DNA of 64,000 nt from contig LXFE01000126.1 of the NCBI GenBank assembly GCA_001929475.1, forward strand, positions 62,001 to 126,000, in the 5' to 3' direction. Position 1 is the first letter of the stretch, and each line of letters opens with the position of its first letter. Under the pieces are notes generated by a model, which saw only the letters and a program-made list of their open reading frames with translations, ran no database searches and was not told the origin of the DNA. This stretch comes from Neolecta irregularis DAH-3 (Eukaryota; Ascomycota; Neolectomycetes; Neolectales; Neolectaceae). Position numbers and translations under genes: made by a program. This document shows, in pieces, positions 1 through 64,000 of this stretch.

Positions 1-2428
1 CGTCCCCGTTTTCTCCAGGTGCAATGATTGCAACGAAGCTTCTCTTTGCGCTGAAAACGTTGATGCCTTCCTTTACGCATTTATTGAAGAATTCCGAAAT
101 GCTATTTGAAGTAGCAGACTTGAGAAGAGGAAATAGAAGTTCCGTTTTCAAAGCGGCGTCCACGGTGTTAATTTGATTTGTTAGGCCAACTTGAACACAG
201 AGGATCGGTGTAACGATTGCAGTTGAAGCCAGAAACGATAAAATTTCAGTCTTCGTCTTTCCCGCTCCTTTTCTTCCGATACCTGATAGCAGATGTCCGA
301 TAATCTTCATGATCTTTTCCTCGTCTAAGAGATATTCTTCAAGATGCGGAGCAATGACTTCATTTGCAAAGTATTTAGCAACTGACCATGGGAGCCATTT
401 GATATTTTTCGAATTATCTCCATAACCCACGATATGTCCAATCGGAGATGTTTGCACCTTGTCATACATTTTAATTACCTCTTGGAACGCTGAAACTGCA
501 GCAGTTCGAATCTTAAGTGAACGATCACCCAGCACAATTAGAAGATACGGTATTAGAATCTGGAAATCTGTGTACTCACTGGAAGATACCACATCTTCCA
601 CAAGGTTGAGAGCCATAACTCGACTTCGATTGACGTGCGTAGTTATGGACCAAACATATCCAAAGAAAGTAATCAATGAAAGTTCATCCTTCGGGAAAAA
701 AGAAGACTTCATCAAGGTTTCAATATCGTCTCGAGAAGTGGAAGCTCGATCAAAGATTGCCGTTAAATTCTCGAGATCTGAAGAAAGAATATTTCCGAAG
801 AAGGATTCTGGAATAACTTCCAGCTGCTGGAAATTCTGCAGCATTTTTTCAAACGTTTCGGGGTCATTCGTGTGCGAGTTACTTTCCATGCTTATTTCAC
901 TTTGTATTTCGTTCGTCTAGTAAAGTGAGACTAACCGTGTAAAGATGATACCTGTAACGTGATTTGCAGTGTCATTTCAAGCTTCTCTGTGCGTTCAATG
1001 TCCTCGGCAAGAACGATATTCAAAATTCGAGAAAGTACTTTATCATTTTTTAAACTATTCAACATTTCTGAAATCTGAACTCGAGTTCCTGGAGTGTTCT
1101 TTTTAAGAGTGGATTCTATTAGTTCGCGAAAAATGACCTTGGTTTGTGTTTCACTTATTCTACCGGACCTGACGTATCCTTCAATTCGTTTGATTGAATC
1201 TGAAGTCAAGACAGAGCTTTTGATTAAACGGATCAGGAATCCTGTGACCAGTTTATCTGCTCTGAATTTCGAGACAATTTCCTGGAGAAGGATTTCTGTT
1301 TCTCTATTCATTGAGAACTTCTATTTATCAAAGGTCAACTTACTTGGCATCGTTCATAGCTTTATAAACTCCATCAGGAAGAGGAGGGTTTCCTTCACGA
1401 ACCTGCATCAATTGTGCGATACACAGCAAGGCGGATTTGAAAGTCCGTTTAGACCATGTAGTAGATATCCCGTTCATGATGGTCACCAAAATCTGATCAG
1501 TGATAGTACCGCTCGAAGCCAAGACAGTCAAGACCATGTAATTCGAGATCTACTGGGTGAAATGTGTATATAGAAGCATACAATACCTGGTGTTCAGGCG
1601 CAGCATGAAACTGTGTGCCTTCAGCAGCGAATGGCAGAGTTCTTTGCATGATCAGATCTTCGTCGACTTTGGCCTGTCTCATTCTCAGAATCGCTTCAAC
1701 AGCAACCGAGGCCCAGAATGCAGATAACGCATGGTAACCCTTTTGTTCACTGGCCATATCTTCGACAAACTGTGCCACAATATTGTAGAATGTGGGGTCC
1801 TGAGCCAACGACATGACAATCTCGTGTCGAGATGGAGCACTGCGATCTTTCTTCCGTGCCTCTAGAAAGCTCCAGATTGGCTGAGGGAGGGTGACAATCA
1901 CAAGAAGCCGGGCAAAGGTTGGGTGAGAGTAATAGGGTAGAAAGGTTAGTAATAAAGTTTCGGCGTTATAATTGTGAATTCTTTTACTTTAGATTTTTTT
2001 CAGAAATACAAGGTATACCGAAACCGTCGAACAAGCCATTCGAGAGCTCGGGTAGTAGCCCCGAGAAGAAAATGAGGGCTCAGGATGTGTATAAACGTAG
2101 AAAGCACTCCGTTCAAAGCATCATTATCGGCCTTTGTCTACGCCGTTTATTTTCTCGGATACAGAAGAAGACCCACCTGCAGGAACCGGTCCACATTCTT
2201 GGAACCCTCAGAGAATAATATCGTCTCGAATTGTCTCAACCTCGGATCTATTTCACACAGTTCGTCAAAAGCTTCACGACCAATCTCGTAAATGGTATCG
2301 ATGTTCTTTTCAGCGGCCTCTGAGATATCATACAGCAGAGAGGCAACTTTCTTAAACTGGTTTTGGTACGGCGCATTTACTGCTGAGGCTCTCAGCTCCT
2401 GGAGCTGTGTAGCCAAAGCAGTAGTCAT
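1..2428 (-). CDS. UTP10: U3 snoRNA-associated protein Utp10 (HEATR1), N-terminal part; runs off the window
   Basis: Scaffold subunit of the t-UTP part of the 90S/SSU processome, acting in the nucleolus on Pol I transcription and early 18S rRNA maturation. The start codon at 2428 opens a protein beginning MTTALATQLQELRASAVN. The next exon carries the Utp10 signature RALEWLVRRF (around 2040-2110), then alpha-helical HEAT-like repeats continue to base 1, where the reading frame is still open. Exon 1 ends at about 2177. Further introns lie near 2020-1920, 1570-1540, 1345-1310 and 940-920. The pieces are joined by normal GT-AG introns, so the fragmented frames are splicing, not decay. Only the amino-terminal third or so of the roughly 1,700-residue family length is in view. 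It is transcribed away from the SUMO ligase gene, with about 207 bp between start codons. Confidence 0.88.
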
Positions 2429-2635
2429 ATTGAAAACTGGTGGTTTCAGTTGGAGTTTGCGAACTTTTTTTCCATAATCGAACCCGCGAATTGATTGGCG
2501 GTTTTCGCACACCTTGGATAGTGAGTCGTATTAAACTAACCACCAAAGATCAGATATCACCAAGAAACTGCAGTATACCACAATATTGCATTCTCAGCCA
2601 TTGCCGATACTGGGTAGATTCCCCTAATTATTCCT

Positions 2636-4636
2636 ATGACCGTCTCTGCAATCTTCGAAGATAAGCAGGTACGTCTCTACGCTGTTTCGTTCGTTCAATA
2701 TTCTTTTCTTGCCTTTTGGTCTCTTCGGCTTACCTTGTCTCCCAACAGCAGGTCCTTGGGTACATAAACAACTTTCTCCTCGTCTTTCATCTCAAAAATA
2801 TACTCGACAAGTGTGGTCTTTCAAAGACCGGCAACAAGAGCAGTCTTATTATCCGTTTAAGCGCACATATCGACAGAATCTCGGAAGGGGGGAATCTTGT
2901 AGCCTGGGAGACTCTGAAGACTTACATCGCTGCAGAAGTGTCTGATAAAATCGGCCGTAACTTTACATTCAGCGGTGGAAATACAGCGCCAAGGACTCCT
3001 GCCTTACATGGCTATATTCCCGGTGCTGGTGCTTATTACCCCCCATACAATCATTCAACGCCCCCTCATAGAATGACCGCACAGCGACCTTCACTGGCCC
3101 CAGGTACATCTTTTGTTCAATCGAAATAATCTTATTATGCAGCTCTCAGAATGATACAGTTCAAGTCAAGTCCTTTCTACACTGTGCTGGAATCTCTTCA
3201 TAACCCGATTCATTGTAGATGTATAACCATGCCTCAAAGGACGCTGATTTACATGCAGCTAGTAGCAACAGAACGACCGTTTATGCTAACATAAAACTCG
3301 AACCTCTTCACATCGAGAAATTACAGTCAAGAGACCTTAGTAACCAGCATAGGATATACGTTTTCTGTACTCCTATCACTGCTATTCTTCCTCAACAACA
3401 ACACTTGGTGGAATTTCCGATTCCAGTTGAAATCCGAATCAATAACGAGCCGCTGAATGTCAATGTTAGAGGACTAAAAAACAAACCTGGAACCACAAGA
3501 CCCCCTGACATCACCTCAAAACTTGTGATCGATAGGCATGTTCATAATAAAATCGAGTTAGCGTATGCCTATGCACAAAAAGTCCGCTGCAAGTATAGAT
3601 GAATGCTGATCGTGAAGGACTATAATCTAGTCGTCAATCTGGTCAAGGTTTTTTCCGTCGATGCACTCACAAAACAAATAGAGCAAGGTTATTTTATATC
3701 AAAAGAGTCTACTATCGCTAGAAGTATGCAGGCATGCCAGTCAAAATCTGTTTTTGATGTTTTCTAGTGAAATCTGAGGCTGAGGATACCGATATCGTTA
3801 CGACTTCTAGTATAATTACTCTCAAGTGTCCAATATCATACTCACGTATTGTGACACCTTGTCGTTCCAGTCACTGTCAACATATTCAATGTTTTGACGC
3901 AGCTTCGTTCTTGATGCTCAATGAAATGACACCGACATGGCAATGTCCAGTCTGCAATCGAAGCATTGCCGGACTGCAAGATATTGTTGTGGATGGGTAT
4001 ATACCTAAGTCCTTCAAGGCTGAAGGACAGATATGTGCGAGATATCCTAGAAAACACATCCAAGTCTGTGGAATCTGTCACCATTGATCCAAATGGTGCT
4101 TGGAAACTCAAAGATATCGACGAAGAAGATGCCCCATCCGATTCTGAAGAATCAGAATCAACTCGCCCAAAGTCCAAAGCTAAAACTCCTGCTGCAGACG
4201 TCATCGATTTAGATAATCAACCTCTCGCCCGAAGACAGCATCAGGCAGTTGGGACGTCTAAGAAGCGTGCCATGGCAGAGGTCATCGATCTGACCAGTGA
4301 CAACGATGAGCCAGTAGCTCCAGTGAAAAAAACCCGAAGAAGTGAGAGTATAGCTGCACCAAACAGTGACTCAGGTAATACTATTTTACCCCCTTCTCAT
4401 GATCCCGTCACTTTTGCAGCCCCGTCAAAAACCCTTTTTTTAACTCCAAGTTCCCACATCTTGCTACAAGGTAGTCAGGACGTCCTGCAAAACAACAAGT
4501 ATGCTAGATTTCCTGCTGGTTAAACCGAAACTGACTATAGAGTACCGTAGAGGAGCTTCTGTATCAAGACACCAGCGAGTCTGGTGATCCTTATGGCTAT
4601 GTAAATGGGATTTTTGATGATTGCCGGGATTGGTAA
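2636..4636 (+). CDS. SIZ1: SUMO E3 ligase of the Siz/PIAS family (SAP, PINIT, SP-RING)
   Basis: Transfers SUMO from Ubc9 to nuclear substrates. Domains in order: an N-terminal SAP helix-turn-helix (VLGYINNFLLVFHLKNILDK, about 2749-2870); a PINIT domain starting FKSSPFYTVLESL (3151-) and containing RGLKNKPGTTRPPDIT (about 3470-3520); and an SP-RING (3770-3990) with ITLKCPIS, CRSSHCQHIQCFD and WQCPVCN supplying the zinc ligands. After the RING comes the family motif DGYVRDIL, then acidic SUMO-interaction-like tracts VIDLDN and VIDLTSDN. I infer introns at 2669-2748, 3104-3142, about 3266-3325 (least certain), 3582-3617, 3724-3767, 3997-4030 and 4519-4550. The last intron brings in a short acidic C-terminal exon ending at 4636. 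Equivalent to budding yeast Siz1/Siz2 and fission yeast Pli1; which paralogue cannot be decided here. Confidence 0.88.
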
Positions 4637-4856
4637 GCCAAATTGTATTTTATATTGGGTTTGGGCGGGATATCTCTTTTTGAAGAGTAGGAATATTTCT
4701 TGTTCCTCCAGCATTATGAGGGACTTTACGAGAACCTCTAGTTCTATTTTCTTGCACTTTCGTCATGTTTTGTTTCATCTTCAAATTCATGTACATAACT
4801 CGAGTAATCGCTTCTACTTGATTTGAAGAGACCGCCGCATTTTCCGACTTTCAATT

Positions 4857-5545
4857 ATGAACCAAGTATCCTCAACCCCCCCTCTCGCTCTTTCAACAAC
4901 CCCAGACTCGCACTCTTTATATCTGAGCTCAACATGTCTCGATTTGCTACTGATCGAGATGGTTGCTTTGGCACAGCGATTATCATCCGAATTATCATCA
5001 AAATCAATCGACGAGGATGAAGAGAAAGACGCTATTTATACCCGTCTGGAGTCTCTAGGGTTTCGAGTTGGACAGGGTGTTGTTGAACGGTCCGATTTGA
5101 ATCAAAGTTTTAAACTTACCAGTAGGTTTGCGAGGGACAAACCGAGATTCATAGATTCTTTGGATGTTATTAAATTTGTCTGCAAAGACCTTTGGATCAT
5201 CTTATTCAAGAAACAGATTGATAATCTAAAAACTAATCACAGGGTATTTCCTTGCTTTAAATCGTCGGTTGAAAGGAGATAGGGTGTATTTGTGCTTACG
5301 GATAATTCATTTCGCTGGTTTTCAAGGATGAGTACTAAACAAGGTGGCCAAGAAGCTGTCAATCGGGCTCAGCCGGTATTTGTTCTCTTCAATATTCTGT
5401 CATCTAATCTGGTGGACAGTTTCTCTGGTTTCCATGCGGCGTTATTCGAGGCGTATTATCAAATCTAGGGGTATCGAGTCATGTTGTTGCGGAAACAACA
5501 GGCCTTCCAACATGTACATTTCAAATAAAAATTTCAAATCAATGA
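4857..5545 (+). CDS. TRS33: TRAPP complex subunit Trs33 (TRAPPC6 family)
   Basis: Core subunit of the TRAPP tethering complexes, which activate Rab1/Ypt1 in ER-Golgi and Golgi traffic. Three exons (4857-5243, 5283-5375, 5420-5545) sum to 201 codons. Family features: a helix with CLDLLLIEMV near residue 35; the LESLGFRVGQGVVER segment; KFVCKDLW; TDNLKTNHRGVFVLTDN-like sequence across intron 1; then FLWFPCGVIRGVLSNLG and CTFQIKI at the C terminus, all at the spacing expected for the Bet3-fold TRAPPC6 proteins. Intron 1 is 39 nt and intron 2 is 44 nt. The N-terminal 30 residues are low-complexity and less conserved, so a downstream start is possible. It converges on MDH3 with about 145 bp between stop codons. 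Confidence 0.87.
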
Positions 5546-5689
5546 ATTCTATATTTGACTTTCAACAAAGTACGTATATATGACTAGGTGCAGAAGGGAA
5601 TTCGAAAACACATTCTTCAACCTTTTTATATTTGAGTATGTCGAGGATCCCCTACCTACCATTGTCGTTAGTCTATTTACAGAAAGAAC

Positions 5690-7022
5690 CTACAACTTTG
5701 AGGATTTCTGACTGATAAACTCTACACCCTTTGCCACATTTCCTTTCAATTCAGGACGGGCCTTTTCGAGAAGGTTCAACTCATAGTCAGATAATTCTCC
5801 TAATGGGTGGGCTTTGTGTGCTCCGTCGGGCTATCCAATCAGACATGACCAACGAGTATCATGTACGCCAAGTTCAATCGGGACAGAAAAATAGTCGATG
5901 CCAACCAACTTGGAAACATTCTCGCCTCCAGGGATTCCAGAGAGATGAACGTAGCTTGACTCGATGATTCCTTTTTCGCCATGGACTGCGTGGAGCAAAT
6001 TAGCTTGACGGAGAAATGAACCGGAGTAGACATATCTTGAGGAGATTCTCGGCAAACCTACACGTGCTCAATGACTGATCAGTGTAATATGGAAATAATA
6101 CTTGAATCCTGCATAAGCCATACTCAAAGTCGCAGATCCACTTCCGCCTTTAGCTTCGACAACCTCATCGCCTCCAAACTGAATTCCTGATTCAAGTCAA
6201 CGCTAAAAAACTGAAGGGGAATACGGATAGTCAGTTTTTTAATCGCTTCATGAGAAAGTTTCACAGCAGGTTCCGCTTGACTGAAGAGCGGGATGATAGT
6301 GAGACCACTGTGTCCACCAACAACGGGAACAGTGTATTGAGTGGGGTTAGTGCACTCATGAAGTTGCGAAGTGAAAGTCGAAGCTCGAATTACATCCAGA
6401 GTAGTTACTCCAAAGAGTCTCCTGGGGTCAAAGACACCATGTTTCTTCATTATTTCGGCAACAATTGGAACAGTGGAATTGACTGGGTTGGAAATAACAA
6501 GAATGAAGGCCTTCGGGCAAAATTGCGCGATTCCAGTTGCAAGAGTCTCCACAATTCCTGCATTAATCTTGAAAAGATCTTGAAATCAGACTTGGCATTA
6601 TATGTGTGTACAACCGTCTCGAGTCATTCCTGGCTTGGTAAGGTAAGTTTAGGTGAATGGTCAAAAGTAACATACCTTCCTTGGGACACCAGCTGGAATA
6701 ATCACGAAATCAGAACCGGTCAAGGCTTTCTTGAGACCATCATCTGTTGGAAGATGGCTGTTCAATTGGGCCTTTGTGGCAATGTGAGATAGATCAACGG
6801 CTACTCCAGTCAAAGCCGGAACAACATCGTATAAAGCCAATTCATCGATCAAAGGCGACATTTTGCAGAGTAGCGATAATGGCTGGCCAATACCACCTGA
6901 TACCTATTAGCACCTTGAGATAACAAGACCGAGCAGCGGTTATGTTTCGTACCGGCGCTGTAAAGTCAGTAAAGTGCTGATTTAAATACATTATACGCTC
7001 CGAGAACAGCTACTTTGACCAT
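5690..7022 (-). CDS. MDH3: NAD-dependent malate dehydrogenase, peroxisomal type (PTS1 SKL)
   Basis: Interconverts malate and oxaloacetate. Nine exons sum to exactly 331 codons: 7022-6997, 6957-6953, 6896-6676, 6633-6615, 6578-6225, 6186-6102, 6057-6032, 5985-5867, 5830-5690. The N terminus is [16 protein letters not shown], the Rossmann NAD loop, with no mitochondrial presequence. The substrate loop [16 protein letters not shown], the [10 protein letters not shown] segment and the catalytic histidine in [14 protein letters not shown] are all present. The protein ends SSKL, a classical type 1 peroxisomal targeting signal, which suggests the isozyme that reoxidises NADH from fatty-acid oxidation or the glyoxylate cycle. 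The second exon is only 5 nt long and the fourth is 19 nt. The acceptor of intron 7 was chosen (5986) because it gives the family length; a nearer acceptor at 6004 would insert six residues. Confidence 0.92.
6953..6957 (-). other. 5-nt coding microexon (exon 2 of MDH3)
   Basis: On the minus strand the sequence cag|CGCCG|gtacg sits between a 39-nt intron (6996-6958) and a 56-nt intron (6952-6897). Joining GGAGC + CGCCG + GTGGTATTGG reads Gly-Ala-Ala-Gly-Gly-Ile-Gly, the invariant NAD-binding loop of malate dehydrogenases. Without the five bases no flanking acceptor restores both frame and motif. Both introns have CTGAC or CTAAT branch-like sites near the acceptor. Confidence 0.82.
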
Positions 7023-7329
7023 GACTTGTACAGTAAATCTTTCAAAGGAATTGAAAAGGGCTTATGGGTGGATGGTGGAGTTGAGAAAAGTAGTCAACTT
7101 CAGGTTTTGACGTCACCCTGGCAGTACATGCAAATATACTCAAAACTCCAAAATTCACAGATCTAATCAAAACACCTTGATTATCAAATGTCATCTATCT
7201 CTAACAGAAATGTTACAATATTTATCATTCAAATTTTTGGGAGCTGAGAATTCCCCGAGTTTCGACCTATCCAGCTATTGTTGATCATGCTAAAATTCCC
7301 CTGCGGTCCAACAGCTTCAACATGACCAG
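7023..7329. other. Intergenic: 3' end of the SLC35F gene and MDH3 promoter
   Basis: About 307 bp between two minus-strand genes. AT-rich, with no long frame on either strand that resembles a protein, no tRNA-like fold and no repeat noticed. It must hold the 3' processing signals of the transporter gene and the upstream promoter of MDH3. Confidence 0.5.
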
Positions 7330-8464
7330 CTATACTTCTATTTCAGGATCTCGTACAAGTAGGCACTGTCGGTATGTTCCAACACCAACAACACCCTCCT
7401 TTCTTCCCAGCCAAGGTTTTTCCGCTTCGCCCTTGATGTTTCGTTCAACTGCATAGTAGAGGACGATGCCGCCAATAACCAGAATAAATGAGATGACATA
7501 GAGCCAATATAGGTTGTATCCAAATAGTTGTGTACCGACAACAAGTCCCCAGAAATCACTCGAGAGTAACGACAAATTATAAAACACAGCGCTGGACATG
7601 CGCAGGAGAATCGGGGTGCCACTATATAAGATGCCCATTGAAATATTGAACCCTACGAGGTACCCGCCCATTTTTCCGTCCCAACGAACATTATTAAGCT
7701 GATCTCGCTCAAGTATCGCGACTTGAATGCCGTTCACGATAGCACCGTATAAACCAAGCTGTCCTAAAACCTCGTATATCGGTGCTTTAGAGACAAAGAA
7801 CTCCTCAAAGACATTTGTAATACCTTCAAGATTAGTAGATGGCACGCGTATTAATATTACCATATAAAGACGCCCCTAAAATCATGAATAGGTCTCCTTT
7901 GACTTTATCGAGACCAGGGGAGTCCTTTCCAGTCAAAAAATCACTCAAAACCAACATGCCCAATCCACCGAGGCAAACTACAATTCCAAGAATCTTTGTC
8001 CAATGATATCGAACTTTGAAAAATAGAAACGACAGGACGACTACTGTGACGATTGCTAAAGCATCCAAGAGTTGACAACTCAAGAGTGTAGTGTACTTGT
8101 AGGACTTGACGACAAAATAGTTCGCTTCGACATCGACAAAAGCAAGTGCAAAATACTTCCAACCTCGATCCCGGATCATCCCACTCCACTTTCCCAAGCC
8201 CATTTTGTAGATGCTGGTCGTAGTATATATCAGTGCGAGAACGACATAATTAAATAGACTCTGGAATGTCGGTATATCGTCGGCCCTATTCGCTAATAGC
8301 TGCGAAAAGGTATTCGTAGAAACGATCATTAATGACAAAATTTGGCCCAAAACCAAAATCGAGAGGAAATATTTGGTGAAGATGAACGAAAAGGGCCTCT
8401 TTACATGTCGACCTTCAGCAGAAGAAATTGTGATCAGTCCATCAACTAACTTAGACGTCATCAA
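7330..8464 (-). CDS. SLC35F1/F2-type multi-spanning transporter (DMT superfamily)
   Basis: Two exons (8464-7861 and 7823-7330, intron 37 nt) encode 365 residues. About ten hydrophobic helices alternate with short loops, as in the drug/metabolite transporter superfamily. The SLC35F1/F2/F6 signature is visible: KYFALAFVDVEANYFVVKSY in the third-helix region, SCQLLDALAIVTVVVLSFLF, and KILGIVVCLGGLGMLVLSD. After the intron, LYGITNVFEEFFV and YEVLGQLGLYGAIVNGIQ match the second half of the repeat. Substrates of this fungal subfamily are poorly defined, so no substrate is assigned. The start at 8464 is followed immediately by a second in-frame ATG at 8461; either could serve. Confidence 0.82.
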
Positions 8465-8767
8465 AATTGCTGTTCAAAGCTGGTCTGGTAGTGGAAGATA
8501 TGAATTATAAAAACTAGTTCATGAGTATTTTTGTAAATTATTCAAGTGGCGCCAAATTTCACCTGAAGCAACTCACGTGTAGGACCCAGCTATGTACTAT
8601 TTGAGGATATAATTAGAGAGAACCCCCGATTCGTTGACTTGTGTCCTTTTACAAATTCATATCGTGTGAAGCGCCATCGCAATTCCGCAGGTTGTTTTAA
8701 GTTCAAACCAATATTTACAATTCTAATCTACATATATGTACTCTACAATTATCAAGATATACACCTA
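8465..8767. other. Intergenic: MDN1 3' end and SLC35F-gene promoter
   Basis: About 303 bp between the MDN1 stop codon and the start of the transporter gene, both on the minus strand. AT-rich, no supported frame, no RNA gene seen. Confidence 0.5.
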
Positions 8768-11700
8768 TCAATGCTGAGAAATCTCCGCAAACCACTGCCT
8801 TAAAGCCGAAGAAAGGACTCCTGGGAGGTCTATGACGTCCCGAACAACTACAAAATATTGGAAGGGAAATGTATCAAGATATCGAGTCATTTCCAACTTC
8901 ATCTGACCATCGTTTGTTGTGGTATACTGAACAGAATTCATATCCATGATAGAATCTTTCTTCAATCGATCGCCCAGTGCATCCACGATCACAAAAATCA
9001 TCATGATTTTCTGACCTGCTGCTTGTCGAACGAGTTGCTGTAGCGTAGAATGATCTTCACAAATGCCATCAGAAATTATGATTTGCAGCTGCCAGGTTTC
9101 GAGACTAGCATTGCTACCTGGAAGATTCTTGGCAGACTCAAAGATAATGATTGATTGTCGAACAAGATCTTTCACATTTGTCCGAACCTGACTAAATCCA
9201 AATTGTTGACAGACCTTGAATATTAATAGAAACATTTTCGAGTCAAATATACCTTTACTCCCGCTTCGAAGGTGAAGGTTTGATGGAATGGATGTACAAG
9301 TCTAAAGTTCTCTCCAAAACTAGCAATAGCAATACTACCAGCCTCGAGCTGCGTCAAAGCTTTCGAAACAAGACTAAGTGTCTCAAATGCCAGTCGAACA
9401 GACTCAGATTCGGCCATGGATTTTGAGTCATCCATAGCAATCATGATCTGATATTGCCGCTTACTCGGTTTCGTTCGTCGCATCCAAATTTTGTCTTTTT
9501 TGAACTGACTTGCGATGTAAGGAATAATTCGTTTCATATTGAGACGTTTCCCGGTCCGAAAATCTCCTCTCATTTTAGTAGCCAGTGTGGGTTCAAGGAT
9601 GAGACGAAGTTGTTCGCATAAGCTATTTGCGAGATCTCGAGTTGAGAGTTCATGTTCTTGCCAGATTGCTCTGCCTTCTACAAAGGAACGATAATAGTCT
9701 TGAGAACCCGCATAGTGATATTCGAGGCCTTGATCTCTAAGAGGTTTATCCTCGATTTCGCACTGCTCGAGATTCATATCATGGTCTTCTAGCTCTCCGC
9801 GTGCTGTACCCTCCTTCATTAGACCAATGATTGCACCAGAACATTGCCGGCCCTCATTGATTTCATCATCTTTAGGTCGTTCAGTTTTGCCATCGACTTC
9901 GACATCAGACTTGGCCTCCATTTCAATATCTTGCTCAACCGGTGGCATAGCCTGTTCAACTTTAGAATCAAGAACCATGGCTTCTTCCAGTCTCTGTGCT
10001 TGAGTTTGTGTAGCAGAACCGAGAGCCTGTGTATCATGAGCAGTCTCGTCGTTCTGTATATGTTCCAATTCATTTGCGTGGGAAGAATCTGCTTGAATTT
10101 GTTCTTGGTTTGTATCCGAATGCTCAGCCTGTTGGGCAATTTGTTTTCGCCATTCCTCAAGAGTTTCTCCAAGTTTACGAAGGGGATCTGGATTCGAATC
10201 GCGTTGAGGCGGTCTTTGCTCGAGATTAAGATCATTGGTTTTCTGCGACTGGGCGTCTTTTGCTGCTGATTGTTGAGCGTTTCCAGCTTCTGTGGGCATT
10301 TGTTGATTTTCTGGGTTGTCTTGAGCTGTGGGCTCTTCATCTATATGTCTTTCAGCCGCTTCGTTGGCTGTGCTTTGTTTCGACTCATCTTTCTGACCAC
10401 TGGTGCCTTGAACAGAGTTAGATGTCTCTTCTTGATTGTCGTTTTTCCCATCGATACCTTGGGACACTTCATTGATATCTTGAAAGTCATCGTCTTGTGC
10501 TTGTGGCATTTCCTCAGCTTCTGTTTTGTCCAGCTGCGGCTGGTTTGCTCGGTTATCTTCATCATCTTCTGCTAGCTCTTCAGCATTCTCTCCTTGTAGT
10601 TCATTCTTCTCATCCGGGATTTCTTCTATATCCAAGTCACTCATTTTGTCATCCCCTTCGCTTTCATCCTTACCCTCCTGGTCCAACTCCATATCATCCG
10701 GTAGATCCATGATCTCTGCATCCGGGATCCTTTCAGTTGCAACATCTTGTTCTCGATTTTCCAGGTCGTGATCTTCGTTACCTCTGTCATCGTTGTCTTC
10801 ACTCTCTTCTTCCAGTTTTCCTTCCTTCTGCTCCTCTCCTTCTAGTGGTTTCTGTTTCTCTTTTTTCTCGTCGTTCTTACCATCCTCTTTACCGACCACA
10901 TCTGACCGTCCATCCTGCTCTTTGCTCTTGCCATCTTGATCTATATTTTTCCCTTCATCTAGTTTATCCTCTTCACCTTTTTCATTCCAAAGTTTCTCGT
11001 CAACAGTCGCAGGATCAAGATCATCGACATCGCCGATTCTATCTTCGGGATCTTGCTCGTTATCATTTCCATCATTGCTCTCATCGCTTCCTTCATCGTG
11101 GTCTAGTGATTCGATGTCGGCCTCGAAATCTGCATCAACATCTATTGCATCATCGCCTTTCTTTTTATCTTCGGGTTCATTCTTCTCCGCATCAGGCTGC
11201 TTGGCAAAGTCTTCAAGATCCTCTTGATCAGGTAAATCGTCACTGATGTTCTTCGCCCCTTCGCCGTCACCAAGACCGGTGCCCTCGGATAATCCGGTAG
11301 CCTTGGTAGGATCCGTTTCCCCAGCTTGCGGGGTGCAGAATCCTTTTCTGGCCACATCTTGATACAGTTTCTGGAGGATAAAGACCGTTTTGCAGACAGA
11401 GCTGTGCTGATCACAGATTATTGAGAGAGTTTGTTCGACGATCTGGCTATATTGTTCAAGGAACGGTCTAACTAGACACCAGAGAACAAAGACGTGTCGA
11501 CCGACCTCAACTTGAGTCCGTGCAATATTGAGATTTCGAGTTATATCAATGCACTTTTGAAAGCAACTGAGAATGCTCGACAGATGTAACGATCGATTGA
11601 GTGCTTTAAGGTTAGCATGGCTTTGGTTGAATCTTTCTTCGTCAAGATCAGGTAATCCGGACAGTCGTCCTAAAGCTGGACATAGTTTTTGAACGGATAC

Positions 11701-14700
11701 CAGGACTGAATCGCAAAGTTCTTGAAGCCCAGCATTCAGTTTTTTGAGAGATGAGTCTTCATCGATTACATCCAATGTCTCAATTCCCGCTAGCCGCGCT
11801 GAAGAAATAACCTCAGAAATCCATTCCGAAAACGGCTGGATTATGTATTTGACCGAAGGGGTAATGGTCACAGACCTGTTGATAAAAGCAAAAATCTCCT
11901 TACAGAATGTGACAAAATCATCTATCAGAGAGAATTGAATACAAGTGCTGATTTTGAGCTCTGAAGTCGCTTGTTCCGAGAAACTCTGACAACGATCTTC
12001 AGCCACAGACTTGAAATCCTGCAACACCTCGACCAAGGATGCACAATTATCCAGTGCAATAAGATCGTTATGACGATTGATAGTCTTAATTATGTCATGC
12101 AGGTAGAGCGGGAGTAGACGACAGCATGATTTCAGATTCTCCAATTTCTCGATACATCTAGGAGCCGTAATGATTGCAGACGCATTATCTGGAGTAAGTT
12201 CTCGAATCCTTTGGATGGTTCTTTGCATAATTTTAAGATCATTGAAATTCGCAACAACAACACGTCTTTCATTAAGAACAACAGACAAAAGAAATTCAAA
12301 CATTACCGACGCTCGACGAACCTCAGAGTGCGTCAAATCTGTTGAATGTCCAAGGGCAGCAGCACGACATCGCGGAATACTTTCGAGAATAGCAAAGAAG
12401 TATTGACTCATCCTCTCGCTTTGTTTGTCAAGATGCGATAAAGTTGCTGAAGTTTCTAGAGCAGGAAGAGAACACATAAGTTCCGCAACACTTGCCTGAG
12501 ACCTGATAATATCCGCAGAGATGTTTGATTTGATACCCCATTGTCTGATATGTTTGAGAGTATCAGCAAATAATTTATGTTTTCGGACTTTGAGATTCTT
12601 TACAGCACTCTCGTTTTCTGAATCCAGAAAGACTGGTGTCTCTTTTTGCAAAATTCTTATGTTTTCAAGTAAGGAGCCTGTAAAATTTTCGAGATGAGAT
12701 GAAATGAAAATATCACCTGAACTAACACTGTTCTGAAAGATCTTGCGCATTCTGCTGATTGTAGGTTTGATTTCAATCAGCCTTGAAGGTCGATTGTTTG
12801 ATTTGAGGACTATCTCAAGAACATGAACAGGCAATTCAGATACAACCTCTGGAATTTGGCCGAGTGATGCAATGCAGAGATTGCTCGAATTATTTCCTCT
12901 TGTTTCTAGAACAATACCGACCTCCAAGATTGTCGAAAGAGGTTGTTGTAAGACTTCTTGATACTTCCTTACAACTTTGTAAAGGCTGTAATGCGATTTC
13001 TTGGAGCTTTCTCTGAGAGCAAAGACATTTGTATCTCGCCAACTTGCTAATTTGGCAACCTCGGATATGTCTTTCTCCAGGATCTTCCGTTGCTCTAGAA
13101 TCGAGCTCTGGACCTGATGCAGAAACTGGGAGTAAAGGTGAGTGATATTTCCGAGCATATCGGCTATCTTTCGAAACTCTGGGTACAAGGTTTGATAGAC
13201 ACTGGCATGCTGCCAGAAAGCTTGAACGATTCGCAGGCGAGTTTCGAACTGACCCTTGTTTGAGGATTGAAGTAGACTATTGACAACGCCTGAAAGGTCC
13301 AGAATATGGGAACTCAGGTCGGAAGAAGAATCTTCAAGAATTTGCAAGGGATTTCGGACACAACTCTCGTATAGATTATACCACCATTTTGAGGCACTCT
13401 CTCTGCAATAGTGATCTTCGAGGTCAAATAGCTGTGACCAAGAATTGAGCTCTAATCGCCGCCATTTTATAATGAGATCCCGAAGTTGCGTTTGGCGTTC
13501 ACTGATGGAATAGTGTCGGCTTGCAACTTTCTCCCAGTCGTCTAACATAAAGAACAAACGCTCAAGCTTCGATAAGAAGGCGGCCAGAGGAGAACTTTCC
13601 GGCATGTCTAAGAGAGCTTGACAAGAGATTTGCGCATCTTGAAGAGTAGCATGTTCCGGCCAAAGGTCCAGAAGAGGTTCTAGATCCGCATCGAGCTTTA
13701 GCAGGTGAGATCGCAAACTTTCTGCTTCTTCAAAGTTCGGATCCTTATAAAAGCTATATGGGCGTTGTGTACGACGAGATTTCAAGGGCGATAAATAGCT
13801 GGAATGGTTGATAATAGCGATTTGAACTATGAGCGGTTCAATGCTTGGGGTAATTCCAATAGGATCGATTTGGATTGCATCACAAAAGATCCTTCTGCTG
13901 TCCGCCAAAATCCCATCGAAATCGACGAGAACGGGATCATACAGTTCGCCGAAAAGTTGCTCGTGTAACTTAACTAAAGCCATTGCGATATTGTCTCCGT
14001 CGGTCTCTTTAACCACAGATCCAATATCATCTTCGAAATCTGGGAACATGCCTCTTACTTTATCCTCAATAGAATCATTCTCATCTGGCACATTTCGATA
14101 CAGACTATTCGCAGCAGCAGCCTCTTCTTTTTCTATTTGGATTTTCAGAGTATGATGCTTGAGGAATCGGATAAAAGGTTGTTCAGAGTAGCAAACTTTC
14201 TGGGTTTGTGATAGTGTCCTTTTAAAACTGTCTTTCGCCAAATGTACAAGCCAGTATGTTTCTCCGAATAGGTTTGTATCCAATCCAGTCGCTAAACCAA
14301 GGACATCTGCTCGGGTCGATGATGAAGCCAAGATATGTGGAATTGATAACAGATCCTGAAAGATGCAGCCGCGATCATTACGAATTAGCTCGTTCTGTTT
14401 CCAAATTGTTCCACAGGCCACGAGAGACACACCAAGAATCAGCCGCTCAACCATTTGACATAAGGGCTCTAGTAAATCGACGTAACTGGCGTAGTCTTTT
14501 CGTAACTTGTCAACAAAATGGTTCCAAGTCTGACGGAACATTTTCGTCTCCAGAATAGCATTTTGCCGACCCGAGCAAAGGTTCTCTACAAGATTTTCGA
14601 CTAAAGATGATGTGACTACAATTGACATGAAATTTTCAATATCCTGGTATATAGAGGCGATTTGAGGTTTCCGAGGACGATAACGATTGACAGTCAAAAT

Positions 14701-17700
14701 GGGGGATTGAGGACTAAGTTCTTCGATTCTTTGCCCCAGCAGGTCAATAGTTGGACTTGACGAAGACCCACTAATATTGAATTCTACCCAACGACGTACT
14801 TCAAGCTCCTCACGAAGACCGAAGCATTTATGTTCGTAAATATGATGCTCAACAATCGCCTCCATTGCCGGGTCGTAGGGTTTGTCCGGAACATATAAAA
14901 GCAATAGGCTTTTTGAAAATTGAATAGTAGCTTGACCAGATAAATATAATCGTTTGGAATATTCCCTTTCAGCCACGAAGGCCTCTATAAATCCGATAAC
15001 CTTTGAGAAGTGACTTAGCCAAAGCTTTGAAAAGTATTTTGCTGTAATACTGACGAATGGTATTTGTTGAATGACTAGGCATATTTGAACGATATCCTCG
15101 CTTCTAGTGCTTTGTAGGTTTGACATAGAATCGAGAAATGTCCATTTATCTGAACTCTCGAGTTCTTGGGGTGGGATTTCTAGATGAAGCTTGATAATCT
15201 GTCACGTTATCTATAAGATTCGTAAATCATGCATACTTGGATAAAGTGAAGTAAGATTGAGAGCAGTAAGAAATCCAGCTTGTCAGAACACATAGACTCG
15301 GTAGATCGTGCTATTTCCCGACCGAGAAGAGCGTACTGAAATCGTGCATCATGAGTGTATCGTAACGAATGGCTCTGATTTCTGCTGCTGCACATTAACA
15401 ATGCTAAAATAAATTCAAAACACACTGATTCTTCAAAAAGAGTGAGAGTGCTTCTCCATTCAGCCAGTCAGCCAGATCGTCCCGAACTCTCTAAATTATT
15501 AGCGTGTGAACGAAAGACTTGGAACTACCTTCGAATCAGACATGAAATTGGAGGTTTCAGGTCTATTGAGAAGGAACAGTAAGATTGATTTATCCTTTGA
15601 GAGCACTGGAACCTTAGTTTATACAGAGCTCATTTGAGTACCCGCAGATAACACTTCGGTAGACGAAATTCCCGAGAGATGTAAGAGCTCCATAGTTTCT
15701 GATTTCAGAAGTGTGTCCTTAATCTTCAACTTCAATTTGATAAAAGAAAATTACATTTGAAAATTTTGAATGTAGCATTTGGTACTGCACCAAGGTGCGA
15801 AATGCCTGCGTTTGTAAAACGGAAGTCTCTCTTGGGATGATAACGCTCACTAGCTGTGCAGTGAGATCCCTGATAGACTAGAATATTAGCATAATTACCA
15901 GAGAGTGAGGTTGACTTTGAACAGACCGTCTGAATCGTGCAGAATTTTGGATGAACATTGAGATTCGATAATAGCGGCTATGAATGTCCTCTTCGCCTGA
16001 ATCACCATGTTGAGATCTTGTAATGAGAGAGGTACATATGTCATGATAAAACCTAAAGAAGAGGAGGCAGCTCTTTCAAATTGACTCAACAGTTGTACTG
16101 AGTCATTGAAGAACACCCAGGCAGCTTCATTTGTAGGTCGCTCAATACGAAAAGCTGACCATATACACTTCATAGAAAATCCTCTATTTAACTTCAATGT
16201 CTGAGAGAATTCGTTGAGTGAACTCAGAAGGTCAAAAATCAACGGCGAAGTTTGGGCTTCATTATTTCGCTGAAGACTGTCTTCCAGTACCTTGCGGTAT
16301 GTGTGTAAATGACTGGGATTGAAGTTTTCGGATGCTGCGTTTTCTAGGAGATGTCGGAGTATGATGAGGAAATCTTCAAAGGCATTGAGTTCAAGCTGAC
16401 AGTTAACGTTAGAAGGAATATTGGGGTTACTCGTGTCGCACACTCATATCTTCTTTGGGATAACCAGTTATTCCCTTTAACAACAACAGAATTAATAAAC
16501 TTTGCTAATTCAGGGGACTCATATGCCTGAGGAGTCGATGATTGTGGCACTTCTAATAGTGACAAGGATCGTTCGAGAAAAGTCATTCTAGAAGGTATTT
16601 TTCTTCGAGATTGTGAAAGATATTGTTCCATCAAATCTGAAATGGATTTCCATAAACAAAGAATCTCATAGACGAGGGAAAGGTCGAAAGAACGAACATG
16701 CAATTGACAATCGGCGGATAAAGGTGCAATGATATATGGATTATTGATTGAATTAATCGACTATAAAAACAACTATCAGTACAAGACATAAAGCTTGGCT
16801 GTGAAAAGCCAAAATGACGCACCTGTACTAGCATGTAAGAAGCAGGCAATTTGAGATACCTCTGAACTTCGGAATAATGTTTCTGAATATCTTCAACGAA
16901 TGGATGTTGAGTTAACATTTCATATAGAGTGCCTATTTGAGTGAATTGCAGTTCTGAAGAACTTTTGAGCCAGTTTTGGAACATTGTGTTCCTCGAATGT
17001 GGAAAGAACTCTGTGAGGTTTCGAAGAAGCTTATTGACCACAGACTCATTTCTCATTTGTGATCCAAAAGACACAAGGCTCCTTTCAAGAGATTGAATTC
17101 GATAGAAATCAGACTCAATTTGACCTGCATAACATTTATCAGGAATTTCATCGATCAAGATTTGCGGAATGAATATTTCAATTCCACGATTTCGCATGGC
17201 TCTAGATAATTCGCCATATCGTGGGTTGATCGTGAGGAAGAGTCTAAAATTCTTATGAGGCACGACCACCCTTGGTTGACCATCGGCTTCATTTCGCTCG
17301 TTGACAGTTAGATAGCCCTTCGGTTCTAAGAGGGAATTCAATCGATCAAGTACTGATGAACTGCAGAGATTTGCATTATCTAGGACCAGCCATTTTCCTT
17401 GTTCGACAGCCCGAAGGAGAATTCCATCAAGCCATTCGAACCCGGTAAATGAAGGATGTCTGATAGAGTGATGGAGGGTTCGAGCTCGAGCAGCAATAAC
17501 TTGATCTGCCGAACCAGATGATGTTTCGAAAACCATGGCTAAGTGCAGAAGCAACGCTGATATCTTGTCCAACTTGAATGAATCGCTGTAGAAGGCAGTT
17601 GCAAGGACATCGAATGCTATTGAAGAATCTTGAATAAATGCGGATGAAACAAGGCTTTTAACAACAGAGTCTTTCGTATCATCTAGAAATTGTCGGACTT

Positions 17701-20700
17701 GACGAAATATATCTACCTGTTCAAAACCTCCAAGGAGATCCATTGTGTCGATGTCATTGTTGAGAGAGAATTCCTCAAGGTTGGCACCGACAATTGACGA
17801 AAGCACTCGAATCATAGTCGTTTTCCCCGAGCCAGATGGTCCGACGAGAATGACAGGCCATCTTTGCTGGATACACAGCATCATAAGCTCAAGAGGTAGC
17901 AATTGTGAAGTAAGTGGAGAATAAGACACCACTGGGGACTTCAGAACATGTTGAGATCTTTCCAGAATGCTATGACCAACTTGAAAGGCATCTTTTGTCA
18001 TGTGATGATGCATATTTCGAGGTGTTGGTGATGTACCAAAGGATTCTGCGCAAAGATCATCGATATGATTTCGATCGACGTCATTTCGAAACCTTTGCTT
18101 GATAACAACATCGAGGAAGTCAAGAGGTGATTGCCACTGAATGAAACCACTCTTACATGACAAAAGATCAAGCCAACGCATTGCATCGCGCAAATTAAAC
18201 TCCCAAGGAGCCCCATCATGACCAAAGAGTTGTTCTATGACAGTTTTTCGTCCCAGAAGAGTCATAAATTCGATGATCTTAGCGATAATAGACTGATCGA
18301 TTTGAGGATAGACATGACAACAAATATTCATCATGTCTGTTTGTGTTAATGGTTCTACGTATACAACAGTAAACCTGTTGATGAATGATCTGGGCAGGCC
18401 TTTCCTGCCGCCTCCTTGATCATGAGGATTTTGAGCAGCAAACACACGGAATTGTGGATCACAGTTGAATGATCGATCAAGCTCGGGAATATATGCCTCA
18501 CCTCGATGATCAAGACAAGAATTTAATCCTTCAAGCACAGATTGAGAAGCCAGGTTCATTTCGTCAAGAAGAACCCAATGACCCTGTTGCATGGCCTGCA
18601 AGAATGGCGCATTCCTCCAGGTAAACTCACCGTTCTGCCCGCCTTCTACTGGGACGTCTGATCCGAAGAGGTCTATAAGATCTGTCTGCTCCGAAAGGTT
18701 AATTCGAGTAAGGGGATATCCAGCGGCGGCTGCAATTGCTGAGATTAAACTCGTTTTCCCGACTCCAGGGCTTCCCTCAAGCAAAACAGGCTTTCGAACA
18801 TGCAATGCTCGAGCAACTCGCATAGCATTAAGCGCAGTTGTCGATGAATTCATATTGAATGATGAAGCCTTAGGAGGTAAGCTACCTCGAGGAATCCCGA
18901 ATATCCCGATGTCAAATAAAGAATTAGAGATATTGACCACCGGTGTTGATTTGATAAGCTCTGGAATTTCGCATTGCATAATTTCAGCCAACTTGTTGTA
19001 ACATTTGGTCCGTTCAAATTGTAAGGCGTTAGGAATAGTAGTGAGTCTCGATGAAGTATTTGCACCAAGAGAATCGATCAGAACCATCGCCGCTCCAGAG
19101 AAGAAACTTGCCTGATACCCAAGAAGGTCGACGGTAGAGTTCACAAAGTGAGTCCAAGAAAGGATATCTCGTATCGAAATTACAGTCGTCATAGCTCCCG
19201 AATCATACTCGATAATGAACCACCTTGAAAATCGAACGATAAAGTTAGCATACTGAGAGACTGTAGATATCAATCGAGATTGCACGATGAATGTAATATC
19301 ATCCTCATTCGTGATAGCTGGTACCCATATTTCTGTAAATCGATTTCGTAGAGCAGGTGATAATTCTCTCTTGCCATAATCACCGCCGGGATTCATGGTA
19401 GCCAGGAACCGAAATTCATTCACAGCAATAATTTTATCAGAGTCCGTTCCTCGTTCCGCCAATACGATCGACCTTTCAGTTTCAAGGACACTATTAAGGC
19501 GTTCCAGGACGGAATCTTCAGCAAGCGAAATTTCGTCAAGAAGAAAGAAATCACCTTGCTTCATTGCTTGCACCAAACAACCGTCCTGCCATTCAAACAG
19601 TTTTCGACACTTTTTGATATTGCCTTCAACGCGAGCGATCGTTTCAAGAAGGGACACATCAATGATCTGATCAAGATTAAGTTGACGATAAGCTTTCAAC
19701 AAAGCAGATAAATCAGCGTCTGAATCTTGTTGAAATGCCAAAAGTATTGTTTTAACATCCCGACCTAGTTCAGCTTCCAATATCTGGCGGCCACGAAAGG
19801 GTCTCTGAGTGCCAATTATATCGCCGGTCTCCGTATTCTGATGGGCATTGAGGATATGCAGCTTTCTTCCAAACGCAGTTGCCAAAAATTGGCAAATACT
19901 AGTCTTCCCGCACCCCGTTTCGCCAACTAATAAAACAGGTTCTCGATATCGCAAAGAGAGTACAACAAGAGTAAACACACGCTTTAATGCTTTAGTCCAT
20001 ACCATGTTATTCTTCAAGGAATCTCTCTCCAGTTGTTGAAATTCGCGTAGATTCTGACAATTGTACAGTGTTGACTCGTCAATAATAACTTTCATAACTT
20101 TCTCAATGACCAACTTGACAGCTTGGCGTTCATCATTTCGACGGATTCGTTCAGCAAGCAACATATATCCATTCTCCGCAAGCTGTTGGTAGCCAATAGC
20201 CTCTCTACCGGCCCACCGAAACAAGTCTCTCAGCGTCGCAAAACTTTTCTTTTGTTCAAATAAACGAGTTGTTTGTCTTCTAACAGCGAGTTGCTATTTG
20301 ATCAGCTTGCCAAGTTGTTACAGAAGAAATTTACTTTATAAACCTCTACAATCTTTTTACAATAACTCGGAGCAATCTTACAACGTTCGCAAAGGATGAT
20401 TTCAAGTTCTTCCTCGGGAATATCATCGAAATGCAACTCCAAAAACCGATTTCGAAATGCTCGTGAAAGATATTTCCTTCCACCATAGAGACCAGGTGGA
20501 TTTTGTGTCGCAAAAAGCATGAAATTTGGATGTGGTTTTACGATTTCCTGAGTTTCGGGGATGTGGAGTTCTCGATTATCATCGAGTAGCCGATTTAACG
20601 CTTCGAGAACATCAGAGGGAGCAAGGTTTAGCTCGTCAAGGACAATCCAGTGTCCCTTTCGGAGGGCTTCAACGAGAATCCCTTCTACAAAAGCCAACTT

Positions 20701-23700
20701 ACCTTCATCATTCGAAACATAGGTTCCGATATACTCCTGAAGATCTGTGTGTTCATGGTTGTTGATTCTCACAAATTTGTGACCCGTTTTCTTGGCGATA
20801 TAGTCAATCATGCTAGTTTTCCCAGTAGAAGTCGGTCCTTGAATCAAGACTGGAATGCGACCAGTAGCAATCGCACGAGACAAGTTCAACATATTCTTCT
20901 TGACAAATGGAGTAATGATATAATGGCTTTGCTCTTCGATTGGAAAGTCACCTCGAGGCATCCAATAATGTTCAAATTGCACGAAATTCTGAGGAGGATG
21001 AGGACATCGAGGAATTTGGCTCAATATACTCTTAACGGCGGCCGGTGATCCCAAGAATGTCTTCTCAATAACTGAACGAACTGGAATCTCGCTTTCTTTA
21101 TCGAGGAGAGTGAGAAAGGACATACAGAATCCCTCGTACAAAGATCGTCGAACACCATATATACTTGCCATATCGCAGACATACATCAAGGTTCTCGATA
21201 GTGTTCGAATGCTAAAATGGGGTTTTTGACGAGCTCCATCAACGATTTTATTTGTCTTGGCTTCATTTCGAAGGAAGGAATATAACTGCGCTGTCTCCGC
21301 GCAAATCGTTTCTTCATTGATAGTCAATCTGCCAATATACTTCTTGATAATCGCAACAAGGTCATGCATATCTTGGTCGGGTGATGCAACGTATATTTCG
21401 GTAAAGCGACTTCGTAGACCGGCAGGTAAGTCTCGTTTGCCTACATCTGTAGCAGGATTCATACAAGCGAAAACTCGAAACTCTGGGTGTGGCTTTATAG
21501 GTTCCAAATCAGCTTTGTCTGAAAGTACTATTTGTGGATTTTCTTGGAGGAGAGAAGAGATGCTTTCGATGGTATCATGGGCAGCAAGATTGATCTCATC
21601 GAGAAGTACCCAATCGCCTGCTCGAACAGCTTTGACGAATGTGCCTTCAACGAACGAAAACGCAAATCCATTTCGCGATTTTTCGAAATTCTCAATTTCA
21701 GAGGCAAAGAGTTTCCATTGAGGTAAGAGTTCCAACTGATTGGTTCTTCTTTTCTTCTTTGGGTGTGAAGTTGATTCTATGATGGCAAACTTCTTTTCTG
21801 CCATTTTTACTGAATCGCGAAGCAATACGACAAATCTGCTCCACTGTTGCTTGCGATAGACCTTTGCAACGACTTCCAAAAATGTGTTATTTGCAGTCTT
21901 GCTCCCTGAGAAAGTCTTGCTGAATAGTTGATCAAATTTTTCTTTAAGTTTGATTCCCACAGCTCTTGAATCAATGGGTTTATAACCTCCGAGAAGATCA
22001 CCGCTTTCTGTCTGTTGAGATAAATTTATAACTGTGAGGTTGTGACCACAAGTCTCTGCAAGATGTTGAATGACAGTAGTCTTTCCGGTCCCAGTCTCAC
22101 CGACTAGAAGAATCGGCTCATTTAACCTAATCGAGGAAGCAAGTTGTTCCATAAGCCGAAGTGCGTGATTCGTGTTTGCAAATGTCCGAGGTCGAAAATT
22201 CGAAGGATAACGAGGAAGAGAGGCTCTTCCAATAATAAGTTGAGTGTCTGATCGGTGATATCGTGGTACGTGCGAGGATAAATAAATACCAATTCGTTCT
22301 AATGGTAATTCCATGATTTTCCCAATCTTTTGTACAAGAAGGTATCTTCCTTCAGGATTTGGAATCATCCCTGCAAAACAATCGCAGGCTTCTTGGAATA
22401 TCCCATCGTATATATCGGCACTGATTGCAGCCCCGGCAGAAATTCCAAAAGCCTCGAATAGTGCATTGATTCGATTTGACCATTTGATGAGATCCCTAGT
22501 GGTAATCATCCGTCCAAGACCTGTTTTGCAAATTGAGAGAAATGAAGATTCCTTAAACGTTGACTGTACAACCCCAAAAACTTGTAAAACCTTTTCCGAG
22601 AAAACTCCAAATTGCGGATATCTCGACCGTACTATATCCAGCAATTCTGTATCATCTGGGTGGACAATCTGAATCCGCCTCCACAACCTCGAGCCGACAA
22701 CATTTTCGTTCCGGTCATGGTTACCCATTGTCCCAATGAGTTGAAATCCCTTGCCTGCATGAATCTTTTCTCCGCGAGAAGGAATTGACAGATACCGCGA
22801 CTCCATCAAGGGTAAAAACACACTCAACACATCGTTTGGTGCACGATCGACATCTTCAATAAGAATCCAGCTTCCACGTTGAACCGCGGTTGTAAGAATC
22901 CCATCTTTCCATTCAAAAGACCCAGGAGTTGTCGTGGAAATATACGTACCAAGCAATAACTTTGCATCGGTTTGCTCGCTGAGATGAATTCTTACGATAT
23001 CTAAGGAAATTAATCAAGATTTTCAGAGAGGAATGGACAAACCATCATATCTCCCTAGCCTTTTTGAAACCTGTTCGAGTAGAAACGATTTTCCGCTTCC
23101 AGGAGATCCATGTAATAAAATTGGTTCGTTTGAAAGAAGACCTTTTGCAATGTTTTGAACGTTCAATCTTGTCGTTGGAGTCAAGATAATTTGGGTATCT
23201 TGACAAGTTGAAAATTGAGGGAAAAGAATACCACATAGATTAACAATGTTGGGCGATAAATCCGCATCAGTGAGTCTCCGAGAATCAGTCTTAGTGAAAT
23301 AGTCAATTGTCCCATGTAATTTCTTCGCGGCGTTAATCCTACGAATTTCAAGGAGTCTGATGGAGTCAGTGATTCATCTTTATTTAGACATACGGAAGTA
23401 GAGTGAGATCTTGATTTTCTAGTCCTTCGAATTCCAGAAAAATGGATTCTTTTCCGACATGTTTTTCAAGGATCGTGTCTCTTGCGGCATCAGCGGCATT
23501 TGTCAAAATACACAATATCCGAACAACGAGGAACCGAACCGCACGATCGGGATGACGTAGAAAGGGTTGAACTGTCTGTATTCCAACGAGATTTTTAAAT
23601 TCTTGGTAATCGAATGAAAGAAGACGATGAACTGCAAGTAGAATATTTTGCAGGTATATAGCGTCAATAGCCTAGGTGCATCAGTTAAATAGAAAGAATA

Positions 23701-24105
23701 AAAGAGAGGTACAGAGATACTAGAGTCACCTGAACTTGGGGAAATATGGGAGATTTTCCGGAAAAATTGTCTGTTATCAGACAGATATCTCTGCGCGTAG
23801 AAATTCAAATCTCTGTCAATTGGTAAAATTCTTCCAAACGCGATGACAACGGCATCTGGATCTTCCACATCATTCCATCTTGCTACCAGATCTGGAAAAA
23901 TGGGCTGAAAATGATGATATATAGGAAGAGTAAGGCGGGGAGATAGTGCGAGTGTCGACATTTGTTTCAAATAGTTTGTTTTAAAACGCTTTTGCTTTTC
24001 TGAAGAAGAGAGAAAAGACGATAGTCTCTCTTCAGCAGCTGTAAGATCCAGAGATAATGGATCAGGGAATACCATCTCGGATACGATCTCGCCTGTGAGG
24101 GTCAC
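8768..24105 (-). CDS. MDN1: Midasin, giant AAA+ ATPase of 60S ribosome maturation
   Basis: Dynein-like ATPase that strips assembly factors (Ytm1, Rsa4) from pre-60S particles. About 15.3 kb, close to 4,900 residues, with roughly ten introns (for example 23712-23672, near 23040-22995, 20340-20285, 16840-16760 and 9252-9215). Six AAA modules each keep a Walker A motif, in order: GSPGSGKS (about 23,100), GETGTGKT (22,090), GPTSTGKT (20,825), GETGCGKT (19,905), GSPGVGKT (18,765), GPSGSGKT (17,840). A long helical linker follows (about 16,700-11,500), then an extreme Asp/Glu-rich tail (about 11,300-10,300) including LWNEKGEED. The last module is a MIDAS domain with the metal-binding DDSKSM motif near 9,420, ending WFAEISQH. 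Nothing is missing, so the gene looks functional. Exon 1 opens MTLTGEIVSEMVFPDP at 24105. Confidence 0.95.
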
Positions 24106-24319
24106 GAATCTTTCCCTTTTTGGTGGAGTGAAGGGAAAATTTTGGGAAATAATGAAAACTTTTCAACAAGCAAGATACACATGCCATGATTCCTGATACA
24201 TGGAAAGGTTTCTAGCGAGTATTTCTAGTTGGATACATGTGCAATGTCTAATCGACTGGTGGAATTACAAAAAGGTAAAAAGGTTATATCGCATTATTAT
24301 TCACGATAAAATTCGATAT

Positions 24320-24881
24320 TTATTGCTGAGCCTTCTTGCCTCTAACCGTCTTAACTTTAGCAGCCTTCTTTTCCTTTTGTGACAAGAGGATAGCACATGT
24401 ACGGGCAACAGCAGCCTATACATTAGTCTTTTTCCATCTCGATATGTAAACCTTTCGCAGATCAGGGCGGTAGCGTTTCCGGGTCGTAGAGTTTACAATC
24501 GCCAGGGCTACTTTTCGAGATGACTTGTGTTGTTTAAAAGTAATTTTATTCAGGGTTTTGCATGGTTTTTGACCCGTTTTACCAAAGGAGTTTTTAGTGA
24601 TGAGGGATATTCCCTTGCCTGAGGGCGCAGCGACTACTCCGATGGCCTTTTAATTAAATTTATGTGAGTAAAGGGGGGATACTTTAGCATTTGATAGGCC
24701 AGAGTGCTTGAAAGAATGCTTATTGAGCAGATTTAACGGTTCGCGGGAAAACACAACTTGGCCTGCATCTTTTCTTTTCACGATGAAAGAAGAGTTGTTC
24801 TAAGGTTAGTGCTTGTTTGAATTGCATGAATACTCGAATGCACTGCCAAACGAGATCGTGGGAAACGTTTCCGGGAGTCAT
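24320..24881 (-). CDS. RPL28: 60S ribosomal protein eL28
   Basis: Structural protein of the large ribosomal subunit. Four small exons (24881-24834, 24799-24683, 24646-24452, 24415-24320) with introns of 34, 36 and 36 nt give 151 residues. Conserved blocks are DLVWQCIRNNSSFIVKR at the N terminus, FSREPLNLLNKHSFKHSG, AIGVV and RKRYRPDLRKAAVAR. The last leads into a lysine-rich tail ending KKAQQ. eL28 is missing from Saccharomyces but present in fission yeast and filamentous fungi, so it helps place the organism. No single frame here exceeds 65 codons, so the gene is easily missed by open-frame scanning. Confidence 0.9.
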
Positions 24882-25045
24882 TATGGAATTGGTGGTGTAT
24901 CGTGGTGCGAAATGAAAGCGGATACGAAATAGCAGTCACGTATAACCACCAGAAACTAGAATTGCTCTTTGTGTTGTAAACGATATGATAAATAAAAACA
25001 AAACACAGAGGAAATATCGGAAATCCAGATATATGAACCTCGCTA

Positions 25046-26345
25046 TTAATCAGTCGTTAAATCTTCAATACGTTCTACTAATAAACTCCCATTCGGGCTC
25101 AATTCTTTATAAGCCTCTAGCGACCCAGCCATCTCAGGTTCAAATATCTTTCTAGGAAAAGGAGAAATCAACCGAAAGCGATATTCGTGGTGGTAATTTT
25201 CAGGTTTTTGTATATTTGTAAACCTGCAATTTTCATCCACAAGGAGATCCTGGCATTGTATGAATGCATAAAGGATATCGATATCTGAATCGCGATTGAA
25301 ATGTCGGACGATTCTTTGGCCAGAGTGTAGTCGAAAGTTGATTTTGGTGGTTTGTGGTCCTGTGGGTTCTTTGATAAACTCATTTACTCGCCATTTTCTC
25401 CACTGGTCTGATTTTTGCCGAGCAATTTCTTTTTTCCGTAGAGTTTCTGCTGCAAGTTGTTCTTCCCGGGCAATTCTTTCGCGTTCTTGGGCAATTTGAC
25501 GAGTACGCTCTCTGTCTCTGGCTAGAGAAGCGTGATATGCTGAATCTTGACCTTGGCGTATTTGACGGGCTGTTTGCTCTTCTATTCTTTTAGCACGAAG
25601 GGCTTCTATTGTTGGTGAGTGGAGGGATATAGCAGAGGTTATTGTGTTTATAAGTTGAACAGGTGAGACTAGTCCCTCAATCCGGGCAAGAACAGCCATG
25701 GGAGTCGAAGAACTGGATGAATTGTACGCTACCAAAGCCATAAATGGAAACCGAGTACATTGTAGTTTTGATACGACTGGACGTCAGATTGGAAAAAAGT
25801 ACAGGGTTTGCCTTGGTAGGCTTCTGTTTTTGAGACGGAGCCGGCCCATAGTAGAAGATTTTGTTCTTGGATAAATGTGACGAGTTCTGGATTGCACAGG
25901 ACTTGCCTAGTTTGTTTGTTTTTGACTTTTGCAATAAAATACCGATTGAATTGTGGAGTTTCGTCATGTTGGTCGCTTTGTAGTACGACGACGAGATATC
26001 GCAATTCCTGTTTTGCTAGTTTTAAAGCAACTTGGAATCCGCCTTTGAAGAATGGAACTAGAGTCAGATGAGATAGACCTATTATTTGCCATGCTGGGTG
26101 CCAAATTCCTGTTCAAAAGTGCGCTGAAATTCTTGAGCGTTTTCTTCATTTGAGAGTAGTCTTTGGTGTGGTATGAATAGTAAAGGAGAGAATACGGCAA
26201 GGAGGGTGAGAGACAGTGCTTTTGAGATATTCCAGGCGAGAATAAAGGGGAAAGTGAATATTGCGATCAGACCCATAGATATAAAGATGCAATAGAGAAT
26301 TCTGGTATCCGGTTTTTGGTGGTGACCTTCCATATCAACCACCAA
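25046..26345 (-). CDS. UBX-domain membrane protein, FAF2/Ubx3/Ucp10 type
   Basis: Likely Cdc48/p97 adaptor at the ER or lipid-droplet membrane. Three exons (26345-26090, 26057-25812, 25776-25046) give 410 residues. Residues 10-60 form a hydrophobic hairpin. A UAS thioredoxin-like domain follows (FEQEFGTQHVPFFKGGFQ; KLAKQELRYLVVVLQ), then a coiled-coil rich in Arg/Glu (about 25,600-25,400) and a C-terminal UBX domain (TTKINFRLHSGQRIVRHFNR, ending in LSPNGSLLVERIEDL). Both introns appear to use GC rather than GT donors (G|GCAAA in each). The usual N-terminal UBA domain of FAF2 is not encoded. The start could be 26345 or the second ATG at 26333. It is divergent from SSH4 with 88 bp between starts. 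Confidence 0.86.
25777..25811 (-). other. Putative GC-AG intron 2 of the UBX gene (35 nt)
   Basis: Donor gcaaacc, acceptor gtccag. Splicing gives EAYQVVSKLQCTRFPF, matching FAF2 residue for residue in length. A GT donor 13 nt downstream would also keep frame but would insert four residues. Confidence 0.62.
26058..26089 (-). other. Putative GC-AG intron 1 of the UBX gene (32 nt)
   Basis: Donor gcaaata, acceptor ctctag. Without it the frame hits TAA; splicing here yields HVPFFKGGF at the length seen in FAF2 proteins. There is no GT donor in the needed interval. Confidence 0.7.
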
Positions 26346-26433
26346 TATCCACCACCTCGATATCCATCGATACTATCGACTATCAACGATACTTTTGACT
26401 CTCGACTCTCGACTATCGAGTGGCAGTATCGAA
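26346..26433. promoter_or_regulatory. 88-bp bidirectional spacer with CGACT-type short repeats
   Basis: Separates the UBX gene (-) and SSH4 (+). It contains overlapping copies of ctcgact and cgactatc (about 26,360-26,425), giving a locally repetitive and partly palindromic patch (tatcgag / ctatcgac). It must hold both promoters. Confidence 0.4.
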
Positions 26434-27573
26434 ATGTCCTCGCTCAACGCTGTTGCAGTTGCACTTCTTGCTGCGCTAGGCGGTGTTTTTCTTATCGGCG
26501 CGATGATTCTCGCGGCATTTGTATTTCTTTCGTATTCTGGCGGCGGGCGGATCCGGCTGGGACTCGGAGCAGCAGGATCGTATGACGATGAACAGCAGCA
26601 GCTTCTGGACGAGCGGCAGTATTTGGGAGCGCTAGACCAAAATGCGCGGGCTGCGTATTATCGAGCGCGGGCGTTTGTCGATACGCATCCGCCAGACGAA
26701 CATTTCACAGAAATCAGTTTGGCGCAACATCTTGCGATCCAGGAAAAAGGCGTTGCAGCGTGGGAATTTGTGCCGGAGCCGGAAACAGCGGCGTGTTTTG
26801 TCCAGGCACGGACCGAAATTGCCTTTTACGACGGGGATGGCGAGTGCAGCGTGCAGACAAATCTGCCGGTGCCGCGGACAAACGACGTATATTACTGGGA
26901 AGCAAAAGTGTTTGAAAAGCCAGAAGCGGTGACGGTGGCCGTGGGTGTTGCATCAAAGCCGTATCCGCTATTCCGCCTGCCGGGTAGATATCTTATCTCA
27001 TGTTATATTAACTATCCAGGATGGCATAAGCACTCTGTTGCATATCTTTCAGACGGCGTCTATCGACACAACCAGCCGTTTACATCGCAGCCAGTAGGGC
27101 CGTTGCTTTTTGAAGGCGACGTCGTTGGGGTCGGCTATAAACCCCGCTCGGGAACGATATTCTTCACCCGCAACGGCAAAAAACTCCAGGACGTGACCCA
27201 AAACATGAAAATGAACCTGTTTCCGACAATAGGCGCAACCGGCCCGTGTTCGGTGCATGTCAATTTCGGGCAAATGGGATTCGTCTTTATCGAGGCGAAT
27301 GTGAAAAAATGGGGACTGGCACCAATGGTGGGTACTCTTGCTCCTCCACCAGCGTACGGCCTATTCGACTCGTCCATCTTGCTTGAATCAGGCACTGGAC
27401 CTTCGGAACTGCAGAGATATTTACCGCCAAGTCCAGGTCCAGTCCATCGTTCGGCAGATATCTCGCTCGCCTATATCTCGACTTCTCCTCCAGCCTATTC
27501 CTCACCTCCAAACAATCAACAATATGATCCAAACAATCAGCAGCATGATTACGAACGGCGGACCAGCACATAA
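26434..27573 (+). CDS. SSH4: SPRY-domain Rsp5 adaptor, Ssh4/Ear1 family
   Basis: Endosomal/vacuolar membrane adaptor that brings the ubiquitin ligase Rsp5 to membrane cargo. The protein has one N-terminal transmembrane helix (residues about 5-32, AVALLAALGGVFLIGAMILA). A conserved block DERQYLGALDQNARAAYYRA follows, then a SPRY domain (about residues 110-290, with YYWEAKVFEK, VGVGYKPRSGTIFFTRNGKK and VNFGQMGFVFIEANVKKWG). The tail is proline-rich with two PPxY motifs (PPPAYG and PPAYS) that bind Rsp5 WW domains. There are no introns, unlike nearly all neighbours, and by eye the codons look richer in G+C. I prefer the ATG at 26434 because it opens directly into the membrane helix; an in-frame ATG at 26395 exists. 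Confidence 0.9.
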   Translation: MSSLNAVAVALLAALGGVFLIGAMILAAFVFLSYSGGGRIRLGLGAAGSYDDEQQQLLDERQYLGALDQNARAAYYRARAFVDTHPPDEHFTEISLAQHLAIQEKGVAAWEFVPEPETAACFVQARTEIAFYDGDGECSVQTNLPVPRTNDVYYWEAKVFEKPEAVTVAVGVASKPYPLFRLPGRYLISCYINYPGWHKHSVAYLSDGVYRHNQPFTSQPVGPLLFEGDVVGVGYKPRSGTIFFTRNGKKLQDVTQNMKMNLFPTIGATGPCSVHVNFGQMGFVFIEANVKKWGLAPMVGTLAPPPAYGLFDSSILLESGTGPSELQRYLPPSPGPVHRSADISLAYISTSPPAYSSPPNNQQYDPNNQQHDYERRTST

Positions 27574-27846
27574 TCGCGGAAAATATCATGTAATCATGGA
27601 AATGGTGTTGGAAAGGCAATGTTTTCGCACACGTTGATTCATTCTTCTCTTTATTACTCTCACTGGGTACCCCTGTTCGATATTGTTCGGCATTTTTATA
27701 TCATAGAGCAAATACATGTCTTGGTTACCTGCGGTTTCCAACGATATCTCTTTCCGTCTTATCTGAGACATCACGCCTTGCGCCATGTTCGAGACAAGTT
27801 CCCGCCATTCCCGCCATTTCCATTAGTACATTCATCTTGTGTTTCC

Positions 27847-29741
27847 ATGGCTCATAGAGATCAAGATACCACACTGCATTACGATCTTCATTATGAACCA
27901 TATGACCTCGCAGGCGGAACACTAGGTCGTGCTCCATCAGTTACAGACTCGGAATTTTCCCTCGTTTTCAGTCAAGGTGAACAAGTAATAGAACCAACAG
28001 AACAAGACCTCGCCACTCTTCAAAGGGTTGGAGATAAAATTCCAACCAGCGCTTGGATTCTAATCTTTGTCGAACTCGCTGAACGGTTCACATATTATGG
28101 CCTCTACGGCCCTTTTCAAAATTACATGCAATATACACCAAATTCAGAAACCCCGGGTGTTCTCGGTCTAGGCCAACAAGGCGCCTCTGGACTCTCCAAT
28201 TTCTTCAATTTCTGCAAGACTTGCTCCGTAATTCTGTGTACTAATCCCAGGGTGCTATTCTACCCCGATTATCGGCGCGATTATCGCAGATCAGTATTTG
28301 GGTAAATATAAAACTATTTCCTTGTTTTGTATCTTGTACCTCGTTGGTATTCGCTTGCTACATATACAAACCTGACTCTAGGAAATATTTTATTGTTTGC
28401 TACGTCATTGCCTTCGGCGACAGCAATGGGCGCTTCAATGCCTGGATTCATCGTCTCGATAATTCTTATAGGTTTAGCAGCCGGTGCTATAAAATCAAAC
28501 TTGGTACCCATGGTCGCAGAACAGTCGCCTCGCTGCCGTCGAACAGTGAAATGCATGGATTCAGGAAAACGGGTTATTCTTGACCCGGCTATTACTGCCC
28601 AGACTATATTTATGACTGTTTACTGGGCCAGAAACGTTGGTTCGTTGAGTGCATTGGTGACTACGCTGCTCCGGTTGAAGGTAGATTATTGGGCTGCGTA
28701 TTTGTTGCCGCTTGTGGTGTTGGTTATTGCTTGTGTTGTGTTGCTGTTGGGTAAAAACACATACATCATTGTTCCTCCAGAAGGAAGTATTATCACAAAA
28801 TCTTGTCGTGCGTTTTCTATCGGAATCTTGGCAGGTGGTAATATGGATGCGGCCAAGGAGGTATGAACCAATATCCTAAATGTTTATCCTGACTCTGGTA
28901 GAATTTCGATGATCGCTTTATTGACGAATTGAAACGGGGTCTTGTTGCTTGCAAGATCTTTCTCTTCTTTCCAATTTATTGGATCTGCTTCTTTCAAATG
29001 ACAAATGTACGTATTCTTCTCCCCACCCCACTAAATCGTAGAATCTCATCAGTCAAGCAGCTCAAATGTATACAGGAAATGTTCCAAACGATCTATTGCA
29101 AAATTTTAACCCGATCGCTTTGATCATTTTAATCCCATTGTTTGACTGGTTCGTGTATCCAGGTCTACGGAAGATCGGAATCCGAATGCTGCCCGTAACT
29201 AGAATCACTCTTGGATTTTTCATCGCCGCTGTTGCAATGGCTTATGCGGCAATTACTCAACATTTAATCTATTCCACTGGACCATGTTTTGCAAATATTA
29301 CCCAACTGTGTCCTTCAAACAGTATCTGATTCTACTTCATGCTCATCTCATTATATAGATATAAACGTCTGGATACAAGCTCCATCATACGTACTTATCG
29401 CTCTCTCAGAAATATTTGCTGCAATAACTGGCTTGGAGTACGCTTATACAAAGGCCCCGAGCAGCATGAAAAGCCTCGTGATGGGAATGTTTCTGTTAAC
29501 AAACGCAATTGGTGCAATACTAGCCATATCTCTCAGCCCTGCATCTGTTGATCCCAAGCTAGTGTGGATGTACACGGGAGTCGCTGGGTTTTGTTTCGCG
29601 ACTGGAATTGCATTTTGGTTGTGTTTTAGAAGGTTGAATAGCAAAGAAGATCACATGAACGCTATTGGAACAGAAACCAAGGACCGGAATGTTGAAATGA
29701 GCCGGAATGTTGAGAGGAACAAGATCAAAGATTCTGCATAA
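27847..29741 (+). CDS. PTR2: Proton-coupled di/tripeptide transporter (POT/PTR2 family)
   Basis: Imports di- and tripeptides across the plasma membrane. Six exons (27847-28213, 28251-28346, 28382-28860, 28902-29006, 29042-29321, 29359-29741) sum to 569 codons. The family signature FVELAERFTYYGLYGPFQNY is at about residues 80-100. NFFNFWCYSTPIIGAIIADQ spans intron 1, and SGKRVILDP, YWARNVGSLS, FPIYWICFFQM and VNVWIQAPSYVLIALSEIFA-like sequence cover the later helices. About 12 hydrophobic segments are seen. Intron 1 (28214-28250) needs a GC donor to make the Trp of FWCY; the others are GT-AG of 35-41 nt. It converges with RET2 about 120 bp downstream. Confidence 0.9.
28214..28250 (+). other. 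Putative GC-AG intron 1 of PTR2 (37 nt)
   Basis: Donor gcaagac, branch-like tactaat, acceptor cccag. Joining T + GG restores the tryptophan in the conserved FWCYxTP motif of peptide transporters. The alternative GT donor at 28228 leaves the wrong frame. Confidence 0.75.
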
Positions 29742-29862
29742 AAATCAATCGTAATGCTCTTAAATTTTCTACGTTAGTTTATTGTAATCTCAATACGTGA
29801 TCGGGATTCTTTTTCAAAATTTACAGGTTGGCTCATGTCCACGAGGTGCACGTCAGAAACCT

Positions 29863-31548
29863 ACAACGTTAACCTGCAAAGTTTTCACACGTACATCAAT
29901 CGGGTTTTGCAAGCGTTGGCTAGTAAACTTGACAATGACTGGGTACAGCTGGTTTACATCATCGCATTCAGCCTTGAATTCAAGGCTGCCAGAAGGATTT
30001 GATGATGTTACAAGAGGCAATGTCCAGTCCAGCGTGTTGGTGTTATAGTTGATCTCGTATGACCCATCAATGTTTCCAATTTCTGGCGAACCGCTAGCAG
30101 CATTAACAATGAACTATATTCATCATACCGCAACGGGATTGAGACAACGACGTCATCGAGCTCATGGCTGTCATCTGCTAATTCGTATTCGATATTGATA
30201 TCGCAAACACCTTGACCAGAAGGAGAAGGCCAAAAGTTGACTACACATGAGTACTCAAGAAAAGCGATATATGTACGAGACAAAGGAAGCTTCAAATTTT
30301 GTGATTTTTGACTCCATCTAACGACACCCAAACTCTGATTCATCGGAAAAGATCTATTTGGATCTCGAAGTTTAATGATCCAATCGCTTTGAAAGGATTT
30401 CTTGTCGACATTCGGATGGGTTTGGAATTGGGAAATAGGAGAATTGCAATTGATGGAGAGAGCAATCTTTCCCAGAGAACTTTCCGATACGCTGAGCTGA
30501 ATATCACCTTTGATTTCGACTTGTTCGAGAGCACCGTCGCGGTTGACCTTGCCTTTGACATTCTCGTTAATCTGGAGGTGAACACCTTCACGATGAGGCT
30601 TTTCTAAAGACTTTCGATGATCTGAAGGTTCCCGAGTATGAGATGGAAGGAGAGTAGCGGCCTCGTGGGTTGCCGCATCGATTTCTGACCGGACAGCTTC
30701 GAGCATCCCAGAAGTCTTTGATTTTTTGCTCAATTGCATGCCTTTGCCAGAAGGAATGGCAGGTCTGGAGAATCAATGCACATAGATGCGTGTGTCTATA
30801 CTTGGAGCTGGGTAGCTTTTCAGAGTAGCTGTCGTAGCTGAATGTACTGGAAGAGGTCTTCTGGATGGGAGGAGCGTAGAAACTCGTAGAAGCGGATGAA
30901 TGAGAAGATATGCCACGCTTGGACATTTCCTTTCGCTGCAGTTCGAGCTGCTTGGCGCGGCGCTTGCGTTCCTCGACGGCTTCGAGTTCTTTGTTCTGTA
31001 GGTGAGTATGGAACGAAAATAAGTTGGTACACGGGAGATGATGTCCTGGATTTTTTCCTCATGGCTGTCCATTTCAAGGATGGTTTTTACCTGGGCTAAA
31101 GAGACTGATTCCCTGTAGCCGAGGCTGACAACCTCGTCAAAGGCACTCAGGAGGTCAAAGGAGTTATTGAGAATATCTCTTTCGTCACAGGAGCGGCAGA
31201 GGCTGGTAACCAGCGAGGCAAAGAGGTGGAGGGTGCCGATGTCCTGGAGGATATTTGAGTGGCGATTCGTGATGAGCAACATGTACAACTCTTCTAGGGG
31301 CTGGTAGACATAGCGGACCATGTCTGTTTCTACGGTGGTGTGCTGTGCACCTGGACTTGCAAGACGAGGAAAAGCGGCCAGTAGGGCCTCAATCCGACTA
31401 CGTGGTAGGTCTTTAAAGTGACGAGAGACAACGGCTGGTTGTTTTAGCTGGTATGGCAAGATAGAAGTCACGTTTGCCGCCACGGGTACAGATTGCAGCA
31501 GCGAGTACAACCTAACAGTAAGTATAGTATATCATATACAAGAACCAT
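29863..31548 (-). CDS. RET2: Coatomer subunit delta (delta-COP)
   Basis: Part of the COPI coat for Golgi-to-ER retrograde vesicles. The longin domain reads VVLAAAICTRGGKPVVSRHF, then RSRIEALLAAFPRL, QHTTVETDMVRYVYQPLEEL and NILQDIGTLHLF. A Lys/Arg-rich linker (KELEAVEERKRRAKQLE) and a mu-homology domain (SDWIIKLRDPNRSFPMNQSL, LDWTLPLVTSSNPSGSLEF) follow, ending VVGF at 29863. Introns lie at about 31545-31512, 31475-31440, 31030-30995, 30815-30780 and 30140-30105. The start codon at 31548 seems to be followed at once by an intron, so that ATG (or ATGGTTCTT) is the whole first coding exon; this recreates the family N terminus MVxLAAAxCT. Confidence 0.9.
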
Positions 31549-31864
31549 TGAGCAGAGTGAGTAGAGTAGGATGAAGCTGCAGTATGTAAGACTGATGTGA
31601 AGTTGGAGTTGACTAGGTTAGTACTGGTGGTTAATCGGTTTGCACTCGCTCGTCAATGCTATTGAAATCATACTAGTCATGCCATATATTTACTATACAT
31701 CCTTCATGCTGCGAATGTTGTTAATAACGTTAATTTAATCCATTCAGCTTCTTTATATGTATTTCCAGAAACATCCATCATTCCGCTTCGCCGCTTCCTA
31801 CATACTTCCCCGATCTGGCTAGCCCTCCTCCAAAAGTCCGCTCGCTCACTGACCAGCTTACAAT
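31549..31864. other. Divergent intergenic region RET2 / NIPA transporter
   Basis: About 316 bp holding both promoters. AT-rich, with pyrimidine-rich stretches just upstream of 31865. No frame or RNA gene supported. Confidence 0.5.
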
Positions 31865-33268
31865 ATGGTCGAGGATAAATATATCGGTCTGGGCTTAGCC
31901 ATCAGCTCCAGTGCCGCTATAGGTATCTGTTGCTTCATGATATTTCGCTGACCACCGAGGGACCAGCTTCATCATTACCAAAAAAGTCGTCGCCACTATC
32001 ATTCTCCCGACTAACCGCCATCCAGGGCCTGATAGATGCGTCTGAGAACCGTGAAGCTCATGAAACATCCTACTCTTTTCTCAGAAACCCCATATGGTGG
32101 GCAGGCATGACCACCAGTACCCTCAGCGCCCATTACCCTTCTGATCATGCTCAGTGGCCGTCGGTGAAATCGCCAATTTCGCTGCTTATACATTCGCACC
32201 CGCTATCTTGGTAACTCCTTTAGGAGCTCTAAGTGTTCTTATTGGGTACGTTTACCACCAAACCCCGAGTAATCCCCGGCACCAAGTCGACTGATCTTTC
32301 TTAGCGCCGTGCTCGCTGCCGTTTTCCTGAGAGAAGAACTCGGTATCCTTGGAAAACTCGGCTGTGCGATTTGTCTTATTGGATCTATTATTATTGTGCT
32401 ACATGCCCCGGCAGATCAAGAAATCACAACTGTAGACGAGATTTTAGAGTATGCATTACATCCCGGTACGCGCATTCCTCCATATCGCCGTTGATCCCAT
32501 ACCAGGGTTCTTAGTCTACTGCGTTTCTGTCACCATATTTTCGCTCTTTATGATTTATCGCGTCGCCCCGAAATACGGGCAGAAGAATCCTCTTGTTTAT
32601 ATTTCAATCTGCTCCACAGTAGGTTCAGTCTCTGTCATGTCGATCAAAGGATTTGGAATTGCTTTGAAATTGACTCTCGCTGGAAACAACCAGTTTTCAC
32701 ATCCTTCGACATATGTATTCGCAATCGTGGTACTCGTCTGTATTCTGATACAAATGAATTACTTCAACAAAGCTCTCGACACCTATTCTACATCAATGTA
32801 CTGGTCCCAATCTCTCCCACAATAACATAATTCAGTGTTAATCCTCTGTACTACGTCACCTTCACAACCGCTACCCTCTGCGCGTCTTTTATTCTATTTC
32901 GAGGGTTCAACACGACCAATGCAGTCAACACGATATCGCTCCTCTGTGGATTCCTCATAATCTTTAGCGGCGTGTATCTCCTCAACGCCTCACGCATCGA
33001 TCCTAACGGGCACCATCTATTACCTGATAAATCCATTTCTGGAATGCCAATGGATGCAATGTCAGGCGGAGTAACTCGTCGCAGCATGCAGATCCATCGC
33101 TCACAAGGCCCTCGACTTAGTAACGGCTCACTTAGTCAGGATACACATCTCATAAGTACCTTTGACGAAGAAAGCTTTGCAATGACCGAGTTGGACGAAT
33201 TCAACGCCGATGACGACGATCATCATACTCACAGACTGACTCCAATGAGTTCTCGACCTCTGAGATAG
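31865..33268 (+). CDS. NIPA-family magnesium transporter-like membrane protein
   Basis: Seven exons (31865-31922, 31960-31985, 32026-32116, 32155-32245, 32305-32465, 32506-32797, 32836-33268) sum to 383 codons. The NIPA (DUF803) pattern is clear: [94 protein letters not shown] and [14 protein letters not shown]. Nine hydrophobic helices fit the family. The last 90 residues are hydrophilic and Ser/Asp/His-rich (DDDDHHTHR) and probably cytosolic. Human NIPA proteins carry Mg2+; the fungal substrate is inferred only. The second exon is just 26 nt. Confidence 0.9.
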
Positions 33269-33868
33269 ACCTTCTTGTTATTTTCTGGTCTGGTTTGTCA
33301 TTTTGGTTGTTCGAGTTTTGGAATGGGTACTATCTAATTCGGATTCTTTAGAGGTAGTTATATATGTATCATACCTTATTGGCTGGGTCTGGAAAATTAT
33401 ACATCTCATGCAAGCGATAATTACATATGATATGATATTGACGTCAGTTCACGGTTATTTTATGGAAATTGTGAGGTTCGGGTTCGTGGGAAATATCCTT
33501 AGCATCCTCGAATTCATCTTTTCAAAGGTTAGAGATGGAGAGAGCAAGTCAATTTTATTATACTATCGAAAAGTAATAAAAATCTATATCACTGGATGGC
33601 TATCTGTAAAATCCATTGAATTTGTATACTTTAAATACTCTAATCAATCTCTCAGTCTCTCAGTCTGCTAAAAGCCCATCTATAACTTTCACAGTACGTA
33701 TTGGTGTCCAATTCGGATCTCAGATTCTCGATTAAGGATGACCGCTAATTGAATACAGTAATTTACGGCTTTTTGGAACCTGATTTTGCTCACCACCAAA
33801 AAGTAGTCTTCGCGGTTCTCTTTTCTGCCCTTTGGTCTTCTCCTTCTTCTCTGTCCACGATATCAATC
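33269..33868. other. Intergenic region upstream of eIF5A
   Basis: About 600 bp, the longest gene-free stretch here. It is AT-rich. A 122-codon frame at 33303-33671 resembles nothing known and lacks the intron style of its neighbours. The last 120 bp are pyrimidine-rich, as expected for the promoter and 5' leader of a highly expressed translation factor gene. Confidence 0.5.
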
Positions 33869-34459
33869 ATGCATAGCGAGGACGAACATACGCTTGATTT
33901 CGGAACCGGTGGAGCCGGCGCGTCTCTCACTTACCCCCTGCAATGTTCCGCTCTCCGAAAGAGCGGACATGTAGTTATTAAAGGCCGACCGTGCAAGGTA
34001 TTTTTCAACATTCTGGGAAATTTTTCAATTGTTAGATTGTCGAAATCAGCGTTTCAAAGACCGGAAAGCATGGACATGCAAAGGTCCACTTGATTGCCAT
34101 AGATGTTGGTGTTTGTCGATTAGGAATATCTCACTCATCCTTGCCAGATTTTCACTCAAAAGAAACTCGAGGATCTTTCACCATCGACTCACAACATGGA
34201 TGTCCCCCATGTCAAGCGAGTTGACTGGAATTTAGTATGTCGATCCTTTGAGCGAAAAAATGTTCAACGTTTCAAGGTTAACATTGACGATGGGTATTTG
34301 AACTTGTTGAGTCCGGAGGGAAACGAACAAAAAGACGACGTCAAGCTCCCGGAGAGCGATTTGGGAAAGGAAATTGAAGCTGCTTTTGAGGATGGTCGAG
34401 ATTTAATTGTCACCATCGTTTCTGCCATGGGTGAAGAGCACTGCCTTGCCTACAAGTAA
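33869..34459 (+). CDS. HYP2: Translation factor eIF5A (hypusinated)
   Basis: Binds the ribosomal E site and relieves stalling, notably at polyproline. Exons 33869-33997, 34036-34104, 34148-34234 and 34277-34459 give 155 residues. The hypusine loop [13 protein letters not shown] is intact, with the modified lysine in [21 protein letters not shown] precedes it and [13 protein letters not shown] follows. The C-terminal OB-fold ends EEHCLAYK. Intron lengths are 38, 43 and 42 nt. The third exon begins with [10 protein letters not shown], as in other fungi. Confidence 0.95.
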
Positions 34460-34741
34460 TTATCATTTTTTATGTTCTCCCTTTTAATATTGCAGGGATG
34501 CTCCCAAGGGATCTTAGGAATCTTGTCTCTCCTTTCGCGACTGTAAGACCGGAAGTTTATTAAAATCCCACTCTCTGGTTTGTGTGTATGTGGGAAATAT
34601 AAGTGCAAATAAATTGTATGCACATGTTTCTGCGGATATCTTTATCATCCTGTCAATGTTTGAGGTGCTATTATGTGACTTGCGGATAGCTTTGGTTGAA
34701 ACGTGATCGCATTGCAAAACACTTCCCTACCCAAGTCGACA

Positions 34742-36926
34742 ATGCCTATCTGGCAAACTCCACGATGGTCGGTTTCCGGATCATCTCGAAAGAAAAGCTT
34801 GGAAACACCACGACCAGAACCGAATAACCACGAAGATCCATCCATTGATGTTATCCCTGAAGAACCATATTTCTCTCCCGACTCAAACGATCCCCTAGAG
34901 ACAATAAGACAGATCTTGAGTACAACAACACAGGTAAACTCCTTCAAATTTCCAGCTGAATTAGTTGGAATCAAATGAAATTTCCCCAAGAACTCCGTTT
35001 GAGGAACCCGTAGAAGACATCCACATCGACTTTCACGATCTCACGCTTCAAGAGTATTTATCAAAACTACGACAGCAAACTAGTTCAAATATTCCAATCG
35101 AAGAGTTTAATTGTATGTTCTGCGATATCTGATTGGGGCTGACGTGTTATATGATACGGAAGCAACGGCTTATAACGAAATACAAAGTGCAGTCAAGGTA
35201 TCGTCATTTTACACCATAAATTCCTAATTTTTCTTGCAGTCATCTGAACAGCTGTTACAATCGATGGATTCGTTCCTTATTACCATACAGCAGGACTTGA
35301 GATCTGTGAGTGGGGAAATCCAGGCTTTACAAGATCGATCAATCAATCTCAGTAGACATTTGCAGAATAGAAAGGTATGACGATCAATACATCACTTGGG
35401 CAACCAACAGGGATAATAGGCTGTTGACCAATTGCTTGGTCCGGTAATTGATGATATTGTGATTTCTCCAGCTACGATCATGAGACTTTCAGAAAGCGAT
35501 ATCAATGATGCTTGGCTGAAAGATCTCGATGAAGTCGAGAGAAAAATCGACTTGCTAAATGTAGGCAGATATCGAAAGGTGGCCGCAGTAAATGAAGTCC
35601 ATCCCTACCTGGAGAAACTACAGATAAAAGTATTAATCAATCTACAACCCCTCTCCGACTAACGAATGGAGATTATTGAACGGACAAGAAACTTTATCGT
35701 AGATCTAATTAAAGCCATCCGCTTTCCCGACGCTAATTTGTCGTCCTTGCAACAATTGTCTTTTCTCCGATGTACTCGGCCATTCAGTTTTCTCAAACGG
35801 CACAATGAACAACTTGCCACGGAACTCGGCCAGGCGTACGTCAATACGCTGAGATGGTATTACACTTCCCACTTTGAGCGTTTCTCAAAAATCTTGTCAA
35901 AGTTACAAGTATGCCACAAAAATAATGCCATCCGTGACAATTTTAGTATAGATTACTGGACAGAAGCGAGGTCCTTGCTAAAGACACTAGAGTATCTCGA
36001 GGTGGGGTGTCAAACAAAAGGAAATGCTGATAGTAAGGCGGACTCTTTGCGGCAGCTGCAGCGTTGACAAAACCGTTGATTTCTGAAGAACCGTTTCAAT
36101 TAGGTGACAGAATTAAAATACTGACCTCTCAAGAAAGTAATATCATCAACTCCCACATGGCTGAAGATACAAAACGCGTACATATCAGAATTTATTTTAC
36201 ACTTACTAATGTAGTACTTTCACCTTGAGACGATCTTTAATAGTTTCAACTACGTCTTGATTGATAACGCCAGTGCCGAATATCTGTTTCTAGTGGAATT
36301 CTTTGGATATTCCAATGATCGGACATCTTCGATATTTCAAGAAATCTTCCAACCCTCATTCAATATTGGAATGGTAAATATCCTGTTGTATCCGCAAACT
36401 CATGTTAAGAACCTTATTTCAACATTCATCTCAGAAAACACTGACGTTCATGGACTCTTACTCTGTATCCGTCTGACACAAGCCTATGCTTTTGAGCTCC
36501 AACGTCGTCGAATCCCAGTGTTAGAAAATTACATAAACGCAATATTAATCCACCTATGGCCGAGATTTCAGCGTGCTATGGATACTCATGGAGAAAGCTT
36601 GAGAAAGAATGGGGCAACAATGAAACCTTTTCAAAATAATGAATCAGATACTGTGCCTCATCCTCTTACGCAACAGTTTGCCCAATTTCTCCAGGGGATT
36701 CTGTCGCTGGAAACAATTGATGCAGAGAACGAGCCTATAAATAGTAGGTCTGGTTTCCTTCCGCGGACGAAACTGATGTTTTAGTATTATTAGATTGATC
36801 TCTGATTTCGAAGCGTCTTTGAATAAGATTGCCTCTTCCATATCGCAAAAGGAACTAAGGGATTCGTTCATGTTTCGAAACTACGCATATATCTCAAAGA
36901 TTCTTTCGGTAGATTCGACTCGGTAA
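34742..36926 (+). CDS. VPS52: GARP complex subunit Vps52 (Sac2 family)
   Basis: Tethers endosome-derived vesicles at the trans-Golgi network together with Vps51, Vps53 and Vps54. After a variable N terminus, the conserved coiled-coil part reads LRSVSGEIQALQDRSINLSR, HLQNRKAVDQLLGPVIDDIV and LSESDINDAWLKDLDEVERK. RTRNFIVDLIKAIRFPDANL, FSFLKRHNEQLATELGQAYV and YYTSHFERFSKILSKLQ follow. The C-terminal part has LIDNASAEYLFLVEFFG and ends SVDSTR at 36926. About nine introns join the pieces, among them 34934-34964 (31 nt) and one near 35629-35672. The upstream in-frame ATG at 34703 is an alternative start. The exon between about 35930 and 36180 is the least certain. Confidence 0.85.
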
Positions 36927-37171
36927 TCCATCCGCTTACATATTAGGATGATGAAGGGAAACTCGTGAGACGAAAAAAAACGTATTTTGATAAATTACTT
37001 GGGATGTACAAGGGTTATTAAGTTGAATGTAAATAGAAAAATAACTGGAAAGTCTTCCACTGTCCCATAAGAACACAAGGACTTTCCTGAGGGAATAATA
37101 ACAACCGTCCTTCCTGCTAACCGGTATGATACAATATATATTCCAGCGCATTGCTCCTAATAGCCCAGTAT

Positions 37172-38230
37172 TTAGCGACGAGGCAAAATGGCGGCTTCGT
37201 AAAACGCATAAACGAGACTAATCGCACCTCCGAGCCAGAGTATGTCTGATGAGATAGCTGCCTTTATGATATCACCCGAACGATAACCGACCAAGGTGAA
37301 CGTCCATTGTCTAATAAAGACAATGTACGTCAAAACCAATTTTGCGATGCTGAAAGTTACTGGATCGACAGAATGTTGGTTATGTTGCGGATTGACGAAT
37401 AAGGCGGCGATAGTGGGCAATACAACAGAGGTGCCGAGCCAGAGAAGAAAGGGCTTCCAAAAGTAGTCTGCCGAGAGAAGAATGAACAAATCTGGAAGTT
37501 GAATAGCAGAAAAATGTTCCCCTGGCAAATGGAGCTCAAAGTCAGTTTGAAAAGATATTCAAGAGGATGAATACCAAAAAAGTTAGCGGGATCAATTTCC
37601 TGAGAAGCCAAAACATTTCATGGAATTCGACCACACTGATAATGGCAAGGGCATTCGAAAACATTTCACGAACTCGCTTTCCTTTGTCGACTGCCGTATC
37701 CCAATGAAGAGCCGATTTGACGTCTCTGGCGATATTCGCTGTAGAGTTTTCGACATATCGAGCGACTTGTTTAGGACTGGAGGGAAGATCATGGTCCTCA
37801 GCAGTGTCCCTCAATGCAGACGAGGCCGTTCGAAGTACCTTACGAGGCATTCGAAGGCTTGACTTCCTCGGGGAATGGCCTAAATCGACTACAATCTTCG
37901 ACTCATCGCCACTACAGAAGAAATAAGTCAAAGTGGTTGCGAGAGACGTACGCTGTAGGCAACAAGACCCGAGCGCGCGAGATCAATGTCGATCGCGTGA
38001 ATAGGGATTGAGGAGCCAATTGTTCTTCTTCAGGCTGGGATTCTTCGGATTCAGTCCCGTTTTCTTCGAAATATCGCTGCAAACGGGCTTCGAGGTCCGT
38101 TCTAAGACCTGAAATACGCGTTAAACGATGAAACCAATGGGCGCATACCAAACGAGTCAAGATTTCTCTCCTCGCACATGCGCTGGAGTGCTCTTTTGTT
38201 TGCGGTTTTGATAAAATTCAAGGTGCTCAT
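37172..38230 (-). CDS. Uncharacterised protein: SAP-like N terminus plus C-terminal membrane segments
   Basis: Not recognised as a named family. Four exons: 38230 to about 38153, then about 38110-37965, 37922-37590 and 37540-37172. The N terminus MSTLNFIKTANKRALQRMCE, followed after the intron by LRTDLEARLQRYFEE, looks like a helix-extended-loop-helix/SAP fold. A Glu-rich and basic linker (RMPRKVLRTASSALRD) follows. Four hydrophobic stretches come next, around LIPLTFLL, WKPFLLWLGTSVVLPTIAAL, IAKLVLTYIVFI and LWLGGAISLVYAFY. A SAP/HeH motif joined to membrane spans recalls inner-nuclear-membrane proteins such as Src1/Heh2, but no LEM or Man1 domain is visible, so this is only an analogy. All three junctions keep frame. 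Confidence 0.6.
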
Positions 38231-38492
38231 GGTGATGATGCAAGCTCAGCGCTGCACGGAATGGTGGTTAGTTGTTTTGACTACAAACGATTTGTCAAAC
38301 AACACCGCGTCATAACGTGATTTAATGATCCAGTTTGGTATATATATTATTAATATATAAAAGATATGAATTACAAGAAAGAGATGTAGTTTTAGGCAGA
38401 CTGCCGTTTTGGTATGTATTAATCGTGCGATATGAACCATGATGTATCTTCAAAAATCGTACTATTAACCCATAAAACCGGATGGAAAGACA

Positions 38493-40646
38493 CTAGGCTC
38501 CTTTCTTGGCATCTTCTTTCAGTGTAACTATCCTGTTCAACACAATTTTATCTCCAACTGTATCCTTGTCCATGCAAAAATATGCAACTCGCATGGCCTG
38601 AAATCGGACTGCTTCTGGTGCGCCTCTCTCTTCTTTGCCTTTTGTAGTCACATCGCTGGTTTTCCAAGGCGAATTTTCCCGGACTTGGTTGAACCCGACT
38701 TCGATAAGAGCGCCCTTGAGAATCTCCTCGCTGTTTTCGTTGATATCTCTGAGGAATCCTTCAGGGTGACCAGAGGGATTGTCTGATTTGAAAAGCGGGT
38801 GGAAAAGCCTTACTTCATCAAGATGAATTGGAGAACCTTGACAAGGCGCCAAAGCAACCCACTGTATGTATGCTTTTGGTTTCTTGAATTCACCGTCGTT
38901 TTCATAATGTGCCCGAATTTCCGTGACAAGTCCAGTATTTGGATCAGAGGTGAAAGAAGTTGCTCGGATGGGGAAAGGAACTTTGAGAAGGCCAACTGTT
39001 TTGCCTGGCGCTAGGCGGAAAAAGTCGTCCGACGCTTCACTTCGAAAGTCCCTTCGATCAATGTAAACTCTCTTGGTAAAAGGAAGTTTTCTTTCTCCCA
39101 TTGTGGGGTCTTTTGGGTTATATGGCATCGTGACTTGTTCGAGATAGTCCTCATCCAGGTTTTCAATTATAATCAGGATGGGATCAGGAATCATCATTAG
39201 GCGAGGAGTATGACCCTCGAGGTATTTTCTAACAGAGTTCTCAAAGCGGTGAATAGCAATATTTGTCACGGTATTAGTCACTCCCAGACCATTAATGAAT
39301 GATAATATAGCACCTGGAGGAACACCACGGCGCCTATACCAATCAAAAGAGCTCAAATGCCACGCATCACGTACCTGATTGAAACGATAGTAAACAACCT
39401 TGGATCATCCCATCCTCTCACGATGCCTTCTGAAACCAATTTCGCGATTTTACGTTTACTCATGATAGTACCGGCAACATTCAGCCGTCCATATTCGCTC
39501 TGTCGCGGTTTATAGACCTCTAGAGCATTACAAAGCCATTCATATGACACCCGTGACTGAACAAACTTCACCGTTAGAACTCATAAAACGAGTACTGGAC
39601 CTCGGTCGTGCATAACGAATGTGTTATATTCTCAAGGGAATCACAAAGACAATGCGTGAAATCATACGTGGGGTAAATCTTCCAAGTATCGCCTGTTCGA
39701 TGATGCGGAGCATCCAACACTCGATAAGCAATTAAATCCCACATTTGGGGATTTCCATCTTCAAGACTTTGTTTCATTCTCAAAGTAGCTTCGTTAGGTC
39801 TGTATTTCCCTTCTCGCATTGCTCGGAATTCAGCAAATGATTCATAAATTGGACGATCTCGATGACTGCACGGAATGCGTTGCCCGCCTTTTTCGCCGTT
39901 TTCAACACCTCTAGCTATTTTTATTTCTTCAGCTTGAATCGTAAATAATAGTACTAGTAAGCGTTGGATATACCTGTACAATGGCAAACATATGCTTTCC
40001 CACGATTAATGAGATCTTCAGCTAGATCACAGAGTTTCTGGAAATTATCGCTAGAATGTGTAATTTTATATGGTTCGAAACCGAGCCATTTGATCGCATC
40101 CAAGATGGCCGTGAAATACACTTCTTCCTCTGCTTCCGGGTTTGTATCATCATATCGAAGATAGCATTCGCCTCCGTGGTATCTGAAACATCAATCTATG
40201 TTAAGATAGAATGACGACCTGGCGTATCCGAAATTGATGACGATAGCCTTACAGTGACCGATATGAAGGAAACCATTTGGCTATATAATATTAAAACAAC
40301 TTGCTAGCATGACAAGTACCTCGGGTGGAAATCTCGTAAAGATTCTTCCACCAGTAGCCTTAAGATGTTGCTCCTTCAACTCTGATTTAATTTGTGGATT
40401 TTCTCCGACCTTGTGTAATCTTTTGAAGAAACCCTCTTCAAACATGTTGACTATAAGGGGCTCTTCTCCATTTTCAGCATTTGGCGCTTTAGCTGGGTTT
40501 GACTCGATGTCTTTCTTTTTTCCAGGTTTTGGTTTTCTGGGCTGATGGTCAATTTTACAAATCAACATGCTATGCACCTTTTCCAATAATGCATTCTGCA
40601 CAGCGATTTTGACACGCTCGAGTTCCTCTTTAATTGCTTCAGTCAT
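38493..40646 (-). CDS. GLN4: Cytosolic glutaminyl-tRNA synthetase with a short N terminus
   Basis: Charges tRNA-Gln. Class I signatures: [20 protein letters not shown] with the HIGH motif split by an intron just before [35 protein letters not shown] and [34 protein letters not shown] (KMSKS equivalent MSKRK) and GWDDPRLF follow, then [19 protein letters not shown] and the two-barrel anticodon domain ending KEDAKKGA. The [19 protein letters not shown] set distinguishes GlnRS from GluRS. About five introns of 35-45 nt. From the start at 40646 only about 110 residues precede the catalytic core, against roughly 250 in budding yeast. The N-terminal tRNA-binding domain is therefore mostly absent, although the [18 protein letters not shown] linker is kept. 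Confidence 0.92.
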
Positions 40647-40990
40647 AGTGGTTATATCGGTGAGGATGAGTCGAAATATACTACGATCACGATGTTGTGC
40701 CAAAAATGGATCACAAACGTAATCGACGAAAAGGGAAAAATGACAATTAAAAGGAAGATATAGAGATAAACTCTGCAAGAAAACGTGTTGTACGACAGCG
40801 ATATTTACAATGCGAATGTACAAGTGTTTGACTTTGCTTTTGAAATACAAGATGCAATAAAGAATGTTCGCCTTTCCACCTCGTTTCATCCACTGTACAA
40901 GAACAGGAACAAGGATATGCCAACGGAGAATAAACAAACATGAAATGAATAACCATGAATAAGGTAGCCGTAAGAAGAGTTTTACTGCAT
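40647..40990. other. Intergenic: MBP1-like gene 3' end and GLN4 promoter
   Basis: About 344 bp. A frame on the minus strand runs in phase into GLN4 from 40937 but shows no similarity to the GlnRS N-terminal domain and is rich in hydrophobic and aromatic residues typical of translated AT-rich spacer. Confidence 0.45.
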
Positions 40991-43225
40991 TCAGGTTTGT
41001 GGTGCAGTTTGATTGTGTTGGAGTTCCAAATTCGAAGCCAGTTTATCGAACCGATCTTGATCTAAAGGTAAATCAGACTCTACAGCCTCGAGCAACTCGT
41101 CGATCAATCCATCAATTTTTTCATCTGGTATGTTTGTACAACGGGCAACCAGGCCACGTAGTCGAGCTTCCTGAACTCGGTGGTCTTCTTCGATACCGCC
41201 AAGAGTAATCTTGAGCTGGTCTACGACTTTTTGGTATGCCTGAATGAGGACTTTAAGACGTTCGACAGTTGGTTCACCTGCGAGTTCTTCTTTGAATGGA
41301 GCGTCAGGATCGATTGGACCAGTATAATTCCAACCATTTACCTGGCCATTCACTTGTGAATGAAAATTCTCCTCAATTTGCTGAATACGTAACTCAAATT
41401 GCTTCTTTCGCCGCTCAGCTTCATGAAGACGGTTTGACTTTTGCTCCAAAGAAGCAGCTTGATTGCGAGCTTCTTTGAGCTGATTTGTGATTTCTCGCAC
41501 TTGAGAGTGTACTTGATTGATGGTATTGTCATGTTTAATGACTTCTTGTTTGTATCGCTCATCGAGCTCTGATAAAGCTTGCGATATACCTTAAAGTCAA
41601 TAATGACATACACGACTCTTACTCTCGATAATTCCTCTGCTGTTTTGATCAGGAGGTGGACCATCGATACTGTCCTCATACGATCTGTGAATTTGATGAC
41701 TTAGCGAAAGAGACATCAACCCGGGAAACCCAAAATCTTCGGCACAAAGTTGAGCTTTGTTTTGGATCTTTGGATCTGCGCCAATTTCAATGAGCTGCTG
41801 AACGATTTTTGCATTGCCTACGCGAGCAGCGATGTTTAATGCGGTATCACCATTGATATCTCGACGATTCACGACGTCTCTGGAGAACCGTTCCAAGCCG
41901 TATTGATGATCTTTGTGTTCGACTAGCCATCTGATGATGGAATTCAAGTAGCTGCTCGCAACTGCAGATCTATTATGCATACCAGCCGTTATAGCAATCT
42001 GATGGAGGACCGTCCGTTCTTGGTGATCAGCAAGAGGCAGAGCAGGACAGAGAATTTCCAAAAGTTTAGGAAATGCATCCTGCTCATGCGAGTTTGTGAC
42101 GTTAACGGCGCGTATTAATGGTGTTTCTCCAGAAAAATTTCTCTCTATTGGTGATGCACCTTTACGAATTAACGCTTCTGCAACAGATACTCGAGCAAGA
42201 GCAGCAGCCCAGTGCAGGGCTGAATGTCCAACTTGATCAATATGAACATCAAGAGCAACATCTTCTTCATTCAGATAAGCAAGAACTTGTTCAGTAGTGT
42301 TCAAGTCTTCCCGCATAAACAGTTCTGTCATGTAGTTTTTCGAGAAGAGATACTGGGGATCACCAAATGGCTCGACATGTGTTGGTGCAAAGAAGGGATG
42401 TGAATTTGCATCTCCAGTCATAGAAAATACATCACTTTGGTCCTCAAAAGTCTGATCAATGGTATGTCTGATGCGTTTCCGAGGAGGTTCATAATCACTG
42501 TTGAGGCCCCGCTGAGGCCAAAATTTTGGAGGTATATTGCTGTAATGTGGTTGGGCAAAGCCCTGTTCTTCATGTATAGTCGACATGTAATTAGAATGCG
42601 TGGGTGTTCCCAGAGGACGAGTCATATGGCGGTTAGTCTGATAACTCTGTTCTGGAGTTTGGTTGTTTCGTCCTTTGAGAGCTGTTTTCGCGGCATTTGC
42701 GCCATCGGTATACGGAGAATTCCCGTCATATGTATACGCTGCACTGCGAATCTTTTGCCGGTTGTTTCCATACATGTTCTTGCGCCGCGCAGCCATCGCT
42801 TGTTCTTTTGTCGGCGTACCGTGGACTGTAGAAGTTGTATCGAGTTCGAGCAACGGTCGAAGACTATCCTGTACTCCATAGTCGGCGCAAAACTGTACAC
42901 CGCGCTGGAATGGGACCCTGGTGGCAATGTAAGATAAGTGTAGATTATCAATCATACCATGTTCCTTGGTATTTTCCGTATCCGCCCTGTACTTTTTCGT
43001 GCTCACCAGTAAGAATCTCCTTCTCGAGGATCTTGGTCCTCTTTCCTTTGTCTATTCCCGCGACTTTGAGGATTTGGGTTGCATTGAGATAGGAATCGTG
43101 TCGTCGACGCATGACAGCGATATCGTTGATGAGCATTTCAAAAACATGGACGCCGGAATATATGGCCTATCTTGAATATACTGCAAAACATGCAGAAATA
43201 CCGAGTAAATGCCAGAGTTTTCCAT
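40991..43225 (-). CDS. MBP1: MBF/SBF-type cell-cycle transcription factor (APSES domain and ankyrin repeats)
   Basis: DNA-binding subunit of the G1/S factor, akin to Mbp1/Swi4 and fission yeast Res1/Res2. Exon 1 (43225-43202) encodes MENSGIYS. After a 35-nt intron the APSES/KilA-N domain reads [40 protein letters not shown] and [16 protein letters not shown] spacer with a basic PPRKRIRHT patch follows, then ankyrin repeats ([49 protein letters not shown]). The C-terminal region is a long coiled-coil ([18 protein letters not shown]), where the Swi6/Cdc10-like partner binds, ending in QHNQTAPQT. Introns also lie at about 42960-42920 and 41630-41590. Assignment to Mbp1/Res rather than Swi4 is by overall resemblance. 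Confidence 0.88.
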
Positions 43226-43473
43226 GATATCCGGAATCGCGGATGTTTAATCGATTACGAGGTGGAGACTCCAGTCGCTCCAAGTTCGCGCGTTTCGCTT
43301 TTGGCTGATTCCCCCTATCAAGACCCGTCAAGTTTTGCAAAAAGAAAACACCTGAATTCCAATATCAAAGTAAGAATTGGGAAATATTCGCAGATATTCG
43401 CGTCATTCAGCTGCGTTGTGCTAGTATCTATATATATACAGAAATATTTGAGAGAAAATTATTGAAAATTGCA

Positions 43474-44172
43474 TTAAACACCATAATCAAGCCGACCGCC
43501 CTTGGGAACAGCTCCAAATCGCTCGAATGGCCATAAAATACAGGCAACTCTGAAAAATAAGTACTTGTAGATTTATTCTTTACCTTGCCGTGATCAACCC
43601 CACCGAGACAGGACCATACTCGTTGCTATCTCGAGAATGAAACCTCTCATCGCCTTCAACCCACACATGTCCAGCAGGTATACGCACAGTTGATCTGGGA
43701 TAAGGAGGACGCGTAACAACTTGATCGCCTGTATAATTCAGCCCATGTTGAATTAATGACTATATACCTTCCAACGCCAACACTCTCTTCACCAGTTTAT
43801 TTTCCGGGTTCATAGGTGATCTGTATCAATAAGTATCTACATTTGAACCTGTTCATACTTTAAAACAACGACATCACCTCTTTGGATATTGGATTGTGCA
43901 ACGTATGTCGGCGATGCCCCAATCGGTTCCTCTGTAGTTTTAAGTTCTACGAGGGGCCCTTTGATAGTCCACATATCCAATAACACTAGATCTTTTTCAG
44001 TTTTGACCTTTGGATTCAATGCCGGAGACATTGATTCGCCTTTAACAGCTGCTATCGTAACCACATGGGTGTTGATGAACAGGATCGGCGGTAACCAGGT
44101 AGCTGCTATCAAAGAATTTCGTAGTAGAAGCCGTATAAATGCTTTTCTGGCTATCGTTCTTGAGGTTGACAT
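43474..44172 (-). CDS. IMP2: Mitochondrial inner membrane protease subunit 2
   Basis: Signal-peptidase-like serine protease that trims proteins sorted to the intermembrane space. Exons 44172-43859, 43820-43768, 43728-43584 and 43549-43474 give 195 residues. An N-terminal hydrophobic helix (SLIAATWLPPILFINTHVVT) anchors it. The nucleophile serine is in GESMSPALNP and the general-base lysine in NKLVKRVLALEGD. The S26 box GHVWVEGDERFHSRDSNEYG and the C-terminal ACILWPFERFGAVP are all present. The three introns are 34-39 nt. The Imp2 rather than Imp1 assignment rests on the GESMSPALNP context and the long insert before the SNIQRGDVV strand. Confidence 0.9.
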
Positions 44173-44316
44173 ACTGCAATATAAATTTTGGAATAAAACT
44201 CGACCAAGTAACTCGACGTCACTCCTAACCTATATACTTGGATTACCGCCTGTTCATAAACTTTTTGGTCAGAAGACAACCTTTTTTGGTTTGACGGATT
44301 AAGGAAGTGATGCTTG

Positions 44317-47300
44317 ATGGAATGTGGGATAAGACCGATAGGGAAGGGTGTCGTTCATAATTTATGTGCGGGACAGGTATTGCAATTCAACAAATTCGTA
44401 TTAAACCACATAGGTTGTGATTGATCTTTGTACTGCTGTAAAAGAATTGGTCGAGAATAGTCTTGATTCTGGAGCAAGCACGATCGGTAGTTGAAACCAA
44501 AATAATTAGTTGATCGAATTAGAAGTTCGACTGGGAAATTATGGATTAGACTTCATCCAAATTCAAGACAACGGAGTGGGTATAGAACCCGCTGATTATG
44601 AAAACATTGGTGCCTTTAGCATTTAAATAACCCTCTGATATCAGCTCTCAAGCATTTTACGTCGAAATTGTCATCTTTCGAGGATCTTGAATCGGTCACA
44701 ACATTTGGATTTCGAGGTGAAGCATTGAGTTCGCTTTGTGCATTGGCAGATGTGTATATTACGACTGCTACCAAATCCCAAGCCCCCAAAGCGACAAGGA
44801 TTGAATTTTCCCGGAATGGCAAACTTGTAAAACAGTGTACGGTGTCTGCTCAGGTTTCTCATGAGAGTAAAAACATACCGCTGAATCTCTCCAGAAAGGA
44901 ACATCAATCGACGTGCAGAAGTTATTCTATCCATTGCCTGTACGAAGAAAGGAATTTGAAAGAAACTGCAAAAAGGAGTACGCCAAAACACTGGGTCTTT
45001 TACAGAGTTATGCCGTAATTTGCGAAAAGGTTAAATTATCGGTCTATCATCAGGCTTCAAAGGGGTATTCATCTTTTTCTGATAAATTCTGACTGAATAT
45101 TAGTAAAAAACATGCCCAAATCTCAACTCAAGGAAAAAATTCAATGCGAGAAAATATTGCCAATGTATTCGGATCAAAGATACTCAGTTCTCTTATACCT
45201 CTTGATCTCAAACTACAAGTCCAAGATAAACAAACACTGCCGTCTTCCAGTCATCAACACAAGGAAATGATCAATCAGGCAATTAAAATCACTGGTTTTA
45301 TATCAAAACCAATATATGGCGAAGGCCGTGGTTCCAACGATCGGCAAATGTATTTTATTAATTCTCGTCTCTGTTCTTTGCCAAAGGTAACTTCCTACAG
45401 CTAAAAACAATGCTAAGAACAGATATCCAGAACTTTCAATGACGTGTACCGGCTGTATAATCAGAATCAAAGCCCATTTGTAGTGGCAAACATTAATTTA
45501 GCCACAAGTAGGACTCCAGACCTGTTTCACTCGTTCATAATCTAGCTAAATACGACGTTAATGTCTCCCCTGATAAGCGAACTATCTTCCTTCATGAAGA
45601 AGATTCTTTATGCGAAAATCTCAGAGAGAAGCTTACTGCATTTTTTGATCGTTGTGGGATGACTGTTCCAAAGTCTCAGGTCGCGGTAATGCCTGTGGAA
45701 TACCCAACTTCTCTGCCGTCCAGCGCAATCAAAAGTTTAACCCATCCACACTCATTCGATCAGTCCCCACAGAACAGGGAATCACAGCCAACATCAATGT
45801 CTCTATCAGACCAAGAACCAGGCTGTAAGTCACAATTAGAGGTACCTGATGGAGAGAGTTGTCATAAGGGCAATCTAACCATAGTCGAGGGAGCGAAAGA
45901 GTCCACAGTCGCTGGTGAAGTGGTCTCAAGTCAAACCAACAACATTGAACATGGTAAAGATCGACTATAAATATTGATTTTAATTGTTACAGACATTTCT
46001 AAAATCAGTAAACGTCCTTTAGACCAGCATATTTCAGAATCTCTTCGCATTACCAAACATCTCCGGCTCACAACATCGTCTGAAAATGAAAACAACACCT
46101 CACCTCCGATGCCTGACGGTTTATCCAGTCAAGATCCACCGCAGTATATCCGTACAAGTCGGCTGTCAATCATTTCACGGCCTACCGCAGTTGCGCTTTC
46201 GAAACAATTTGTGCTTTCACAGATCCAAAATCCCACGTGTATGTCTGAGACTGAAAGCACTACGCAAGAAACGGAAGTGACCGAGAATCTACCCTCAGGT
46301 TACGACAATGAATATGAAGCGTATCATGTCACAAATGAAAGACAGCAACAAGATCCGCGAGTCAACTTGGAGCCCATAAGTGAAGAAACGTCAATCGACT
46401 CCCAAGCTGGAAATATCACTACTCATGGAGGATATGGTTTCATTGCAAAAAAAACGAAAGAACCTCAGGAAAAAAAATCAAGATCAACAACATATTCAAC
46501 CATATCAAGCAGCAATCAAAATGATACATTTGATTTAACTATAAATCTTTCAGTCACAATAGATATGATTGCTAATCTCTCAAAATGTCTTGACGCTTCC
46601 ATCGATCTAAATAGCACTGTTTCAGGTGAATTACTCGATGGTCATCTGAATGAATCGAGCGAGATCGCAGAACAGAGACTTTCCATGGCGGTATGCAAAT
46701 CGAATTTTATAGAAATGAAGATCATCGGACAGTTCAATCTCGGTTTTATTATCGCTTCCTTGTCAAAGGATAAAAGACATGGAGCAGATGATTTATTTAT
46801 AATTGATCAACACGCAAGTGATGAGAAATATAATTTTGAAAGAATTCAGTCAGAGTTACAAGTAAAATCTCAACCACTCGTGAGGTATTGTCTCACGTAC
46901 TTTGATCTATTTTTATACTTCAGGCCGGTGCCATTGCAGCTAAGTGCTATCCAGGAGCTCTTGGTAACAGAAAATATTGAACTCATTCGAAAAAACGGGT
47001 TTCAGCTACTAATTACCGAGACCGAGCCAGTTGGAAGAAAATTCAAATTATATGCACAACCGATGGCGGGTAACTATACATTTTCTGTCAAAGGGATACA
47101 ATGTATCAAATAATACTAACCGGTTAGATCTTGAAGAACTTTTACATTTGATTGAAGAACATCCTGGCCAAAACGTAAAGTGCAGTAAATGGCGATCATA
47201 CTGCGCAATGAGGGCATGTCGTAGTTCGATAATGATTGGGGACCCACTGCCAAAAAATGCAATGCAAAAAGTCGTACAACATCTGGGACATCTAGACAAG

Positions 47301-47434
47301 CCTTGGGTGCGAAGCTTTTAGTACTAGACTTATATTAGAGTTGTCCTCACGGCCGTCCGACGATGCGCCATCTGGTGGATTTGCAGCTTTGGAAATCGTG
47401 GTCCGAAGACGTAAATGACAGATTACATGAATAA
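44317..47434 (+). CDS. PMS1: DNA mismatch repair MutL homologue Pms1 (PMS2 type)
   Basis: Forms MutLalpha with Mlh1 and nicks DNA during mismatch repair. The start at 44317 opens [20 protein letters not shown]. The GHKL ATPase motifs follow across short exons: [14 protein letters not shown] with the catalytic glutamate, IQDNGVGI, and [20 protein letters not shown] variable Ser/Thr-rich linker covers about 45,700-46,650. The C-terminal endonuclease motif [12 protein letters not shown] fits DQHA-x2-E-x4-E, and [12 protein letters not shown] and [17 protein letters not shown] complete the metal site. About eleven introns are needed; the last (47307-47338, 32 nt) sits between DKPW and SCPHGRP. 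All catalytic residues are kept. The stop codon lies 9 bp from that of ADE5,7. Confidence 0.9.
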
Positions 47435-47443
47435 ATAGGTATC

Positions 47444-50143
<2,700 letters not shown>

Positions 50144-50297
50144 TCACCGCAATGAATGATAAATAAGTGTCGACAAGATGAAAAATTCGACGATAAAGTG
50201 TAATTTGCGTCGAGGAGATAAAAATGAATGTAGCTGAGGAACTTGATCTTGTACCACCACTTTATCACATCATATTCGACAAACCTCTGAAATCGTT

Positions 50298-51441
50298 ATG
50301 ACCTCTTTCAGAAAATACAAAATCACAGTGCCGTGCTCATCAGCAAATATCGGCCCGGGATTCGATGTAGTCGGTCTTGCGCTTTCGATGTACCTGACTA
50401 TAGTCCTCATAATCTCGCCCAGTGCTGAGACACCAAACAGCCATGATTCATTCAATTGTAAAATAACTTATGAAGGGGAAGGAAAAAATCATATTTCCTT
50501 GCAAACGGATCATAATTTAATTACGCGAACTGCGCTGTACGTGTTAAAATGTCACAGCATAAACAAGTTTCCCAGCTATACAACGATACATATTGATAAT
50601 CAAATTCCTCTCGGCCGCGGTCTGGGAAGTTCTGGAGCCGCGGTAATCGCAGGCGTGTTGCTCGGCAATACTACGGGTCAACTCAATTTATCAAAAGATC
50701 GAATGATGGATTATGCTCTTATGATTGAACGACATCCGGATAATGTAACGGCCGCTATGATGGGTGGTTTCGTTGGAAGCTATCTTAACGAGCTTGATCC
50801 CAAAGATGCAGAGAGAGTAGAAATCCCTTTGAGTGAAGTATTGCCTGAACCTGCGGGTGGGATTGATACAGGACGACAGCCTCCAAAACCGCCGATGCAG
50901 ATTGGTCATTATATCAAATTCGGATGGGCAAAGGAAATCAAAGCGATTGCTGTTATACCAAATTTTGAAGTTGCAACTGCCACCTCCCGCGGAGTACTGC
51001 CTACTGTTTACCCAAAGAAAGACTTAGTATATTTCCAGCAAAAGGACGACTAACGAGGGTAGATTTTCAATCTTCAACGCTTGGCCGTCTTGACAACTGC
51101 CTTGACAAGATCACCGCCTGATCCAAACTTGATTTTCCAAGCTATGCAAGATAAAATCCACCAGCCATACAGGGCACGCCTGGTATGAAATGTTTCTTAT
51201 CTTCAAGTAACAAAAGATCCCTGGACTCCCTGAAATTCTTGCCTCGGTAACACCAGAGACAGATGAAGGACTTCTTGGCATATGTCTTTCTGGAGCGGGA
51301 CCAACCATACTTGCCCTGGCAGTGACAAATTTTGATTCCATAGCTGCCAATATCGTCAAAAGATTTAATGCAGAGGGCATCCTATGTATAGTAAAAGTTC
51401 TGGAGCTGGCCAGAGATGGTTCTCAGATCCAGGAATTATAA
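50298..51441 (+). CDS. THR1: Homoserine kinase
   Basis: Phosphorylates L-homoserine in the threonine pathway. Three exons (50298-51026, 51063-51182, 51217-51441) give 357 residues, the same length as the budding yeast enzyme. GHMP-kinase motifs: VPCSSANIGPGFDVVGLALS at the N terminus, the ATP-binding loop IPLGRGLGSSGAAVIAG, HPDNVTAAMMGGFVGSY, and motif 3 GICLSGAGPTILALA near the C terminus. Introns are 36 and 34 nt. Confidence 0.93.
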
Positions 51442-51541
51442 TTGCACAGCAGTCGACTGATTATTATGTTTTATAATGTAATGAGTTACCATGATTTACA
51501 ATGATCATGAAATTGGATACCTCTGACAATTTTCATGAACT

Positions 51542-52018
51542 TTACAGAGCCTGAGATCTCCTCTCATTTTTCTTAAATGCGAAAACGGAAACCTGCAAAT
51601 TCATGAAAGCATTACTCCCCGATAGTCCGAGTTCAGCAATCATGATGGACATTTCTGGTTCAACGTCAGATATTTTGGTATTATCAAGTTGACATTGAGT
51701 CGTGGACAGACGAACTATATTCCAGCCATGCTTGACGTACATTCAAGCCAAACCACTGTTAAGGTAAGTAATGTGACCCTTTGATACCGATGGTGATCTT
51801 TTTTTCATGATTATGTTACGGTCAACATTATTATTTAAACTGCTCAATGTAATATACGGCGACTCGATTCGAAAGAAAGGAACTTTTGTGTCTACATTAG
51901 CGAGCCCATGCAGCTGCCGGCCTATATAAATAGTAGATCGTGGTTCTCTCTTAAAGAAACAAGGCAAAGAAACCCCAAAATATGAAGAATGTATAGGATC
52001 CATCCCGAATACATCCAT
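51542..52018 (-). CDS. Unrecognised small gene (about 140 residues, probably two exons)
   Basis: No family recognised. A frame open from about 52087 has its first ATG at 52018 (MDVFGMDPIHSSYFGVSLPC), then TIYIGRQLHGLANVDTKVPF and RIESPYITLSSLNNN. A second frame ends at 51542 with KKNERRSQAL and contains HGWNIVRLSTTQCQLDN and MSIMIAELGLSGSNAFMNLQ. A donor near 51795 and an acceptor near 51735 join them in phase. Composition is protein-like, and the only sizeable frames in this interval are on this strand. It lies between the RPC19 stop (52159) and the THR1 stop (51441). The start could instead lie in an upstream exon. Low confidence in both structure and function. Confidence 0.4.
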
Positions 52019-52158
52019 ACAAAACTCGAACAAAACAATTTGGTCAAAAAAGCAAATCACAGGAAGCTTGGACAAGTCTTTGATCAAAGTTGAGCAATAG
52101 AAAACCCTTCCTGAAGCCAGTTAGGAGCTTCACAAGGAGAAAAAGACGAGTATTCAGA

Positions 52159-52673
52159 TTATCCCTGAGATTTGAATTGTTCCATCTGCTTGATAAACGT
52201 CTCTTCGACGTGATTACAAAGGTCCACAAGATCACTGAGACCTTTATCTAGAGCATCGATAGCGGTTACACCTTCACCTACACCATTAAGAACTTTCATG
52301 GATCACAATCTACCGTATGTCTGTACTCGAATATTGACCTTGGTCTCAGAAGGATGTGGTATCGAGTATCCACAAAATTCTACGCCTGGACTATTGCTGA
52401 TTTAGGGTTGACATTCTTGAGCTTTTGACATACTTTTTCATTATCATATAGCGCAGCGCATTCCCCAAGGTATGATCTTCCTCATCAATTTCGAATGTAG
52501 CAGCTGTGATATCTTCAGAAGCTCCAGGTAACTTTTCGTAAGTTTTAGTTGCACCACAAACACACAATCCTGATCTTTTTGTCTCCTGTAAGTTCTTCTG
52601 TTTGCAAAACTTGGTCTATATCCATCTGATCTTTAGCTTGTCGTTGCTCTTGAATAAGGTTCGAGTCGGTCAT
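52159..52673 (-). CDS. RPC19: RNA polymerase I and III shared subunit AC19
   Basis: Dimerises with AC40 as the alpha-like platform of Pol I and Pol III. Exons 52673-52566, 52531-52434, 52390-52314 and 52277-52159 give 133 residues. The core reads [40 protein letters not shown] and [20 protein letters not shown], then [18 protein letters not shown] and a terminal helix. These segments match yeast Rpc19 nearly position for position. No single uninterrupted frame shows it, because the exons are 77-119 nt. Introns are 34, 43 and 36 nt. It is divergent from the NAD kinase gene with 97 bp between starts. Confidence 0.92.
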
Positions 52674-52770
52674 GATAATATTTTCTAAATTGTCTAATCG
52701 ACTTCCAACTCCGGTTCTCACGTGAATTACTCGGCTTGGCATATTCACACCAGTCAAAGTAAATAATTAG

Positions 52771-54298
52771 ATGGCAGACTGTGGTCATCGCATTCAAACT
52801 GCATGTCGCCTGCATTCGCTATTACAGCTTTCGAATACGGCAGAAGGAATCGGCGATGAGATTCTTACGAGAGCTCTTCCAGATGCAACGGAACATAGCG
52901 AACCAGGAACTCCCGGTTCGCCTAATGGAAGTCCAAATTCGCTTCTGAGATGTCTTACGAAGAAAGAATTGAGCGATATGGTGTTTGGCGTTCGTGAATT
53001 ATCCAAGGGACTTGGTATGAACGACATTTGATTAAAGGTTAAAGGAATATTCAGGAAGTCCACGAATACATATGGATTTAAAGACCATCATGATCATTAC
53101 TAAGCCCAATGATGAAGATGTGGTGACTTTTGCAAAAGAATTAGCTCTCTGGATACTCAAAACTCCAATAAAATCAAGTGATGGACAATATACCGTGTAT
53201 TCTGCTCGCTTGAACATGACCTGCTAAACTTATGCAGCTTTGTCGATTTCAATTTGAAGAAAAACCCGAAATTTACAGATAACCTGGAGAAGGAAGATAT
53301 TGGAGATCGACTAAAGTACTGGACTCCTAAACTATGTACCAAATATCCAAACACATTTGACTTGGTTGTTACGGTACGGTACTTTACTAACACCTCTAAA
53401 TCGATAGCTTGGTGGAGATGGAACCGTATTGTATACGTCGACACTATTCCAAAGAGTCGTTCCACCCGTTCTTTCTTTTTCTCTCGGCTCGCTCGGCTTC
53501 TTGACGTACGTATCACTCTTCTTTCATGATATCTTATCATTCGGAGGAAATTTGACTTCTCGAATTACCAAGAAACCCTCAAATTAGCATTTGAAAGTGT
53601 AGCCATCAGTTTGAGGATGCGGTTTGAGTGCACTGTTTCTCGGTCTCATATTAATAAAGACGACAAAGGAGGACAAAAGAGGACTAGCAGCCGTGAACGA
53701 GTCTTCTCAGTATTGAACGAGCTTGTTGTAGATCGGGGACCACAACCTTTTATGACTTCACTTGAACTATATGGCGATGAAGAGCACTTGACTAGTGTAC
53801 AAGCAGATGGGCTATGCATTTCGACCCCAACAGGTTCAACTGCTTATTCAGTAAGTTTTATAAAGATTCATGCTCATCTATTTAGCTTGCTGCCGGAGGA
53901 TCTTTGACACATCCTGATATACCGGCTATGTTGATCAGTCCAATCTGTCTGTCTTGCAATCTGCCCTCGTTACTAAAGTCCAGGTCCCCATTCACTCTCA
54001 TTTCGACCCCTTCTTGTCCCAGATTCAATGACATTGCGGATTTGTGTTCCGCAAGATGCTCGTAGTACGGCTTGGTGCTCCTTTGATGGTCGAAATCGTA
54101 TTGAACTAAAACGTATGCTTCTATATCTACTAGCATATGCTCACTATGACAGAAGGCGATTATATAGCTGTTTCGGCGTCTCGTTTTCCATTTCCTACTT
54201 GTCTGAAAGTTAAACAGAGTGCTGATTGGTTCGAGAGCTTGAGTCGAACGCTCAATTGGAATGAGCGGAAGAGACAAAAGGGCTGGGAATTGGTTTAG
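52771..54298 (+). CDS. UTR1: NAD(H) kinase, Utr1 type
   Basis: Makes NADP from NAD. The N-terminal regulatory part has [11 protein letters not shown], then [20 protein letters not shown]. The catalytic core carries the signature [11 protein letters not shown] (across the intron ending near 53,430) and [17 protein letters not shown]. The second signature region is LGDRG-like [14 protein letters not shown] and [40 protein letters not shown] and [15 protein letters not shown] follow, and the last residues are QKGWELV. About seven introns. No mitochondrial presequence is evident, so a cytosolic Utr1-like enzyme is more likely than Pos5. Confidence 0.9.
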
Positions 54299-54523
54299 GG
54301 GATTTGTATTCTTGCACAAGCTTGCAGTATTTATTTCGTCGGTTTAAAGGCAACAAAAAGGGAAAGTCTGGGTATACGCTTTAACTTTCTTCTCTTTTAC
54401 GCATAATGTTAACCATATCAATACGAAGAGGCTCAATAGACATAAATTGATCGATGTAGTCGAAAAAATCTAATTCGGGATGCGTCTTCTAAAGTCGCGA
54501 TTAACCAAAAACTACCACCAAAC

Positions 54524-55940
54524 ATGACCAACGATCGTACGGTAACCGAAGCAGAACAAGCCAAATACTGGGAAATATTTACCAGTCTTACACAAACGGG
54601 CGTACTGACAGGCCAACAAGCGAAATCCGTTCTCTTAAATTCCAAATTACCAAACGACAAGCTCGAAAACATCTGGGACCTTGTATGAACATTCCTTCCC
54701 AATTCACATCTTATATCGCAGGCAGATATTGATGGGGATGGATGCCTGGACTTTGAGGAATTCTGTATTGCTATGAGACTCATTTTTGACACGATCAATG
54801 GAGTATATTTCTAATTTCCCCGGATCAACTGAGGTTGAGGTATACCCGACCATACCGGGGACTTTACCAGATTTCCTCGTCCCAGCATCAAAATCGCATT
54901 TAGTAGCCGCGAATAAAGCTTTATCAGGGAATGAAACTAGGCTGCAGAATAGTTTCTCTGCGAATACCGACGATTCAGAACCAGTACTCGATCTTGTTAT
55001 TTTTTTAACCAAGGGAATAGCTATCAGACAATTTTGATTGGTATATGTCTCCGGGAGATAAGGAACGCTACGATTCAGTATATACAACTACAAAAGATCG
55101 TCGCGGACAAATTGCATGCAAGTGATTAGTCATATATTCCTGCTAATTGACCAGTGGGTTCATTGACTGACCTGTACTCTTCCTTGAATGTACCTGATAG
55201 AGACTTGCGACGTGCATGGTATTCTGCTTTGACGTGGGTTGCATTTGATGCGCTCTAGGGATCTCGTCAACCCTCGAAATGACCATACAATAGGAAAAGA
55301 CCAAAGTTTAGTATTCCTTCATATTCTGAATCAGCGACATCGCGGATCAAGGATTCCAAACTCTGTCCCAGCCTCTTTGCGAGCTACCTTTGAGAAGACG
55401 GAGCCTATATATGATCTGGCTAAAGTCCGAAGCACGAGTGAAAATTTGTCTACTTCAGGCAAGAAAAGCGAATTTGCAGAAGGATATCTTGCTCGAATGG
55501 GTCTAGGCGGACGAAGTACCGGATATGAATCAAAAGGTTTGCAGATTTTTTCATGATATTCAGCTGATATGATAGGGACGGATTTCACACTGGTCAAGGA
55601 TACGGATTGGGAAGAAGTTCGATTACGTCGCCAGCTAGAAGACCTTGAACGGAAATGCGAAGAGGCAGAGGCAGAGGCGAAACGAAAACAACAAACTGCA
55701 AAAATATCGTCCAAAGTGTCATTAGCCAGACGAGAATTGGAGCAATTGTTGGAATATAAAAAGAAACAGTTGCAAATTGCCAAAGATAGTGGAAGAAATG
55801 GTAACCAAGTAGATTTTGGTGGGATAAAATCGGATATCGACATGCTTTCCCAGAATGTAGAGATACTGCAACAGCATCTCTCCAAAAGAGAAAAAGAGCT
55901 CGAGGAAATCAAGATCGAAATCTCTAGTGAAAAGACATAA
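54524..55940 (+). CDS. END3: Endocytosis protein End3 (EH domains)
   Basis: With Pan1 and Sla1 it promotes actin patch formation and endocytosis. Seven exons (54524-54682, 54722-54802, 54834-54995, 55021-55117, 55155-55218, 55259-55536, 55564-55940) sum to 405 codons. The first EH domain has [20 protein letters not shown] and the EF-hand loop [14 protein letters not shown] second, [20 protein letters not shown] with [12 protein letters not shown], follows, and a C-terminal coiled-coil ([15 protein letters not shown]) closes the protein. Intron lengths are 39, 31, 25, 37, 40 and 27 nt. The 25-nt intron is the shortest in the window, and the 37-nt one uses a GCAAGT donor. Confidence 0.9.
54996..55020 (+). 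other. 25-nt intron of END3
   Basis: Donor gttatt, a ttaacc branch-like site, acceptor aatag. Unspliced, the frame reaches a stop at 55035. Splicing joins LDL to [11 protein letters not shown] in phase 0, the conserved start of End3's second EH domain. The acceptor 9 nt further on (tatcag) would break frame. Confidence 0.7.
55118..55154 (+). other. Putative GC-AG intron of END3 (37 nt)
   Basis: Donor gcaagt, the classical GC-donor consensus; branch-like gctaatt; acceptor ccag. Joins GQIA to [11 protein letters not shown] in frame. No GT donor fits. Confidence 0.75.
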
Positions 55941-56077
55941 CGGATATTTCTGGGAGTTAGTGATAAAAGTCTTTTGGTATTTACAGATTAAAAGATCTAG
56001 CCTGATATTTCCGAGTAAGCGCCTGTTAAATATCTAAACGCCTTGTACACTCTACAAGTACCAACAAATCGTCCCGT

Positions 56078-57408
56078 TCATTCAAGAGGGTCATAGTCGT
56101 TCTGGGTTGGAAATGCACCAGGAAAACGAAATCCACGAGCCGGACGAGTAGAACGTATTGATGAGGACGCAGAACTCGAAGATGGGGTAGTTCGAACTCG
56201 CAATGGTGAAGATGGAGCAGTTGCCTCTGGTTCTGGAGGATCGCTCACTGATTTTCGACATAAAGGACTGGGAATAAGCATAGCAGGACACCATTGACGA
56301 ACCAAATGCCGTTGATTTTGAGCCATTGAGTGATACATTCAGTGTGGAAGAGATGCTTACAGGGAAGTTTAGCGTATACATTTCCTACCTCGAACTCATC
56401 GCGACAAACTGAACATTGGGCCTTTGAAGCTAAAAAAGTCAGACAACAGAATTTGCAAGGTGGATCAAACCAGCCATTTCCCTATCGACTTTCTTCTTTG
56501 GAAGGCTTTCGATAATGTTATCTGCGGCTGGTGGATTAGCACTTTGGTGATGTGTCTGTTCAAGAATTTGCGTGATGATATCATCAAGACTTCCGGTTCC
56601 GTTCGACTATACAGATGCCACGTAAGTGGACTTTCTGGAAAACAGGATTTTTGCCATACCCACGCAAATTCTTCGCCCCTGCCCCTGAAATCACGAAATA
56701 CACGTTCAAAGCCAGCTGCATGGTTACCAAAAGCCGCGAATTGTGAATTGCCAAAGGCTTGCTGGAGGAAACTAGGTGCCAGTTGGGACATGGAAATTAA
56801 ATTAGTCCTACCTTGCGAGATCTGTGACTTGTGGAGATGGGGATCCTTGTTGCACCTGGCCTTGTCTCGACCTGGCCAGTAAACATTTGAAAACAGATAT
56901 AATTCATACTGGACAGTCGTTTCTGAGCGTGCAGTCCCGCCGTTGGTAGTTGCTGGATTCCCCATGAGCGATAGCATAAGATTCTCAAACATGGACAAGA
57001 CATTTTCGGGAGCAGCCGTAGCTCCAGGTGTTGTTTCTCGTCGGTTGCCGAATATGTTTTGCAAGCCAAAACCAGCTCTTCCAGGACTTTCATGCTGAGG
57101 ATCCGAGTCGACTTCGATGTCTTCGAATTCCTCAGCTTGGGTTTCCCAGTGTCTTCTATTTGGCTGGGGATAGTAAGAACCGGGCAGCGGCTCGTCATCA
57201 TCTGTTCCTTCTCCCGCCATAGACATGTAGTGAAATGCCCGCGGATCATTATTTTCTTCGATCTACGTGCCGATAAGCAAAGTATTCCTTGATGGCATAC
57301 CAGTTCGAGAAAATCTGATCCGCAAGGACACCGTCCTTGTACAAGTTCTGAAGCCATAATTTCTGCCTGGCATTCATGGCAGAAGTAGCACTGTGGCTGT
57401 GACGGCAT
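56078..57408 (-). CDS. RING-H2 E3 ubiquitin ligase, RNF126/RNF115 type
   Basis: Probable cytosolic ubiquitin ligase. The N terminus MPSQPQCYFCHECQAEI with GRCPCGSDFLEL forms the zinc-ribbon of RNF126-like proteins, which in mammals bind hydrophobic segments or the Bag6 system. A low-complexity middle part follows, then SNGTGSLDDIITQILEQTH (the conserved helix before the RING). The RING-H2 is CSVCRDEFEVGNVYAKLPCK, HLFHTECITQWLKINGI and CPLCRKSV, with all eight ligands present once a 35-nt intron is removed between ING-I and CPLC. The tail is Ser/Pro-rich. The exon chain between about 56,900 and 56,640 is uncertain. Confidence 0.8.
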
Positions 57409-57582
57409 AGGAAAAACTATGATATAGGTTAGCCAGACGATTTCTGGTGGTGAGTTTAGAGATTGCAACCGGACGACGCTGCTACGGCAAAACCGATAGG
57501 CGCGGCGCCCCGCCAATGACGCACACATTTACAAAACACCATTAAACTGCAAATACCTCCATCAACAACCACCATTAAAATG

Positions 57583-58194
57583 CTATCTTTTACGTATAGA
57601 TCCTATCAAAATTCCGCCAAGAACAGCTGCAACAGTTCCAACCACCGCCATGCCCATGTATCCTTCTATGCAATGTCAGAATTGAGTGTCACACTAGGAA
57701 AAGCACACCTTTGGCCACCCGGTCGTCAATAAGAGCCTGGAGACTCTTTGCCTGCATGTTACCGGGCTCCTTTTCCAGCAGAATCTCGTTGTAGCGTCTT
57801 GCTTCAGTGTATTTCCCAAGCTTATAATGGCCCAAAGCGAGGTAATACAGACACTCTCTTCTGCGTTCTGGAGCTTCCCGATATACGGCTAATGGGATGA
57901 GACGCCTGAAATAGCAGCATTTGTACTCGTTAACAAGGCCACGCCCTCCTGCTGGTCCTGCCGTTTCTTGCTCTTTATCAAGCCCCAGGCGTAGTTAAAC
58001 CGGGTCTGAATACTGACAAACTGGCCCTCCTTCTGGAACTGGCGCTCCAAAACCTCCAGTTCTGCGTCTTCTGCAAATACATCAGAAGAGCATCACAGAA
58101 ACGTACTCAGCGGTGCCTCGGCATCAGCAGCATCTGTAGTTTGTCAACATATATTTCGGATATGTAGCATACAAGGTAGATTGCTCTTGACCAT
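57583..58194 (-). CDS. FIS1: Mitochondrial fission protein Fis1
   Basis: Tail-anchored outer-membrane adaptor of mitochondria and peroxisomes that recruits the dynamin Dnm1. Exons 58194-58173, 58133-58107, 58070-57935, 57905-57709 and 57665-57583 give 154 residues. The N terminus reads [20 protein letters not shown]. The TPR-like bundle has [40 protein letters not shown] and [15 protein letters not shown]. The C-terminal anchor [20 protein letters not shown] is followed by RKR. Introns are 39, 36, 29 and 43 nt. The 29-nt intron is the least certain. It is divergent from SPC24, with 82 bp between start codons. Confidence 0.9.
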
Positions 58195-58276
58195 ATTTCT
58201 TAGTTTGGTATTCGCTTATAGTGTTTAAAAGGTGGGATGGTGGCGACGTCGGGGAATTACTCCATCAACGCCAAGG

Positions 58277-58989
58277 ATGATTGACGAAGCACCTGAGCTA
58301 ATCAAAGAAACCACCAATGGTTTCCAAATATCTCAGGATATCCAGGCAATTTCTAGAATCCAAGATACTATACGCGCAACAGCCCTTTTACGCAAGAAAA
58401 AATTGGACGCATCACGAGACGTCCTACGATGTTCACAAACAAAATATATTTCCTTTTCTGATAGCTTAGCATTGTCCCGCAGCTTTGAATTATCGAAATC
58501 CACAGCTGAGTCTTCACGAAACTCCCAAGCTAGAGCAGAACATCCTACTATCATGCTATCTCTTGACCGTGAAAAGTTTGGGCTGGCAAAGAACTTGAAT
58601 GAATTGGAATCGAGTGTTCATGCCATGGAAAGCACTTTATCAAGACTGAAAGAAGAGTTAGAACAGCTCGATACGGAAGACGTTGCGGGCACTGTCGGCT
58701 CGATGGGTATACAGGATCCTACACTGTATATCTTTCCCCATATAACTCTAATCCCCAAAGCCTTCGTCTAAAGGTCTATCGCATGATGAACATTGATCTC
58801 GCAGAGGATGACACCGGGAAAATTTCCAAGCTTATCGTCCGTAAGTGTGAAATTCTGCATTTCAACTGATACCTTGCAGGATCCGTTGGCAAGGAGAGCG
58901 ATGTTCATGTGGTCAATGTGGAGAACAAATACAGTCCATATTTCTATGCCAATTATCTTTGGGATTTGCTGCAGAGAGAGCTTGAATGA
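58277..58989 (+). CDS. SPC24: Kinetochore protein Spc24 (Ndc80 complex)
   Basis: Centromere-proximal subunit of the Ndc80 complex. Exons 58277-58725, 58761-58840 and 58880-58989 give 212 residues. The first two thirds are a coiled-coil (KNLNELESSVHAMESTLSRL). The globular C-terminal domain has LLRLKVYRMMNIDLAEDD, VHVVNVENKYSPYFYANYLW and DLLQREL, the typical Spc24 fold and end. The upstream in-frame ATG at 58232 is less likely because the family starts near MIDEAPELI. Confidence 0.87.
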
Positions 58990-59137
58990 TTTATTGGAGT
59001 TTTATGATTAATATTGTAGTATATAATGAACGATTTTCCTTTAACGTTAAACCAAAAATGTCTAATAATAAACCATCCATGAAATTAAAATGACAATGAT
59101 GCTAAATCCGAAAGGAAAGAATGAGAAAAGATCTAGT

Positions 59138-61567
59138 CTAATCCCTATACTCTGAATGATCATCTTCCCCAAGCAAAGGTCTCCACTCTGGCGATCTTCT
59201 CTTCCTCCAAGTCATGATCTTGGATCCCATCAATGCAATAATCAAAATACTCAGGAATACCCCCGTAGCAATAGCAAACCCAATACCAATCAACTTTCCA
59301 GTGGGAGGATCATCAATGACCAGCCAAGCAGGACGCAATACTCTATCTAGAATGATAACTTGACCAGATTGAGAAGTTGATCCCCTGTCCAGGATACGCG
59401 CACTCTGCTCATGGCGATCCCCCTCGATATGGATTAGACTCAAATCGCTATTGAGTTTCCGAGTCGCAACTTTAAGCCCATTGAGCGATTCTCCCGCAGT
59501 CAAACAGCGAAAGGGATCCGCCTCGCAGTTCTCGTCACGATCCGACGACGGTTTGAGTATATGAAGACGAATGATTTGCTCAATATCTATTGTATCCTCG
59601 TTAATATCTTCATACTCTAGAACTGCATCCGTCGGTGCGAGAATAGAATAATTTCCATCTAAATCCAAGACGTTTAATAAATTGGCTTTGGTGATTAACT
59701 CGATAAACTTTGAAGCTTTTCCTGCGACAAGCAAATCTTGTGGGGATATCGAAAATATAGTTGGGATCGGAATACAAGTAAGAGAATGACCCACTCCGTT
59801 CGCTGCAAGGATATCACGGTCTACTAATTTGCAATTTTTGGAACCATGTTGCAGTTTTATTTCTCCTTTCTGGTTCCACAATTTAATCTTTTCTCCAAGA
59901 CGTGTCTTGACGACAATAGAGGTTTTGCTGATATCTTGAGAATATAGAATCTTGTCAAGCTGAACGGCCGTGTTTAGTATTAGATGTTTGAGCAAGGTGT
60001 CGTTTGATTGGACCAATTTTTGGACCAGGCCGAGTCTTTCCCATGCCAAGTTTGTCGGAAGCAGCAATGTTAGACTTTTCTCATTAATGTATAGTTCGTC
60101 CTCGAGACCAGCCTGATTGATAAATTCCAAGGATTTCGATACTGAGAGATCTGGTGTTGCAGCGAACGGAAAAGGCAAGGGAATGGATATGGCATTTGAA
60201 ACCTCGTAAATTCTCGAATCGTATTTCTCAATGTAAGCTGAGATATTAGAAGCCTGAACAATTGAGAAAAAGTACCAATATTTCCGGTAGACTCTGCGGT
60301 ATTTATGAATAGTTTATTCCTATGCTTGCTAATTTTGATTCGCTGAGAATTACCATTCATTGAACGGGGTCGGAATTCCGTCTCCAAGAGATGACCGTCT
60401 TCAAGGTCATCTAGATCAACAGTGCCAGGAATAATATTGTAGGATAGTGATGAGAGATAGGGATCACCACTTGAAGTGGCGAAATCCAAGGCAGGTGAAT
60501 CCACTGGTGCAAAAATGGTACGATTCCGTGTGTTGACTAGTTCTGTAATGCCATTTTTGATGATACACTGTGCGAATGTATCAGAACCAAGACCATAGAG
60601 TCCTTTTAATGGAGTGAATTCATAGGACCGTGGAATCGACAGACGATTTACAATGTGCTAGCAATTAAACGAGATTTAAAGCAAACTTGCCAAAACGCCT
60701 TGATTAGTCAACACATCTGGCTTTTCAACCTCCACTCCATCCACAGTGAACGACTTTTCTTTAACTTCAAGAGTGATGTTTTCGCCTTCTACAGTCCGAA
60801 GACTCAGCTTCTCAGGAACGTCTTGACGATATACGATATTTTCGAGAATATGACGATCTATGATCTTTTGGAGGTCTGTAGAACCGTGGCTAGTACAAAG
60901 ATATGCAATTTCAACTTGGGACAATACTGAGAATGCCTTGTCATTAGGAGCAAATAGTGTCGAGGCAGGACGGTCAAAGTAGGTGTAATTTGATATAGAG
61001 AACAAGAGTTTAAGATCAGACGATGTTTCAACGAACTCGTCTAGTAATTAGCTGGGATCATTATTGAAAGTTACATGTAGATGGCGGAAGACTCAACAAT
61101 TTATCAATAACCTGAATCACTCCATTATCCGCGTTCCAATTTTCTTTTATGACTTTGCTATTGCCAATCGCCATTATTCCGCTTTCAGAGACGTCAACAT
61201 GAATACCGAGATTCGCCTTCTCGTTGATTTGGAGCCAAGTATCCGCTACAAAACTCCTCGAGTTGATCGTATTGGTCGTGTTAAGAATATGATATCTCCA
61301 CAGATCGTGTTCCAAAATTCCATCTGGTTCAAAAGCTTCGAAAGCGTCATTTGTAGGTGCTACAAGAGTGATATTTCGAGATATGTTGATGTCTGAAATT
61401 AACCCTGCGTGTTGTAGTGCTCGCAACAGAGATTTAAACTGAGGATCCGAAGACAATAAATCGATGATCGAGACAGTTTGAGCATGAATTTCTGTCATTT
61501 GCGTCGTGCTCTCCTGCTTTTGATCCCTTTCTTGGTCTATACGGTTGAAAGAGTTCAAGAGCGCCAT
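59138..61567 (-). CDS. Fasciclin (FAS1) repeat membrane protein
   Basis: Similar in plan to the vacuolar FAS1 proteins of yeasts (YLR001C type). Several FAS1 repeats are visible: ITLVAPTNDAFEAFEPDGIL with LWRYHIL (about 61,350), STLFAPNDKAFSVLSQVEIA with DRHIL (60,930), TIFAPVDSPALDFAT (60,490), LTLLLPTNLAWERLGLVQKL with LLKHLILN (60,020) and YSILAPTDAVLEYEDIN with IIRLHILKP (59,600). Near the C terminus KLIGIGFAIATGVFLSILII is a single transmembrane helix, followed by a short basic cytoplasmic tail ending HSEYRD. Three or so introns lie near 61,065, 60,665 and 60,240. The predicted start at 61567 gives no signal peptide, which is odd for this family. Confidence 0.8.
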
Positions 61568-61638
61568 ATCATCACGTGTTAATATCGCGTCACACCTATT
61601 TTAGAAAAAAATCCGCATCAGCGTTCCATCAACGAATT

Positions 61639-64000
<2,362 letters not shown>

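Follow-up and report, generated by a model that had tools for sequence, protein, structure and literature searches.

Whether five nucleotides, CGCCG, can form a coding exon of their own was the question raised by a locus on the minus strand of the window, the 64,000-nt stretch of Neolecta irregularis DAH-3 (Taphrinomycotina, Ascomycota) DNA analysed here. The genome was examined as one draft assembly (363 contigs, 8,961,725 bases in total), which may be incomplete. Between 7022 and 5690 of the window a nine-exon malate dehydrogenase (MDH) gene was read, in which all eight introns start with GT and end with AG, exon 1 ends with CTCGGAGC at 6997 and exon 3 starts with GTGGTATTGGCC at 6896. Re-reading the DNA and assembling the exons reproduced the coordinates and sequences of the initial annotation, together with its total of 996 nt (331 codons plus stop). 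The parts of the gene, with the analyses on which each rests, were as follows.

6997..7022, minus strand: exon 1, 26 nt, MVKVAVLGA plus two bases of the following codon (DNA reading, exon assembly, spliced alignment)
6958..6996, minus strand: intron 1, 39 nt, GTATAA...TTACAG, branch-like CTGAC 8 nt before its end (exon assembly, splice-site scoring)
6953..6957, minus strand: predicted 5-nt microexon CGCCG, completing GAAGGIGQ (assembly, model enumeration, spliced alignment, shuffles)
6897..6952, minus strand: intron 2, 56 nt, GTACGA...TATCAG, branch-like CTAAT 10 nt before its end (exon assembly, splice-site scoring)
6676..6896, minus strand: exon 3, 221 nt, starting GTGGTATTGGCC (exon assembly, spliced alignment)
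6615..6633, minus strand: exon 4, 19 nt, coding for PGMTRD (exon assembly, spliced alignment)
6225..6578, minus strand: exon 5, 354 nt (exon assembly, spliced alignment)
6102..6186, minus strand: exon 6, 85 nt (exon assembly, spliced alignment)
6032..6057, minus strand: exon 7, 26 nt, FAENLLKI, missing from the deposited protein P0001 (assembly, domain scores, spliced alignment, homologues)
5867..5985, minus strand: exon 8, 119 nt (exon assembly, spliced alignment)
5690..5830, minus strand: exon 9, 141 nt, stop codon included (exon assembly)

The product matched both Ldh_1_N (158.2 bits, curated cut-off 27) and Ldh_1_C (134.3 bits, curated cut-off 22.6) as well as solved malate dehydrogenases. 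Two ordinary introns would lie 5 nt apart within its NAD-binding loop, and removal of both would give GAAGGIGQ in an open frame. Gene models with 0, 1 or 2 introns between the ATG and the end of exon 3 were enumerated, allowing GT or GC donors, AG acceptors, introns of at least 20 nt and a last acceptor at most 60 nt inside exon 3. Ninety-one in-frame open models resulted, of which 51 retained GIGQP and a single one, that with the 5-nt exon, read GAAGGIGQ, bearing out the proposal that this loop is obtained only with the CGCCG island. GAAGGIGQ had also been described as the invariant loop of the family, which is not so: among the 120 homologues listed, which include P0001, the deposited protein of this gene, GASGGIGQ was found in 85, GAAGGIGQ in 34 and GAYGGIGQ in one, while the first Gly was followed by Ala in all 120. 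An MDH paralogue on contig C305 reads GAAGGIGQ with the loop in one piece, so the introns were either gained in the nine-exon gene or lost in the paralogue. An introner origin of the two introns was considered and rejected, as a second copy of the 100-nt stretch holding them was not found; a search of the genome at E up to 10, which skips very common words, returned only the self match.

Splice sites were scored with a matrix built from 71 of the 79 introns of a census of Neolecta gene models described below (GT donor, at most 90 nt), including introns of PP2A and Rho C180 and excluding MDH introns 1 and 2. On this matrix, whose ranks lean towards agreement because the aligner favours common donors, 25 of the 71 donors scored no higher than that of intron 1 and 40 no higher than that of intron 2, the corresponding numbers for acceptors being 40 and 38. 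The 71 introns spanned 32-78 nt (median 38), and introns 1 and 2 are therefore of normal size. The branch-like motifs in the two introns match YTRAY, which was present in 50 of the 71 introns and in 41 of these 50 stood 6-14 nt before the intron end. The splice and branch sites of both introns are ordinary for the Neolecta genome.

Without a microexon, the loop could be formed as GVSGGIGQ by one intron alone, which would start at 6998 with a GC donor following GGA and finish at 6904 with the acceptor TAATAG. This model is in frame and open, its Ser is the commonest residue at the third loop position (85 of the 120 homologues listed) and its acceptor scored well (44 of the 71 census acceptors no higher). 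However, the Val that it places at the second loop position occurred in none of the 120 homologues listed, and its donor GGA/GCGTAT scored under all 71 census donors, on a matrix that holds no GC donors and is harsh on them for that reason. By our reading of the sequence the CTAAT motif would end at the acceptor, so that a usable branch site would be lost, and P0001 does not follow this model either. We consider a single GC-donor intron very unlikely.

Spliced protein-to-DNA alignment, run without hints by a purpose-written aligner, recovered the 5-nt exon with all six reference proteins, five of which do not come from this gene. The references were P0001 (the gene's own product), P0002, P0003 (Saitoella), P0005, P0006 and P0036 (Taphrina), and the P0006 run appended a false 7-nt terminal exon. 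P0002, whose contigs do not exceed 1,773 bases and which is probably a transcript from a relative, was the closest non-self homologue among those listed (86% identity) and its loop reads GAAGGIGQ. To gauge agreement by chance, the 100-nt stretch in between was dinucleotide-shuffled while its ends were kept fixed. An AG-/GT-bounded island restoring GAAGGIGQ arose in 35 of 20,000 shuffles and one restoring GA[AS]GGIGQ in 73 of 20,000. With other donors permitted, GA[AS]GGIGQ was restored by one intron in 72 of 3,000 shuffles and by two introns in 13 of 3,000; the real sequence holds no one-intron GT-AG solution yielding GA[AS]GGIGQ. Real alignment scores were tied or beaten in 20 (P0002), 55 (P0003), 16 (P0005), 29 (P0006) and 20 (P0036) of 300 shuffles, presumably by way of simpler one-intron fits, and with 16-55 such cases per 300 these scores were rejected as strong proof. 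Support from the less strict controls is weaker, which warns against over-confidence, and the shuffles judged by alignment score favour the microexon only to a moderate degree.

A single draft assembly was examined, and a sequencing or assembly error, or decay of the gene, might make one normal intron look like two. This would sit poorly with a gene that is otherwise open through 331 codons and with two introns that both have full splice signals and normal lengths, and we hold it to be extremely improbable.

With CGCCG skipped, the reading frame stops after 26 residues; with intron 1 retained it stops after 18, and with intron 2 retained after 44, so that a working enzyme would need CGCCG to be included. 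Taking a microexon as an internal coding exon of at most 30 nt, CGCCG codes for part of the protein, is required for the frame and has, by its sequence, proper spliceosomal intron boundaries on both sides. Since every skipping or retention form tested stops early, the exon might instead be real and regulated, its skipped and retained forms tuning the enzyme level through mRNA decay, and a regulated fungal microexon has been described in Trichoderma Xlr2 (PMC11121469). The splice signals of the MDH introns are ordinary, however, and no sign of regulation was seen in the sequence, which makes regulation improbable. No other reading of the DNA comes close to that of a 5-nt coding microexon, and it is highly likely that CGCCG (6957-6953) is a constitutively included exon of the N. 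irregularis malate dehydrogenase gene.

Short fungal introns are usually defined across the intron. Each of the two introns would accordingly be recognised across itself and the two removed one after another, as only 5 nt lie between the 3' site of the first and the 5' site of the second, so that simultaneous occupancy of both is hardly possible. The CGCCG exon may then be a by-product of the dense packing of introns in this gene rather than a regulated cassette. The suggestion in the initial annotation that such an exon challenges exon-definition models was overstated, since the very short census introns would fit intron definition and there are documented cases of exons of only 1-5 nt.

P0001, deposited as the cytoplasmic malate dehydrogenase of N. 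irregularis DAH-3, contains GAAGGIGQ and was reproduced by the model with the 5-nt exon. It was rejected as proof of splicing because it is a predicted protein and not independent; the main text of the Neolecta genome paper is without the terms 'RNA-seq', 'intron' and 'gene prediction' and defers to Supplementary Methods (PMC5309816). The gene had been expected to be mis-started by automated annotation, which was not borne out, as P0001 already carries the expected start and loop, but mis-starts of this kind do occur: the deposited 14-3-3 protein P0243 starts within the intron preceding a 12-nt exon. P0001 appears to be wrong at the 26-nt exon 7 (6057-6032), which it lacks, intron 7 being read as coding in the place of FAENLLKIF (window 6101-5986). 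On Ldh_1_C these differences leave P0001 with 122.3 bits, against 134.3 for the nine-exon model, and FAE or YAE was present in 105 of the 120 homologues listed, exon 7 having FAE. Deposited Neolecta proteins can therefore err at small exons, as in 14-3-3 (12-nt exon) and at MDH exon 7 (26 nt).

Other tiny exons were sought in a census in which conserved proteins were aligned to the Neolecta genome, giving 14 gene models in a list compiled by hand. The genes do not represent a random sample, as they were picked for being conserved, and MDH because of the CGCCG finding; only internal exons were counted, with first and last exons left out. The PP2A model of contig C279 was dropped as it contains a stop, and two models with introns above 200 nt, that of Rho on C286 and the one built on C279 from the PP1 reference, were dropped as unreliable. 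The 15- and 75-nt exons opening Rho C180 were dropped because they adjoin a 573-nt intron, and an EF1A alignment on the wrong strand was likewise set aside. For 14-3-3 on C257 a spurious 6-nt first exon was replaced by a hand-read 12-nt first exon, and in Ran a 1-nt island placed by the aligner was replaced by the result of an exhaustive boundary search. Six of the 62 internal exons in the 14 hand-compiled models were at most 15 nt long and were spread over five genes: MDH (5 nt), PP1 (7 nt), Ran (11 and 12 nt), 14-3-3 (12 nt) and beta-tubulin (14 nt). With MDH set aside, 5 of 55 internal exons in 13 genes were of this size. Exons of about 14 nt are common in fungal beta-tubulin genes.

The PP1 exon is a 7-nt internal exon, ATTTGTG, within the KICGDIHG motif (L030, on C150, reverse strand, 1466-1472). 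It restores KICGDI, which was achieved in 2 of 20,000 shuffles. No row named Neolecta was found among the best 120 of 7993 PP1 homologues, a set in which clustering at 90% identity may hide one. In 14-3-3 (L060, on C257, 1035-1109) the 12-nt internal exon GAAGTCGCAAAG (1089-1100) is followed by a GC donor, and it is supported by a paralogue, as the 20, 12 and 42 nt on C257 correspond to a single 74-nt exon on C134. For the Ran P-loop (L064, on C288, reverse strand) all possible boundary dinucleotides were tried, the last acceptor being kept fixed in two-intron models. The sole model found that restored GDGGTGKTTFVKR/GDGGTGKTT used an AT-AC intron of 43 nt (ATATGCC...CTAGCAC) followed by the 11-nt exon GTACTGGAAAG; another Ran exon is 12 nt. 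The P-loop may alternatively have diverged or contain a sequence error. We tentatively propose that N. irregularis is a microexon-rich ascomycete, an idea that is plausible, if short of probable. Dense introns of about 38 nt would cut the loops of housekeeping proteins (the MDH NAD loop, PP1 KICGDIHG and the Ran P-loop) into exons of 5-12 nt, one of them beside an AT-AC intron, so that the spliceosome would routinely have to join exons below its own footprint.

Exons this small are already known, and CGCCG, judged from the DNA, is very probably real and a good new example of them. An exon of a single nucleotide, confirmed by reads, lies within a conserved motif of Fusarium CYP621A P450 genes (PMC12940212). 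Like CGCCG it is an ultra-short, frame-keeping ascomycete exon in a conserved motif found by homologue comparison, but it is 1 nt long, lies in another gene and has read-confirmed splicing, whereas the Neolecta exon is predicted from the DNA sequence. Plant microexons of 1-15 nt, some of them 5 nt, have been reported (PMC8831610), as has a 1-nt exon in plant APC11 (PMC4674806). These are likewise coding, and their omission breaks the protein; the plant exons are constitutive and often missed by annotation, but they are conserved across species and RNA-tested while the Neolecta exon comes from a single genome. Human constitutive exons of 4-5 bp in MPC1, TNNI1, TMEM237 and KSR1, for which skipping was not seen in the lines tested (PMC9929638), share with CGCCG their size class and a length that is not a multiple of three. 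The MPC1 exon, in contrast to that between the 39- and 56-nt MDH introns, lies between long introns and relies on intronic signals. Phanerochaete P450 genes, with exons down to 6 bp (PMC1184071), resemble Neolecta MDH in being fungal and having short introns, but they are those of a basidiomycete and of one gene superfamily. Our literature search returned no paper joining Neolecta with microexon (the spelling 'micro-exon' was tried only with 'fungal'), and matches for malate dehydrogenase with microexon concerned other subjects. Confirmation by RNA would place a very small exon in a central metabolic gene of an ascomycete that diverged early. The tiny exons seen here, CGCCG included, make Neolecta a candidate organism in which to study how two introns a few bases apart are dealt with by the spliceosome of a fungus.

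Scans of the window with Rfam (gathering threshold) and for tRNAs gave no matches. The MDH gene is flanked upstream by an SLC35F transporter in two overlapping open frames (window 7330-8464, minus strand) and on its other side by a TRAPP component fragment (window 4857-5282, plus strand). An open frame of 1967 aa (window 9223-15126, minus strand) contains a long acidic stretch and had no Pfam match at E 0.001; it resembles the end of midasin/Rea1 and may represent it.
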